Virus record (IMG/VR): IMGVR_UViG_3300007512_000092
Span: 1 to 38,472 of that record
Origin: a virus
DNA length: 38,472 nt
Strand: one strand, 5' to 3'
Of this stretch, positions 1 to 38,472 are shown in pieces; within the stretch, counting starts at the first letter, position 1, and each line of letters opens with the position of its first letter. Below the pieces are notes generated by a model, which had not been told where the DNA came from, did not search any database, and saw only the letters and a list, made by a program, of their open reading frames with translations. Both the position numbers and the translations under genes were made by a program.

Positions 1-1056
1 TCAGTCAACATGACTGTAAAATGGGATGGAGCTCCTGCGATATTTGCAGGGACAGATCCTTCAGATGGTCAGTTTTTTGTTGCGAAGAAATCAGTTTTTA
101 ACAAAGACCCGATTCTTTACAAGAAAAGTTCTGACATTGATGTTGGGGGATATCTAGGAGAAGTATTTAAAACAGCTCTTGCAGAGTTCCCAAAGTTGGG
201 AATCAAGGGTGTTTTACAAGGAGATCTCCTATATATTAAATCAACTTTAGAATCTAATATAGACGATCATTGGACATTTCAACCAAATACGATTGTGTAT
301 GCGGTTCCAAAAGATTCTGATGTTGGAAAGAAAGTAGGAAAGTCTAAGATAGGTATTGTCTGGCACACAACATACTCAGGGGATACTTTGGAAGGTATGA
401 CAGCCTCATTTGGGGATGTTCAACCTCTCAAGAATGTATTTTCAATATGGCATACAGATGCAAGTTATAAAGACCTATCTGGAACAGCAAAATTTACAGG
501 TGCAGAGACAGTTGCAGTAACTAAAGACTTGTCTGAAGCTGGGAAGGTATTCCGAAGAATTAACTCTGGTAGAATTAAAGAGTGGGATACACTTCAATCA
601 AATTTACCACCATCTGCACAATGGAAAACATACCAAAATTCTCTGATAAGAGGGAATGTGGTCAAAAATTCAAGGAAAATGATTGCAGATTATTTTCGGT
701 TTGTTCATGATGCATTTCTGAAAATAACTTCAACAAAGAAATCTGAAAAGTCCAGACAACAGTGGACACAACGTAAAGAAGAGTTTTTTAAGGAATTGCG
801 GCGACATACCTCAAACATGGTAGCCGTTTCTGACTTTATGATGAATATAGTAAGTGCAAAAAATAAGATATTAAAAAAGTTAAACAGTATAAAACAATTA
901 GGAATAGGAACATTCATAAAGACAAAAGACGGATTTAAAGTTACAACACCAGAGGGGTATGTTGTCGCAGACAGTAATCAGAGAGCTGTCAAACTAGTAG
1001 ATCGGTTGGAGTTTTCGTATAACAATTTCACCGCCATTAAAAATTGGGACAAATAG
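1..1056 (+). CDS. KxDG-motif nucleotidyltransferase-like phage protein, 5' truncated
   Basis: The frame is open to the first base of the window, so the gene is cut at its 5' end; the first in-window ATG is at 10 but the codons before it (S-V-N) fit the family. Right after that ATG the protein reads KWDGAPAIFAG, which has the KxDG form of motif I (the lysine that is nucleotidylated) in RNA/DNA ligases and capping enzymes, and about 65 residues on comes GDLLY, which resembles a ligase motif III. The sequence resembles a conserved family of marine T4-like phages of unknown function (I think DUF6267). A ligase or adenylyltransferase fold is inferred from motifs only; no activity is established. 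It heads a forward operon, 7 nt before the next gene. Confidence 0.75.
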   Translation, partial: SVNMTVKWDGAPAIFAGTDPSDGQFFVAKKSVFNKDPILYKKSSDIDVGGYLGEVFKTALAEFPKLGIKGVLQGDLLYIKSTLESNIDDHWTFQPNTIVYAVPKDSDVGKKVGKSKIGIVWHTTYSGDTLEGMTASFGDVQPLKNVFSIWHTDASYKDLSGTAKFTGAETVAVTKDLSEAGKVFRRINSGRIKEWDTLQSNLPPSAQWKTYQNSLIRGNVVKNSRKMIADYFRFVHDAFLKITSTKKSEKSRQQWTQRKEEFFKELRRHTSNMVAVSDFMMNIVSAKNKILKKLNSIKQLGIGTFIKTKDGFKVTTPEGYVVADSNQRAVKLVDRLEFSYNNFTAIKNWDK

Positions 1057-1063
1057 GAGTCAC

Positions 1064-2173
1064 ATGGGATTATTAAAAAGTTGGACCGAAGCAGTCCAAG
1101 AAGTTAGAGAACAAACAGGAGTTCGCAAAGTCGATTTTGTGGACGGAGTTACACCAGACATCGTAGAGGAAAAATGTCCCGATTGTGGGAAAGATCCTTG
1201 TGTGTGTAAAGAGGAAGAAGTCAAAGAAGCTGGAACAGGTGATTTCCCAGTACCAAAAGAGAAGGTTGATATCAAATCAGCAGAACACTCTCAGAATTTA
1301 GGGAAACATATATTCGTAGTGGTAAAACGAGAATCCAAAGGTGCAGGAAAACAAGACCCATTTCTCATGTTGGTAGTAGATAAAAATGGGAAACCTGTTA
1401 AGAGTTGGGGATCACATCCATCTCTTGAGGGTGCAAAAAAGTTTGGTCGAAAACTTGATAATTTTGGAATGAAAGAAGAAGTTGAACTTGAAGAACATTG
1501 TGGTGAGTGTGAAGAATCCATTGAAGAGAAAAAAGGTTCAGACTATGAACTTTATCACAAAGACTTCTCATCTGCAATGCAACACGCATACGCTCATGCG
1601 AAGAAAAAAGGATTCACAGTAGATCCAGAAGAGATCGACAACAAAGTTGCAACTGGACCTAAGAAACCATCAGCTGGGAAAACCAACCGATATATCTTGG
1701 GAACAGACAAGAAAAAGAAAGTTCACATTCAAGTTGCGAACTTAGATAACAAAAAATTTGAACTCAATATGTACATTGAGGAAACAGAAAAGGAAAACAT
1801 GGATATCAATGAAACCATTAAACAGGTCATGGAAGGTAAAGTGAAAAAGGAAGACTCTGATAAGAGTGAGCCTGGAACACAAGGTGATGATAAAGAATAT
1901 GCAAAGAAACGTGATGCTGTTCTGAAGAAGTATGGGGTAAAAGCTTGTGCTGAATGTGAGACAGAAGAGGAAAAGAAAGCTTGTTTCAAAGATCTTGATG
2001 ACGCTCATGTTGCAGATCATGAAGAACAGGTTCAAAAAGAATCTGAAAATGAAACCAAAGATACCTCTTATGGTGTGAAAAAGAAAGCAAAAGAACCTCA
2101 GAATGAGACTCTTTTAGACAAGGTGAGAACCATGATGAAAGAGAAAAAGAAAAAAGGTAATCCCCATTATTAA
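1064..2173 (+). CDS. Acidic, lysine-rich conserved phage protein with zinc-knuckle-like cysteines
   Basis: 369 residues, very rich in E and K. Near residue 38 there is a CPDCGKDPCVC cluster, and further CxxC pairs (CGEC near 147, CAEC near 297) suggest metal binding. A central segment (about residues 156-240) with aromatic residues looks like the only compact globular part; the C-terminal third is low-complexity and charged. Start chosen at the ATG after an AGGAG-type site (taggagtcac). It lies between the KxDG protein and a basic small protein. Function unknown; a virion-internal or scaffolding role is possible from composition and position only. Confidence 0.75.
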   Translation: MGLLKSWTEAVQEVREQTGVRKVDFVDGVTPDIVEEKCPDCGKDPCVCKEEEVKEAGTGDFPVPKEKVDIKSAEHSQNLGKHIFVVVKRESKGAGKQDPFLMLVVDKNGKPVKSWGSHPSLEGAKKFGRKLDNFGMKEEVELEEHCGECEESIEEKKGSDYELYHKDFSSAMQHAYAHAKKKGFTVDPEEIDNKVATGPKKPSAGKTNRYILGTDKKKKVHIQVANLDNKKFELNMYIEETEKENMDINETIKQVMEGKVKKEDSDKSEPGTQGDDKEYAKKRDAVLKKYGVKACAECETEEEKKACFKDLDDAHVADHEEQVQKESENETKDTSYGVKKKAKEPQNETLLDKVRTMMKEKKKKGNPHY

Positions 2174-2181
2174 GAGGAACA

Positions 2182-2559
2182 ATGATAACTTTTAAAGATT
2201 TAGTTTCAGAAGTAGAAAATTATGCAGCTGCCAAGTTAAGAGGTAGGAAAGCGGCCTTAAAAGGTAAGGTAAAAAGAAGAATTAGTGCTAAAAAAATGAA
2301 GTCAGCTTCAGATTTTAAAGATCAAGTTACGAATAGGGTAAGATCTGGTGCTGAGAAAGCCTTATTGAAAAAAACAGGAGATCCTGGCAAATCTGGTCCA
2401 GAATTATCTAAATGGAGAGTGGCTAATAAAGTGAAGATTGATAAGATGATTCCTAAAGTAATGAAATCTATGTTTGGAGCTAAAGATCCCAATTTGGTCG
2501 CTAAGAAATTAGCACAAGCTCATAATGCTAAGGTGAAGGCCAAAAGAGCCAAGGAATAG
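2182..2559 (+). CDS. Small basic protein with capsid-targeting-like N-terminus
   Basis: 125 residues, strongly basic, with no recognised domain. The N-terminus MITFKDLVSE resembles the T4 internal-protein capsid-targeting peptide (IPIII begins MKTYQEFIAE from memory), including a hydrophobic-x-E site at residues 8-10 where a gp21-type prohead protease would cut. Small size, high lysine/arginine content and this leader together recall T4 internal head proteins. Preceded by a GAGGA site and followed 3 nt later by the nucleotidyltransferase gene. The internal-protein role is an inference. Confidence 0.75.
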   Translation: MITFKDLVSEVENYAAAKLRGRKAALKGKVKRRISAKKMKSASDFKDQVTNRVRSGAEKALLKKTGDPGKSGPELSKWRVANKVKIDKMIPKVMKSMFGAKDPNLVAKKLAQAHNAKVKAKRAKE

Positions 2560-2562
2560 TAA

Positions 2563-3813
2563 ATGAAACGATTTACTCAATTTGTAGAAGCAAAGGAGAG
2601 AACCGCCGTTTTTACCTTTGGTCGGTTTAATCCACCTACGATAGGCCATCAGAAGTTGTTGCAGAAGGTGCAACAAGTCGCAAGAAAAAAAGGTGGAGAT
2701 GCTCATATTTTTGGTAGTTTCTCTCAGGATAAAAAGAAGAATCCTTTAACCCATCTTCAAAAGATGAGGTATCTCAAAGAGATGTTTCCAACTGAGATGA
2801 GAGGACATAAACCAACTTCTGGTCTACGAACTGCAATTGATGTGGCTGTTCATTTGGATAATTATGATCATTTGGTCATGGTTGTCGGTAGTGATCGGGT
2901 CAATGAATTTAATAAGTTATTGTCTGCTTATAATGGTGTGGATGCAAGACATGGTAAGTATGATTATAAAACCATTGAAGTAGTTAGTGCCGGAGATCGT
3001 GATCCAGATGCAGAAGGTGTTTCAGGAATGTCTGCTTCTAAAATGCGAGCTGCAGCTGGTAGCGGGGATTATGAATCCTTCAAATTGGGTTGCCCAGAAG
3101 GATATGATTGTTCTCAATTATTCAATGATGTTCGTAAGGGTATGGGAATTGCAAGGGAGATTAAGTCCTTCAAACCTGTATCAGAAATGGACAACATGGA
3201 ATGGGTGAGAGAACAATATTTTCAGAATATGATTTATGAGATTGGTGAGTGGGTAAAAGATAAGAAAACAGGTATCATAGGAGAGGTTGTTAAACGTGGA
3301 ACCAACTACGTTACAATAGTGCAAGAGGACTTTTCCTTACATAAGGTGTGGTTAGAAGACTTAGAAACAACTGAGAAACGAAAGAACAAATTACCAGAAG
3401 CAGTTGATTTTCTAAAAAATAGAAATCTCTGGGAAAAATATCGAAGAGAAGCTTACGAATGGGGTACACCTGAGTTTGATAGATATTTGAAAAAATTGAC
3501 CCCTGGCGAAAAAGTTAAGACTACAAAGGAGTCTGTACAAAAGTTAGCAGTTAAGTTTAAACTACCAATGAATGTTGCAGATGCAATTTGGAACAAGTTA
3601 ATTCAGGCTGGTTTGAATCCATTAAAAATACAGTCTTACAGTTCAATGTTATCTACCTACATGAACTTGATGGATGAAAAGATACCAGAAGTTGCTCCGC
3701 CAGGGAAGGAGAAAGTAGTCAAGGCACTCAAGAAGAAGTGGCCGGATAATCTTAAACGTGTATACGCTACTGCATGGTGGCAATATAATAAAGAGAAAGG
3801 GAAAAATGACTGA
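2563..3813 (+). CDS. Cytidylyltransferase/NMNAT-superfamily nucleotidyltransferase with C-terminal extension
   Basis: 416 residues. The N-terminal half is an HxGH-type nucleotidyltransferase: GRFNPPTIGH at residues 20-29 (the TxGH nucleotide-binding motif), VVGSDR at 107-112 and SGMSASKMR at 154-162, corresponding to the ISxTxxR motif of NMN adenylyltransferase and related enzymes. Such enzymes transfer AMP or CMP to small phosphorylated acceptors, for example NMN to give NAD. Residues after about 215 form an unrelated extension with an SH3-like stretch (GEWVKDKKTGIIGEVV) and a helical tail. The N-terminus MKRFTQFVEA resembles a capsid-targeting peptide. The true acceptor substrate cannot be told from sequence. 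Its last 8 nt overlap the next gene. Confidence 0.85.
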   Translation: MKRFTQFVEAKERTAVFTFGRFNPPTIGHQKLLQKVQQVARKKGGDAHIFGSFSQDKKKNPLTHLQKMRYLKEMFPTEMRGHKPTSGLRTAIDVAVHLDNYDHLVMVVGSDRVNEFNKLLSAYNGVDARHGKYDYKTIEVVSAGDRDPDAEGVSGMSASKMRAAAGSGDYESFKLGCPEGYDCSQLFNDVRKGMGIAREIKSFKPVSEMDNMEWVREQYFQNMIYEIGEWVKDKKTGIIGEVVKRGTNYVTIVQEDFSLHKVWLEDLETTEKRKNKLPEAVDFLKNRNLWEKYRREAYEWGTPEFDRYLKKLTPGEKVKTTKESVQKLAVKFKLPMNVADAIWNKLIQAGLNPLKIQSYSSMLSTYMNLMDEKIPEVAPPGKEKVVKALKKKWPDNLKRVYATAWWQYNKEKGKND

Positions 3814-4216
3814 GGAAATTACTGAAGTAAAATCTGAGTTTGAAACAGAAATCAAAGCCTTCTTAGCAAAGGGTGGTAAAATTCAAAAGGGTGATAAACC
3901 TAATAAAAAGAAAATTGATAAAGTGACTAAGGCGTTTTTGAAGAGATATGGAGTAATGAAAAGTAAAGAATCCGAATTAGATGCAAAGGATAAAACCGAA
4001 CTTGAAAAAATGATGGGTGAAGAAATGAGGAAATCCGATTGGGATGAAGCCGAAACAATGAACAAATACATGAAAGTTCTTCAAATGGAGCGTCATGTTA
4101 ATCTTTGGGCTGAAGCTAAAAAGGTGGATATGTCACCACCACCAGTTGATGGAAAAAAGACAATGACAGGGAAGCCTCAAAACAAAGCAGTTATTAATCC
4201 AAAAGAGAACGATTGA
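3806..4216 (+). CDS. Hypothetical charged helical protein
   Basis: 136 residues from the ATG at 3806, which is preceded by AAAGG and overlaps the end of the upstream gene by 8 nt; an in-frame start further upstream (3758) lies deep inside that gene and is less likely. The protein is lysine/glutamate rich and predicted mostly helical, with a proline-rich end (MSPPPVDGKK). No domain recognised. It overlaps the following phosphatase gene by 4 nt (TTGA), which suggests translational coupling. Confidence 0.7.
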   Translation: MTEEITEVKSEFETEIKAFLAKGGKIQKGDKPNKKKIDKVTKAFLKRYGVMKSKESELDAKDKTELEKMMGEEMRKSDWDEAETMNKYMKVLQMERHVNLWAEAKKVDMSPPPVDGKKTMTGKPQNKAVINPKEND

Positions 4217-4743
4217 AAACTCTAACTTATTTTTTAAACGAATATAAAATAAAGGAAACACTACCTCATGTCTATTTGGACATGGATGGTGTAATAGTGA
4301 ATCTTGAGAAAGGTGCATTCAAGGTTCACGGAAAACAGTTGTCAGATGTTCAACGGCCCGAAAGATGGGATAAGATTTCTGACACTAAAGATTTTTGGAA
4401 AGATCTAGAGTGGATGCCTGGTTCTAAGAAACTCTGGAATTTTCTGAAGCCCTACAAACCTAGTATTATGTCTGCATACGCAAAATCTGAACCTAATTCT
4501 GCTAAGGGAAAGGAAGGATGGTTAAAAAAGAATGTAGAAAAACTACCAAGGGGTAGAATTAATCTGGTCATGCGATCAGACAAACAACGATTTGCAAGGG
4601 ATGGTAGAACACAAGCCTCGAATATCCTTATAGATGATCATGAAAAGAATATTAGAGAATGGGAATCTAAAGGGGGGATTGGAATACACCATACTAGTGT
4701 AGAAAGAACTATTGCGAGACTGAAAGAAATCGGTTTTGCATAA
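4213..4743 (+). CDS. HAD-superfamily phosphatase, 5'-nucleotidase-like
   Basis: 176 residues with a TTG start that overlaps the upstream stop. YLDMDGVIVN at residues 21-30 is HAD motif I (nucleophile D23, acid/base D25), and ILIDDHEKNI at 138-147 is the motif III/IV acidic pair, with a lysine near 124 available for motif II/III. The compact size and layout resemble 5'(3')-deoxyribonucleotidases (NT5C type) found in many phages, which dephosphorylate nucleoside monophosphates; a polynucleotide phosphatase role is an alternative. The N-terminus MKTLTYFLNE precedes the catalytic domain and fits the capsid-targeting-like pattern seen in neighbouring genes. Confidence 0.8.
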   Translation: MKTLTYFLNEYKIKETLPHVYLDMDGVIVNLEKGAFKVHGKQLSDVQRPERWDKISDTKDFWKDLEWMPGSKKLWNFLKPYKPSIMSAYAKSEPNSAKGKEGWLKKNVEKLPRGRINLVMRSDKQRFARDGRTQASNILIDDHEKNIREWESKGGIGIHHTSVERTIARLKEIGFA

Positions 4744-4746
4744 ATA
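4739..4746 (+). promoter_or_regulatory. Probable T4-type late promoter (CATAAATA)
   Basis: One mismatch from the T4 late promoter TATAAATA, overlapping the stop of the HAD gene and lying 29 nt before the ATG of a probable virion protein with a strong AAAGGAG site. Late promoters are used by a gp55-type sigma with gp33; a gp33 homologue is encoded in this window. Confidence 0.5.
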
Positions 4747-4775
4747 TTAACAACAATTTACAAAGGAGAATCACC

Positions 4776-5375
4776 ATGGCATTATGGGGAGGAACTGACG
4801 CTAATGAAACCAAACCTCAATGGTTGACAGCTGATCAGCAAAAACAAGTATATGCAACCGCTCAAGGGTGGGTTGCAGAGCCAGGATTATCTGGTAATAG
4901 TAATACATCTGCCGCTCCAGAGATTTTAGTTGCATTCAAGAACCTTGCTGGTACTGATGCAGCTCCATCTTCTGGTCTTGGACTTGCAGATATTACAGAA
5001 GTAGAATTTATCACAACTGCTGTTGCAGCTGACACCCCAGCCGCATTTTCAGTTCGTGTGAGATTTAATGAGGAAGTAGATGTAACAGGAGCTCCAACAG
5101 TTACAGTAACTAATAGTGGTCAAGGAACATCAACTGCCGCTCATCTCACTTGTCCTTATGCTTCAGGCACAGGAACAAATGAATTAGTATTTACTGATAC
5201 AGGATGGTCTGCTGGTGAATGTTTGGCTACTAACGTATTATTCGTTGGTGCAAATTCGGTAAACTTAGCAGGAGGTTCTATTAAAGATAAAGGTACTGAC
5301 GATGCTTCTACCATTACACATACTGCAGCTATAGGTATTCTGCAAGCTGATGGTATTACAGTTACGGCATCATAA
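4776..5375 (+). CDS. Probable virion protein with Ig-like/beta-rich domain
   Basis: 199 residues starting MALWGGTDAN, an N-terminal type that I recognise from structural proteins of marine T4-like phages. From about residue 70 the sequence is rich in T, V, A and G with a pattern (FSVRVRFNEEVDVTGAPTVTV) typical of bacterial Ig-like or SwmB-like beta-sandwich domains used in surface display. No cleavage or membrane signal seen. A late-promoter-like box and AAAGGAG precede it, and a GC-rich hairpin follows. Likely a head or tail decoration protein; the exact position in the virion is not determinable. Confidence 0.75.
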   Translation: MALWGGTDANETKPQWLTADQQKQVYATAQGWVAEPGLSGNSNTSAAPEILVAFKNLAGTDAAPSSGLGLADITEVEFITTAVAADTPAAFSVRVRFNEEVDVTGAPTVTVTNSGQGTSTAAHLTCPYASGTGTNELVFTDTGWSAGECLATNVLFVGANSVNLAGGSIKDKGTDDASTITHTAAIGILQADGITVTAS

Positions 5376-5402
5376 TTGATCTAGAGTCCCTAGAGTAACA
5401 TT

Positions 5403-5422
5403 CCCCCCTGAAACATGGGGGG
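5403..5422 (+). terminator. G:C hairpin, likely intrinsic terminator
   Basis: Six C residues (5403-5408), an 8-nt loop TGAAACAT and six G residues (5417-5422), followed by TTCATATT. It lies between two structural genes; the short T-run makes termination plausible but weak. Confidence 0.5.
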
Positions 5423-5447
5423 TTCATATTAATTTTAAAGGAGAATT

Positions 5448-6365
5448 ATGGCTGATAAAAAAATAACAGCTTTAACGGCATTAACTGCCACAACAAAAGA
5501 TTCTGCAGCCGATTTGTTGCACATTATTGATTACAGTGCGGCTCCAGTAAACAAAAAGATTACTATAGCAGAATTATTCAGTAATGTAAATACTGATACT
5601 CATATCTACGGAGTGAGTAAGACATTTGAAATTGGTTCAACTGCAACTACAAATAGTGCCATTGCAGTCACTACAGGTTCAAATGCTACACTAACCAGTA
5701 GCATTCAAAGTGAAGTTGTAATCAATAATGATCAGAGTCGCCATATAGACTTTACAGTAAAGTCAGCACAATCAGCAAAAGCAATTTATGTGGAGTCTGA
5801 TTATGTTACTGGTGATGCAGGGCCTGGTATTGTGTTCATCAATGGTGATGCAGGAAACCAAGATTTCTGTGTCAAGGGAGATGATTGGGATTCCTCTGCT
5901 AATGATCCAGTTTTATTTTCAGATGCATCATTTAATGCAGCTGGATTAGGAACTGCTGTATTGGATGGAAACTATTGTGTTCAGGTCGCTGCTGGTCCAA
6001 ATGCAGCCGCAGATAAACACTCTGCACAATTCCAAGGAAACATTGCATTTTCTGGTGTAGAAGATCTACAAACTACAGGATCAAATGCTTCGGTTACATT
6101 ATCTGCATATAAAACTGTACATAAAATTAATGTTAATGATGGAACTAATGTAACATATGAACTTCCTACTACTGGATGTGTAGATGGACAAATTAAGATC
6201 ATATACATTGATGCTGATACTGGTGGAGCTACAATTACTATTTCCGATACAAATCGAGCTGGTGACTTGGCATTTACTATGCAAGATGACGGAGATAGTT
6301 GGATTGGTATATATGAGTCTGGTTCTAGTAAATGGGTCAACCTTGCTCAGAAAAATGTAGGATAA
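5448..6365 (+). CDS. Probable virion/tail-fibre-associated structural protein
   Basis: 305 residues. The N-terminal stretch (MADKKITALTALTATTKDSAADLLHIIDYSA..KKITIAELF) is a recurrent module at the start of fibre-like proteins in marine myoviruses. The rest is rich in T, S, G, N and D with beta-strand periodicity, and ends with a segment resembling glycine/aromatic-rich receptor-side domains (GDSWIGIYESGSSKWVNLAQ). Preceded by AAAGGAG. A role as fibre or baseplate-periphery protein is likely from composition; no specific T4 equivalent recognised. Confidence 0.75.
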   Translation: MADKKITALTALTATTKDSAADLLHIIDYSAAPVNKKITIAELFSNVNTDTHIYGVSKTFEIGSTATTNSAIAVTTGSNATLTSSIQSEVVINNDQSRHIDFTVKSAQSAKAIYVESDYVTGDAGPGIVFINGDAGNQDFCVKGDDWDSSANDPVLFSDASFNAAGLGTAVLDGNYCVQVAAGPNAAADKHSAQFQGNIAFSGVEDLQTTGSNASVTLSAYKTVHKINVNDGTNVTYELPTTGCVDGQIKIIYIDADTGGATITISDTNRAGDLAFTMQDDGDSWIGIYESGSSKWVNLAQKNVG

Positions 6366-6394
6366 TTTAATTAACCTTATATAATGGAGACAAT

Positions 6395-6595
6395 ATGATT
6401 ACAGTTGAATCGATAAACGAGCGGAAGACCGCTATACAAGAAGACATCCAAAAACTGAGAGAGACAATCTCTCAGTTGGATGCAAAACGACAAGAACTGG
6501 TCAACAATCTGAATGCACTTTCGGGTGCAGATCAACAATGTGACCATTTCCTGTCTCAATTAGAAGAACAGGAAACAATCGATGAAAAGCTTTAA
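6395..6595 (+). CDS. Short coiled-coil protein
   Basis: 66 residues, almost entirely one heptad-patterned helix (INERKTAIQEDIQKLRETISQ onward). ATGGAG lies 8 nt before the ATG. It overlaps the next gene by 14 nt. No domain recognised; possibly a small assembly factor. Confidence 0.65.
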   Translation: MITVESINERKTAIQEDIQKLRETISQLDAKRQELVNNLNALSGADQQCDHFLSQLEEQETIDEKL

Positions 6596-7031
6596 AGAAC
6601 ATATAAAAGAAGGATTTTTCGGAAAAGGTGCTCCTCAATATCAACAGGTTTGGGATGACCAAGAAGCCATGCCCTCTGCACCTAATGCTATTGAGGCATT
6701 GAATTCTTATGTTGGTCAGATTGGTGAACATGAAGTCATGAATCCTAAATTAGCACTTTCACGAATGAAAGAGAATATCAGTAAACTTGGATACGAGTTT
6801 GATATGGCTGGATTAGATGTGGATGGAACTACTTCATTCCCATTAAAATACGGAGCCGGAGCATTTGAATGTAGTCATGATGAAAATCCATACGGAGAGT
6901 TCAAAGAGGATGACGGAATCTCAAAACATATTGAGGGTGGTCTTTCTCTGATGGTTACTGTAACTCCTACTGGAACTGGAAAATCCATCGTTAATGCAGA
7001 AGTTGTAAGGAATATGGATTCTATGGAATAA
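6582..7031 (+). CDS. Hypothetical protein with capsid-targeting-like N-terminus
   Basis: 149 residues beginning MKSFKEHIKE, which fits the MK-x-F-x-x-hydrophobic-x-E leader shared by several proteins here; the I-K-E at residues 8-10 matches the gp21-type cleavage preference. The body (residues 30-149) looks globular with mixed alpha/beta pattern and contains no cysteine/histidine cluster suggestive of catalysis. Overlaps the coiled-coil gene by 14 nt, and the next gene starts 6 nt after its stop. Function unknown. Confidence 0.7.
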   Translation: MKSFKEHIKEGFFGKGAPQYQQVWDDQEAMPSAPNAIEALNSYVGQIGEHEVMNPKLALSRMKENISKLGYEFDMAGLDVDGTTSFPLKYGAGAFECSHDENPYGEFKEDDGISKHIEGGLSLMVTVTPTGTGKSIVNAEVVRNMDSME

Positions 7032-7037
7032 ACTTCC

Positions 7038-7400
7038 ATGTTTGAAAAATTGACTAAAGATAATGTTGTAATGTATGCAATAAAACATTATAATAATCCG
7101 TCTTGTGAAGGTATTAATGAGTTTTATGATGATATGAAACGATTTAAGTATATCAAGAGACTTTTTCGTAAGTATAAAGATTCTGGTATACTTAAAGAGC
7201 GACTTCTATTAAATCATATCATCATACTGAATAATTTGTTCGGTGCAGAAGCGGCATCAACTTTATTATTCTTTAAGATAGAACCAGAATATTGGCCTGC
7301 ACTTAAAGCATTCTTAAAGTTTTTGAGTATCATGCCTGAACAAGATCTCAAGTATATTGAGGTTGATCCTGTAGTAGAACAACAACTGGCAGAAATATGA
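7038..7400 (+). CDS. Conserved T4-like hypothetical protein (helical)
   Basis: 120 residues, mostly helical, beginning MFEKLTKDNVVMYAIKHYNN. I recognise the general sequence style as a small conserved protein of cyanophage and pelagiphage myoviruses, with no known role. It overlaps the next gene by 4 nt (ATGA), and the three genes 7038-8832 form a tightly coupled set. Confidence 0.7.
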   Translation: MFEKLTKDNVVMYAIKHYNNPSCEGINEFYDDMKRFKYIKRLFRKYKDSGILKERLLLNHIIILNNLFGAEAASTLLFFKIEPEYWPALKAFLKFLSIMPEQDLKYIEVDPVVEQQLAEI

Positions 7401-7987
7401 GTCAAAGACTTTTAACTGAAAACAGAGCAATAGACCTATTCGTTACCTACAGGTTTTTAAAACTTCTGGTAACTCCTTGGGAAAAACAAGAAGCCTTTAA
7501 GCTCGGTCTTATAGATAGTGATGGTAAGAGGACTAAGAAAAAAGCAGAGTCTTCTGACGAAAAAAGTTCCTTTACTCTCTTGCATAGGATGGTTTTCAAC
7601 TTCAAGAGAATAATGGGTAAGATTCCTTTAGTTAGGACTCAGTTAGGAACTTATGCAACTGCATTATTTTTACTGAAAGAACACTATAAGATAAAAATAC
7701 CAGAACCTCAAGTAACAAAATACTTGATGGAAAATAATATGGTCAACTTTGATGCAAATATTGCTGAAGAAGTTTTGGGGTTTGGAACTATGTTACCAGC
7801 AGGAGAGTATAAACTCAAAGATCAAGTAACTGCTGATGACGATGAAATAGATGCACAAAAGGGAGATGCAGTAGTAGCTCATGAAGATACACCACCAAGT
7901 GATAGAGTTCTTGGGGTTGATATCTTTCCTGTAGTACACCAAAAAAGTAATAAGAAAATATATGTTTCTTTGGAGGACATAAGATGA
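7397..7987 (+). CDS. Conserved marine T4-like phage protein of unknown function
   Basis: 196 residues. The N-terminal half (LFVTYRFLKLLVTPWEKQEAF) is well-formed and helical, the middle is charged (KRTKKKAESSDEKSS) and the last 80 residues are acidic. It is coupled by ATGA overlaps to both neighbours. I associate this family with T4-like marine phages but know of no function; a structural or virion-assembly role is possible. Confidence 0.7.
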   Translation: MSQRLLTENRAIDLFVTYRFLKLLVTPWEKQEAFKLGLIDSDGKRTKKKAESSDEKSSFTLLHRMVFNFKRIMGKIPLVRTQLGTYATALFLLKEHYKIKIPEPQVTKYLMENNMVNFDANIAEEVLGFGTMLPAGEYKLKDQVTADDDEIDAQKGDAVVAHEDTPPSDRVLGVDIFPVVHQKSNKKIYVSLEDIR

Positions 7988-8832
7988 TAGAAATTATCGT
8001 AGAAGACCACCTGACAGCAGGAATGGAATGTCAAGAATGTGGTAAAAAATTTAGAGCTAAACTTAAAACATTAGAATATGGAAAAACCAAATGTCCAAAA
8101 TGTAAGAGTACTGATTTAGATTTTGCATTTGGTGCAAAAAATGAGAGTAGTGAAATTGAAGAATGGGGTCCAGCTGCAATTGTTGCAAAACAGGTTATAG
8201 ATAAGAAAAAGAAAGAGAAAAAGGATAAGAAAAAAGATGAAGAGATGATGAGCACTGGTTCAGATATAGATATGAATCCAACTGGAAGACCTAAAAAGAA
8301 AAAGATCAAAGAAGCTCGTAAGTATGAAACCTTTAAAGTAACTGATGACTGTTTCAATAAATTCAGAAACGGAAAAACCAAGTTTGAGAGATGGTCGAAA
8401 TATTTAGATCTAGGAGATGAATCGCAGAAGAAAATTTATGATTGGGCTAGACGAAATCATAAAGGAGTAATTGTTCTTCAAAATGCAACAACTGGAGCCG
8501 TCAGGGGTATTCGATACAACCGAAGTGGTGGTGGACAGTGGGGTAAACTGTCAAGAGTAAAAGAACAGGTTCTTAGAAATAATAATGAGTTCTCTCAGTT
8601 AAATGAAGATGTTCTCGATATTCTTAGAAATATTGTAAAAAGAAAACAATTTCAAAAAGTAAAATTTCAAGATGGTAAAACAGCCACAGTAGATGGATTT
8701 ACTGCAAGTGCAATGGTGAAGGTATATGATGCCTTGAACAAAGACAATCAAATGAAATTCAAGGATATGATCAATAAAAACAAACAAGGGTTTATGGCTA
8801 TGTCATCCTTTGCGTTTAAAAGTGTAAAATGA
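7984..8832 (+). CDS. Zinc-ribbon-containing hypothetical protein
   Basis: 282 residues in three parts: an N-terminal zinc ribbon (CQECGKKF at about 16-23 and CPKCKS at 37-42), a lysine-rich linker (about 75-110, runs such as KKKKEKKDKKKDEE), and a C-terminal globular region (YETFKVTDDCFNKFRNGKTKFERW onward). The ribbon plus basic linker suggests nucleic-acid binding, as inference. It overlaps the next gene by 4 nt. Confidence 0.7.
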   Translation: MIEIIVEDHLTAGMECQECGKKFRAKLKTLEYGKTKCPKCKSTDLDFAFGAKNESSEIEEWGPAAIVAKQVIDKKKKEKKDKKKDEEMMSTGSDIDMNPTGRPKKKKIKEARKYETFKVTDDCFNKFRNGKTKFERWSKYLDLGDESQKKIYDWARRNHKGVIVLQNATTGAVRGIRYNRSGGGQWGKLSRVKEQVLRNNNEFSQLNEDVLDILRNIVKRKQFQKVKFQDGKTATVDGFTASAMVKVYDALNKDNQMKFKDMINKNKQGFMAMSSFAFKSVK

Positions 8833-9128
8833 GTGTAGAAGCAGATGTTGAAGTACTAAAGACTCAGATCAAGCAAATTTCCAATGATTTTGTCGAACAC
8901 GTTAATCAAAATAGAGAAGACTTCAAAGAAGTTCATTCTAGGATGACTACCATGCAAAGAGAAATAAATCAAGAAATTAACTTGACTTTTGAGAAATTGT
9001 ATAGTAAACTAGAAGAAAATAATCAAGAAATAAGCGGTCTAGAGAAGTGGAAATGGACAGCTGGGGGTATTCTTATAGCCCTTACTTTCGTAATGACAGC
9101 ACTCCAAACATTTGGGGCGCTACAGTAA
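8829..9128 (+). CDS. Coiled-coil protein with C-terminal membrane anchor, holin/XhlA-like architecture
   Basis: 99 residues: a long heptad-rich helix (residues 5-70), then the basic-aromatic KWKW and a single transmembrane segment (about 76-95, AGGILIALTFVMTALQTF). Coiled coil plus one C-terminal membrane span is the architecture of XhlA-type haemolysin/holin helpers and of some spanins; similarity is architectural only. Part of its coding sequence (8980-9002) is identical to a promoter region near 15.0 kb, described under findings. Confidence 0.65.
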   Translation: MSVEADVEVLKTQIKQISNDFVEHVNQNREDFKEVHSRMTTMQREINQEINLTFEKLYSKLEENNQEISGLEKWKWTAGGILIALTFVMTALQTFGALQ

Positions 9129-9143
9129 CATTCCTTTTATATT

Positions 9144-10142
9144 ATGAGTTATGTTGACCAGAAGTACATAAATCTATGTACATCAAGGGTCGAGAGGTTC
9201 AAAAAAGTCAGAGACAATCTTTGGAACTTTCGATGTCCAATATGTGGAGATTCCCACAAGAAAAAAGATAAAGCTAGAGGATACATTTACAAGAAGAAGA
9301 ACTCCTTCTTCTATAAGTGTCATAATTGTGGTGCAGGCCACACGTTCAATAACTTCCTCAAATCCCTAGATCCAATGCTTCATGCAGAGTATCTAGTTGA
9401 GAAGTATAAGAACAATGAAACTCAGAGGAACACTCCGATTCCAGATAAGGTTCCTTTCAAATTTGAGAAGCCTAAGTTTCAAGATCCGTTGAACAAGCTT
9501 CATAGGTTTGATAAGATTCAAGACCATCCTGCTTTTGCATATATAGAACACAGGAAAATTCCTGAGAAACATTGGGATAAACTGTATCTCGCAGATAAAT
9601 TCTACGAGTGGTCTAAGACAATGTTTCCTGAGAAATTTCAAAGTATAAATATAGATTATCCACGACTCGTTATTCCCTTCTTTGACAAGTCTGGAAAAAT
9701 GTTCGCTTACCAAGGTCGGGCCTTCGGTAAGGAACAACCAAGATATATCACCTTAAAATTAGAAGAAAACAAAGAGAAGATCTATGGCCTTGACAGAGTT
9801 GATTTCGATTCTCATGTCTATATTGTTGAAGGTCCATTAGATTCTCTCTTCATAGATAACTGTTTGGCAGTTGCTGGTGCCGATTTGGATCTTGTTAATT
9901 CTGAGCCTAGTATTACTACGGCAATATACGATAACGAACCAAGGAATCATCAGACAGTAGATCGAATGTTCAAATCAGTCGATAAGGGATATAATGTTGT
10001 AGTATGGCCAAGTGATTTGGATCATAAAGATATTAACGACATGGTTCTTGCAGGATACCATGATATAGAAGGTTTTGTCCGAACCCGAACCTTTAGTGGA
10101 CTGCAAGCTTACCTAGAGATTAACGAATGGAAAAGGACATGA
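9144..10142 (+). CDS. 61: DNA primase, gp61-like
   Basis: 332 residues. An N-terminal zinc ribbon (C31, C34, C59, C62 in CPICGDS and CHNCGAG) precedes a Toprim-type catalytic region: VYIVEGPLDSL around 225-235 supplies the conserved glutamate and DxD-like acids, with TAIYDNEPRNH downstream. This layout is that of T4 gp61 and DnaG-type primases that lay RNA primers for lagging-strand synthesis with the gp41 helicase; no helicase gene is in the window. Its 3' end overlaps nrdJ by 16 nt. Confidence 0.88.
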   Translation: MSYVDQKYINLCTSRVERFKKVRDNLWNFRCPICGDSHKKKDKARGYIYKKKNSFFYKCHNCGAGHTFNNFLKSLDPMLHAEYLVEKYKNNETQRNTPIPDKVPFKFEKPKFQDPLNKLHRFDKIQDHPAFAYIEHRKIPEKHWDKLYLADKFYEWSKTMFPEKFQSINIDYPRLVIPFFDKSGKMFAYQGRAFGKEQPRYITLKLEENKEKIYGLDRVDFDSHVYIVEGPLDSLFIDNCLAVAGADLDLVNSEPSITTAIYDNEPRNHQTVDRMFKSVDKGYNVVVWPSDLDHKDINDMVLAGYHDIEGFVRTRTFSGLQAYLEINEWKRT

Positions 10143-12097
10143 ACTTACCTACAGAGTACCAATCATTTATACACCTATCAAGATACGCACGATGGGATTA
10201 CACCAAGACTCGTAGAGAAACTTGGGAAGAGACAGTAGACAGATATTTTAATTTTTTCAAAGAACATTTAAAAGAATATTGTGATTATGAGGTAAAAGAT
10301 AAAGAAATAAAGGAAATAAGGGAAGCAGTAGTAAATTTAGATATTATGCCGAGTATGCGATGTTTAATGACAGCTGGAGAGGCACTTAAACGAGAAAATG
10401 TTGCAGGGTATAATTGCTCTTATGTGAAAGTGGACTCTCCTAGATCATTTGATGAAATATTATACATATTAATGAATGGTACAGGTGTAGGATTTTCAGT
10501 TGAAGAAGAATATGTAAATAAATTACCAGTAGTTGCAGAGGATTTTTATGATACCGAAACAACTATTGTTGTCAGAGATTCCAAATTAGGATGGGCAAAG
10601 GCTCTCAAGGAACTCTATGGGATGTTGTGGATGGGTCAAGTTCCATCATGGGACACATCCAAAGTTAGACCAGCAGGATCTCCCCTCAAAACTTTCGGTG
10701 GTCGGGCATCGGGTCCAGAACCACTAGAAGATCTATTCAAATTTTCAGTAAATATTTTCAGAAATGCAGCCGGAAGAAAACTCAAATCGGTGGAAGCCCA
10801 TGACTTGGTTTGCAAAATCGCAGAGATTGTCGTGGTCGGTGGCGTCAGGCGTTCTGCTCTTATCAGCCTTAGTAACTTGGGGGATCGGGAAATGCGATAC
10901 GCCAAGTCTGGAAACTGGTGGGAGACAAATGTGCAACGAGCACTCGCCAATAACTCAGTCAACTATAAAGAAAAACCAGATGTTGGAACTTTCATGCGAG
11001 AGTGGCTCTCCCTTTATGATTCCAAATCGGGTGAAAGAGGTATTTACAATAGTATGTCTGCCAAACGGACAACAGAAAGATTAAATCAAAAAAAGGACAA
11101 AGATGGCAACAACATTATTCGCCGTGATGCCAGGGACGATTTCGGCACAAATCCTTGCAGTGAAATCATTCTTCGATCCAGAGAGTTCTGCAACCTTACA
11201 GAATGCGTTATCAGAGGATGGGACGATTCTAAATCTCTTAAAAAGAAAGTCAGACTTGCAACTATCCTTGGAACCTGGCAGTCAACCCTCACTAATTTCA
11301 AATACCTCACAGGAGAGTGGAAACGAAATTGTAGCGATGAGCGATTGCTTGGAGTCAGCCTCACAGGAATCATGGATAATCCCGATACAAACGGAAGTAA
11401 TTCAGGATTGGATGGACGATTACGAGAGTTAAAAGATGAGTGTATCAAAACGAACAAGGAATGGTCAGATAGATTAGGAATCCCACAATCAGCAGCTATT
11501 ACTTGCGTTAAACCCTCTGGGACAGTTTCACAACTTGTCGATAGTGCTTCTGGAATTCATGCACGACACAATCCATACTATATAAGGACAGTGAGAGGAG
11601 ATAATAAAGATCCTCTCACTAAGTTCATGAAGGATGCTGGTTTTCCAAATGAACCAGATATAACTAAACCAAACCATACTACAGTATTTTCCTTTCCTAT
11701 GAAGTCTCCTAGTGAGGCTATATGTAGGACAGATATGACTGCATTGGAGCAACTTGAACTATGGAAAGTGTATGCTCAGAATTGGTGTGAACATAAACCC
11801 TCAGTGACAATTTCTGTCAAAGAAGATGAATGGGTGAGTACAGCATCATGGGTATACGAAAATTTTGACGAAATCAGTGGGATTTCATTTTTACCCTTTA
11901 GTGATCATACTTACAAACAAGCTCCGTATCAAGACTGTACGGAGAAAGAGTATGAAGAAACACTAAACCAAATGCCAAAAAATGTAGATTGGAATAAACT
12001 TTCTGATTACGAACAGAAAGATTTCACTGTAGCGTCACAAGAACTTGCTTGTTCAGCTGGTCAATGTGAAGTGGTTGATCTACCAATAGCGGCATGA
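10127..12097 (+). CDS. nrdJ: Adenosylcobalamin-dependent (class II) ribonucleotide reductase
   Basis: 656 residues, close to the monomeric Lactobacillus-type ribonucleoside-triphosphate reductase. TNPCSEI at 341-347 supplies the thiyl-radical cysteine (C344) and catalytic glutamate (E346); C97 (YNCSY) and C355 (EFCNLTE) are placed as the active-site redox pair; the C-terminal ACSAGQC tail fits the shuttle cysteines. It converts ribonucleotides to deoxyribonucleotides using B12, without oxygen or iron, and is common in ocean phages. The ATG at 10127 is used; an alternative in-frame ATG lies 12 nt on. Its stop overlaps a zinc-ribbon miniprotein start (ATGA). Confidence 0.92.
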   Translation: MEKDMNLPTEYQSFIHLSRYARWDYTKTRRETWEETVDRYFNFFKEHLKEYCDYEVKDKEIKEIREAVVNLDIMPSMRCLMTAGEALKRENVAGYNCSYVKVDSPRSFDEILYILMNGTGVGFSVEEEYVNKLPVVAEDFYDTETTIVVRDSKLGWAKALKELYGMLWMGQVPSWDTSKVRPAGSPLKTFGGRASGPEPLEDLFKFSVNIFRNAAGRKLKSVEAHDLVCKIAEIVVVGGVRRSALISLSNLGDREMRYAKSGNWWETNVQRALANNSVNYKEKPDVGTFMREWLSLYDSKSGERGIYNSMSAKRTTERLNQKKDKDGNNIIRRDARDDFGTNPCSEIILRSREFCNLTECVIRGWDDSKSLKKKVRLATILGTWQSTLTNFKYLTGEWKRNCSDERLLGVSLTGIMDNPDTNGSNSGLDGRLRELKDECIKTNKEWSDRLGIPQSAAITCVKPSGTVSQLVDSASGIHARHNPYYIRTVRGDNKDPLTKFMKDAGFPNEPDITKPNHTTVFSFPMKSPSEAICRTDMTALEQLELWKVYAQNWCEHKPSVTISVKEDEWVSTASWVYENFDEISGISFLPFSDHTYKQAPYQDCTEKEYEETLNQMPKNVDWNKLSDYEQKDFTVASQELACSAGQCEVVDLPIAA

Positions 12098-12249
12098 TTG
12101 TATATGAAATAGAGTGTCATGAATGTAATGCAACTTATGAGATAAAACATCATCTAAATACTTCTAGATATGATATAAACTTCTGCTCATTTTGTGGAAG
12201 TGATAATATTGAAATGGAAGAATATGATGATGACGAGAGTTGGGATTGA
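12094..12249 (+). CDS. Zinc-ribbon miniprotein
   Basis: 51 residues starting at an ATG that overlaps the nrdJ stop (ATGA), a sign of translational coupling. It carries two CxxC knuckles, CHEC (residues 8-11) and CSFC (31-34), followed by an acidic tail (MEEYDDDESWD). The spacing of the knuckles (about 20 residues) fits a rubredoxin-like zinc ribbon. It overlaps the 5' end of the RuvC-like gene in another frame by 26 nt. Function unknown; coupling to nrdJ might suggest redox or regulatory support, as inference. Confidence 0.6.
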   Translation: MIVYEIECHECNATYEIKHHLNTSRYDINFCSFCGSDNIEMEEYDDDESWD

Positions 12250-12763
12250 TTATAGCATGACATCCCCTGCAATCTGTATTGGTGATGGAACCTTTACAGG
12301 TTGTAAAATACGATACTTAACACCCATTAGGAAATTTGCACAATCTTATCTGGATGATAAGATTATAGGATACCATTTCGGGACATGGCCATCAGATGAG
12401 TTCAGGTTTGATTATATATCAAATTGGATTTTAGGCCTAGTCCCACCAGAAGGTACTGTAGATGTTATCCTTGAAGGATATTCCTTTGCATCAAAGGGTA
12501 AAGTGTTTCATATTGGTGAGAACACTGGATTACTGAAACACAAACTCTTTAAAGCTGACATACATCCCTGTATGCCAACTCCATCCCAAATAAAAAAACA
12601 CGCAACTGGAAAAGGAAATGCATCTAAAACGGATATGTATTGTTCATTCGTTGAACTGACAGGTATAGAACTTGCAGAGGAAATGGATTGTCTTCCAGAG
12701 TCTAATCCACTTTCAGATGTAATAGATTCTTTTTGGATTCATACCTATATCAAGACATTATGA
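12224..12763 (+). CDS. RuvC-like Holliday-junction resolvase family protein
   Basis: 179 residues from the first of three consecutive ATG codons (12224, 12227, 12230), with GGAAG just upstream. VGIDYSMTSPAI near the N-terminus is the first RuvC strand with its metal-binding aspartate; VILEGYSFASKG around the middle gives the glutamate, and SDVIDSFWI near the end gives the final acidic pair. These are the RNase H-fold catalytic acids of RuvC-type nucleases, which cut four-way junctions in recombining or packaging DNA. T4 itself uses endonuclease VII for this, so a RuvC-type enzyme here would be a replacement. Confidence 0.7.
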   Translation: MMMTRVGIDYSMTSPAICIGDGTFTGCKIRYLTPIRKFAQSYLDDKIIGYHFGTWPSDEFRFDYISNWILGLVPPEGTVDVILEGYSFASKGKVFHIGENTGLLKHKLFKADIHPCMPTPSQIKKHATGKGNASKTDMYCSFVELTGIELAEEMDCLPESNPLSDVIDSFWIHTYIKTL

Positions 12764-13242
12764 AAGTGTCAAAGAAGGCAAAACTCATCAAGAAGGTTCA
12801 AAATATGGAGTTTAATAATCCTATCATCCAGACATTAATTGGTCTGGTTGTGTTCTATATTGGTCTTAAAATGTTCTCTGGTGGAATGAAAGCTATGGGG
12901 AATATAGATCACCTACAATGGTTTCTTGGTAATCCTATCTATATGTTTTTTGGGGGGATTATTATGACCCTCTTGTGGCAATCTTCATCACTATCAACAA
13001 CCGCAATCATTGGTTTAGTTGCCGGTGGTGCATTACCTCTTCCAGCTGCGATTGGTGCAGTTCTTGGTGCCAACATCGGCACTACAGGAACCATCTGGCT
13101 TGCAGGTCTTCTCGTATCTGAGGGAATGCCTACAGGTATTACCAGACATATTGCAATGGTTCATACAGGGGTGAATCTATTAATGGCCGTTACACTTCTT
13201 CCATTTGCTCACCAAATCGCAAGATTCGTATCTCGTTTTTAA
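12760..13242 (+). CDS. Half-size Na+/phosphate-cotransporter-like membrane protein
   Basis: 160 residues from the ATG overlapping the previous stop (ATGA). Four hydrophobic segments are visible. The central part has LWQSSSLSTTAIIGLV and LGANIGTTGT, the QSSS and GANIGTT signatures of the NaPi-II (PF02690-type) family. Full-length members have two such repeats in inverted arrangement; only one is present here, so a working transporter would need to assemble from two copies or from partner subunits. It sits directly before the ammonium transporter, suggesting a nutrient-uptake pair. Confidence 0.72.
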   Translation: MKVSKKAKLIKKVQNMEFNNPIIQTLIGLVVFYIGLKMFSGGMKAMGNIDHLQWFLGNPIYMFFGGIIMTLLWQSSSLSTTAIIGLVAGGALPLPAAIGAVLGANIGTTGTIWLAGLLVSEGMPTGITRHIAMVHTGVNLLMAVTLLPFAHQIARFVSRF

Positions 13243-13256
13243 TACCTATATAATAG

Positions 13257-13273
13257 AGGGAAGGAAGTTCCCT
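13257..13273 (+). promoter_or_regulatory. Leader hairpin before amt
   Basis: AGGGAA (13257-13262), loop GGAAG, TTCCCT (13268-13273) with a short T-run, just upstream of the amt Shine-Dalgarno (TGGAGG) and preceded by CTATATAAT. It could be a weak terminator of the upstream operon or a translation-control element of amt. Confidence 0.35.
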
Positions 13274-13286
13274 TTATGGAGGTATT

Positions 13287-14456
13287 ATGGAAACAACTTA
13301 TATTTTCAATACCTTCCTGCTTTTATTTTCAGGAGTATTAGTCTTCTTCATGGCCGCAGGGTTTTCCATGTTAGAAGCAGGAATGGTAAGAACAAAAAAT
13401 ACAGTCTCTATTCTAACAAAGAATATTAGTCTGTACTCAATCAGTTGTCTGGCATTCTTTGTGTCGGGTTATTTTCTGATGTATGGATTGATCTCTGATG
13501 GGGATCATTCAGGTGCATCGGATTTCTTTTTTCAAGTAGTCTTTGTTGCAACAGCAGCTTCAATCATTTCAGGAACAATCGCAGAACGAATGAAGTTCTG
13601 GCCATTTATGATTTTCGTGGCCATACTTGCAGGAGTTATCTATCCAGTTCAAGGGTCTTGGACATGGGGTGGTGGTTTTCTATCTGAGATGGGATTCTCT
13701 GATTTCGCAGGGTCTACAATTGTTCATTCAGTTGGTGGATGGGCCGCACTTGCAGGGATAATACTTCTGGGTGCAAGAACAGGTAAATATGGTAAAGATG
13801 GTAAAGCAAATCTCATTGCACCATCAAACCTACCACTTGCAACTCTGGGAACTTTCGTTCTCTGGTTTGGGTGGTTTGGTTTTAATGGTGGATCTCAACT
13901 CGCAATGGGAACCAAAGCTGATGTAAACGCAATCGCAAACGTGATCCTCAATACAAATATGGCTGCGTGTGCAGGGGTTGTAATTACCATTCTCATGACA
14001 CAGTTACTTTATAAAAAAGTTGATCTTACTTTAGTTTTGAATGGGGCACTTGCAGGGTTGGTATCAATAACTGCTGGTCCCGATTATCCTACAATCACAA
14101 CTGCAATCGTAATTGGTGCAATTGGTGGAATATTGTGTACACTTGCAATTCCTTTATTTGACAAGGTGAAGATAGATGATCCAGTAGGGGCTTTATCAGT
14201 TCATCTTGTAGCAGGGGTTTGGGGTACTCTAGCAGTAGGAATTTTTGGTGATGCATCCTTATTAACACAAATTATGGGAGTATTGATAATTGGTGCATTT
14301 ACTTTTATTTCAAGTTTTATAGTCTGGAAGACAATCCAGTTCGTAGTTGGATTAAGAGTATCCTTGGAAGATGAAACACAGGGAATAGATCTTTCAGAAT
14401 TTGGATTAACTGCATACAGTATGAATCATAAAGATACGGAGTTAAGTACAATTTAA
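13287..14456 (+). CDS. amt: Ammonium transporter
   Basis: 389 residues with about eleven hydrophobic segments, near the normal size of AmtB. Functional residues are in place: D139 in SDFAGSTIVH, the twin pore histidines H147 (IVHSVGG) and H306 (LSVHLVAG), and the SGTIAER loop. Such channels move ammonium/ammonia across the inner membrane. A TGGAGG site precedes the ATG. No glnK regulator is adjacent. An auxiliary gene of this kind would raise nitrogen uptake of the infected cell; codon use does not stand out from neighbouring phage genes. Next to it is the phosphate-transporter-like gene. Confidence 0.92.
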   Translation: METTYIFNTFLLLFSGVLVFFMAAGFSMLEAGMVRTKNTVSILTKNISLYSISCLAFFVSGYFLMYGLISDGDHSGASDFFFQVVFVATAASIISGTIAERMKFWPFMIFVAILAGVIYPVQGSWTWGGGFLSEMGFSDFAGSTIVHSVGGWAALAGIILLGARTGKYGKDGKANLIAPSNLPLATLGTFVLWFGWFGFNGGSQLAMGTKADVNAIANVILNTNMAACAGVVITILMTQLLYKKVDLTLVLNGALAGLVSITAGPDYPTITTAIVIGAIGGILCTLAIPLFDKVKIDDPVGALSVHLVAGVWGTLAVGIFGDASLLTQIMGVLIIGAFTFISSFIVWKTIQFVVGLRVSLEDETQGIDLSEFGLTAYSMNHKDTELSTI

Positions 14457-14531
14457 AAACAGAACGGCTGGAACCAATTTGCAGTGATGGGTGAGGAACT
14501 GCCGAGACAAAAAACACCTCAGCCGTTTTGA
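14457..14531 (+). ncRNA. Structured 3' element after amt (candidate pseudoknot/terminator)
   Basis: Closing stem AACGGCTG (14463-14470) with CAGCCGTT (14520-14527), followed by TTTG. Inside, GCAGT (14481-14485) pairs ACTGC (14498-14502), and its loop holds GGGTG (14489-14493), able to pair with CACCT (14515-14519) next to the closing stem, giving a pseudoknot. It may simply end amt transcripts, but the inner pairing is more elaborate than a plain terminator. Confidence 0.45.
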
Positions 14532-14532
14532 C

Positions 14533-14561
14533 TTGACTTTTGCGATTATATATTGTATCCT
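14533..14561 (+). promoter_or_regulatory. Host-type (sigma70-like) promoter
   Basis: TTGACT (14533-14538), 17-nt spacer, TATCCT (14556-14561). It shares the ACTTGACTTTTG head with the promoter at 14991 and lies 4 nt before an ATG, like two other promoters in the window. Confidence 0.55.
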
Positions 14562-14579
14562 AACTATGTTGGGTTTGAA

Positions 14580-14771
14580 GTGAAATCTCCTTTAGAACAA
14601 TCTCAAGAATTAGAAGACCAAGGGCTTGGGGTCATCCAGAAGGTATATATGGGTGGTCCTGAGTTTGAAACTTGGTTCATATATACTGGTAAAGGGTCAG
14701 TTCATATTGGTGATCAGACTCTTCAAAATGGTGATATGTTTGACTTAACCTATTGGAGCTACGATGAGTAA
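14580..14771 (+). CDS. Small hypothetical protein, possible N-terminal frameshift
   Basis: The open frame runs back to a TTG at 14553, but that codon lies within the promoter, so translation should begin later: the GTG at 14580 is used here. The ATG at 14566, in the leaderless position after the -10 box, is one base out of frame; one extra T in the following TTT run would yield MLGFEVKSPLEQ, so a one-base deletion (biological or sequencing) is likely. The body has a short cupin-like strand pattern (GKGSVHIGDQTLQNGDMFDL). Overlaps the next gene by 8 nt. Function unknown. Confidence 0.5.
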   Translation: MKSPLEQSQELEDQGLGVIQKVYMGGPEFETWFIYTGKGSVHIGDQTLQNGDMFDLTYWSYDE

Positions 14772-14994
14772 AAAAATAGACCCTCTTATTGAAAGACTCA
14801 AGAAAGAGAAAGATCCCGATAAAGTTATCTATTACTTAGTTGCAGAATTAAAACGACTTCGTGCGATGGTTCGCACAATGAAAGAGGATAGACACATTTC
14901 CCAACAGCAATGGTCTATTCGTAAAGCTGAAAGATCTGGTGATCTTCCTTATATTCCCCTGCCTGGTGAACATGATATAGAAAAAAAGACTTGA
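14764..14994 (+). CDS. Small charged hypothetical protein
   Basis: 76 residues, mainly helical and basic (LIERLKKEKDPDKVIYYLVA..). Starts at an ATG overlapping the previous gene by 8 nt. Its last codons run into the next promoter (TTGACT at 14991), so gene and promoter overlap. No domain recognised. Confidence 0.65.
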   Translation: MSKKIDPLIERLKKEKDPDKVIYYLVAELKRLRAMVRTMKEDRHISQQQWSIRKAERSGDLPYIPLPGEHDIEKKT

Positions 14995-15019
14995 CTTTTG
15001 AGAAATTGTATTATATAAT
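14991..15019 (+). promoter_or_regulatory. Consensus host-type promoter driving a leaderless gene
   Basis: TTGACT (14991-14996), 17-nt spacer, TATAAT (15014-15019). The ATG of the next gene starts 5 nt after the -10 box, at the expected transcription start. The first 23 nt of this region (14989-15011) are identical to coding sequence at 8980-9002. Confidence 0.75.
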
Positions 15020-15024
15020 AAACT

Positions 15025-15204
15025 ATGTTTAAAAAAAACAAATTCGGAAACTATGCAATTGCAAAGTTAGAAGCACAAAAAGTTGCAAATGAGTTGGAAT
15101 GTAATGTTCCAATTTATTTCAAGGACAAGTACTTCTATCTTTGGAATGGCGATGATCTGATAGAATGGGTTAAACCTGTAATTGAAAATGATGATGGCTA
15201 TTAA
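15025..15204 (+). CDS. Small hypothetical protein from a leaderless transcript
   Basis: 59 residues (MFKKNKFGNYAIAKLEAQKV..), starting at the ATG placed exactly where transcription should begin, with no room for a Shine-Dalgarno site. The protein has a helical first half and an aromatic second half (PIYFKDKYFYLWNGDDLIEW). It overlaps the next gene by 17 nt. No family recognised; likely an early-expressed phage protein because of its host-type promoter. Confidence 0.6.
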   Translation: MFKKNKFGNYAIAKLEAQKVANELECNVPIYFKDKYFYLWNGDDLIEWVKPVIENDDGY

Positions 15205-15682
15205 GCGAAAAATCAGTGAAGAAAGAAAACAACAACTTCGTGACCAATTAGAACGGGCACGAGCTAAACGTAAACCAGCAGAATATAAGAATATCCATTC
15301 TTCTGTTCTCGCATTACCAGATGAGGACAATTACTCATTTAAGAATGTTAAGGAGTGGATCAAAGAATCCAAAGAACAGGTAGCTGCATTCAATAAAACT
15401 GCAAGGAGTTTAAGGACTCCACCTTTAGAGAAACAAAAGGCTGCGAATAGTGCAGATAATAAAAAGGCATACATAAGATACTGTGAACATTACCTGAGAA
15501 CAGGTGATTGGATTGGTCTTAAATCTGGACTCCATGAGGAACATACTGTTATTCCTAAGTGTATTGCCATGGCATATAATTCAGATGGCACACCCAAACG
15601 TACTGTAGGGGTCTTTTACCCAGATCTCCATGCCGTATGGACTAAGGAGATGGACAATGGGCAAAGTTCTACAGTTTCCTAG
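15188..15682 (+). CDS. Hypothetical protein
   Basis: 164 residues from the first of three tandem ATG codons (15188, 15191, 15194). N-terminal basic helix (KRKISEERKQQLRDQLERAR), then a globular stretch with YIRYCEHYLRTGDWIGLKSG and HEEHTVIPKCIAMAY. I associate this arrangement with a conserved cyanophage/pelagiphage protein of unknown function. Its 3' end overlaps the next gene by 26 nt. Confidence 0.7.
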   Translation: MMMAIKRKISEERKQQLRDQLERARAKRKPAEYKNIHSSVLALPDEDNYSFKNVKEWIKESKEQVAAFNKTARSLRTPPLEKQKAANSADNKKAYIRYCEHYLRTGDWIGLKSGLHEEHTVIPKCIAMAYNSDGTPKRTVGVFYPDLHAVWTKEMDNGQSSTVS

Positions 15683-16076
15683 TAACTACAAACCTGAAAA
15701 TCCCCCAAAAGTTGACACATCAGCCGCAGAGACTAGAGAAAACTTTGCGTGGTGTGAACAACTTGCAGAGGGAATGGTGTATTCATGCCTGAAAAACCTA
15801 CAACAAAATGGTGTGAATATTGTTGATGAAGGTACTGTAGCCCAGTTATCTTTTTTGGGTGAAGTAATAAGGTCTGTAGTCCAGTATGAAAAGGATATTC
15901 ATCATCCTTTACAGGATTTTGCAGATCGTTTTGTATCTTTAGAAAACACTAAAACCCCAGATGGTCAACCAGCTATTAAAGGAGATTTTGATGTATTAGG
16001 ATTCAATGAATGGATGGAACGAAATGATGAGTTTGATGATTTCGATGATCCACCACCAGAACCAATTGCAGGCTGA
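15657..16076 (+). CDS. Hypothetical acidic protein
   Basis: 139 residues from the ATG at 15657, chosen because AAGGAG lies 8 nt upstream; an earlier in-frame ATG (15630) lacks such a site. Mostly helical, with an acidic, proline-rich tail (NDEFDDFDDPPPEPIAG). No domain recognised. Overlaps the upstream gene by 26 nt. Confidence 0.65.
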   Translation: MGKVLQFPSNYKPENPPKVDTSAAETRENFAWCEQLAEGMVYSCLKNLQQNGVNIVDEGTVAQLSFLGEVIRSVVQYEKDIHHPLQDFADRFVSLENTKTPDGQPAIKGDFDVLGFNEWMERNDEFDDFDDPPPEPIAG

Positions 16077-16089
16077 TGTAGACCATTTG

Positions 16090-16097
16090 TATAAATA
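16090..16097 (+). promoter_or_regulatory. T4-type late promoter
   Basis: Exact TATAAATA, 27 nt before the HNH gene ATG, which has a TAGGAG ribosome site. It would also read through into the tRNA pair. Confidence 0.6.
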
Positions 16098-16123
16098 CTT
16101 ATGGACTACATTTAGGAGAAACT

Positions 16124-16519
16124 ATGTTTACATTTCCAGATATTGCTATTTGTCAATGGTGTGATAAAGACATACCAAAAAGACGAAATACTACAATGAA
16201 ATATTGTAACAATAAATGTCAGGCTGATCATAGATGGTCGTTAAAGGTTGAACAAATTGAAGAAGAATCAACTATTGATAAGCGTTCATTAAAAAAGTAT
16301 TTGGAATTGAAAGATAATAAATGTTCCGAATGTGGATTGGGAACATGGTGGAAGGATGATTTTATGGTTCTTGAAATTGACCATATAGATGGTAATCGGT
16401 TTCATAATAAACTTTCTAATGTTAGATTGTTATGTCCAAATTGTCATTCTCAACAACTTACATCAAAAGGACACAATAAAGGTACATACGCTGATGTAGC
16501 TCAGTTGGCAGAGCAGTAG
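16124..16519 (+). CDS. HNH endonuclease, free-standing homing type
   Basis: 131 residues. An N-terminal zinc finger (C10, C13, C28, C32) is followed by an HNH nuclease domain with EIDHIDGNRFHN (84-95), N99 and CPNCHSQ (104-110); C67, C70, C104 and C107 bind the structural zinc. Such enzymes nick or cut DNA at specific sites and drive their own spread. The last nine residues (ADVAQLAEQ) are encoded by the first half of tRNA-Thr and the stop codon lies in the tRNA, so the gene butts into the tRNA. No intron core was seen nearby. A late promoter precedes it. Confidence 0.85.
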   Translation: MFTFPDIAICQWCDKDIPKRRNTTMKYCNNKCQADHRWSLKVEQIEEESTIDKRSLKKYLELKDNKCSECGLGTWWKDDFMVLEIDHIDGNRFHNKLSNVRLLCPNCHSQQLTSKGHNKGTYADVAQLAEQ

Positions 16520-16565
16520 CCTTGTAAGCTTCAGGTCGTAGGTTCGATTCCTATCATCAGCTCCA
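16490..16565 (+). tRNA. tRNA-Thr (TGT)
   Basis: Seven perfect acceptor pairs (GCTGATG/CATCAGC), D arm GCTC..GAGC, anticodon loop CTTGTAA with anticodon TGT, T arm GTAGG/CCTAT with loop TTCGATT, and encoded TCCA end. Reads ACA codons, common in this AT-rich genome. Its 5' part is also the 3' end of the HNH reading frame. Confidence 0.93.
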
Positions 16566-16567
16566 AT

Positions 16568-16643
16568 GCGAGTGTATCTCAGTTGGTAGAGAGCCACGTT
16601 GCCAACGTGGATGTCGAGAGTTCGAGCCTCTTCACTCGCTCCA
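16568..16643 (+). tRNA. tRNA-Gly (GCC)
   Basis: Acceptor GCGAGTG/CACTCGC, D arm CTC..GAG, anticodon stem CCACG/CGTGG with loop TTGCCAA (anticodon GCC), T arm loop TTCGAGC, encoded CCA. Only 2 nt separate it from tRNA-Thr, so both are likely cut from one transcript. Confidence 0.93.
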
Positions 16644-16664
16644 ACCTATATAATATAAAATATT

Positions 16665-17510
16665 ATGATATTAATTGATTTATCTCAGATTATGATGGCA
16701 TCTACGATGATGTCAATGGAAAAAGGTCAGACTGAAGCTGATCTTGATTTTGTCAGACATTCAGTTCTGAATAGTCTCCGTATGTATCGGACTACTTATG
16801 TAGAAGAATATGGAGAACTGGTGATTTGTTGTGATGATGTAAACTCTTGGCGTAGAGAGTATTTTCCTCTTTATAAGGCAGGAAGAAAAACGACTAGAGC
16901 AGCCTCCCCTCTCAATTGGTCACAAATTTTTGAATGTTTTGATACAATCAAAACAGAACTCAAGACCATATTTCCATATAAGTTTATTCAAGTACCTAAG
17001 GCTGAAGCTGACGATATTATAGGTTATCTTTCTAGGCAGATTTCTGGTGGAGAGAAAACCATGATAATATCCAGTGATAAGGATTTTATACAGTTACATC
17101 ATAAAAATATACAACAATGGAGTCCTGTTACTAAGAAATTAGTCAATGGTGAAGAACCTAATGGATACTTGTTTGAACATATTTTGAAAGGTGATAAGAG
17201 TGATGGGATTCCTAACATTTTATCAGCTGATGATTCCATAGTAAATGGAGTTAGACAGAAACCTATCACTAGAAAATACATAGATAATTTTGTTCTACAT
17301 AACGCCGAGTTGAGTGGTAGAACAGATACAGAAATCAGAAATTTTCATAGAAATGAAAAGTTGATTGATTTGAAACAAACTCCAAAAGATATATGTGATC
17401 TTATTTGGAGAGAGTATAATAAAAAACCAGAAGGTTCTCGCAAGAATCTTTTGAACTTCTTTGTAGAAAAGAGACTTAATAACTTAATTGAAACCATAGG
17501 AGATTTTTAA
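16665..17510 (+). CDS. rnh: RNase H / 5'-3' exonuclease of the T4 Rnh (FEN) family
   Basis: 281 residues. FEN-type catalytic acids are spread along the chain: D5 (ILIDLS), D57-D58 (CCDDVNSWR), EADD at 114-117, SSDKD at 136-140 and GDKSDGIPN at 176-184, plus the helical-arch basic residues (WRREYFPLYKAGRK). T4 Rnh removes RNA primers from lagging-strand fragments. The following gene begins 2 nt later. Promoter not obvious; the tRNA transcript may continue into it. Confidence 0.88.
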   Translation: MILIDLSQIMMASTMMSMEKGQTEADLDFVRHSVLNSLRMYRTTYVEEYGELVICCDDVNSWRREYFPLYKAGRKTTRAASPLNWSQIFECFDTIKTELKTIFPYKFIQVPKAEADDIIGYLSRQISGGEKTMIISSDKDFIQLHHKNIQQWSPVTKKLVNGEEPNGYLFEHILKGDKSDGIPNILSADDSIVNGVRQKPITRKYIDNFVLHNAELSGRTDTEIRNFHRNEKLIDLKQTPKDICDLIWREYNKKPEGSRKNLLNFFVEKRLNNLIETIGDF

Positions 17511-17511
17511 T

Positions 17512-18012
17512 ATGGCTAAACAAGAAATAGGAATGACTACAACTCAAGGATTTATAGATCCTACTGTAAAAACCTATACTCCACTTTTGTCAGAAATTTT
17601 GACGAAAGTAAATAATGCAAAAAATAAAACTCAAAAGGTTAAGATCTTAAAGGAGCATGATTGTTTACCTTTAAGGCAGATTTTGATTTGGGCTTTTGAT
17701 CCTAATGTGGAATCAGCTCTACCACCCGGCAAACCACCATTCATTGAAAATGATGCACCTGAAGGAACTGAACATACTAGTTTAAGAACAGAAGGTGATA
17801 AGTTATATTATTATGTTAAAGGTGGAATGGATTCATTGCAATCTATGAAACGTGAACAAATGTTTGTTCAATTATTAGAAGGTCTTCATAAAGATGAAGC
17901 TGAATTACTTTGTAATGTAAAGGATAAACGACTCCATCAAGTATATAAAGGACTGTCTAGTGTAGTTGTCAAAGAAGGTCTTGGACTAGATGATGACTAT
18001 AAAGTTATATAA
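17512..18012 (+). CDS. Conserved T4-like protein of unknown function (DUF6433-like)
   Basis: 166 residues. The segment LRQILIWAFDPNVESALPPGKPPF is characteristic of a conserved family I recall in T4-like phages as DUF6433; identification is from memory. The second half is helical (MKREQMFVQLLEGLHKDEAELL). The gene follows rnh by 2 nt, so they are probably co-transcribed. Its last codons overlap a late-promoter sequence. Confidence 0.72.
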   Translation: MAKQEIGMTTTQGFIDPTVKTYTPLLSEILTKVNNAKNKTQKVKILKEHDCLPLRQILIWAFDPNVESALPPGKPPFIENDAPEGTEHTSLRTEGDKLYYYVKGGMDSLQSMKREQMFVQLLEGLHKDEAELLCNVKDKRLHQVYKGLSSVVVKEGLGLDDDYKVI

Positions 18013-18015
18013 ATA
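18008..18015 (+). promoter_or_regulatory. T4-type late promoter
   Basis: Exact TATAAATA overlapping the end of the upstream gene and opening a roughly 190-nt leader before the SleB-type lysis gene. Confidence 0.55.
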
Positions 18016-18207
18016 TAACACAGTCTTTTTTAGGGAGTCAAAAATGCAAAACCAGAGTCGGGGATGTGAGGACGGCAACCTAGTCCTAATGTAAAAATCC
18101 CCCTCACAATTTAGCAATGTATTTCGGTTTAACGATCCGCCGAAGTGAATTATAGTATGTTCCCTATCGTTATTATAGAGATTGAGGATCACAACGAGCA
18201 AGGTTAT
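18016..18207 (+). ncRNA. Structured leader with possible pseudoknot and 16-codon mini-ORF
   Basis: After the late promoter, GGGGAT (18060-18065) can pair with ATCCCC (18097-18102), and GTGAG (18066-18070) with CTCAC (18103-18107), which cross as in an H-type pseudoknot; AGGAC/GTCCT (18069-18073/18083-18087) is a competing hairpin. A 16-codon ORF (18044-18094, MQNQSRGCEDGNLVLM) with AGGGAG before it covers the structure. A second hairpin TTCGG/CCGAA (18123-18127/18140-18144) follows. No larger gene fits here. Confidence 0.4.
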
Positions 18208-18753
18208 ATGAAATATATTTTCATAAGCATTGTTTTGTTATTTTCTTTGACGATCCTTGCAAAGCCAGTAGGTCTTGCAAGTGTCAATCATGGAGTTCCA
18301 AAATGGACTTACGAATCTATAGCGCAGGAAGCAACAAAACAACATGAATGTCTCGCTAGAAATATCTATTTTGAGGCTAGAAACGAACCATTTGCAGGGC
18401 AGTTTGCTGTTGCAATGGTAACATTGAATAGAGTGTATGATAAAAAATTTCCAAATTCAATATGTGAGGTAGTCTACCAAGGTCTTCATTGGCCTAGTGG
18501 TCATCCTAAACGTGACAGATGCCAGTTCAGTTGGTATTGTGATGGAAAAAATGACGATGTAAAAAACAAACGAGCATATTTGGAATCAGAGAACATTGCA
18601 GATTTAGCAATGGAACAATATAAAACCATTAAAGCCAAAGGTTTGGATATTACAGAAGGTGCAAGGTATTATCATACCTATGAGGTGAGCCCAAGATGGT
18701 CAAAAGTCTATCCAGTAGTTGGAAGAATAGGAGATCACATTTTTTATAGATGA
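18208..18753 (+). CDS. Cell-wall hydrolase, SleB/Hydrolase_2 family, exported
   Basis: 181 residues from the ATG at 18208, chosen because it begins a clean signal peptide (MKYIFISIVLLFSLTILA). The rest matches the SleB-type hydrolase fold: CLARNIYFEARNEP with its catalytic glutamate, GQFAVAMVTLNRV, CQFSWYCDG and ARYYHTYEVSPRW. These enzymes cut peptidoglycan glycan strands. A secretion signal or signal-arrest segment would let the endolysin reach the periplasm without a classic holin channel. It is one of two wall-lytic candidates, with the M15 peptidase at 20213. Confidence 0.82.
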   Translation: MKYIFISIVLLFSLTILAKPVGLASVNHGVPKWTYESIAQEATKQHECLARNIYFEARNEPFAGQFAVAMVTLNRVYDKKFPNSICEVVYQGLHWPSGHPKRDRCQFSWYCDGKNDDVKNKRAYLESENIADLAMEQYKTIKAKGLDITEGARYYHTYEVSPRWSKVYPVVGRIGDHIFYR

Positions 18754-18762
18754 GGACTATAT

Positions 18763-19026
18763 ATGTTAGAGAATTTATTTGGTAAATCCGATAAGGAAAC
18801 CAGAGATGAAATGCAAAATAGACACAACGTGGCACAGGAATGTGTCGCCAGTTGGTCTAGTGAAGATTTGTATAACTGTTTTCGTAGAGTGACTGATAAT
18901 ATACACTCTATTGAAAACAGGGAAGCTTTAACCAAGTTGGGATGGACTCAACTTGAAGATATAGAGCATGAGATAGTGAAAATATTTGCAACTAAAAAAA
19001 CAGAAGATGCCAACCTACCAGTATAA
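18763..19026 (+). CDS. Small hypothetical protein
   Basis: 87 residues, helical and charged (MLENLFGKSDKETRDEMQNR..). Starts 9 nt after the lysis gene. It overlaps the next gene by 20 nt. No domain recognised. Confidence 0.65.
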   Translation: MLENLFGKSDKETRDEMQNRHNVAQECVASWSSEDLYNCFRRVTDNIHSIENREALTKLGWTQLEDIEHEIVKIFATKKTEDANLPV

Positions 19027-19255
19027 ATGTAGTGAATGTGAAAATGAATTTGAAGAGATTCATAGAATAGTAGATCGTGAAATTCCAGTAGATACTTTGT
19101 GTGAAATTTGTGGACAAGGAAATATCAAGCTTATTCCTCAATTTCCTTCTATGATTTCTATGAGAGGTAGTTGGAGAGGCCAAACTTCTGATGGTTGGAA
19201 AGACACTCTTAGAGAAATAAAGAAAAATAACCCAGGCAGTACTTTAGATATATGA
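19007..19255 (+). CDS. FmdB-type zinc-ribbon protein
   Basis: 82 residues from the ATG at 19007 (MPTYQYKCSECENEFEEIHR). Paired knuckles CSEC and CEIC form the FmdB/CxxC_CXXC_SSSS-type zinc ribbon. Function in phages is unknown. It resembles the zinc-ribbon gene at 37978, so the phage carries two versions. Overlaps phoH by 4 nt. Confidence 0.75.
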   Translation: MPTYQYKCSECENEFEEIHRIVDREIPVDTLCEICGQGNIKLIPQFPSMISMRGSWRGQTSDGWKDTLREIKKNNPGSTLDI

Positions 19256-19959
19256 GTAAAAAACATAGTATAAAACTTGAGGATATGGTTGATATCAAGG
19301 GTATCACCAAAAATCAAACGGAAGTTCTCAAGGAATATAAGAAAGGTAAGTGTTTGTTCCTATATGGATCAGCCGGAACAGGAAAAACATTTATTACTTT
19401 TCATAGTGCATTGAAAGAAGCATTAGATCCAAAGACACCTTTTAATTGTGTGTATGTGGTAAGGTCTTTGATCTCAACTAGAGAGATTGGATTTCTGCCA
19501 GGAGATGAAGAAGATAAGTCTGCATTGTATCAAGTTCCTTATGACAATATGGTAAGGTTCATGTTTAAGATGCCAACTGAAGATCAATTCAATGTTCTTT
19601 ATGACAGATTGAAACAACAAAGAAGTTTAATGTTTTTGTCCACATCGTTCCTGAGAGGAATCACTTTGGACAATGCAATTATTATAGTTGATGAGTGTCA
19701 GAATCTCAATTTTCATGAGCTTGATACCATCATGACAAGAGTAGGTCAAGACTCTAAGATTATGTTTTGTGGTGACTTTGACCAGACTGATTTAACCAAG
19801 GAGAAAGAAAAAGAAGGTCTTGGTAATTTTATGAAAATAATTAATGAAATGAAAGAATTTTATTCATGTGAATTTGATATAGGTGATATTGTCCGTAGTG
19901 GACTTGTTAGGTCATATATCGTTCAAAAATATAATACTCACTTAGGAGATACAGAATGA
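19252..19959 (+). CDS. phoH: PhoH-family ATPase
   Basis: 235 residues with Walker A GSAGTGKT (39-46) and Walker B IIIVDECQ (143-150), then the PhoH-type motif GDFDQTDL near 180. PhoH proteins are P-loop ATPases common in ocean phages; suggested roles include RNA metabolism and phosphate-stress response, but their function is not settled. ATGA overlaps join it to both neighbours. Confidence 0.92.
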   Translation: MSKKHSIKLEDMVDIKGITKNQTEVLKEYKKGKCLFLYGSAGTGKTFITFHSALKEALDPKTPFNCVYVVRSLISTREIGFLPGDEEDKSALYQVPYDNMVRFMFKMPTEDQFNVLYDRLKQQRSLMFLSTSFLRGITLDNAIIIVDECQNLNFHELDTIMTRVGQDSKIMFCGDFDQTDLTKEKEKEGLGNFMKIINEMKEFYSCEFDIGDIVRSGLVRSYIVQKYNTHLGDTE

Positions 19960-20216
19960 GTTGGTTTGATGAATTAAAGAAATGGTTCTGGGGTGATTTG
20001 AAACCTGAGTTACAGAAACCTGAGTTACAGAAACCAGAACCTAAAATACCAGAAACAACGGATGAGGTTCTAGAAGAAGAGGTTAAGAAAAAACCAAAAC
20101 GTAGGTATACTAAAACTGGTGCTGGAAAGCCAAATGCAGAAGAAAAGAAAGAAACTGCAAAAAAGAAGAAACCTAAAAAACCTAGAAAAACCAAAAAGAA
20201 GGAGACAGGAGAATGA
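19956..20216 (+). CDS. Low-complexity Lys/Pro-rich basic protein
   Basis: 86 residues. An amphipathic aromatic start (MSWFDELKKWFWGDLKPE) is followed by an exact 15-bp tandem repeat in DNA (20001-20030) that encodes repeats of the form PELQK, and then a lysine-rich tail (KKKKPKKPRKTKKK). The aromatic amphipathic helix with polybasic tail suggests membrane or nucleic-acid association. Function unknown. Overlaps both neighbours by 4 nt. Confidence 0.65.
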   Translation: MSWFDELKKWFWGDLKPELQKPELQKPEPKIPETTDEVLEEEVKKKPKRRYTKTGAGKPNAEEKKETAKKKKPKKPRKTKKKETGE

Positions 20217-20680
20217 GACTATCCAGAAATTTCAGTTTGCGTGAGTTGACTAAATCTGCAACAGCAGAAAGGTCTGGTATAGATAATACTCCAAAGGATC
20301 TTGAGCATCTGGTGAATATGACTCATCTTGCGATTCATATTCTTCAACCATGCCGAGATGAGTTTGGAGTTATTACAGTAAATTCGGGCTATCGGAGCCC
20401 AGATTTGAATAAGGCAGTCGGTGGTTCTGATAAGAGTCAACACTGTCACGGCCAAGCAGCTGATTTTGAAAGCTTCAGTATTTCCAATCCAGATTTAGCA
20501 CAATGGATTGTAGATAATCTGGAATTTGACCAGTTGATCTTGGAATTTTATAATGGAAAAGACCCTAATAGTGGTTGGATTCATTGCAGTTACAATCTTA
20601 TGGAGAATCGTAAGAGAGTAATGACTGCATTGAAACCACCAGGCGGTAGGGTTGAATACAAAGAAGGATTAATAAGGTGA
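20213..20680 (+). CDS. Peptidase M15-type L,D/D,D-endopeptidase (endolysin candidate)
   Basis: 155 residues. SGYRSPDLN (58-66) and SQHCHGQAADF (75-85) match the M15A pattern SxHxxGxAxD, placing H77 and D84 as zinc ligands, with H124 (GWIHCSY) as the third. Such enzymes cleave the peptide links of peptidoglycan. No signal peptide is seen, so it would need a holin or act from the virion. The frame overlaps the next gene at GTGA. Confidence 0.87.
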   Translation: MRLSRNFSLRELTKSATAERSGIDNTPKDLEHLVNMTHLAIHILQPCRDEFGVITVNSGYRSPDLNKAVGGSDKSQHCHGQAADFESFSISNPDLAQWIVDNLEFDQLILEFYNGKDPNSGWIHCSYNLMENRKRVMTALKPPGGRVEYKEGLIR

Positions 20681-21384
20681 TACAAAAACAATATGAGCAT
20701 ATAGAAATACCAAAAATATCAGAATTAAGTAGACAGAATATTGCAGGAGAGAGACATTACGTTAATACAGAAGGAAAATCATATCCGTCAATAACGACAA
20801 TATTATCCATAAGAGGAAAAGAGGCCATATATGAGTGGAGAAAACGTGTAGGTGATGCAGAAGCAAATCGTATCACCAAACGATCTACCACAAGGGGTAC
20901 TCAGTTTCACAAGTTACTGGAACAATACTTCTTGAATCAAATAACAGATGTAGATCATTTTAAAGCAAGTGCAATAGCCAAGAATCCTGGCGTTTGGTTC
21001 TTGTTCTTAGAAGCGATACAAGAGTTAGAGAACCATATAGGTAAGATATATTGTATTGAAGATTACCTGTACTCAGATGAGTATGGAGTGGCTGGTGCAG
21101 TAGACATGATTGCCGAATGGGATGGAAAGATATCCGTTGTGGATTTCAAGACATCCAATAGTGCGAAAAGAGAAGAATGGATTGAGAATTACTTTATACA
21201 GGGTACAGCCTACGCAAAGATGTTTACTGAGCGTACAGGTATCCCATGTGATCAACTAATTATATTTGCAGTTTCCGATGATGGAATACCTCAAACATTC
21301 ACTAAAAGAGTGGATGATTATACCGAATTACTTAAAGAGTCTATTCGGGATTACAACAACCATAAGTCAAAAAGGGCTGCATGA
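20677..21384 (+). CDS. PD-(D/E)XK exonuclease, Cas4/MGME1-like
   Basis: 235 residues, GTG start overlapping the previous stop. RGTQFHKLLE (73-82) is the RGxxxH motif; GAVDMIAEWDG with D143 and VVDFKTS with D156 and K158 form the catalytic D..(D)xK core; Q175xxxY-like residues follow. This is the RecB-type nuclease fold of phage and mitochondrial (MGME1) single-strand exonucleases, used in DNA processing or recombination. Confidence 0.85.
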   Translation: MIQKQYEHIEIPKISELSRQNIAGERHYVNTEGKSYPSITTILSIRGKEAIYEWRKRVGDAEANRITKRSTTRGTQFHKLLEQYFLNQITDVDHFKASAIAKNPGVWFLFLEAIQELENHIGKIYCIEDYLYSDEYGVAGAVDMIAEWDGKISVVDFKTSNSAKREEWIENYFIQGTAYAKMFTERTGIPCDQLIIFAVSDDGIPQTFTKRVDDYTELLKESIRDYNNHKSKRAA

Positions 21385-21827
21385 CCACTATAACAAAAAT
21401 ATTCATTATTGGTGTGTCGTTGGCATTCTTTGGGTGTACACCTAATTTAGAACAAACGACACTACCAAAACCTACAGATAATGCATCCATTGAAGAAGTT
21501 ACCTTACAAGTTCCAGAGATAGAACCTTGGCCAGATAACATGGTAGAGTTTCATAAAGCAATGTATTTTGTTACTTTTGCAATGAAACCAGAATTGAGAA
21601 TGAGATTTCAACCTATAAATTTATATAATGTTGCAAGTTGTATTATAGAAGTATTAAAGGTACAGTATACTTATGAGCAATATATGAAAAGATTTTCAGG
21701 GCCTAACGCAAATAATCCAGATGTAATACAAGAGATATATGGAATCTCTTTTAAATGTTCTGCCGAAGAAACTGATGCGATGAGATTAAAAATGCTTAAT
21801 ACAATAGAACCAGAAAATGCGATTTAA
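21381..21827 (+). CDS. Predicted lipoprotein, possibly paralogous to the next gene
   Basis: 148 residues with a signal peptide and lipobox (SLAFFGC, Cys near residue 19), so it should be lipid-anchored in the periplasm or outer membrane. Two more cysteines, in VASCIIEVL and GISFKC, lie about 41 residues apart and probably form a disulfide. The same C-aliphatic..C layout occurs in the next exported protein. Possible roles are superinfection exclusion or host envelope modification; not determinable. Overlaps the nuclease gene by 4 nt and the next gene by 11 nt. Confidence 0.7.
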   Translation: MTTITKIFIIGVSLAFFGCTPNLEQTTLPKPTDNASIEEVTLQVPEIEPWPDNMVEFHKAMYFVTFAMKPELRMRFQPINLYNVASCIIEVLKVQYTYEQYMKRFSGPNANNPDVIQEIYGISFKCSAEETDAMRLKMLNTIEPENAI

Positions 21828-22185
21828 ATTATTAAAAATTTGGTTATGTCTTGCATTAATAGCTTGGGGTTGGAACCACGTTAATGCCCATCCAGACGGA
21901 ACTAAACCTTACTGGTATCCATCAACCTATCTTTATGGATTTATTCAGGGATGTTGGGAAACTGTAGAACAGAACCAAACTCTCTCAGCTGGTATGTGGC
22001 CTGATGATATACGAACAGTTTGTGGATGTGTAATAGATGCAGTCAGACACGCAATGCCGTTTCATGAAGCAGAGAGTCCAAATCCAGAAATAAAAGCGAA
22101 GTTTGATTTTATTACTAGTGGGGTTTTACCTCAATGTATAATGGAAACTGAGACTAATATAAAGATGAAAAAAGGTGAAAAATAA
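21817..22185 (+). CDS. Exported cysteine-containing hypothetical protein
   Basis: 122 residues with a signal peptide (MRFKLLKIWLCLALIAWGW..VNA, cleavage before HPDG). Cysteines at QGCWE, TVCGCVID and LPQC suggest disulfides in the periplasm. From CGCVIDAV to LPQC the layout is like that of the upstream lipoprotein, and the two may be tandem duplicates. A consensus promoter for the tmRNA begins 3 nt after its stop. Confidence 0.7.
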   Translation: MRFKLLKIWLCLALIAWGWNHVNAHPDGTKPYWYPSTYLYGFIQGCWETVEQNQTLSAGMWPDDIRTVCGCVIDAVRHAMPFHEAESPNPEIKAKFDFITSGVLPQCIMETETNIKMKKGEK

Positions 22186-22187
22186 AC

Positions 22188-22216
22188 TTGACATTTGTGA
22201 AATAGTGTTATATAAT
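22188..22216 (+). promoter_or_regulatory. Perfect-consensus host-type promoter for the tmRNA
   Basis: TTGACA (22188-22193), exactly 17 nt, TATAAT (22211-22216). Expected start near 22223, immediately before the first tmRNA helix strand at 22228. Confidence 0.85.
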
Positions 22217-22221
22217 AAATA

Positions 22222-22510
22222 CATATTGAGTCAATGATACAGTTTATATAACTTTTAAGACATGGGTGCAATTCCCATCGGCTCCACCAATTTACCTTGA
22301 AAATCCGAAGCAGAGGTTCAAATATGCAAGGTTATTTGTTGGGGCCGCAATAGAGTTCGATTGGGAGTGAAGGAACTGAGGAGATTCAAAAACCATAATC
22401 GCAAATAACAACGATTATACATCCGCTTCTTACGCACTAGCTGCCTAAGAGCCGAGTTCAGTCTGAACGACTTGGGGAGTGACTTGGGAACAGAACGACT
22501 CCCCCCTAAC
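22222..22510 (+). ncRNA. ssrA: Circularly permuted (two-piece type) tmRNA
   Basis: The 3' half comes first: T arm ATGGG/CCCAT (22262-22278), acceptor strand CGGCTCC and ACCA (22279-22289). After a roughly 50-nt intervening segment comes the 5' half: GGGGCCG (22341-22347), which pairs with CGGCTCC and includes the G3.U70 wobble that marks alanine charging, then TTCGATTGGG. The tag frame starts at GCA 22401 (context TAATC-GCA) and encodes ANNNDYTSASYALAA, stop at 22446-22448. Cross-piece pairs GAACTG/CAGTTT (22373-22378/22240-22245) and GATTC/GAGTC (22383-22387/22228-22232) fit helix P2. GGGGAGT/ACTCCCC (22474-22480/22498-22504) may end the transcript. The RNA rescues stalled ribosomes and tags their products for proteolysis; the phage copy would add its own tag. 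Confidence 0.92.
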
Positions 22511-22526
22511 CTTTAACAAATTTATT

Positions 22527-22751
22527 ATGGAATTATCATTTTTGACGCCCACCAAATTTAGTACTTTAATCGAAGAAATGGTGCAAGAGAAACATCTTTC
22601 CTACATGGATGCTTGTTTAGAATATTGCAAAGACAATAATGTAGAACCAGAGTCCTTGGGAAGATTAGTAAATAAAGCACTCAAACAAAAGATTCAAGTA
22701 GAAGCTGAAAATCTTAATTTCTTACAAAAATCTAGTTCATTACCACTATGA
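22527..22751 (+). CDS. 33: Late-promoter transcription accessory protein, gp33-like
   Basis: 74 residues from the ATG at 22527; an in-frame GTG further upstream (22479) lies inside the tmRNA and is rejected. FSTLIEEMVQEKHLSYMDACLEYC and the end VEAENLNFLQK match the short gp33 family of marine T4-like phages. gp33 bridges RNA polymerase and the sliding clamp at TATAAATA promoters, which are present in this window. It is followed by the 59 homologue with a 4-nt overlap, as in the T4 order 33-59-32. Confidence 0.8.
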   Translation: MELSFLTPTKFSTLIEEMVQEKHLSYMDACLEYCKDNNVEPESLGRLVNKALKQKIQVEAENLNFLQKSSSLPL

Positions 22752-23359
22752 CAGACGCCTACGATGCATACAAGATGTATCTAGGACTGAGACTGCATTT
22801 CAACAATGGTTCGTATGATTATTACAAATATAATGGTGCAGTTAATTGTTCTAAAGAATCGTTTATGCGAAGGAGTGACCGATATTTTTTTCATAAAATT
22901 GGTAAAAAATATAATGGTGAGCTCGAACCTTTTCTGGTTTCTAACTTTGTATCTGGCGATTCGGTTAATCCAAAATGGCTAACTAGTGATAAAGCACTGG
23001 AAAATTATAATAAGTGGAAGAAAAACCAACAATCCATTACAAGAGTTTTTGACCAAGATTTGAAGAAATGTCTTGACATTTTCGATTCTTTTGGTATAAT
23101 GTTTATATCAGAATCAAAATTTAAACATCCTCCGATTGTGAAGATGATTGATTCTGGTAAATTGAATATTGAGTCAGCTGTCATATTAGATCACTTTCTC
23201 AATTGGATAGATTATGTAGAACGTGAAGTAGACGATCAGTGGATTTGGCCACGGATTCGTGATATGCTTCGCAAATGTCAACCTTTCATTAAGTTCAATG
23301 AGACAAAATGCAAGGAAGTACTAAAAAACAGGGTGGAAAGCGTACTTCAGAAGATCTGA
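22748..23359 (+). CDS. 59: Replicative helicase loader, gp59-like
   Basis: 203 residues. The start TDAYDAYKMYLGLRLHFNNG..YDYYKYNG and the later FLNWIDYVEREVDDQWIWPRI are typical of gp59, a mainly helical protein that loads the gp41 helicase on forked DNA coated with gp32. Position between gp33 and gp32 supports this. Inside the gene lies a near-consensus promoter sequence (23073-23100). Its 3' end overlaps a small coiled-coil gene by 52 nt. Confidence 0.85.
   Translation: MTDAYDAYKMYLGLRLHFNNGSYDYYKYNGAVNCSKESFMRRSDRYFFHKIGKKYNGELEPFLVSNFVSGDSVNPKWLTSDKALENYNKWKKNQQSITRVFDQDLKKCLDIFDSFGIMFISESKFKHPPIVKMIDSGKLNIESAVILDHFLNWIDYVEREVDDQWIWPRIRDMLRKCQPFIKFNETKCKEVLKNRVESVLQKI
23073..23100 (+). 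promoter_or_regulatory. Possible internal host-type promoter in gene 59
   Basis: TTGACA (23073-23078), 16-nt spacer, TATAAT (23095-23100), both hexamers perfect, inside gene 59. It could feed the coiled-coil gene and thyX. As it lies in coding sequence it may be chance. Confidence 0.4.
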
Positions 23360-23487
23360 TCCGAGAAGTTGCTCATCTCAAGTCGAGAATGGGTAATCTT
23401 CAGAAGGATGTAAGGCGTCTGGAATATGACAACGCTCTGTTGCAACGAAAGTTGCAAGTTCTTACCTCTGTCAAAAGAGGTAGGTAG
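23308..23487 (+). CDS. Coiled-coil miniprotein overlapping gene 59
   Basis: 59 residues (MQGSTKKQGGKRTSEDLIRE..), starting inside the end of gene 59 in another frame. After a basic N-terminus it is a continuous heptad helix (IREVAHLKSRMGNLQKDV then RRLEYDNALLQRKLQVL), then a basic end. The stop at 23485 lies just before a late promoter. The intact helix over a region otherwise lacking a gene supports real coding. Confidence 0.6.
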   Translation: MQGSTKKQGGKRTSEDLIREVAHLKSRMGNLQKDVRRLEYDNALLQRKLQVLTSVKRGR

Positions 23488-23490
23488 TTG

Positions 23491-23498
23491 TATAAATA
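23491..23498 (+). promoter_or_regulatory. T4-type late promoter
   Basis: Exact TATAAATA, followed at 23505 by a strong 9-bp hairpin and the NUMOD3 gene at 23566. Confidence 0.6.
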
Positions 23499-23504
23499 CA
23501 GATA

Positions 23505-23529
23505 GGGAGAGTGCTAGTTACACTCTCCC
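23505..23529 (+). terminator. Perfect 9-bp hairpin in the leader of the NUMOD3 gene
   Basis: GGGAGAGTG (23505-23513), loop CTAGTTA, CACTCTCCC (23521-23529). It follows the late promoter by 6 nt, so it lies at the transcript's 5' end; it has no T-run, so mRNA stabilisation is as likely as termination of upstream transcripts. Confidence 0.4.
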
Positions 23530-23565
23530 AATCCTAAACTACAACTTTTAATAGAGGTAAAAGTC

Positions 23566-23877
23566 ATGTCTAACTATATTTATTTTCCAAAATTATCAGA
23601 AGCCTTAGGGATTCCAGACCATCCTATTATAGATGATGGTATTCCTGAAGATGCTATTCCAATGTGGGGTGATTCTTGTTCGGGTGATCAAAATCCAATG
23701 TATGGTAAACCTGTTTCTGAGGAAACTAGAAGAAGAATCAGTGAAGTTAAAAAGGGTAAATCATCTCCACTTAAAGGTAGAACTATTTCGGAAGAAACTA
23801 AACAAAAAATAAGTAAAGGTATGCAAGGAAATACAAATTGGAAGGAGAGAAAATGGCGGAATCCCAAGTCTCTCTGA
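23566..23877 (+). CDS. NUMOD3 DNA-binding protein, homing-endonuclease remnant
   Basis: 103 residues. From residue 43 there are two NUMOD3-type units, NPMYGKPVSEETRRRISEVK and SPLKGRTISEETKQKISKG, the DNA-binding module usually fused to GIY-YIG or HNH nucleases. The first 40 residues show no nuclease motif, so it is either a truncated homing endonuclease or a free DNA-binding protein. AGAGGT lies before the ATG. Its end overlaps thyX by 25 nt, so insertion next to thyX is likely. Confidence 0.75.
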   Translation: MSNYIYFPKLSEALGIPDHPIIDDGIPEDAIPMWGDSCSGDQNPMYGKPVSEETRRRISEVKKGKSSPLKGRTISEETKQKISKGMQGNTNWKERKWRNPKSL

Positions 23878-24518
23878 TTGACCACATGGGAGATGATCTG
23901 ACTGTAGTTAATGCAGCCAGAGTCTCCTTTGGTAAGAAGAAAACAGAGTTCACAGATGGTGATGTAAAACTGATTAAGTATCTTGCAGATCATAATCATT
24001 GGTCACCTTTTGGACACTGTTCTGCTCAATTTCATATCAAAGCTCCAGTATTTGTTGCAAGACAATTAGTCAAGCATCAAATCGGACTTTGCTGGAATGA
24101 GATTAGTAGAAGGTATGTGGATAATGAACCAGAGTTTTTTACAGTCGATGTATGGAGAAAACGTGCGGAGAATAAGAAACAAGGTTCAGATCCAGATGAT
24201 ACTATTGAGTGGGTGAATCGTGGTGAACGTGTAGGTGCAGTTCAACTCAATGTTGAATATCATGCTCTAATGGGTTATAAAGAGATGATTGCCGCAGGAG
24301 TTGCACCAGAACAAGCCAGGATGATACTACCTCAGAGTATGATGACAGAGTGGTACTGGTCTGGTACACTCTATGCATTTGCAAGGGTATGTAATCTTAG
24401 ATGCTCTCCCGATGCTCAGTATGAGTCTAAGGAAGTTGCAGATAAAATTGCAGAACATTGTGAAACCTTATTTCCTCATAGCTGGAAATCATTATGGAAA
24501 CACGATACAAACTCTTAG
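23853..24518 (+). CDS. thyX: Flavin-dependent thymidylate synthase
   Basis: 221 residues from the ATG at 23853, which follows AAGGAG; the upstream TTG (23838) has no such site. The ThyX signature lies at 74-88, KHQIGLCWNEISRRY, a variant of RHRxxSxNExSxRY in which the first arginine is lysine, the second is glutamine and the S is cysteine. Residues HWSPFGH (49-55) and the C-terminal RCSPDAQ region fit. It makes dTMP from dUMP using methylene-tetrahydrofolate and FAD. It works with nrdJ to supply phage DNA precursors. Confidence 0.9.
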   Translation: MAESQVSLIDHMGDDLTVVNAARVSFGKKKTEFTDGDVKLIKYLADHNHWSPFGHCSAQFHIKAPVFVARQLVKHQIGLCWNEISRRYVDNEPEFFTVDVWRKRAENKKQGSDPDDTIEWVNRGERVGAVQLNVEYHALMGYKEMIAAGVAPEQARMILPQSMMTEWYWSGTLYAFARVCNLRCSPDAQYESKEVADKIAEHCETLFPHSWKSLWKHDTNS

Positions 24519-24625
24519 TCAGGGATGTTGGTAATTATGCCGAGGATTCACTGATTAAATTACTATGGGTGGTGTTCACTCATAGATTCCATCACCTATT
24601 GAAAGGTGAAGGTTTTCGAGACTAA
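24494..24625 (+). CDS. Possible small protein
   Basis: 43 residues (METRYKLLVRDVGNYAEDSL..), starting inside the end of thyX. It has one short hydrophobic stretch (LIKLLWVVF). No strong ribosome site; it occupies an otherwise empty gap before gene 32. Listed with caution. Confidence 0.35.
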   Translation: METRYKLLVRDVGNYAEDSLIKLLWVVFTHRFHHLLKGEGFRD

Positions 24626-24681
24626 TAAATAGTCTTAATACGTTAATACGCTAATACTAACTAATCATATAGGAGAATACT
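24615..24681 (+). promoter_or_regulatory. Gene 32 leader with hairpin and TAATACG repeats (possible autogenous operator)
   Basis: GACTA-ATAAA-TAGTC (24620-24634) forms a short hairpin that overlaps AATAAATA (24624-24631), one base from a late promoter. It is followed by repeated TTAATACG-like units (24635-24660) and an AGGAG before the ATG. In T4, gp32 represses its own mRNA by binding a leader pseudoknot and AU-rich repeats; this leader could work alike. Confidence 0.45.
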
Positions 24682-25566
24682 ATGTCTTTCAGCGCATTAA
24701 AAAAACAGTCCAACCTTAACTCTCTGCTTGATGAGTATAACAAACAGAGTTCCCCCGAAACCCGATCATTTGACGATGATAGGTTCTGGAAACCAGAACT
24801 TGATAAGTCTGGTAATGGCTACGCCGTTATCCGATTTATGCCTGCACCAGATGGTGAGGAAATTCCTTGGGTAAGGATGTTTTCTCATTCATTCCAAGGG
24901 CCAGGTGGATGGTATATTGAGAATTCTCTCACAACCATCAACAAGAATGATCCAGTAGGTGATGTGAATCGCCGTCTCTGGAATTCTGGTTCTGAGGCAG
25001 ACAAAGAGACTGCCCGTAGACAGAAACGGAAATTGTCATATTACACCAATATCTTTGTGGTGTCAGATCCCAAACATCCAGAACATGAAGGGAAAGTTTT
25101 CCTTTATAAGTTTGGTAAGAAGATCTTTGATAAGGTCATGGAGGCCATGCAACCTCAGTTTGAGGATGAGACTCCTGTAAATCCTTTCGATCTTTGGAAG
25201 GGTGCGAACTTCAAGTTGAAGATTCGTAAAGTCGATGGTTTCTGGAACTACGACAAGTCGGAGTTCGATACCGCCGGTCCACTTCATGAGGATGAGTCAG
25301 TCATGGAAGCTGCATATAACAGCTCTCATGGTCTGAAACAGTTCCATGAAGCATCTAACTTCAAGACCTATGAGGAATTGAAGGAGAAGATGGAACGTGT
25401 TCTTGGTGAGACAAGGGATAATCGTACTGCTGAGCAGATCGCTCAGGATGTTGAGGATTCCTTTGGACCATCCGATGAGTCCAAACCACCTTTTGATGGT
25501 GGGAAACCTATCAAGAGTACTCCATCAGATACGATGGATTACTTTGAGAAGTTGGCGACAACTTAG
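24682..25566 (+). CDS. 32: Single-stranded DNA-binding protein, gp32-like
   Basis: 294 residues. N-terminal LKKQSNLNSLL resembles the LAST motif used for cooperative binding. The core (FWKPELDKSGNGYAVIRFMPAPDG..WVRMFSHSFQG) is the gp32 OB fold with aromatic residues for base stacking. The C-terminal part is acidic and serine-rich and ends MDYFEKLATT, the protein-contact tail. The protein contains no cysteine, so the zinc site of T4 gp32 is absent. It coats single strands in replication and recombination. It converges on the reverse-strand tail operon with only 2 nt between stops. Confidence 0.92.
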   Translation: MSFSALKKQSNLNSLLDEYNKQSSPETRSFDDDRFWKPELDKSGNGYAVIRFMPAPDGEEIPWVRMFSHSFQGPGGWYIENSLTTINKNDPVGDVNRRLWNSGSEADKETARRQKRKLSYYTNIFVVSDPKHPEHEGKVFLYKFGKKIFDKVMEAMQPQFEDETPVNPFDLWKGANFKLKIRKVDGFWNYDKSEFDTAGPLHEDESVMEAAYNSSHGLKQFHEASNFKTYEELKEKMERVLGETRDNRTAEQIAQDVEDSFGPSDESKPPFDGGKPIKSTPSDTMDYFEKLATT

Positions 25567-25568
25567 GG

Positions 25569-28304
25569 TTATCCTTGCTTCGTAGCTTGAACTGCGGCGC
25601 TCTCATCTTTACTGAACAGTCGCATGGCGACTCCGCCTCCGCCGCCTCCATAAAAGTTTTGTGGGGCACTTACAACTGCGGCTGTTCCTTTAAAAGCTTC
25701 TTGTTGTTCTTTATCCAATGTTTTAAGTTTGGTTGCTAATATCTGTTCCCAATCAGCTTGACCTTCTTTAGAAGAGATTCCTCTTCTATCTTCAACCATT
25801 TTGAGTTTGGTTGCTAATTTGGCGAGTGCTGTTGTATCCATACCCCCCATCATACTTTTGAGTTTTTCTGCATCAATTATAAACTCATCTTTATCTTTAT
25901 TCAAAGCACCTAAACCAAGACCAGCTAGATTCTTACGAGCTGCAACTTGTCCCTCTTTCATTGCCTTTTCATCTTTATCCACATCACCCAATGAGTCAGG
26001 TAATAGTTTATCTATTAATGCATGAGCTCCTCTTTGTAAATCATCTGCAAAAGTAAATTCTTTAAAACCATCAAATCCTAGTCGTTGAACAAATTTATTA
26101 ACTTTTTTAACAGCCCAATTAAGAATGTTTTGAATCATCATTGCCAGATCAATGACAAAGAAATCAACTAAAGATTTTATTGCGCCTTTCATTCCATCCA
26201 TTATTTTCTCACCAAAGGTTCTCGTATCATCTTCATTCTTCTCTTTAAATCCATCCCAAAATCCTGAGATAGCTTCAAAGATTGCCATGATCCAACCAAT
26301 AGGTGCAAAGAATCTACCAATCCATGAAGCACCAGCAGCTCCAACTTTAATTATACCAGCAAAGAATTTTTTAATACCTTGAATTATAGGATTATTAGCC
26401 ACAGCTGTCACAAATCCTTTAACTTTACCAATAATGTCTCCAAAGAAATCAAAGAAACCATTGATTCCTTTACCAGCTGCATCTGCACCAGTAGCAAACC
26501 ATCCACTAAATGTTTTTACCCATCCACTAAGAGTTCCTATAAATTTACTAATAGCACTTTCTTTTCCAAATAGAGAACCAAACCATGTAAATAATTTTCT
26601 AATTTCTCCACCTTCATCAAACCAACCAAATCCCATATTTTTCATTGCAATAAGGGCCTGACCTATTTTACCAGTAGGACCAAATAAATTTCTAAGCCAA
26701 TTTCCTAATTTAACAAGATCGTGTTTATCATTCCACCAATCCTCTGCATCTTTCACTAACAAAAATGCACCAGCTATTTTACCACTAGGACCAAAGATTC
26801 CTTTTATAAAAGTCCATATTTTTCTAAAATCTCCAGCCTCATCAAACCATGTTATTTCTGTAGGTAAAGCTTTATACATTTGAGCTATTTTTCCACCAGC
26901 ACCAAATATATCTTTTATCCACTTCCAAGACTTTCTCATATCTCCAGCATCATCAAACATAATAACATCACCAAGACCATCTATCCATTTTCTGAATAGT
27001 CCAAGTTTTCCATCTGGACCAAATATATCAGTAATTTTTTTCCATGCTTGTCGTATATCTCCACCATCATCAAACCATTGTTTTCTGGCCCATTCGGAAA
27101 CTACAGTAAATAAACCATTTAATTTTCCAGCAGGGCCAAATATCTTTTTGATTTCTTTCCAAACTTGTGTTAGATGTCCTGTATCACCAAACATTGTGGT
27201 TTTAGTCCAATCTGTAACAGTAGTTATAAAAGTAGCAATTTTACCTCCTGTTCCAAATAACTTTTTGATTTCATCCCAAAGTAATACAAGAGTTGAAGTA
27301 GTAACTCCGAATAATCCTTTTCCTAACCATTCTGTTACTTTAGCAGTTAATAGAGCTATTGTTTTTCCTGCACCAAATATTTTCGTGATTTCTTTCCAAA
27401 GTAAAGCAAGAGTGCTAGTAGTAATATTAAATAATCCTTTTCCTACCCATTCTGTTACTGTTGTAGTTAATTTAACTATAGAACCACCTAAACCAAATAT
27501 CTTCTTAATTTGATTCCAAAGTAATGAAAGAGTACCAGTGGTTATATTAAACAATTTTTTTCCTGCCCATGCAGTTACTTCTACCAAGAGTAATGCAATA
27601 GATCCTGTGGCGACTGCAAATATTTTACCCAAAGCGGCCATTAATTTAACTATTGGTGAAGTGGTTTTTCCTAACCATTCAAGAGCTTTCCATTCTATAG
27701 CTAATGCACCTAAAGCTGCAAGAGAATCAAAGATTGCTTTATTATCATTATAAAAGTTAGTAAATGTGGTTTTAAATTCCTCCCATTTTTCTTTTATTTT
27801 TGGACCCCATTCGTTCCACCATGCTTCCCAATCCTGTGATGCTAACCATTCCAATAAGAGTGCAAGACCTATAAGAACACCACCTTTCATAAGAAGACCT
27901 AAGAGATCTCCTGCAAACTTTTTAGTCTTATCTGCCATTGCCTTCATATATTTTGAAGGATCAATTTTACTTGCATCTCGTAACGCAGCTTTCGCTGCTC
28001 TTCGTGCATCATCTAAAGCCATGACCGCAATACCCTTCATATCACCTAAAATTTTAGTAAAAGTGACGGCTTGAGTATTAGCTTGTTTTGTATTCTTGGA
28101 TATTTCTTCTGATTCGTCAGCTGATTTTCCAGAAACTCCTAATAAATCTTGTAATAATGCATTATTTTCAAAATTAAATTTTTTGGAATGTTCAAGACCA
28201 GCCTCTTCTCCTGCTTTAGAATCGGCAAGGATAGCAGTAATTTTTTGTAATTCACCTAACTGGCCAGTTGACGTAGATTCGGTTGCTAGTGGTTGTTCAG
28301 CCAT
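25569..28304 (-). CDS. Tape-measure-like baseplate hub protein (gp29-like) with tandem repeats
   Basis: 911 residues. A helical N-terminus (1-130), a hydrophobic segment near 132-155, then at about 228-590 roughly nine imperfect repeats of 37-41 residues, each with the pattern W-K-x-I-K-x-I-F-G-x-x-G-K-I. After that come hydrophobic and amphipathic helices and a glycine run (GGGGGG) near the C-terminus. Length, helicity, hydrophobic patches and position after gp26 and gp51-like genes fit a tail-length tape measure; T4 gp29 is shorter (590). Overlaps the gp51-like gene by 8 nt. Confidence 0.7.
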   Translation of the reverse strand: MAEQPLATESTSTGQLGELQKITAILADSKAGEEAGLEHSKKFNFENNALLQDLLGVSGKSADESEEISKNTKQANTQAVTFTKILGDMKGIAVMALDDARRAAKAALRDASKIDPSKYMKAMADKTKKFAGDLLGLLMKGGVLIGLALLLEWLASQDWEAWWNEWGPKIKEKWEEFKTTFTNFYNDNKAIFDSLAALGALAIEWKALEWLGKTTSPIVKLMAALGKIFAVATGSIALLLVEVTAWAGKKLFNITTGTLSLLWNQIKKIFGLGGSIVKLTTTVTEWVGKGLFNITTSTLALLWKEITKIFGAGKTIALLTAKVTEWLGKGLFGVTTSTLVLLWDEIKKLFGTGGKIATFITTVTDWTKTTMFGDTGHLTQVWKEIKKIFGPAGKLNGLFTVVSEWARKQWFDDGGDIRQAWKKITDIFGPDGKLGLFRKWIDGLGDVIMFDDAGDMRKSWKWIKDIFGAGGKIAQMYKALPTEITWFDEAGDFRKIWTFIKGIFGPSGKIAGAFLLVKDAEDWWNDKHDLVKLGNWLRNLFGPTGKIGQALIAMKNMGFGWFDEGGEIRKLFTWFGSLFGKESAISKFIGTLSGWVKTFSGWFATGADAAGKGINGFFDFFGDIIGKVKGFVTAVANNPIIQGIKKFFAGIIKVGAAGASWIGRFFAPIGWIMAIFEAISGFWDGFKEKNEDDTRTFGEKIMDGMKGAIKSLVDFFVIDLAMMIQNILNWAVKKVNKFVQRLGFDGFKEFTFADDLQRGAHALIDKLLPDSLGDVDKDEKAMKEGQVAARKNLAGLGLGALNKDKDEFIIDAEKLKSMMGGMDTTALAKLATKLKMVEDRRGISSKEGQADWEQILATKLKTLDKEQQEAFKGTAAVVSAPQNFYGGGGGGVAMRLFSKDESAAVQATKQG

Positions 28305-28482
28305 TTTGACTAGATCTCCTTTGAGATTCTTTGTTTCTCTCGTTTTCTTCTTTAATAAAGGAATTCAATTTTTCCAAATAAATATCCCTCTCCCACGGAA
28401 TCATATTTTCGACTTCAGACAAACTCCAATGATGATGTTGAATCATTCCGAATGTGTAATCAAAATGATTCTCTAAAGTCAT
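28297..28482 (-). CDS. Baseplate hub assembly chaperone, gp51-like
   Basis: 61 residues. FGMIQHHHWSLSEVENMIPWERDIYLEKL has the W-S-L-x-E..PWER pattern of short tail-assembly chaperones and of gp51-type proteins next to gp26 in cyanophages. It lies between the gp26 homologue and the tape measure, where T4-like phages place it. Identification rests on this pattern and position. Confidence 0.6.
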   Translation of the reverse strand: MTLENHFDYTFGMIQHHHWSLSEVENMIPWERDIYLEKLNSFIKEENERNKESQRRSSQNG

Positions 28483-28496
28483 GTGCGAGAGGGCTA

Positions 28497-29204
28497 CTAG
28501 AAAAAAGAGTTCATACCCTGTAAAGTAACTGTAGATTCCTTACCAGTGTTTGGGTTTTTGATAACTACATCATGTTTCAATGTAGGCATGGTTTCAAAGA
28601 ATTTCTGAACCTTCAAAAATTGATCATGAGATAGACTATCAATGAAAGCTTTCTTATCCTTTTGTGAATAATCCATACAATCATGAATCTCATCACCTTC
28701 CCAAATTTGATACATACATTCACATACCATATCGAACATAGTATCAATCTCTCCACCTTTACCCTTAGATAATCTTTGTACAGTATCTAATTGTGGGTAA
28801 GTCATCAAAATACCGATATCATCTGTTATTGGTATTCTTGCATCATGATCTGCATCCATTTGAACCACAACCTCAGACAGATCTACTTCAACCTGTACTT
28901 TGGTCTTTTCGTCATCTGGACAAGTGACTTGTAAAGTCGCTACTTCACCTACAGACTTAGCTCTGATCTGTAGAAAGATATATTCTACATCAAACAGAGG
29001 TAATCTCTCTGCATCTATCTCTTGATAAACACAATTCTTTATTAAAGTTTTGATTGCATTATACAGGGATTTTTCATCTCCTGTTTCTTGTGCAATCATT
29101 AATATTTTTTCCTCTTTTACAAGGAAAGGTCTAAATTCAATCTCCTCATCAGTTGAGGGAATGTTCAGCCTATATCTAGGCGTATTAATTTGTGGTAATG
29201 CCAT
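28497..29204 (-). CDS. 26: Baseplate hub protein, gp26-like
   Basis: 235 residues. The start LPQINTPRYRLNIPSTDEEIEFRPF and FLVKEEKILMIAQETGD are typical of the T4 baseplate hub family (PF12322-type) that includes gp26. The remainder is mixed alpha/beta, ending TVTLQGMNSFF. gp26 forms part of the central hub that plugs the baseplate. It is followed 14 nt later by the gp51-like gene in the same operon. Confidence 0.82.
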   Translation of the reverse strand: MALPQINTPRYRLNIPSTDEEIEFRPFLVKEEKILMIAQETGDEKSLYNAIKTLIKNCVYQEIDAERLPLFDVEYIFLQIRAKSVGEVATLQVTCPDDEKTKVQVEVDLSEVVVQMDADHDARIPITDDIGILMTYPQLDTVQRLSKGKGGEIDTMFDMVCECMYQIWEGDEIHDCMDYSQKDKKAFIDSLSHDQFLKVQKFFETMPTLKHDVVIKNPNTGKESTVTLQGMNSFF

Positions 29205-29228
29205 AATATACTCACGTTAAATGTTAAA

Positions 29229-30569
29229 TTAACCAAGCAGACCCGAAAACTTACTAAGTGGTCCTGTAGTTACTGCTTGACCTAATGCACCTGTTAATGG
29301 ACCAGATAATTCTGGTGGTAAATCTTCCAAGAAAGGGAATCCATCTTTTTCATTTCTAAATTCTCCAACTGAAAGAGATACAGTGCTACGATTACCAATG
29401 TCACCCATCTTGAATGGATTCCATTTGGTATATGCCCATGTCACATCGAATGTTCCTATTTGATCCGTTGCATCATGTGCTAAATCTATTGACCCTACTG
29501 TTTGTGGCCAACATTGAAATACTCTTACCCCATAAGTGTCTGCAAATATTGTTTTTGGTGCTGGTTTTCCATCTTTTGGGGGATCTGGTTGACCAGTAAA
29601 TTTATCAAATGCAGCTGTTGCTTCTTTAATCATACTGGATATATTGCCAGGAAATGATCTAGCTCCTGCTTTTGCTTGATTTGCTCTTGGGGGTTGTTGT
29701 CTTAATACTACCGAAGAACGAGTAAAAATATCAAATTCAGAAACATATTCATCATAGTAGTTAAAATTTCCTGTCATATCGTTCCATATTAATTTTTGCC
29801 ATTTATCAAAGAATTTCTTGATGATCATGGCCCCATCACAATAAAATGTAGTAGTAAGTGTTCCAAATTGAACACTTTGGGGATATGGGTATGGAGCTCC
29901 GTATGTACGATAAAGTCCTACATTAAATGTTTTTTCTGGTATGGTAACTTTACTACAATATAAATCTAGTTTTCGTACTGACCTCATACCACCACCGCCA
30001 GGTCCACCTTCTTGTGTATCTCCAATGGGTGGTCCAAGTCCACTAAATCCTAATGCACTGGCTGCACTACCTAATAGACTTCCTTTTTGTTCCGTTTTAA
30101 ATGGAGTATATTTTGTTTCATGCACTATATTAACTTCATCTTTAAAATAGGCGGCCATAGCTTTTCCAGTAGATCCTTGCATTATATGTGACTGCCAATC
30201 TAGAGAACCACCTTTTACTGTAGATCCCGATTGAGAGCCGGGAGAATATGGATTTTTTTTCTTTTTGGCCATAGGGGGTCTTTGTATAATATCCCAATTT
30301 GAATCTGCCTTTTCGTCTGGATTATTTAATGATGGTTGTTGAATGCCAGCTGGAACATTAAAGGTAACTTTGAAATTGACGGGCATCATAAACCCTTCAG
30401 ATTTTCCTACCATACTACGAATAGCATCAATTTCACCAGAAGGTCGCATTGCCTTTTTAGGTTGTTCTTTGATACCTATTTGTCGTAGAATTCCGTCTGT
30501 CCGTTTTTTGGTAAGACTTCCTCTGATGTCAAACTTACCTATTTTTATTCCATCTCTGAATATTGCCAT
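29229..30569 (-). CDS. Tail-tube-fold baseplate protein, gp54-like tube initiator
   Basis: 446 residues. A poorly ordered N-terminus with proline/glycine-rich linkers (residues 60-190) precedes a tube-type domain: LDLYCSKVTIPEKTFNVGLYRTYG, QSVQFGTLTTTFYCDGAMIIKKFFDKW and VFQCWPQTVGSIDLAHDATDQIGTF with TWAYTKW. These are features of T4 tail-tube-like proteins (gp19, gp54, gp48). Since gp48 is assigned at 31628, gp54, the tube initiator, is the best candidate. Starts 6 nt after the upstream gene. Confidence 0.65.
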   Translation of the reverse strand: MAIFRDGIKIGKFDIRGSLTKKRTDGILRQIGIKEQPKKAMRPSGEIDAIRSMVGKSEGFMMPVNFKVTFNVPAGIQQPSLNNPDEKADSNWDIIQRPPMAKKKKNPYSPGSQSGSTVKGGSLDWQSHIMQGSTGKAMAAYFKDEVNIVHETKYTPFKTEQKGSLLGSAASALGFSGLGPPIGDTQEGGPGGGGMRSVRKLDLYCSKVTIPEKTFNVGLYRTYGAPYPYPQSVQFGTLTTTFYCDGAMIIKKFFDKWQKLIWNDMTGNFNYYDEYVSEFDIFTRSSVVLRQQPPRANQAKAGARSFPGNISSMIKEATAAFDKFTGQPDPPKDGKPAPKTIFADTYGVRVFQCWPQTVGSIDLAHDATDQIGTFDVTWAYTKWNPFKMGDIGNRSTVSLSVGEFRNEKDGFPFLEDLPPELSGPLTGALGQAVTTGPLSKFSGLLG

Positions 30570-30575
30570 ATAACC

Positions 30576-31163
30576 TCAATACATTTGTTTACTATGATGC
30601 CAGACTCTTCTGGCTGTTGATTTTTGGAAACTCTGTAGTGGAAGTGCAGCTGCATAACTCCAATCTTCACCACTTATTCCATAGAAACCTTTTCCCTGAA
30701 CGTGATTAAATAAGTATCGTTTTATACAAGGAATTGCTGGTTTAAATTTTGTTATAATATTATAATCTAATTTCATTCGGAATCTTTCATCCAATTTACC
30801 TTGAGTACCATGAGCTTTGATCATACGAATCATAAGATCTGCACGATCATTCGGTGGTAAATAATGAAGATTGATTCCATAGAATCCACCTTTCGCATAA
30901 TCAAATGGAAAGATCAGTGGCCACATATCCCACCAAGGTAATTTTTCTTTCCACTTTGCATCATATTGAAATAGATACATTCTACCAATAAGTGGTCTTT
31001 GATCTATTCCTATATTTCTATCTGTTAATATTTCTTTTCTACCTGTTCTTGCAGGAACCACGGCACGTTGAGTTTTAGTAACAATTTTCTTAAACCAATC
31101 CATGGCCTTTCGGCCCCTGGCTTTCATATTGGATAAGAACTCTGTTGCTACATTATCTGCCAT
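30576..31163 (-). CDS. Conserved T4-like virion protein (possible DNA end protector gp2)
   Basis: 195 residues. The block MYLFQYDAKWKEKLPWWDMWPLIFPF..GGFYGINLHYLPP..RADLM is strongly conserved in marine T4-like phages. I recall such proteins next to gp4 and annotated as structural or as the DNA end protector gp2, but the assignment is unsure. The C-terminus is basic and aromatic. It overlaps the gp4 homologue by 11 nt. Confidence 0.6.
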   Translation of the reverse strand: MADNVATEFLSNMKARGRKAMDWFKKIVTKTQRAVVPARTGRKEILTDRNIGIDQRPLIGRMYLFQYDAKWKEKLPWWDMWPLIFPFDYAKGGFYGINLHYLPPNDRADLMIRMIKAHGTQGKLDERFRMKLDYNIITKFKPAIPCIKRYLFNHVQGKGFYGISGEDWSYAAALPLQSFQKSTARRVWHHSKQMY

Positions 31164-31596
31164 AGTTTAAATATTTATGTGGATTGATGTGATCTTCTGT
31201 CAGGATTACAAACTTCCAACCATGTCTATTACATACCTTTTCTGCAGCTTCCCATTTCGCCTGATTCCTTCCCCATTCTTTTACTTCTCGTAAATAACGA
31301 CTTTTCGACTTGGATTTTCTTGGGGGTTTGGTTTGATATTTTGGTTTGATTTCAACTATGAAATGATCACCATTTATAGTTTTCACATAGAAATCTGGGA
31401 AATACCGATGTCGTTTACCATCAATAGGAGAGATATATGGAACGACTATTTCCTCAGAGCCCCACTCAAGAATGTCTGGATTAGTGTCTAGATACACCAT
31501 AAATTTACGTTCCCATAGAGAACGATAAACAATACTAGTCACATCACCTTTGTATTTCGTCCGATTGGTCGGATGAAACTTTCCCTTATATGACAT
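31153..31596 (-). CDS. 4: Head completion nuclease, gp4-like
   Basis: 147 residues. MSYKGKFHPTNRTKYKGDVTSIVYRSLWERKFM, EWGSEEIVVPYISPIDGKRHRYFPDFYV and FIVEIKPKYQT match T4 gp4 (gp50/gp4) proteins. The E..PDF..EIKPK arrangement is a PD-(D/E)XK nuclease core. gp4 finishes heads after packaging so tails can attach. It is the first gene of the reverse-strand operon; a TATAAA-type box on that strand lies near 31612-31619. Confidence 0.87.
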   Translation of the reverse strand: MSYKGKFHPTNRTKYKGDVTSIVYRSLWERKFMVYLDTNPDILEWGSEEIVVPYISPIDGKRHRYFPDFYVKTINGDHFIVEIKPKYQTKPPRKSKSKSRYLREVKEWGRNQAKWEAAEKVCNRHGWKFVILTEDHINPHKYLNYGR

Positions 31597-31601
31597 AAAT
31601 A
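31594..31601 (+). promoter_or_regulatory. Probable T4-type late promoter for gp48
   Basis: CATAAATA, one base from consensus, 26 nt before the gp48 ATG. The CAT is also the start codon (read in reverse) of gp4, so the divergent genes share this short region. Confidence 0.5.
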
Positions 31602-31627
31602 CTTTTAGACAGTTTATAGGAATACTT

Positions 31628-32872
31628 ATGATGAATTTTATTGCTCAGTCTATGCGTAGATTTGGACTGGCACCAGATAACAAAGTAAAACCCAGTAATG
31701 TTACTGGAACACGAGCGGGCGCAAGTAGAAGTCCTATCGCTCACATGATGATAGGTTCTAAATGGTCTAAATCTACATTACAATATCCATTAGATATTCA
31801 AGGTAGATCAGACCAAGGACATTATATGATGTTTTATATTAATGAACCAGTTAATGCAGCTCCTGTAACTACACCAAAAAAGTTAAAACGTAAAGGTAAT
31901 GCTGGTTTATTAGCAAAACATGAGGCCGCCCAATCGAAGATGAAATCGTTTGTTGGTGGAATGGCAGCTGCAAGTGCTAATATGAAAAATGCAGCTCAGA
32001 TGGCTGCAAATGCAGCTTTGGGTATTTCAGAAAAAGCCGCAGCCGAAACACACGCATCAGCTTATGATGCAGCTTCTAATGTATGGACGCCTGGTGGAGA
32101 ACCTAAAACGATAGAAAGAAAAGCTTGGCAAGGGACAACTTCTACTTTATTACGAGTTGTTAGGACAAAAAGAACTACTGATTCAATTGTTCTCTATATG
32201 CCTAATGCACTTACTGCTAATTATGCAGCTGCATATAAAGAAGAAGAAATTGGTAGTACATTTGCAAACATATCCGCAAAAGGAATGGATGCATTTCAAA
32301 CTTCTGTTTCTGATGCACTATTAAGTAGTGGTGGACAAGGGCTCAAAGATGCATTTAAACTTGGTGCCGAAGTTCTAAAAGATAAAGTCGCTCAGAGTGC
32401 AGGAGCTGCTGGGTTGGGAAATCCAATGGCTATGAAAAACAAATTGGAAAACCAAGCAATGAATAATTACTTGGAAGTTATGTTTACAGGTATAGCTCAT
32501 CGTAAATTTTCATACAACTGGAAATTCACACCTAAGAATGCAGAAGAATCGGCCGAAGTTGACAACATCATTAGAAAGTTCAAATTTCATATGTTACCTG
32601 AGAAACCTTCCGATACAGAGTTTGGAAGATATTGGATTACTCCATCTGAGTTTGATTTATTCTATATGTTTAGAGGAGATGAAAATACATGGTTTAATAA
32701 AGTAGCAACTTGTGTATTAGTTAATATGGACATTAATTGGACTCCACAACAATACCAAACTTTCCGGCCTGTTACTGGAAAAAATGGAGCTCCACCTGTA
32801 GAAGTTGATTTAAAATTAGATTTTATGGAAACCAAACTCATAACAAAAGCAGAAGCGGCAGAAGGTTATTAA
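31628..32872 (+). CDS. 48: Baseplate tail-tube cap, gp48-like
   Basis: 414 residues. The middle is rich in alanine (about 90-160). The C-terminal part has FSYNWKFTPKNAEESAEVDNIIRKFKFHMLPE, RYWITPSEFDLFYMF and the MDINWTPQQYQTFRPV strand, characteristic of T4 gp48, which caps the baseplate and starts the tail tube. It overlaps gene 53 by 1 nt. Two adjacent ATG codons (31628, 31631) are possible starts. Confidence 0.85.
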   Translation: MMNFIAQSMRRFGLAPDNKVKPSNVTGTRAGASRSPIAHMMIGSKWSKSTLQYPLDIQGRSDQGHYMMFYINEPVNAAPVTTPKKLKRKGNAGLLAKHEAAQSKMKSFVGGMAAASANMKNAAQMAANAALGISEKAAAETHASAYDAASNVWTPGGEPKTIERKAWQGTTSTLLRVVRTKRTTDSIVLYMPNALTANYAAAYKEEEIGSTFANISAKGMDAFQTSVSDALLSSGGQGLKDAFKLGAEVLKDKVAQSAGAAGLGNPMAMKNKLENQAMNNYLEVMFTGIAHRKFSYNWKFTPKNAEESAEVDNIIRKFKFHMLPEKPSDTEFGRYWITPSEFDLFYMFRGDENTWFNKVATCVLVNMDINWTPQQYQTFRPVTGKNGAPPVEVDLKLDFMETKLITKAEAAEGY

Positions 32873-33390
32873 TGTCCTACTTTATAAATTTTCCTACAAC
32901 TCTATACGATCCTCATGGAATAGGGAACCAAAAGTTAGCTACAAATTTACTCAAACGAGTAAGAATTCGTACTAACATGAAAAAAGAATTTATTCTTCTA
33001 GATCCCTATGATATACAAGAAGGGGAAACTCCTGAGATAGTTGCAGATAAACATCATGGTAGTCCATATTATCATTGGGTAGTTATGATACTTAATGGTA
33101 TCAGTCATCCAATTCATGATTGGCCAAAAACTACAAGAGAAATGCAGTTATATCTAAAACAAAAATATGGTCTAGCCGCAGGACAAGATAGTGTACATCA
33201 TTATGAAATATCACAATCTTCTGGTGATACAACTCAAATGATTGAAGTTCCAGAAGGAACATCTGGAGCGAATGCTGTTACTAATTGGACCTATGAATGG
33301 AATTTAAATGAGTCAAAACGATCTATAGATTTACTTAGAAACAATTATCTAGGTATGTTTGTAGAAGAGTTTCAACAACTAATTTCATAA
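32872..33390 (+). CDS. 53: Baseplate wedge protein, gp53-like
   Basis: 172 residues. It begins SYFINFPTTLYDPHG and contains YDIQEGETPEIVADKHHGSPYYHWVVMILNGI, the LysM-like domain typical of gp53, which links baseplate wedges. Single-base overlaps with both neighbours suggest coupling. Confidence 0.85.
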   Translation: MSYFINFPTTLYDPHGIGNQKLATNLLKRVRIRTNMKKEFILLDPYDIQEGETPEIVADKHHGSPYYHWVVMILNGISHPIHDWPKTTREMQLYLKQKYGLAAGQDSVHHYEISQSSGDTTQMIEVPEGTSGANAVTNWTYEWNLNESKRSIDLLRNNYLGMFVEEFQQLIS

Positions 33391-34928
33391 TGTCAGCTAA
33401 CTCCACAAATCCAGAACAACTACAAAAAGCAGGAGATTATCGAATCGGAACGGCTTTAGTAGTTGGTGCATCTGGTATGCAAATCAATATAAAACATTTA
33501 ATATCAGAAGTCAATATTTACCAAGATATTAATACTCCATTTATATCTGGAAATATGGTAATTCAAGATGCAAGAGGTATCTATGAATTACTTCCTTTTC
33601 TGGGTCAAGAAAGACTTCTATTTGAATTGTCAACTCCTAGTTCAACTGGAATGATTGACATGACAGAATATTCTGCTTGGATTTACAATATTCAAGATAG
33701 ATTTCCTACTACAGATCGGGCCCAAACTTATATGCTTCAGTTTACTACTAATGAGGCTTACAAGAACCTTAGAACCAAGATATCCCAATCATTTGATGGA
33801 ACCATAGGAAATATGGTTGCAGATATATTGAAAAATGATACTTATTTGGGAACAAAAAAGAATGTCACTGTAGATCCTACCATGCATAGTAGGAAATATA
33901 TTGCACCCAATTTAAGACCTTTTAGGGTTATTAATCATCTCAAGGAACACGCAATAAGTGAGAAGGGTGAACCTTATTTTGTGTTTTATGAAGATCCTTA
34001 TGGGTTTCAGTTTAGATCATTAGATAGTTTACTAGGTGTAGCTGGTGAGAGTGCAGTAGTACATAAGAGAACCTTTAAATCTCAAGTTCCAGATGACCCT
34101 AATAATATTGATGATCAGATGTCATTACTTTTGAGTTTTCATGTGGATGATTCAAATAATACTCTTACCAATACTGGTGCAGGAATGTTTAATTCTACAT
34201 TGACTGTACATGATGTTTTTAATAAACAAGTGAATAGGTTTACTTTTAATTATATGGAAGATTCATACGATATTCGCAATAATACAAATCAAGACAGTGG
34301 TAGTTCTGGACCAATGGTGGCCATGACTCCTGTAGATAGGGATGGTAATTCTATTGTTGCATTTCCAGACGCTAAACATTATTTACATCCTAGTTCATCT
34401 GGGTATTTACACATGGAAGGTTCTTCTAGTTCTCCTGAGTATAATTATGTTGACAATATGGCAGCTGCATGGATGATGGAGAATAGATCCAGAGAATTAG
34501 AACTTGATTATTTTACTTTAGATGTTGCCATGTATGGAGATACTGGTTTATCAGTGGGAAATCTTATTAATTTAGTAATACCATCTAATAAACCACAAAA
34601 TACAACTGGTGGTCCAGAATCAAGGGATTCAATGTTATCGGGTAGATACTTGATAACTTCTTTGAGACACAAAGTAAATACAGGAGAAGGTATTCACACT
34701 ATGCATTGCAAGATCATGAAAGATTCGGTAATAGAAGCTTTTGTAGAACAGGCTACTCCTTGGGGTGAAGAACCTACAGGGGATCTATTATCTGCATTCG
34801 GAACAGGTTTATCTTTATCTTCCCTGGCAGCTGGGAAAATTCCAAATTTCGATTTGTCATTTCCTAGACCTAGTTTACCTGAATTTAAGATACCCGGCAG
34901 TTTTAAGTTGCCGAGTTTGCCTTGGTAA
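33390..34928 (+). CDS. 27: Baseplate hub protein, gp27-like
   Basis: 512 residues, longer than T4 gp27 (391). SEVNIYQDINTPFISGNMVIQDARGI and RKYIAPNLRPFRVINHLKEHA..PYFVFYEDPYGFQFRSL are the conserved hub-domain patterns. The protein ends in a proline-rich tail (FDLSFPRPSLPEFKIPGSF), absent in T4. Follows gp53 with one overlapping base. Confidence 0.78.
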   Translation: MSANSTNPEQLQKAGDYRIGTALVVGASGMQINIKHLISEVNIYQDINTPFISGNMVIQDARGIYELLPFLGQERLLFELSTPSSTGMIDMTEYSAWIYNIQDRFPTTDRAQTYMLQFTTNEAYKNLRTKISQSFDGTIGNMVADILKNDTYLGTKKNVTVDPTMHSRKYIAPNLRPFRVINHLKEHAISEKGEPYFVFYEDPYGFQFRSLDSLLGVAGESAVVHKRTFKSQVPDDPNNIDDQMSLLLSFHVDDSNNTLTNTGAGMFNSTLTVHDVFNKQVNRFTFNYMEDSYDIRNNTNQDSGSSGPMVAMTPVDRDGNSIVAFPDAKHYLHPSSSGYLHMEGSSSSPEYNYVDNMAAAWMMENRSRELELDYFTLDVAMYGDTGLSVGNLINLVIPSNKPQNTTGGPESRDSMLSGRYLITSLRHKVNTGEGIHTMHCKIMKDSVIEAFVEQATPWGEEPTGDLLSAFGTGLSLSSLAAGKIPNFDLSFPRPSLPEFKIPGSFKLPSLPW

Positions 34929-34978
34929 TGAGGTTAATGTGATGTCACTATCAACAACCCTTCATATAGGAGCTCTTC

Positions 34979-35146
34979 ATGAAAGCGAGATTAAAACAGA
35001 AACGAGTTTTTCAACATCAATCACGCACAACTATCCCAGATGAAGTTTATGATGATTATAAATATCATTATAAACAAGATTATACTGTAATCAATGAAGA
35101 CATTTCTACAACTCCGAGAGGGGATTTACGATCCAAATATATTTAA
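34979..35146 (+). CDS. Possible small basic protein overlapping the kinase gene
   Basis: 55 residues (MKARLKQKRVFQHQSRTTIP..) with a good AGGAG 8 nt upstream. It overlaps the next gene by 53 nt in another frame and contains the late-promoter sequence at 35057, so it could be a true gene with an embedded promoter or a fortuitous frame. Confidence 0.45.
   Translation: MKARLKQKRVFQHQSRTTIPDEVYDDYKYHYKQDYTVINEDISTTPRGDLRSKYI
35057..35064 (+). promoter_or_regulatory. T4-type late promoter
   Basis: Exact TATAAATA 30 nt before the kinase ATG at 35094. Confidence 0.5.
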
Positions 35147-35831
35147 AGCTGTCTTTCTTGCAGGGGGTCCAGGCTCGGGTAAATCCTTTGTAGTAGGTAA
35201 AACCCTTGGAGGTTTGGGCCTCACAATAATTAATTCCGATGAACCTTTTGAGAGGTATCTCAAGTTAGCTGGTCTTTCTATGAGAATGCCAGATGAAGAA
35301 CAAATACCAAGAGACATAGAACGCAAACGTGCAAAGAAAGTCACTGCGGCTCGTAAGGGTCATGCACTAGATGGTCGATTAGGTATTGTCATTGATGGTA
35401 CTGGAAAAGATTATGCAAAACTTGCAAAACAAGCAAATCAATTGAAAGAACTTGGATATGAAGTGTCTATGGTATTTGTGAACACATCACTAGAAACTGC
35501 ACTCTCACGAAATGAAAAACGTGCGAGGAAAGTCCCACCAAGAATAGCCGAAAAGGGTTGGAAAGATGTTCAGGCAAACCTTGGAAGATTTCAACAATAT
35601 TTTGGTCCAGATAAATTCTTTATTGTGGATAATAATGATGACCAAGAAGATCTCATGCAGATAAGTTCTAAACTTATTGCAAGAGCGGTCAGAAAAGCGG
35701 TGAACAATCCGATATCAAAAGCTTGGATTGCAAAAGAAATGGAAAAGAAAAAGATGTCAATTCCATCAAATCTCGATAAGTATCAAGGACGAAATGTTGG
35801 TGCAGGGGGTGGTGGATATGTTAAGAAATGA
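35094..35831 (+). CDS. P-loop kinase (zeta-toxin/AAA_33-like) with capsid-targeting-like N-terminus
   Basis: 245 residues. Walker A GGPGSGKS at 24-31, INSDEPF near 45 and IVIDGTGKD near 99 match small-molecule or polynucleotide kinases of the zeta-toxin/AAA_33 group. The lid region is arginine-rich (RNEKRARKVPPR). The substrate is unknown; candidates are nucleosides, sugars or nucleic-acid ends. The N-terminus MKTFLQLREG fits the capsid-targeting-like pattern with a LRE cleavage site. A late promoter lies 30 nt upstream. Confidence 0.8.
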   Translation: MKTFLQLREGIYDPNIFKAVFLAGGPGSGKSFVVGKTLGGLGLTIINSDEPFERYLKLAGLSMRMPDEEQIPRDIERKRAKKVTAARKGHALDGRLGIVIDGTGKDYAKLAKQANQLKELGYEVSMVFVNTSLETALSRNEKRARKVPPRIAEKGWKDVQANLGRFQQYFGPDKFFIVDNNDDQEDLMQISSKLIARAVRKAVNNPISKAWIAKEMEKKKMSIPSNLDKYQGRNVGAGGGGYVKK

Positions 35832-35832
35832 C

Positions 35833-35861
35833 TTGACATTTGAGATTTTTTAATATATAAT
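35833..35861 (+). promoter_or_regulatory. Perfect-consensus host-type promoter, leaderless gene
   Basis: TTGACA (35833-35838), 17 nt, TATAAT (35856-35861). The next ATG (35869) starts 7 nt after the -10 box, at the expected transcription start. Confidence 0.8.
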
Positions 35862-35868
35862 ACTCTTT

Positions 35869-36090
35869 ATGTTTTACGATACGATTATATGGGTTTTGGT
35901 CGTTATGGTAGTATCTAATTTATTCTATCGTAAAGGAATCAAAGCCGGTATTAAACATTCATTACTTAAACTTAGATTAACACAAGAACAGGTACATCTT
36001 CTTAATGAAGAACTTCAGAAAGATGGTTATGATCTTTCAGTTGAAACATTAAAAGAAGTACCAAAAAAAGACTTGACATTGTATAATTAA
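35869..36090 (+). CDS. Small membrane-anchored protein from a leaderless transcript
   Basis: 73 residues: one N-terminal transmembrane segment (about residues 5-20, IIWVLVVMVVSNLF), then a basic and helical cytoplasmic-like part. No ribosome site upstream; the ATG coincides with the expected start of transcription. The gene's end overlaps the next promoter (TTGACA at 36073). Function unknown; early expression likely. Confidence 0.65.
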   Translation: MFYDTIIWVLVVMVVSNLFYRKGIKAGIKHSLLKLRLTQEQVHLLNEELQKDGYDLSVETLKEVPKKDLTLYN

Positions 36091-36101
36091 TGTGTTATAG
36101 T
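36073..36101 (+). promoter_or_regulatory. Host-type promoter for a non-coding RNA
   Basis: TTGACA (36073-36078), 17 nt, TATAGT (36096-36101). The next 280 nt hold no convincing gene but several stable stems. Confidence 0.7.
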
Positions 36102-36107
36102 ATATGT

Positions 36108-36350
36108 TAGAATTTAATTGCAGTTAGGTGACGGCCTAACTGTAGGGATGTGCGTTGAATAACATCTTCGTCCACTGATGTAAAACGGCGTGTCACAGGT
36201 GGAGCTGAGGCCACCCTTCTGGTAACAGTAAGGGAGTCACATCACTCAATCCAGAGTGGGACACGGCAGGGAGGGAACAAATGCTACTGGAGTGAGCACC
36301 CCGAACTTGTAGGTAATCCAGAATCCTACCATCCCCCGAACACTTTTTCC
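36108..36350 (+). ncRNA. Candidate structured ncRNA, family unknown
   Basis: Stems seen: CAGTTAGG/CCTAACTG (36121-36128/36135-36142, 8 bp, extended by a G.T pair); long-range GGGATG/CATCCC (36145-36150/36330-36335); CGTGTC/GACACG (36189-36194/36260-36265); GGTGG/CCACC (36198-36202/36211-36215); CTTCTG-GTAA-CAG-T-AAG (36216-36232) with a GNRA loop; GTAGG/CCTAC (36310-36314/36325-36329). A T-run follows at 36343. It is not RNase P, 4.5S or a group I intron by any motif I can see. Confidence 0.5.
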
Positions 36351-36388
36351 TAAATATAACTACAATTAACCCACTAACGGAGGTAATC

Positions 36389-36610
36389 ATGTTAGATAAA
36401 GCTTTAGGTTGGATCAGAGGTTTAACCGAATTAGGAGTTGCACTTATCGCATTAGGTGTAGTTCTTCAAATCATTTTCGGTGCCGCTGTTCCTTTCATGC
36501 CAGTAGATGTTGTTGGATCAGTTGTTTCATTGGTCGGCAAATTAGGATCTGAAGGCCTGGTTGGTTTGGCCGCATTGTGGATTCTTTGGGGAATCTACGA
36601 CAAGAAATAA
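36389..36610 (+). CDS. Small two-span membrane protein (holin-like or coat-like)
   Basis: 73 residues with two hydrophobic segments (ALIALGVVLQIIFGAAVPF and GLVGLAALWILWGIY) joined by a glycine/valine-rich turn. A good GGAGG site precedes the ATG. I recall close relatives in marine T4-like phages without known function; a class II holin or membrane-stress protein is possible. A GC-rich double hairpin follows. Confidence 0.7.
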   Translation: MLDKALGWIRGLTELGVALIALGVVLQIIFGAAVPFMPVDVVGSVVSLVGKLGSEGLVGLAALWILWGIYDKK

Positions 36611-36615
36611 TAAAT

Positions 36616-36652
36616 CCCCCTATTGACAGAAGGGGGGGATGGATTCTCCCCC
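36616..36652 (+). terminator. Terminator with two competing hairpins
   Basis: CCCCCT (36616-36621) pairs with AGGGGG (36631-36636), and the same G-run (36632-36638) can pair with CCCCC (36648-36652) instead. The second form would lie just before the next start codon (36662). Confidence 0.5.
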
Positions 36653-36661
36653 TGTCTTATT

Positions 36662-36898
36662 ATGAAAACCCATATCCATATTAATATGCATACTATTCGT
36701 GCGAACAAAAAGCATGGAAAGCGTGATCCAGTAATTACCTGTAAAACTTATAAATCAAATACCTATGGTCATGAGGTTGATATTGATGGCCCTAGTAAAG
36801 TTGTATACTCACCAGACAAACCATTATCATGTGGAGCCCGTGTCTGGATTGAGACTGATTCAAAATATGTGAAAGTTGACGGACAACCAATATCGTAA
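36662..36898 (+). CDS. Conserved small protein of marine T4-like phages
   Basis: 78 residues from the ATG at 36662. KTHIHINMHTIRANKKHG and VITCKTYKSNTYGHEVDI, then SCGARVWIETD, form a compact beta-rich protein that I recall as conserved in cyanophages, with no known function. No clear ribosome site; the overlap with the competing hairpin suggests translational control. One-base overlap with the next gene. Confidence 0.7.
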   Translation: MKTHIHINMHTIRANKKHGKRDPVITCKTYKSNTYGHEVDIDGPSKVVYSPDKPLSCGARVWIETDSKYVKVDGQPIS

Positions 36899-37737
36899 TG
36901 AGTGAAAAATATGAACGTGTAGATTTCATGTCTACCTATGGAATGATACCTTATTCTATATGGGAAAGTGAGGATGCTAAATATTCAAATCCTATTCTCA
37001 AACATCTAAAGGAAAGACAGGGAGAATCTACTAGAGAGAATACCCTAAAGAGTTTTGGTGGGGCTGGAGAAAAGACAGCATATACTGCAACTACAAGTTA
37101 CTTCAATCCAAAACTTTGTAAGATGATATACTCATCTTATTGTCCTAAGAATGGTAATATATTTGACCCATTCTGTTCCGTAGTTCGTCCCTATATGGCT
37201 AAACTATTGGACTATAATTACGTTGGATGTGAGGTAAGAAAAGATGAATGTGAAAAAATAGAGAGTAAGTTAGATACTAATTCTTTGTTTGAACAGAGTA
37301 ATGTTCGTGTATTGAATATGGACTGTAGAGAGTTTGAATCAGACCAGAAGTTTGATTTGGTATTCACTTGCCCGCCATATTGGAATCTGGAAACTTATTC
37401 AGAACAGAGTAATGATATGAGCACCATATCAAGTTATTCTGAATTTCTTACAGAGATGAGTCGAGTGTATGAAAAGTGTGTATCCTTGATGCATGAAGAT
37501 TCGTATTGTTGTTTTGTGGTTGCAGATTTCAGAGATTATTCTGAAGGTCGCAAACTGATTAATCGGTTGGTTCCTTTTGTTTCGGACATGATTCGTTGTG
37601 GAGAGGATTCTGGTTTGACTTTGTACGATAAGGTGATAGTCAAGAAACCTATGGGTACAGCTCCATCCAGATTGAAACTCTGGAACAATAGAAAGACAGT
37701 CAGAATCCATGAGGAATTATTGGTTTTTAAAAAATAG
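36898..37737 (+). CDS. DNA-methyltransferase-like protein (N4/N6 amino-MTase fold)
   Basis: 279 residues. TCPPYW at 157-162 is motif IV (S/D-PPY) of amino-methyltransferases; FDPFC at 89-93 is motif I, but instead of FxGxG it reads FCSVV, so SAM binding may differ. Motif I precedes motif IV. The N-terminal part (YSIWESEDAKYSNPILKH..) resembles ParB-associated phage MTase-like proteins. It could modify adenine or cytosine, or have lost activity. No restriction partner is adjacent. Its stop overlaps the first base of a structured RNA element. Confidence 0.72.
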   Translation: MSEKYERVDFMSTYGMIPYSIWESEDAKYSNPILKHLKERQGESTRENTLKSFGGAGEKTAYTATTSYFNPKLCKMIYSSYCPKNGNIFDPFCSVVRPYMAKLLDYNYVGCEVRKDECEKIESKLDTNSLFEQSNVRVLNMDCREFESDQKFDLVFTCPPYWNLETYSEQSNDMSTISSYSEFLTEMSRVYEKCVSLMHEDSYCCFVVADFRDYSEGRKLINRLVPFVSDMIRCGEDSGLTLYDKVIVKKPMGTAPSRLKLWNNRKTVRIHEELLVFKK

Positions 37738-37874
37738 AGGATGTTGTTGTGTAGTGCGTTCAGATGACTACTGAACTACACCTACCACGGCTGGATTCGT
37801 CACCAGCTTATTGAAGGTAGTCTGAAGGAAGGGTGAATATTTGGCCCTAGACTATTGGATTTGCATCCTCTTTT
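37737..37874 (+). ncRNA. Candidate structured RNA with multi-way junction, family unknown
   Basis: GAGGATG (37737-37743) pairs with CATCCTC (37864-37870), followed by TTTT. Enclosed: hairpin A, GTGTAG-TGCG-TTCAG (37749-37763) with CTGAA-CTACAC (37771-37781), loop ATGACTA; hairpin B, CTACC..GCTGG (37782-37794) with CCAGC..GGTAG (37803-37820), loop ATTCGTCA; and a weaker hairpin C (TCT..GGG/CCC..AGA, 37821-37851). Loops A (TGAC) and B (GTCA) could kiss. tRNA-Tyr follows 7 nt after the T-run. Confidence 0.55.
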
Positions 37875-37880
37875 GTATTC

Positions 37881-37964
37881 GGGGAGGCTGAGCATAGGTG
37901 AGCCCAACGGGCTGTAAACCCGCCGTCTAAGACTGTGATGGTTCGACTCCATCTCTCCCCACCA
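37881..37964 (+). tRNA. tRNA-Tyr (GTA)
   Basis: Acceptor GGGGAGG/TCTCCCC, anticodon loop CTGTAAA with GTA, T arm GATGG/CCATC with loop TTCGACT and encoded ACCA. A long variable arm with a GTC/GAC stem makes it class II, as bacterial tRNA-Tyr should be. Confidence 0.9.
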
Positions 37965-37977
37965 ACTTCAGAGGAAT

Positions 37978-38166
37978 ATGCCCATATACGAATATAAATG
38001 TGAGGTCTGTACTCACTTAGAAGAGAGTATTGAGGACATTGATACCAAAGAAATACAATGTCCTGTATGTGATTCCAAGGCTCAAAGAATCATAAGTTTA
38101 TCCAGTTTTGAACTGAAAGGAGATGGATGGTACAAGGATGGGTACAGTTCCAAATCTACTAAATAG
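37978..38166 (+). CDS. FmdB-type zinc-ribbon protein
   Basis: 62 residues. MPIYEYKCEVCTH and QCPVCDSKAQRI give the two CxxC knuckles of the FmdB family; it is shorter than its relative at 19007. It begins 13 nt after tRNA-Tyr, with AGAGGA before the ATG. Function unknown. Confidence 0.8.
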   Translation: MPIYEYKCEVCTHLEESIEDIDTKEIQCPVCDSKAQRIISLSSFELKGDGWYKDGYSSKSTK

Positions 38167-38207
38167 TTTTATCGTTTTTGTTACTAACCTCAACAGGAGT
38201 CTCCCAC

Positions 38208-38414
38208 ATGACAAATTCAGATTCACCTTGGATTGTTGAAACAGCCGAGGACCACGAAGTATACAATAATCAAGGTAAAGCAATTGGTGTCGCAGAAGAA
38301 TATCAACTCAAAGGAAAAGATGTTTGTGTCTATCACAATGGACAAGTCAAACACAAATTTCATGGATACACTCAAGGAACCTTGGGACTAAACTATGATA
38401 GATTTTCTGTATAA
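38208..38414 (+). CDS. Small hypothetical protein
   Basis: 68 residues from the ATG at 38208, preceded by AGGAG; an in-frame TTG upstream (38178) is less likely. The sequence (MTNSDSPWIVETAEDHEVYN..) is beta-rich with no known domain. A late promoter overlaps its stop. Confidence 0.65.
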   Translation: MTNSDSPWIVETAEDHEVYNNQGKAIGVAEEYQLKGKDVCVYHNGQVKHKFHGYTQGTLGLNYDRFSV

Positions 38415-38417
38415 ATA
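38410..38417 (+). promoter_or_regulatory. T4-type late promoter
   Basis: Exact TATAAATA 28 nt before the ATG of the next gene. Confidence 0.6.
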
Positions 38418-38445
38418 TATCTAGAACAAATAAAGAATTTCGACT

Positions 38446-38472
38446 ATGGCCTTAGATAAGATTAAAACTGAT
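38446..38472 (+). CDS. 5' end of a gene cut by the window edge
   Basis: Nine codons (MALDKIKTD) are visible after a late promoter. No convincing ribosome site. Too short to identify. Confidence 0.45.

Follow-up and report, generated by a model that had tools for sequence, protein, structure and literature searches.

A permuted two-piece tmRNA gene in a T4-like virus fragment and probable small protein genes in the spacer of its relatives

Results

The window, i.e., the whole stretch of 38,472 bases analysed here, is a virus fragment with T4-like genes (gp32-like, tail-tube, baseplate, and tail proteins). At 22222-22510 (plus strand) it carries a complete gene for a phage-encoded, circularly permuted two-piece tmRNA with its own tag, as claimed in an earlier note on this DNA and as ARAGORN and Rfam concur. 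In related phages, the spacer discarded between the two RNA halves at the same locus constitutes a conserved coding slot, i.e., a protein gene nested in a functional RNA gene, and it is likely that in many phages with a two-piece tmRNA, the cultured phage Melnitz included, this excised spacer is dedicated to a translated small protein. The earlier note had the permuted alpha-type tmRNA, the tag, the promoter, and the absence of smpB from the fragment right; it missed the published precedent and the variable, sometimes coding spacer.

tmRNA gene of the window

ARAGORN calls a permuted tmRNA (tmRNA*) at 22197-22539, with the tag ANNNDYTSASYALAA* and a coding part at 22401-22448. In the comparison with Rfam models that the earlier note had suggested, tmRNA_permuted (RF04321) reaches 90.4 bits at 22240-22448 (E 2.6e-16, cut-off 47) and alpha_tmRNA (RF01849) 70.8 bits at 22184-22505 (curated cut-off 50), while the cyano-type (RF01851, 56.8 bits, curated cut-off 70) and beta-type (RF01850, 33.4 bits, curated cut-off 84) models stay below their cut-offs for the window gene. 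The acceptor half with its CCA is encoded before the tag half, as in alpha-type tmRNAs; this order, the G-U pair of the acceptor stem, the intact resume codon, and the ALAA end of the tag had all been read from the letters before and are retained here, the order also being recovered by ARAGORN and Rfam.

The 3' (acceptor) piece, encoded first, extends over 22224-22289 (+; ARAGORN, Rfam, cofold, covariation), with 22224 as the presumable exact position of its mature 5' end. It comprises P2 strands (22240-22245 and 22251-22258), the T arm (22262-22278), the acceptor 3' strand CGGCTCC (22279-22285), the discriminator A (22286), and CCA (22287-22289), all on the plus strand. The 5' (mRNA-like) piece at 22341-22510 (+; ARAGORN, Rfam, cofold) begins with the acceptor 5' strand GGGGCCG (22341-22347, +), followed by a D-like loop and the P2 strands (22361-22368 and 22373-22378, +). 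The tag reading frame (22401-22448, +; ARAGORN) opens with the resume codon GCA (22401-22403), encodes ANNNDYTSASYALAA, and, by direct reading, closes with ALAA and the stop codon TAA, whereupon a terminal hairpin (22474-22504, +; GGGGAGU/ACUCCCC), backed by covarying arms and RF01849, encloses the alpha-type motif UGGGAACAGAA. The seven-pair acceptor stem joins the halves and contains G22343-U22283, corresponding to G3-U70 of alanine tRNAs. In the cofold, the halves are predicted to pair both along the acceptor stem and in two stretches of P2, and processing in the cell presumably splits the RNA in two. The tag is unlike those of all 46 alphaproteobacterial tmRNAs read, a comparison across the class rather than with the phage's own host.

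Promoter and neighbouring genes

The gene is preceded by a sigma-70-type promoter, TTGACA-17-TATAAT (22188-22216, +), which matches the consensus at 12 of 12 bases and is thus as perfect as the earlier note had it. Three such perfect sites exist in the window against 0.10 expected, a number reached in none of 100 shuffles, and the TTGACA box is retained in most close relatives. Another perfect promoter is situated at 35833-35861, after a gene for a zeta-toxin-like or AAA kinase-like protein (35094-35831; PF06414, 4.6e-14) just 3' of the tail genes.

Directly upstream of the promoter lies the gene of a 122-aa protein (21817-22185, +), syntenic in relatives. No more than about 20 nt beyond the tmRNA, a gene for a gp33-like late-transcription coactivator of 74 aa begins (22527-22751, +; Pfam Trans_coact PF16805, 3.9e-23; phrog_254), followed by a gp59-like helicase loader (22748-23359, +; phrog_269, 2.8e-50; tblastn matches to Mosig, HTVC008M, and cyanophages). 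The order 122-aa gene, tmRNA, gp33, gp59 is common to close relatives; compared to cultured phages by blastn, the window locus yielded no match. No match to SmpB was found anywhere in this virus fragment of 38,472 bases, in agreement with the earlier reading.

Further away, the window encodes a ribonucleotide reductase (10127-12097) with its best match, at 64% identity, in Puniceispirillum phage HMO-2011, where the enzyme is annotated as adenosylcobalamin-dependent; the affinity of this copy differs from that of the surrounding T4-like genes. Neither the reductase nor gp59, compared by similarity, pointed decisively to a host. A phage-encoded ammonium transporter (13287-14456; PF00909, 1.4e-100), a manA RNA motif (36122-36339; 78.1 bits, cut-off 55.2), and a 911-aa protein on the minus strand (25569-28304) that matches neither Pfam nor PHROGs were also recorded.

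Covariation and a near-twin contig

The covariation alignment comprised 12 distinct sequences of relatives, with the spacer omitted, and 26 pairs. Standard pairs occupy 97.4% of the pair cells, a value attained by 0 of 500 shuffles. Two-sided changes occur at six pairs, with compensatory changes in the acceptor stem, the T arm, and P2 (matched by 0 of 500 shuffles), and the signal is lost when the partner is shifted by one to three columns. The acceptor stem is intact in all 12 sequences except for one pair in contig L002. Both arms of the terminal hairpin change jointly in relatives while the motif UGGgAACAGAA remains constant, and nearly all relatives have an open tag frame with the end ALAA, AIAA, AMAA, or similar.

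L002 is a near-twin of the window, with gp33 and gp59 100% identical, and yet its tmRNA is rejected by ARAGORN: three clustered substitutions in the 5' half (2238-2260) break an acceptor pair and alter the D-loop. The tmRNA of L002 is a pseudogene or an assembly error; these changes may reflect weak selection on the gene there or errors of the contig.

Spacer of the window and of its relatives

The spacer of the window's copy, the segment from CCA to GGGG expected to be excised (22290-22340, +), measures 51 nt and is predicted to form a hairpin, the ends of which (ACCUUG/CAAGGU) would pair and prolong the acceptor stem; a U occupies position -1, preceding the mature 5' end. No small ORF with start codon, ribosome-binding site, and stop is present in or just past this spacer, and the reading as a coding slot therefore rests on the relatives. 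In these, with gp33 78-100% identical, the distance from CCA to the mature 5' end amounts to 24, 26, 51 (window), 107-108, or 173 nt.

In other phages, the spacer often encodes a putative small protein, either a peptide of 23-32 residues with a single membrane helix or a basic peptide. The 108-nt spacer is laid out as ribosome-binding site, ATG, MDGHHIFLTFVIFGSAAIFIWVMEAVLL, TGA, one base, and GGGG. A scan for long spacers, which demanded TGGGG and 80-110 nt, yielded together with the loci already in the set at least 119 unique spacers; among the matches listed, 24 of 119 contain an ORF that starts with ATG, spans 20 or more codons, and has both a membrane-helix-like stretch and a ribosome-binding site, a fraction that is not to be read as a prevalence. 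Under the same criteria, dinucleotide shuffles (n=200) gave 0.055 on average and never more than 1, and reverse complements gave 0. A protein search with two membrane-peptide families found 66 loci, 62 of them demonstrably inside a tmRNA spacer. Concerning the other four, two (L365, L366) exhibit TCCACCA just upstream as elsewhere but failed the acceptor test, and two (L419, L421) have an incomplete match close to the locus end; no clear free-standing copy of a peptide was therefore seen.

Pairwise pN/pS, calculated from pairs that are not independent, is 0.24 for the MDG peptides (10 ORFs) and a modest 0.51 for the MEK peptides (30 ORFs); in both, protein-level conservation is matched by 0 of 1000 column shuffles. 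Judged from their codons, the membrane peptides are under purifying selection. In Melnitz and its relatives, the spacer is filled by basic peptides (MFK...PKYL), the frame of which overlaps the tag half by 42 nt; its first 35 codons have a pN/pS of 0.31, and an in-frame addition of 24 nt occurs in some members. A third kind is a basic ORF of 53 aa in the 173-nt spacer, identical in three contigs from different samples (L018, L021, L040). In L004, L008, L009, and L012 the peptide frame begins with ATA instead of ATG, and the peptide may therefore be dead or poorly translated there.

The TGA that immediately precedes the mature 5' end was not taken by itself as evidence for coding, since non-coding phage spacers often have TGAT|GGGG as well. 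ARAGORN found no tRNA gene in 121 long phage spacers among the matches listed. The peptides tried against Pfam and PHROGs matched no family, and two membrane peptides compared to cultured phages by tblastn had no match, a search in which the low-complexity filter of BLAST can hide hydrophobic peptides. An earlier description of an ORF in a tmRNA spacer was not found in the open-licence literature; a report elsewhere is possible.

In a tree of gp33-gp59, several forks of which are weakly supported, the window is situated near L018, which has the 53-aa ORF, and near L005 and L012, which have MDG peptides; MDG peptides are also found in the outgroup. The simplest reading is that the window's hairpin probably arose by loss or replacement of an ORF, and recombination is a possible source of this ORF-less spacer.

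Masking of the peptide start

Whether an ORF is present or not, the ends of the phage spacers are predicted to pair with each other and to prolong the acceptor stem. For 12 representatives with membrane peptides, the calculated duplex with the own partner averages -13.5 kcal/mol, a mean attained in none of 1000 permutations, versus -6.6 with swapped partners. In most representatives, the last codons pair, within the modelled closing stem, with the start codon, with the ribosome-binding site, or with both, and this stem is predicted to mask the start site of the peptide.

Discussion

It is highly likely that the window encodes a working two-piece tmRNA of the alpha type that is made early, cut by host enzymes, and used with host SmpB. 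Early transcription from the host-type promoter would give a single precursor with the acceptor half before the tag half. The halves would fold via the acceptor stem and P2, with the spacer hairpin prolonging the former, and host RNase P and 3'-processing enzymes would excise the spacer, so that two base-paired pieces remain. Given SmpB and alanyl-tRNA synthetase from the host, this RNA would release ribosomes stuck on broken mRNA and append the tag, the ALAA end of which would fit proteolysis of the ClpXP type by the host; compatibility with the SmpB and proteases of the host is assumed. The benefit to the phage would most simply consist in keeping ribosomes free during the degradation of host mRNA. 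At the same locus of other phages, the spacer slot could in addition accommodate a gene for a small protein, its start being masked.

A role chiefly as a decoy, in which the phage RNA would titrate SmpB or keep the host rescue system busy and the tag would matter little, appears improbable. An isolated tmRNA-like domain similar to the one in mycobacteriophage DS6A does inhibit tmRNA, perhaps by titration of SmpB (PMC4131195); however, a decoy would need neither the tag region nor the terminal hairpin, both of which are conserved, and the tag frame is open in nearly all relatives, with ends similar to ALAA, AIAA, or AMAA. Still less probable is a decaying passenger gene, acquired from a host and retained by chance. 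The broken acceptor pair and altered D-loop of the near-twin L002 would fit such decay, as would the patchy occurrence of tmRNA among related phages (PMC9004378), whereas the compensatory changes in 12 sequences, the conserved promoter and synteny, and the open tag frames argue against it. That the gene is a mis-called tRNA or folds like a tRNA by chance, for which nothing more than the AT-rich sequence speaks, is refuted by the covariation and has a negligible probability given also the E-value of 2.6e-16, the complete anatomy, and the annotated relatives.

As the peptide start would be masked by the stem that joins the tmRNA halves, translation of the peptide would compete with tmRNA maturation; we regard this competition as a rather doubtful hypothesis, under which many free ribosomes would favour the peptide and few the tmRNA. 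A nested gene with its start hidden in this stem would link ribosome rescue to the synthesis of a small phage protein. Because the cultured phage Melnitz carries a spacer ORF, it offers a direct experimental handle; an experimental account of the function of a phage two-piece tmRNA was not found in the open-licence literature. The annotated Melnitz record (MZ577097) contains the tmRNA and no protein gene across the spacer interval, which suggests that annotation can hide such nested genes.

Comparison with known systems

A two-piece tmRNA beside the late-transcription coactivator has already been published for Melnitz, and the arrangement for the marine T4-like phages Melnitz and Mosig (PMC9004378); the window copy alone is therefore a further case of a known type. 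In the same study, 53 phage tmRNAs have a two-piece structure, most of them belonging to phages of marine or aquatic origin; as roles, it is proposed that they either keep the hijacked machinery running or tag host proteins (PMC9004378). Permuted tmRNAs were also noticed in HTVC008M (KC465899; L035, about 1125-1500; tag ANFNEYALAA), where the gene is absent from the annotated features of the region, and in Xanthomonas phage Rb1 and Acinetobacter phage BUCT628, where it is not listed in the annotated regions fetched.

The organization in the window is similar to that of Melnitz (Methylophilales phage EXVC044M), likewise a T4-like marine phage with a permuted alpha-type tmRNA (RF01849, 106.7 bits), a sigma-70-like promoter, and the order tmRNA-gp33-gp59, with the tmRNA directly upstream of gp33. 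There are some differences: the Melnitz tag is ANDNYVPVDYALAA, its spacer measures 142 nt and contains the unannotated ORF MFKWLSKTRLVV..., and a glutamine riboswitch (L422, 1466-1514; 52.8 bits) is situated between tmRNA and gp33, whereas none was found in the window at 22150-22600 up to E 10. Since this riboswitch lies 3' of the tmRNA and 5' of gp33, gp33 is a likelier target than the tmRNA, its stated target. In Pelagibacter phage Mosig (EXVC030M; SsrA, MT647606), the tmRNA is also directly upstream of a gp33-like gene and the spacer is a short hairpin (44 nt) as in the window, but the tag is GEDNFALAA and thyX is inserted between gp33 and gp59.

With the tmRNAs of alphaproteobacterial hosts (RF01849), the window copy shares the permuted form, G3-U70, and the motif UGG.AACAGAA, whereas in the host genes the T arm, CCGGGGGC[AG]GTACCCGG, hardly varies and most tags are of the form ANDN... 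Their spacers are 9-48 nt long in 43 of 46, and on inspection none of the 46 contains a small ORF. Inserts in permuted tmRNA spacers are known, namely one tRNA-Ala and one repeat (PMC11915505), and as in the phage loci the spacer tolerates insertion there; unlike those inserts, a tRNA gene and a repeat, the phage spacers can carry conserved small proteins, and it is this variable, sometimes coding spacer that makes the locus family unusual.
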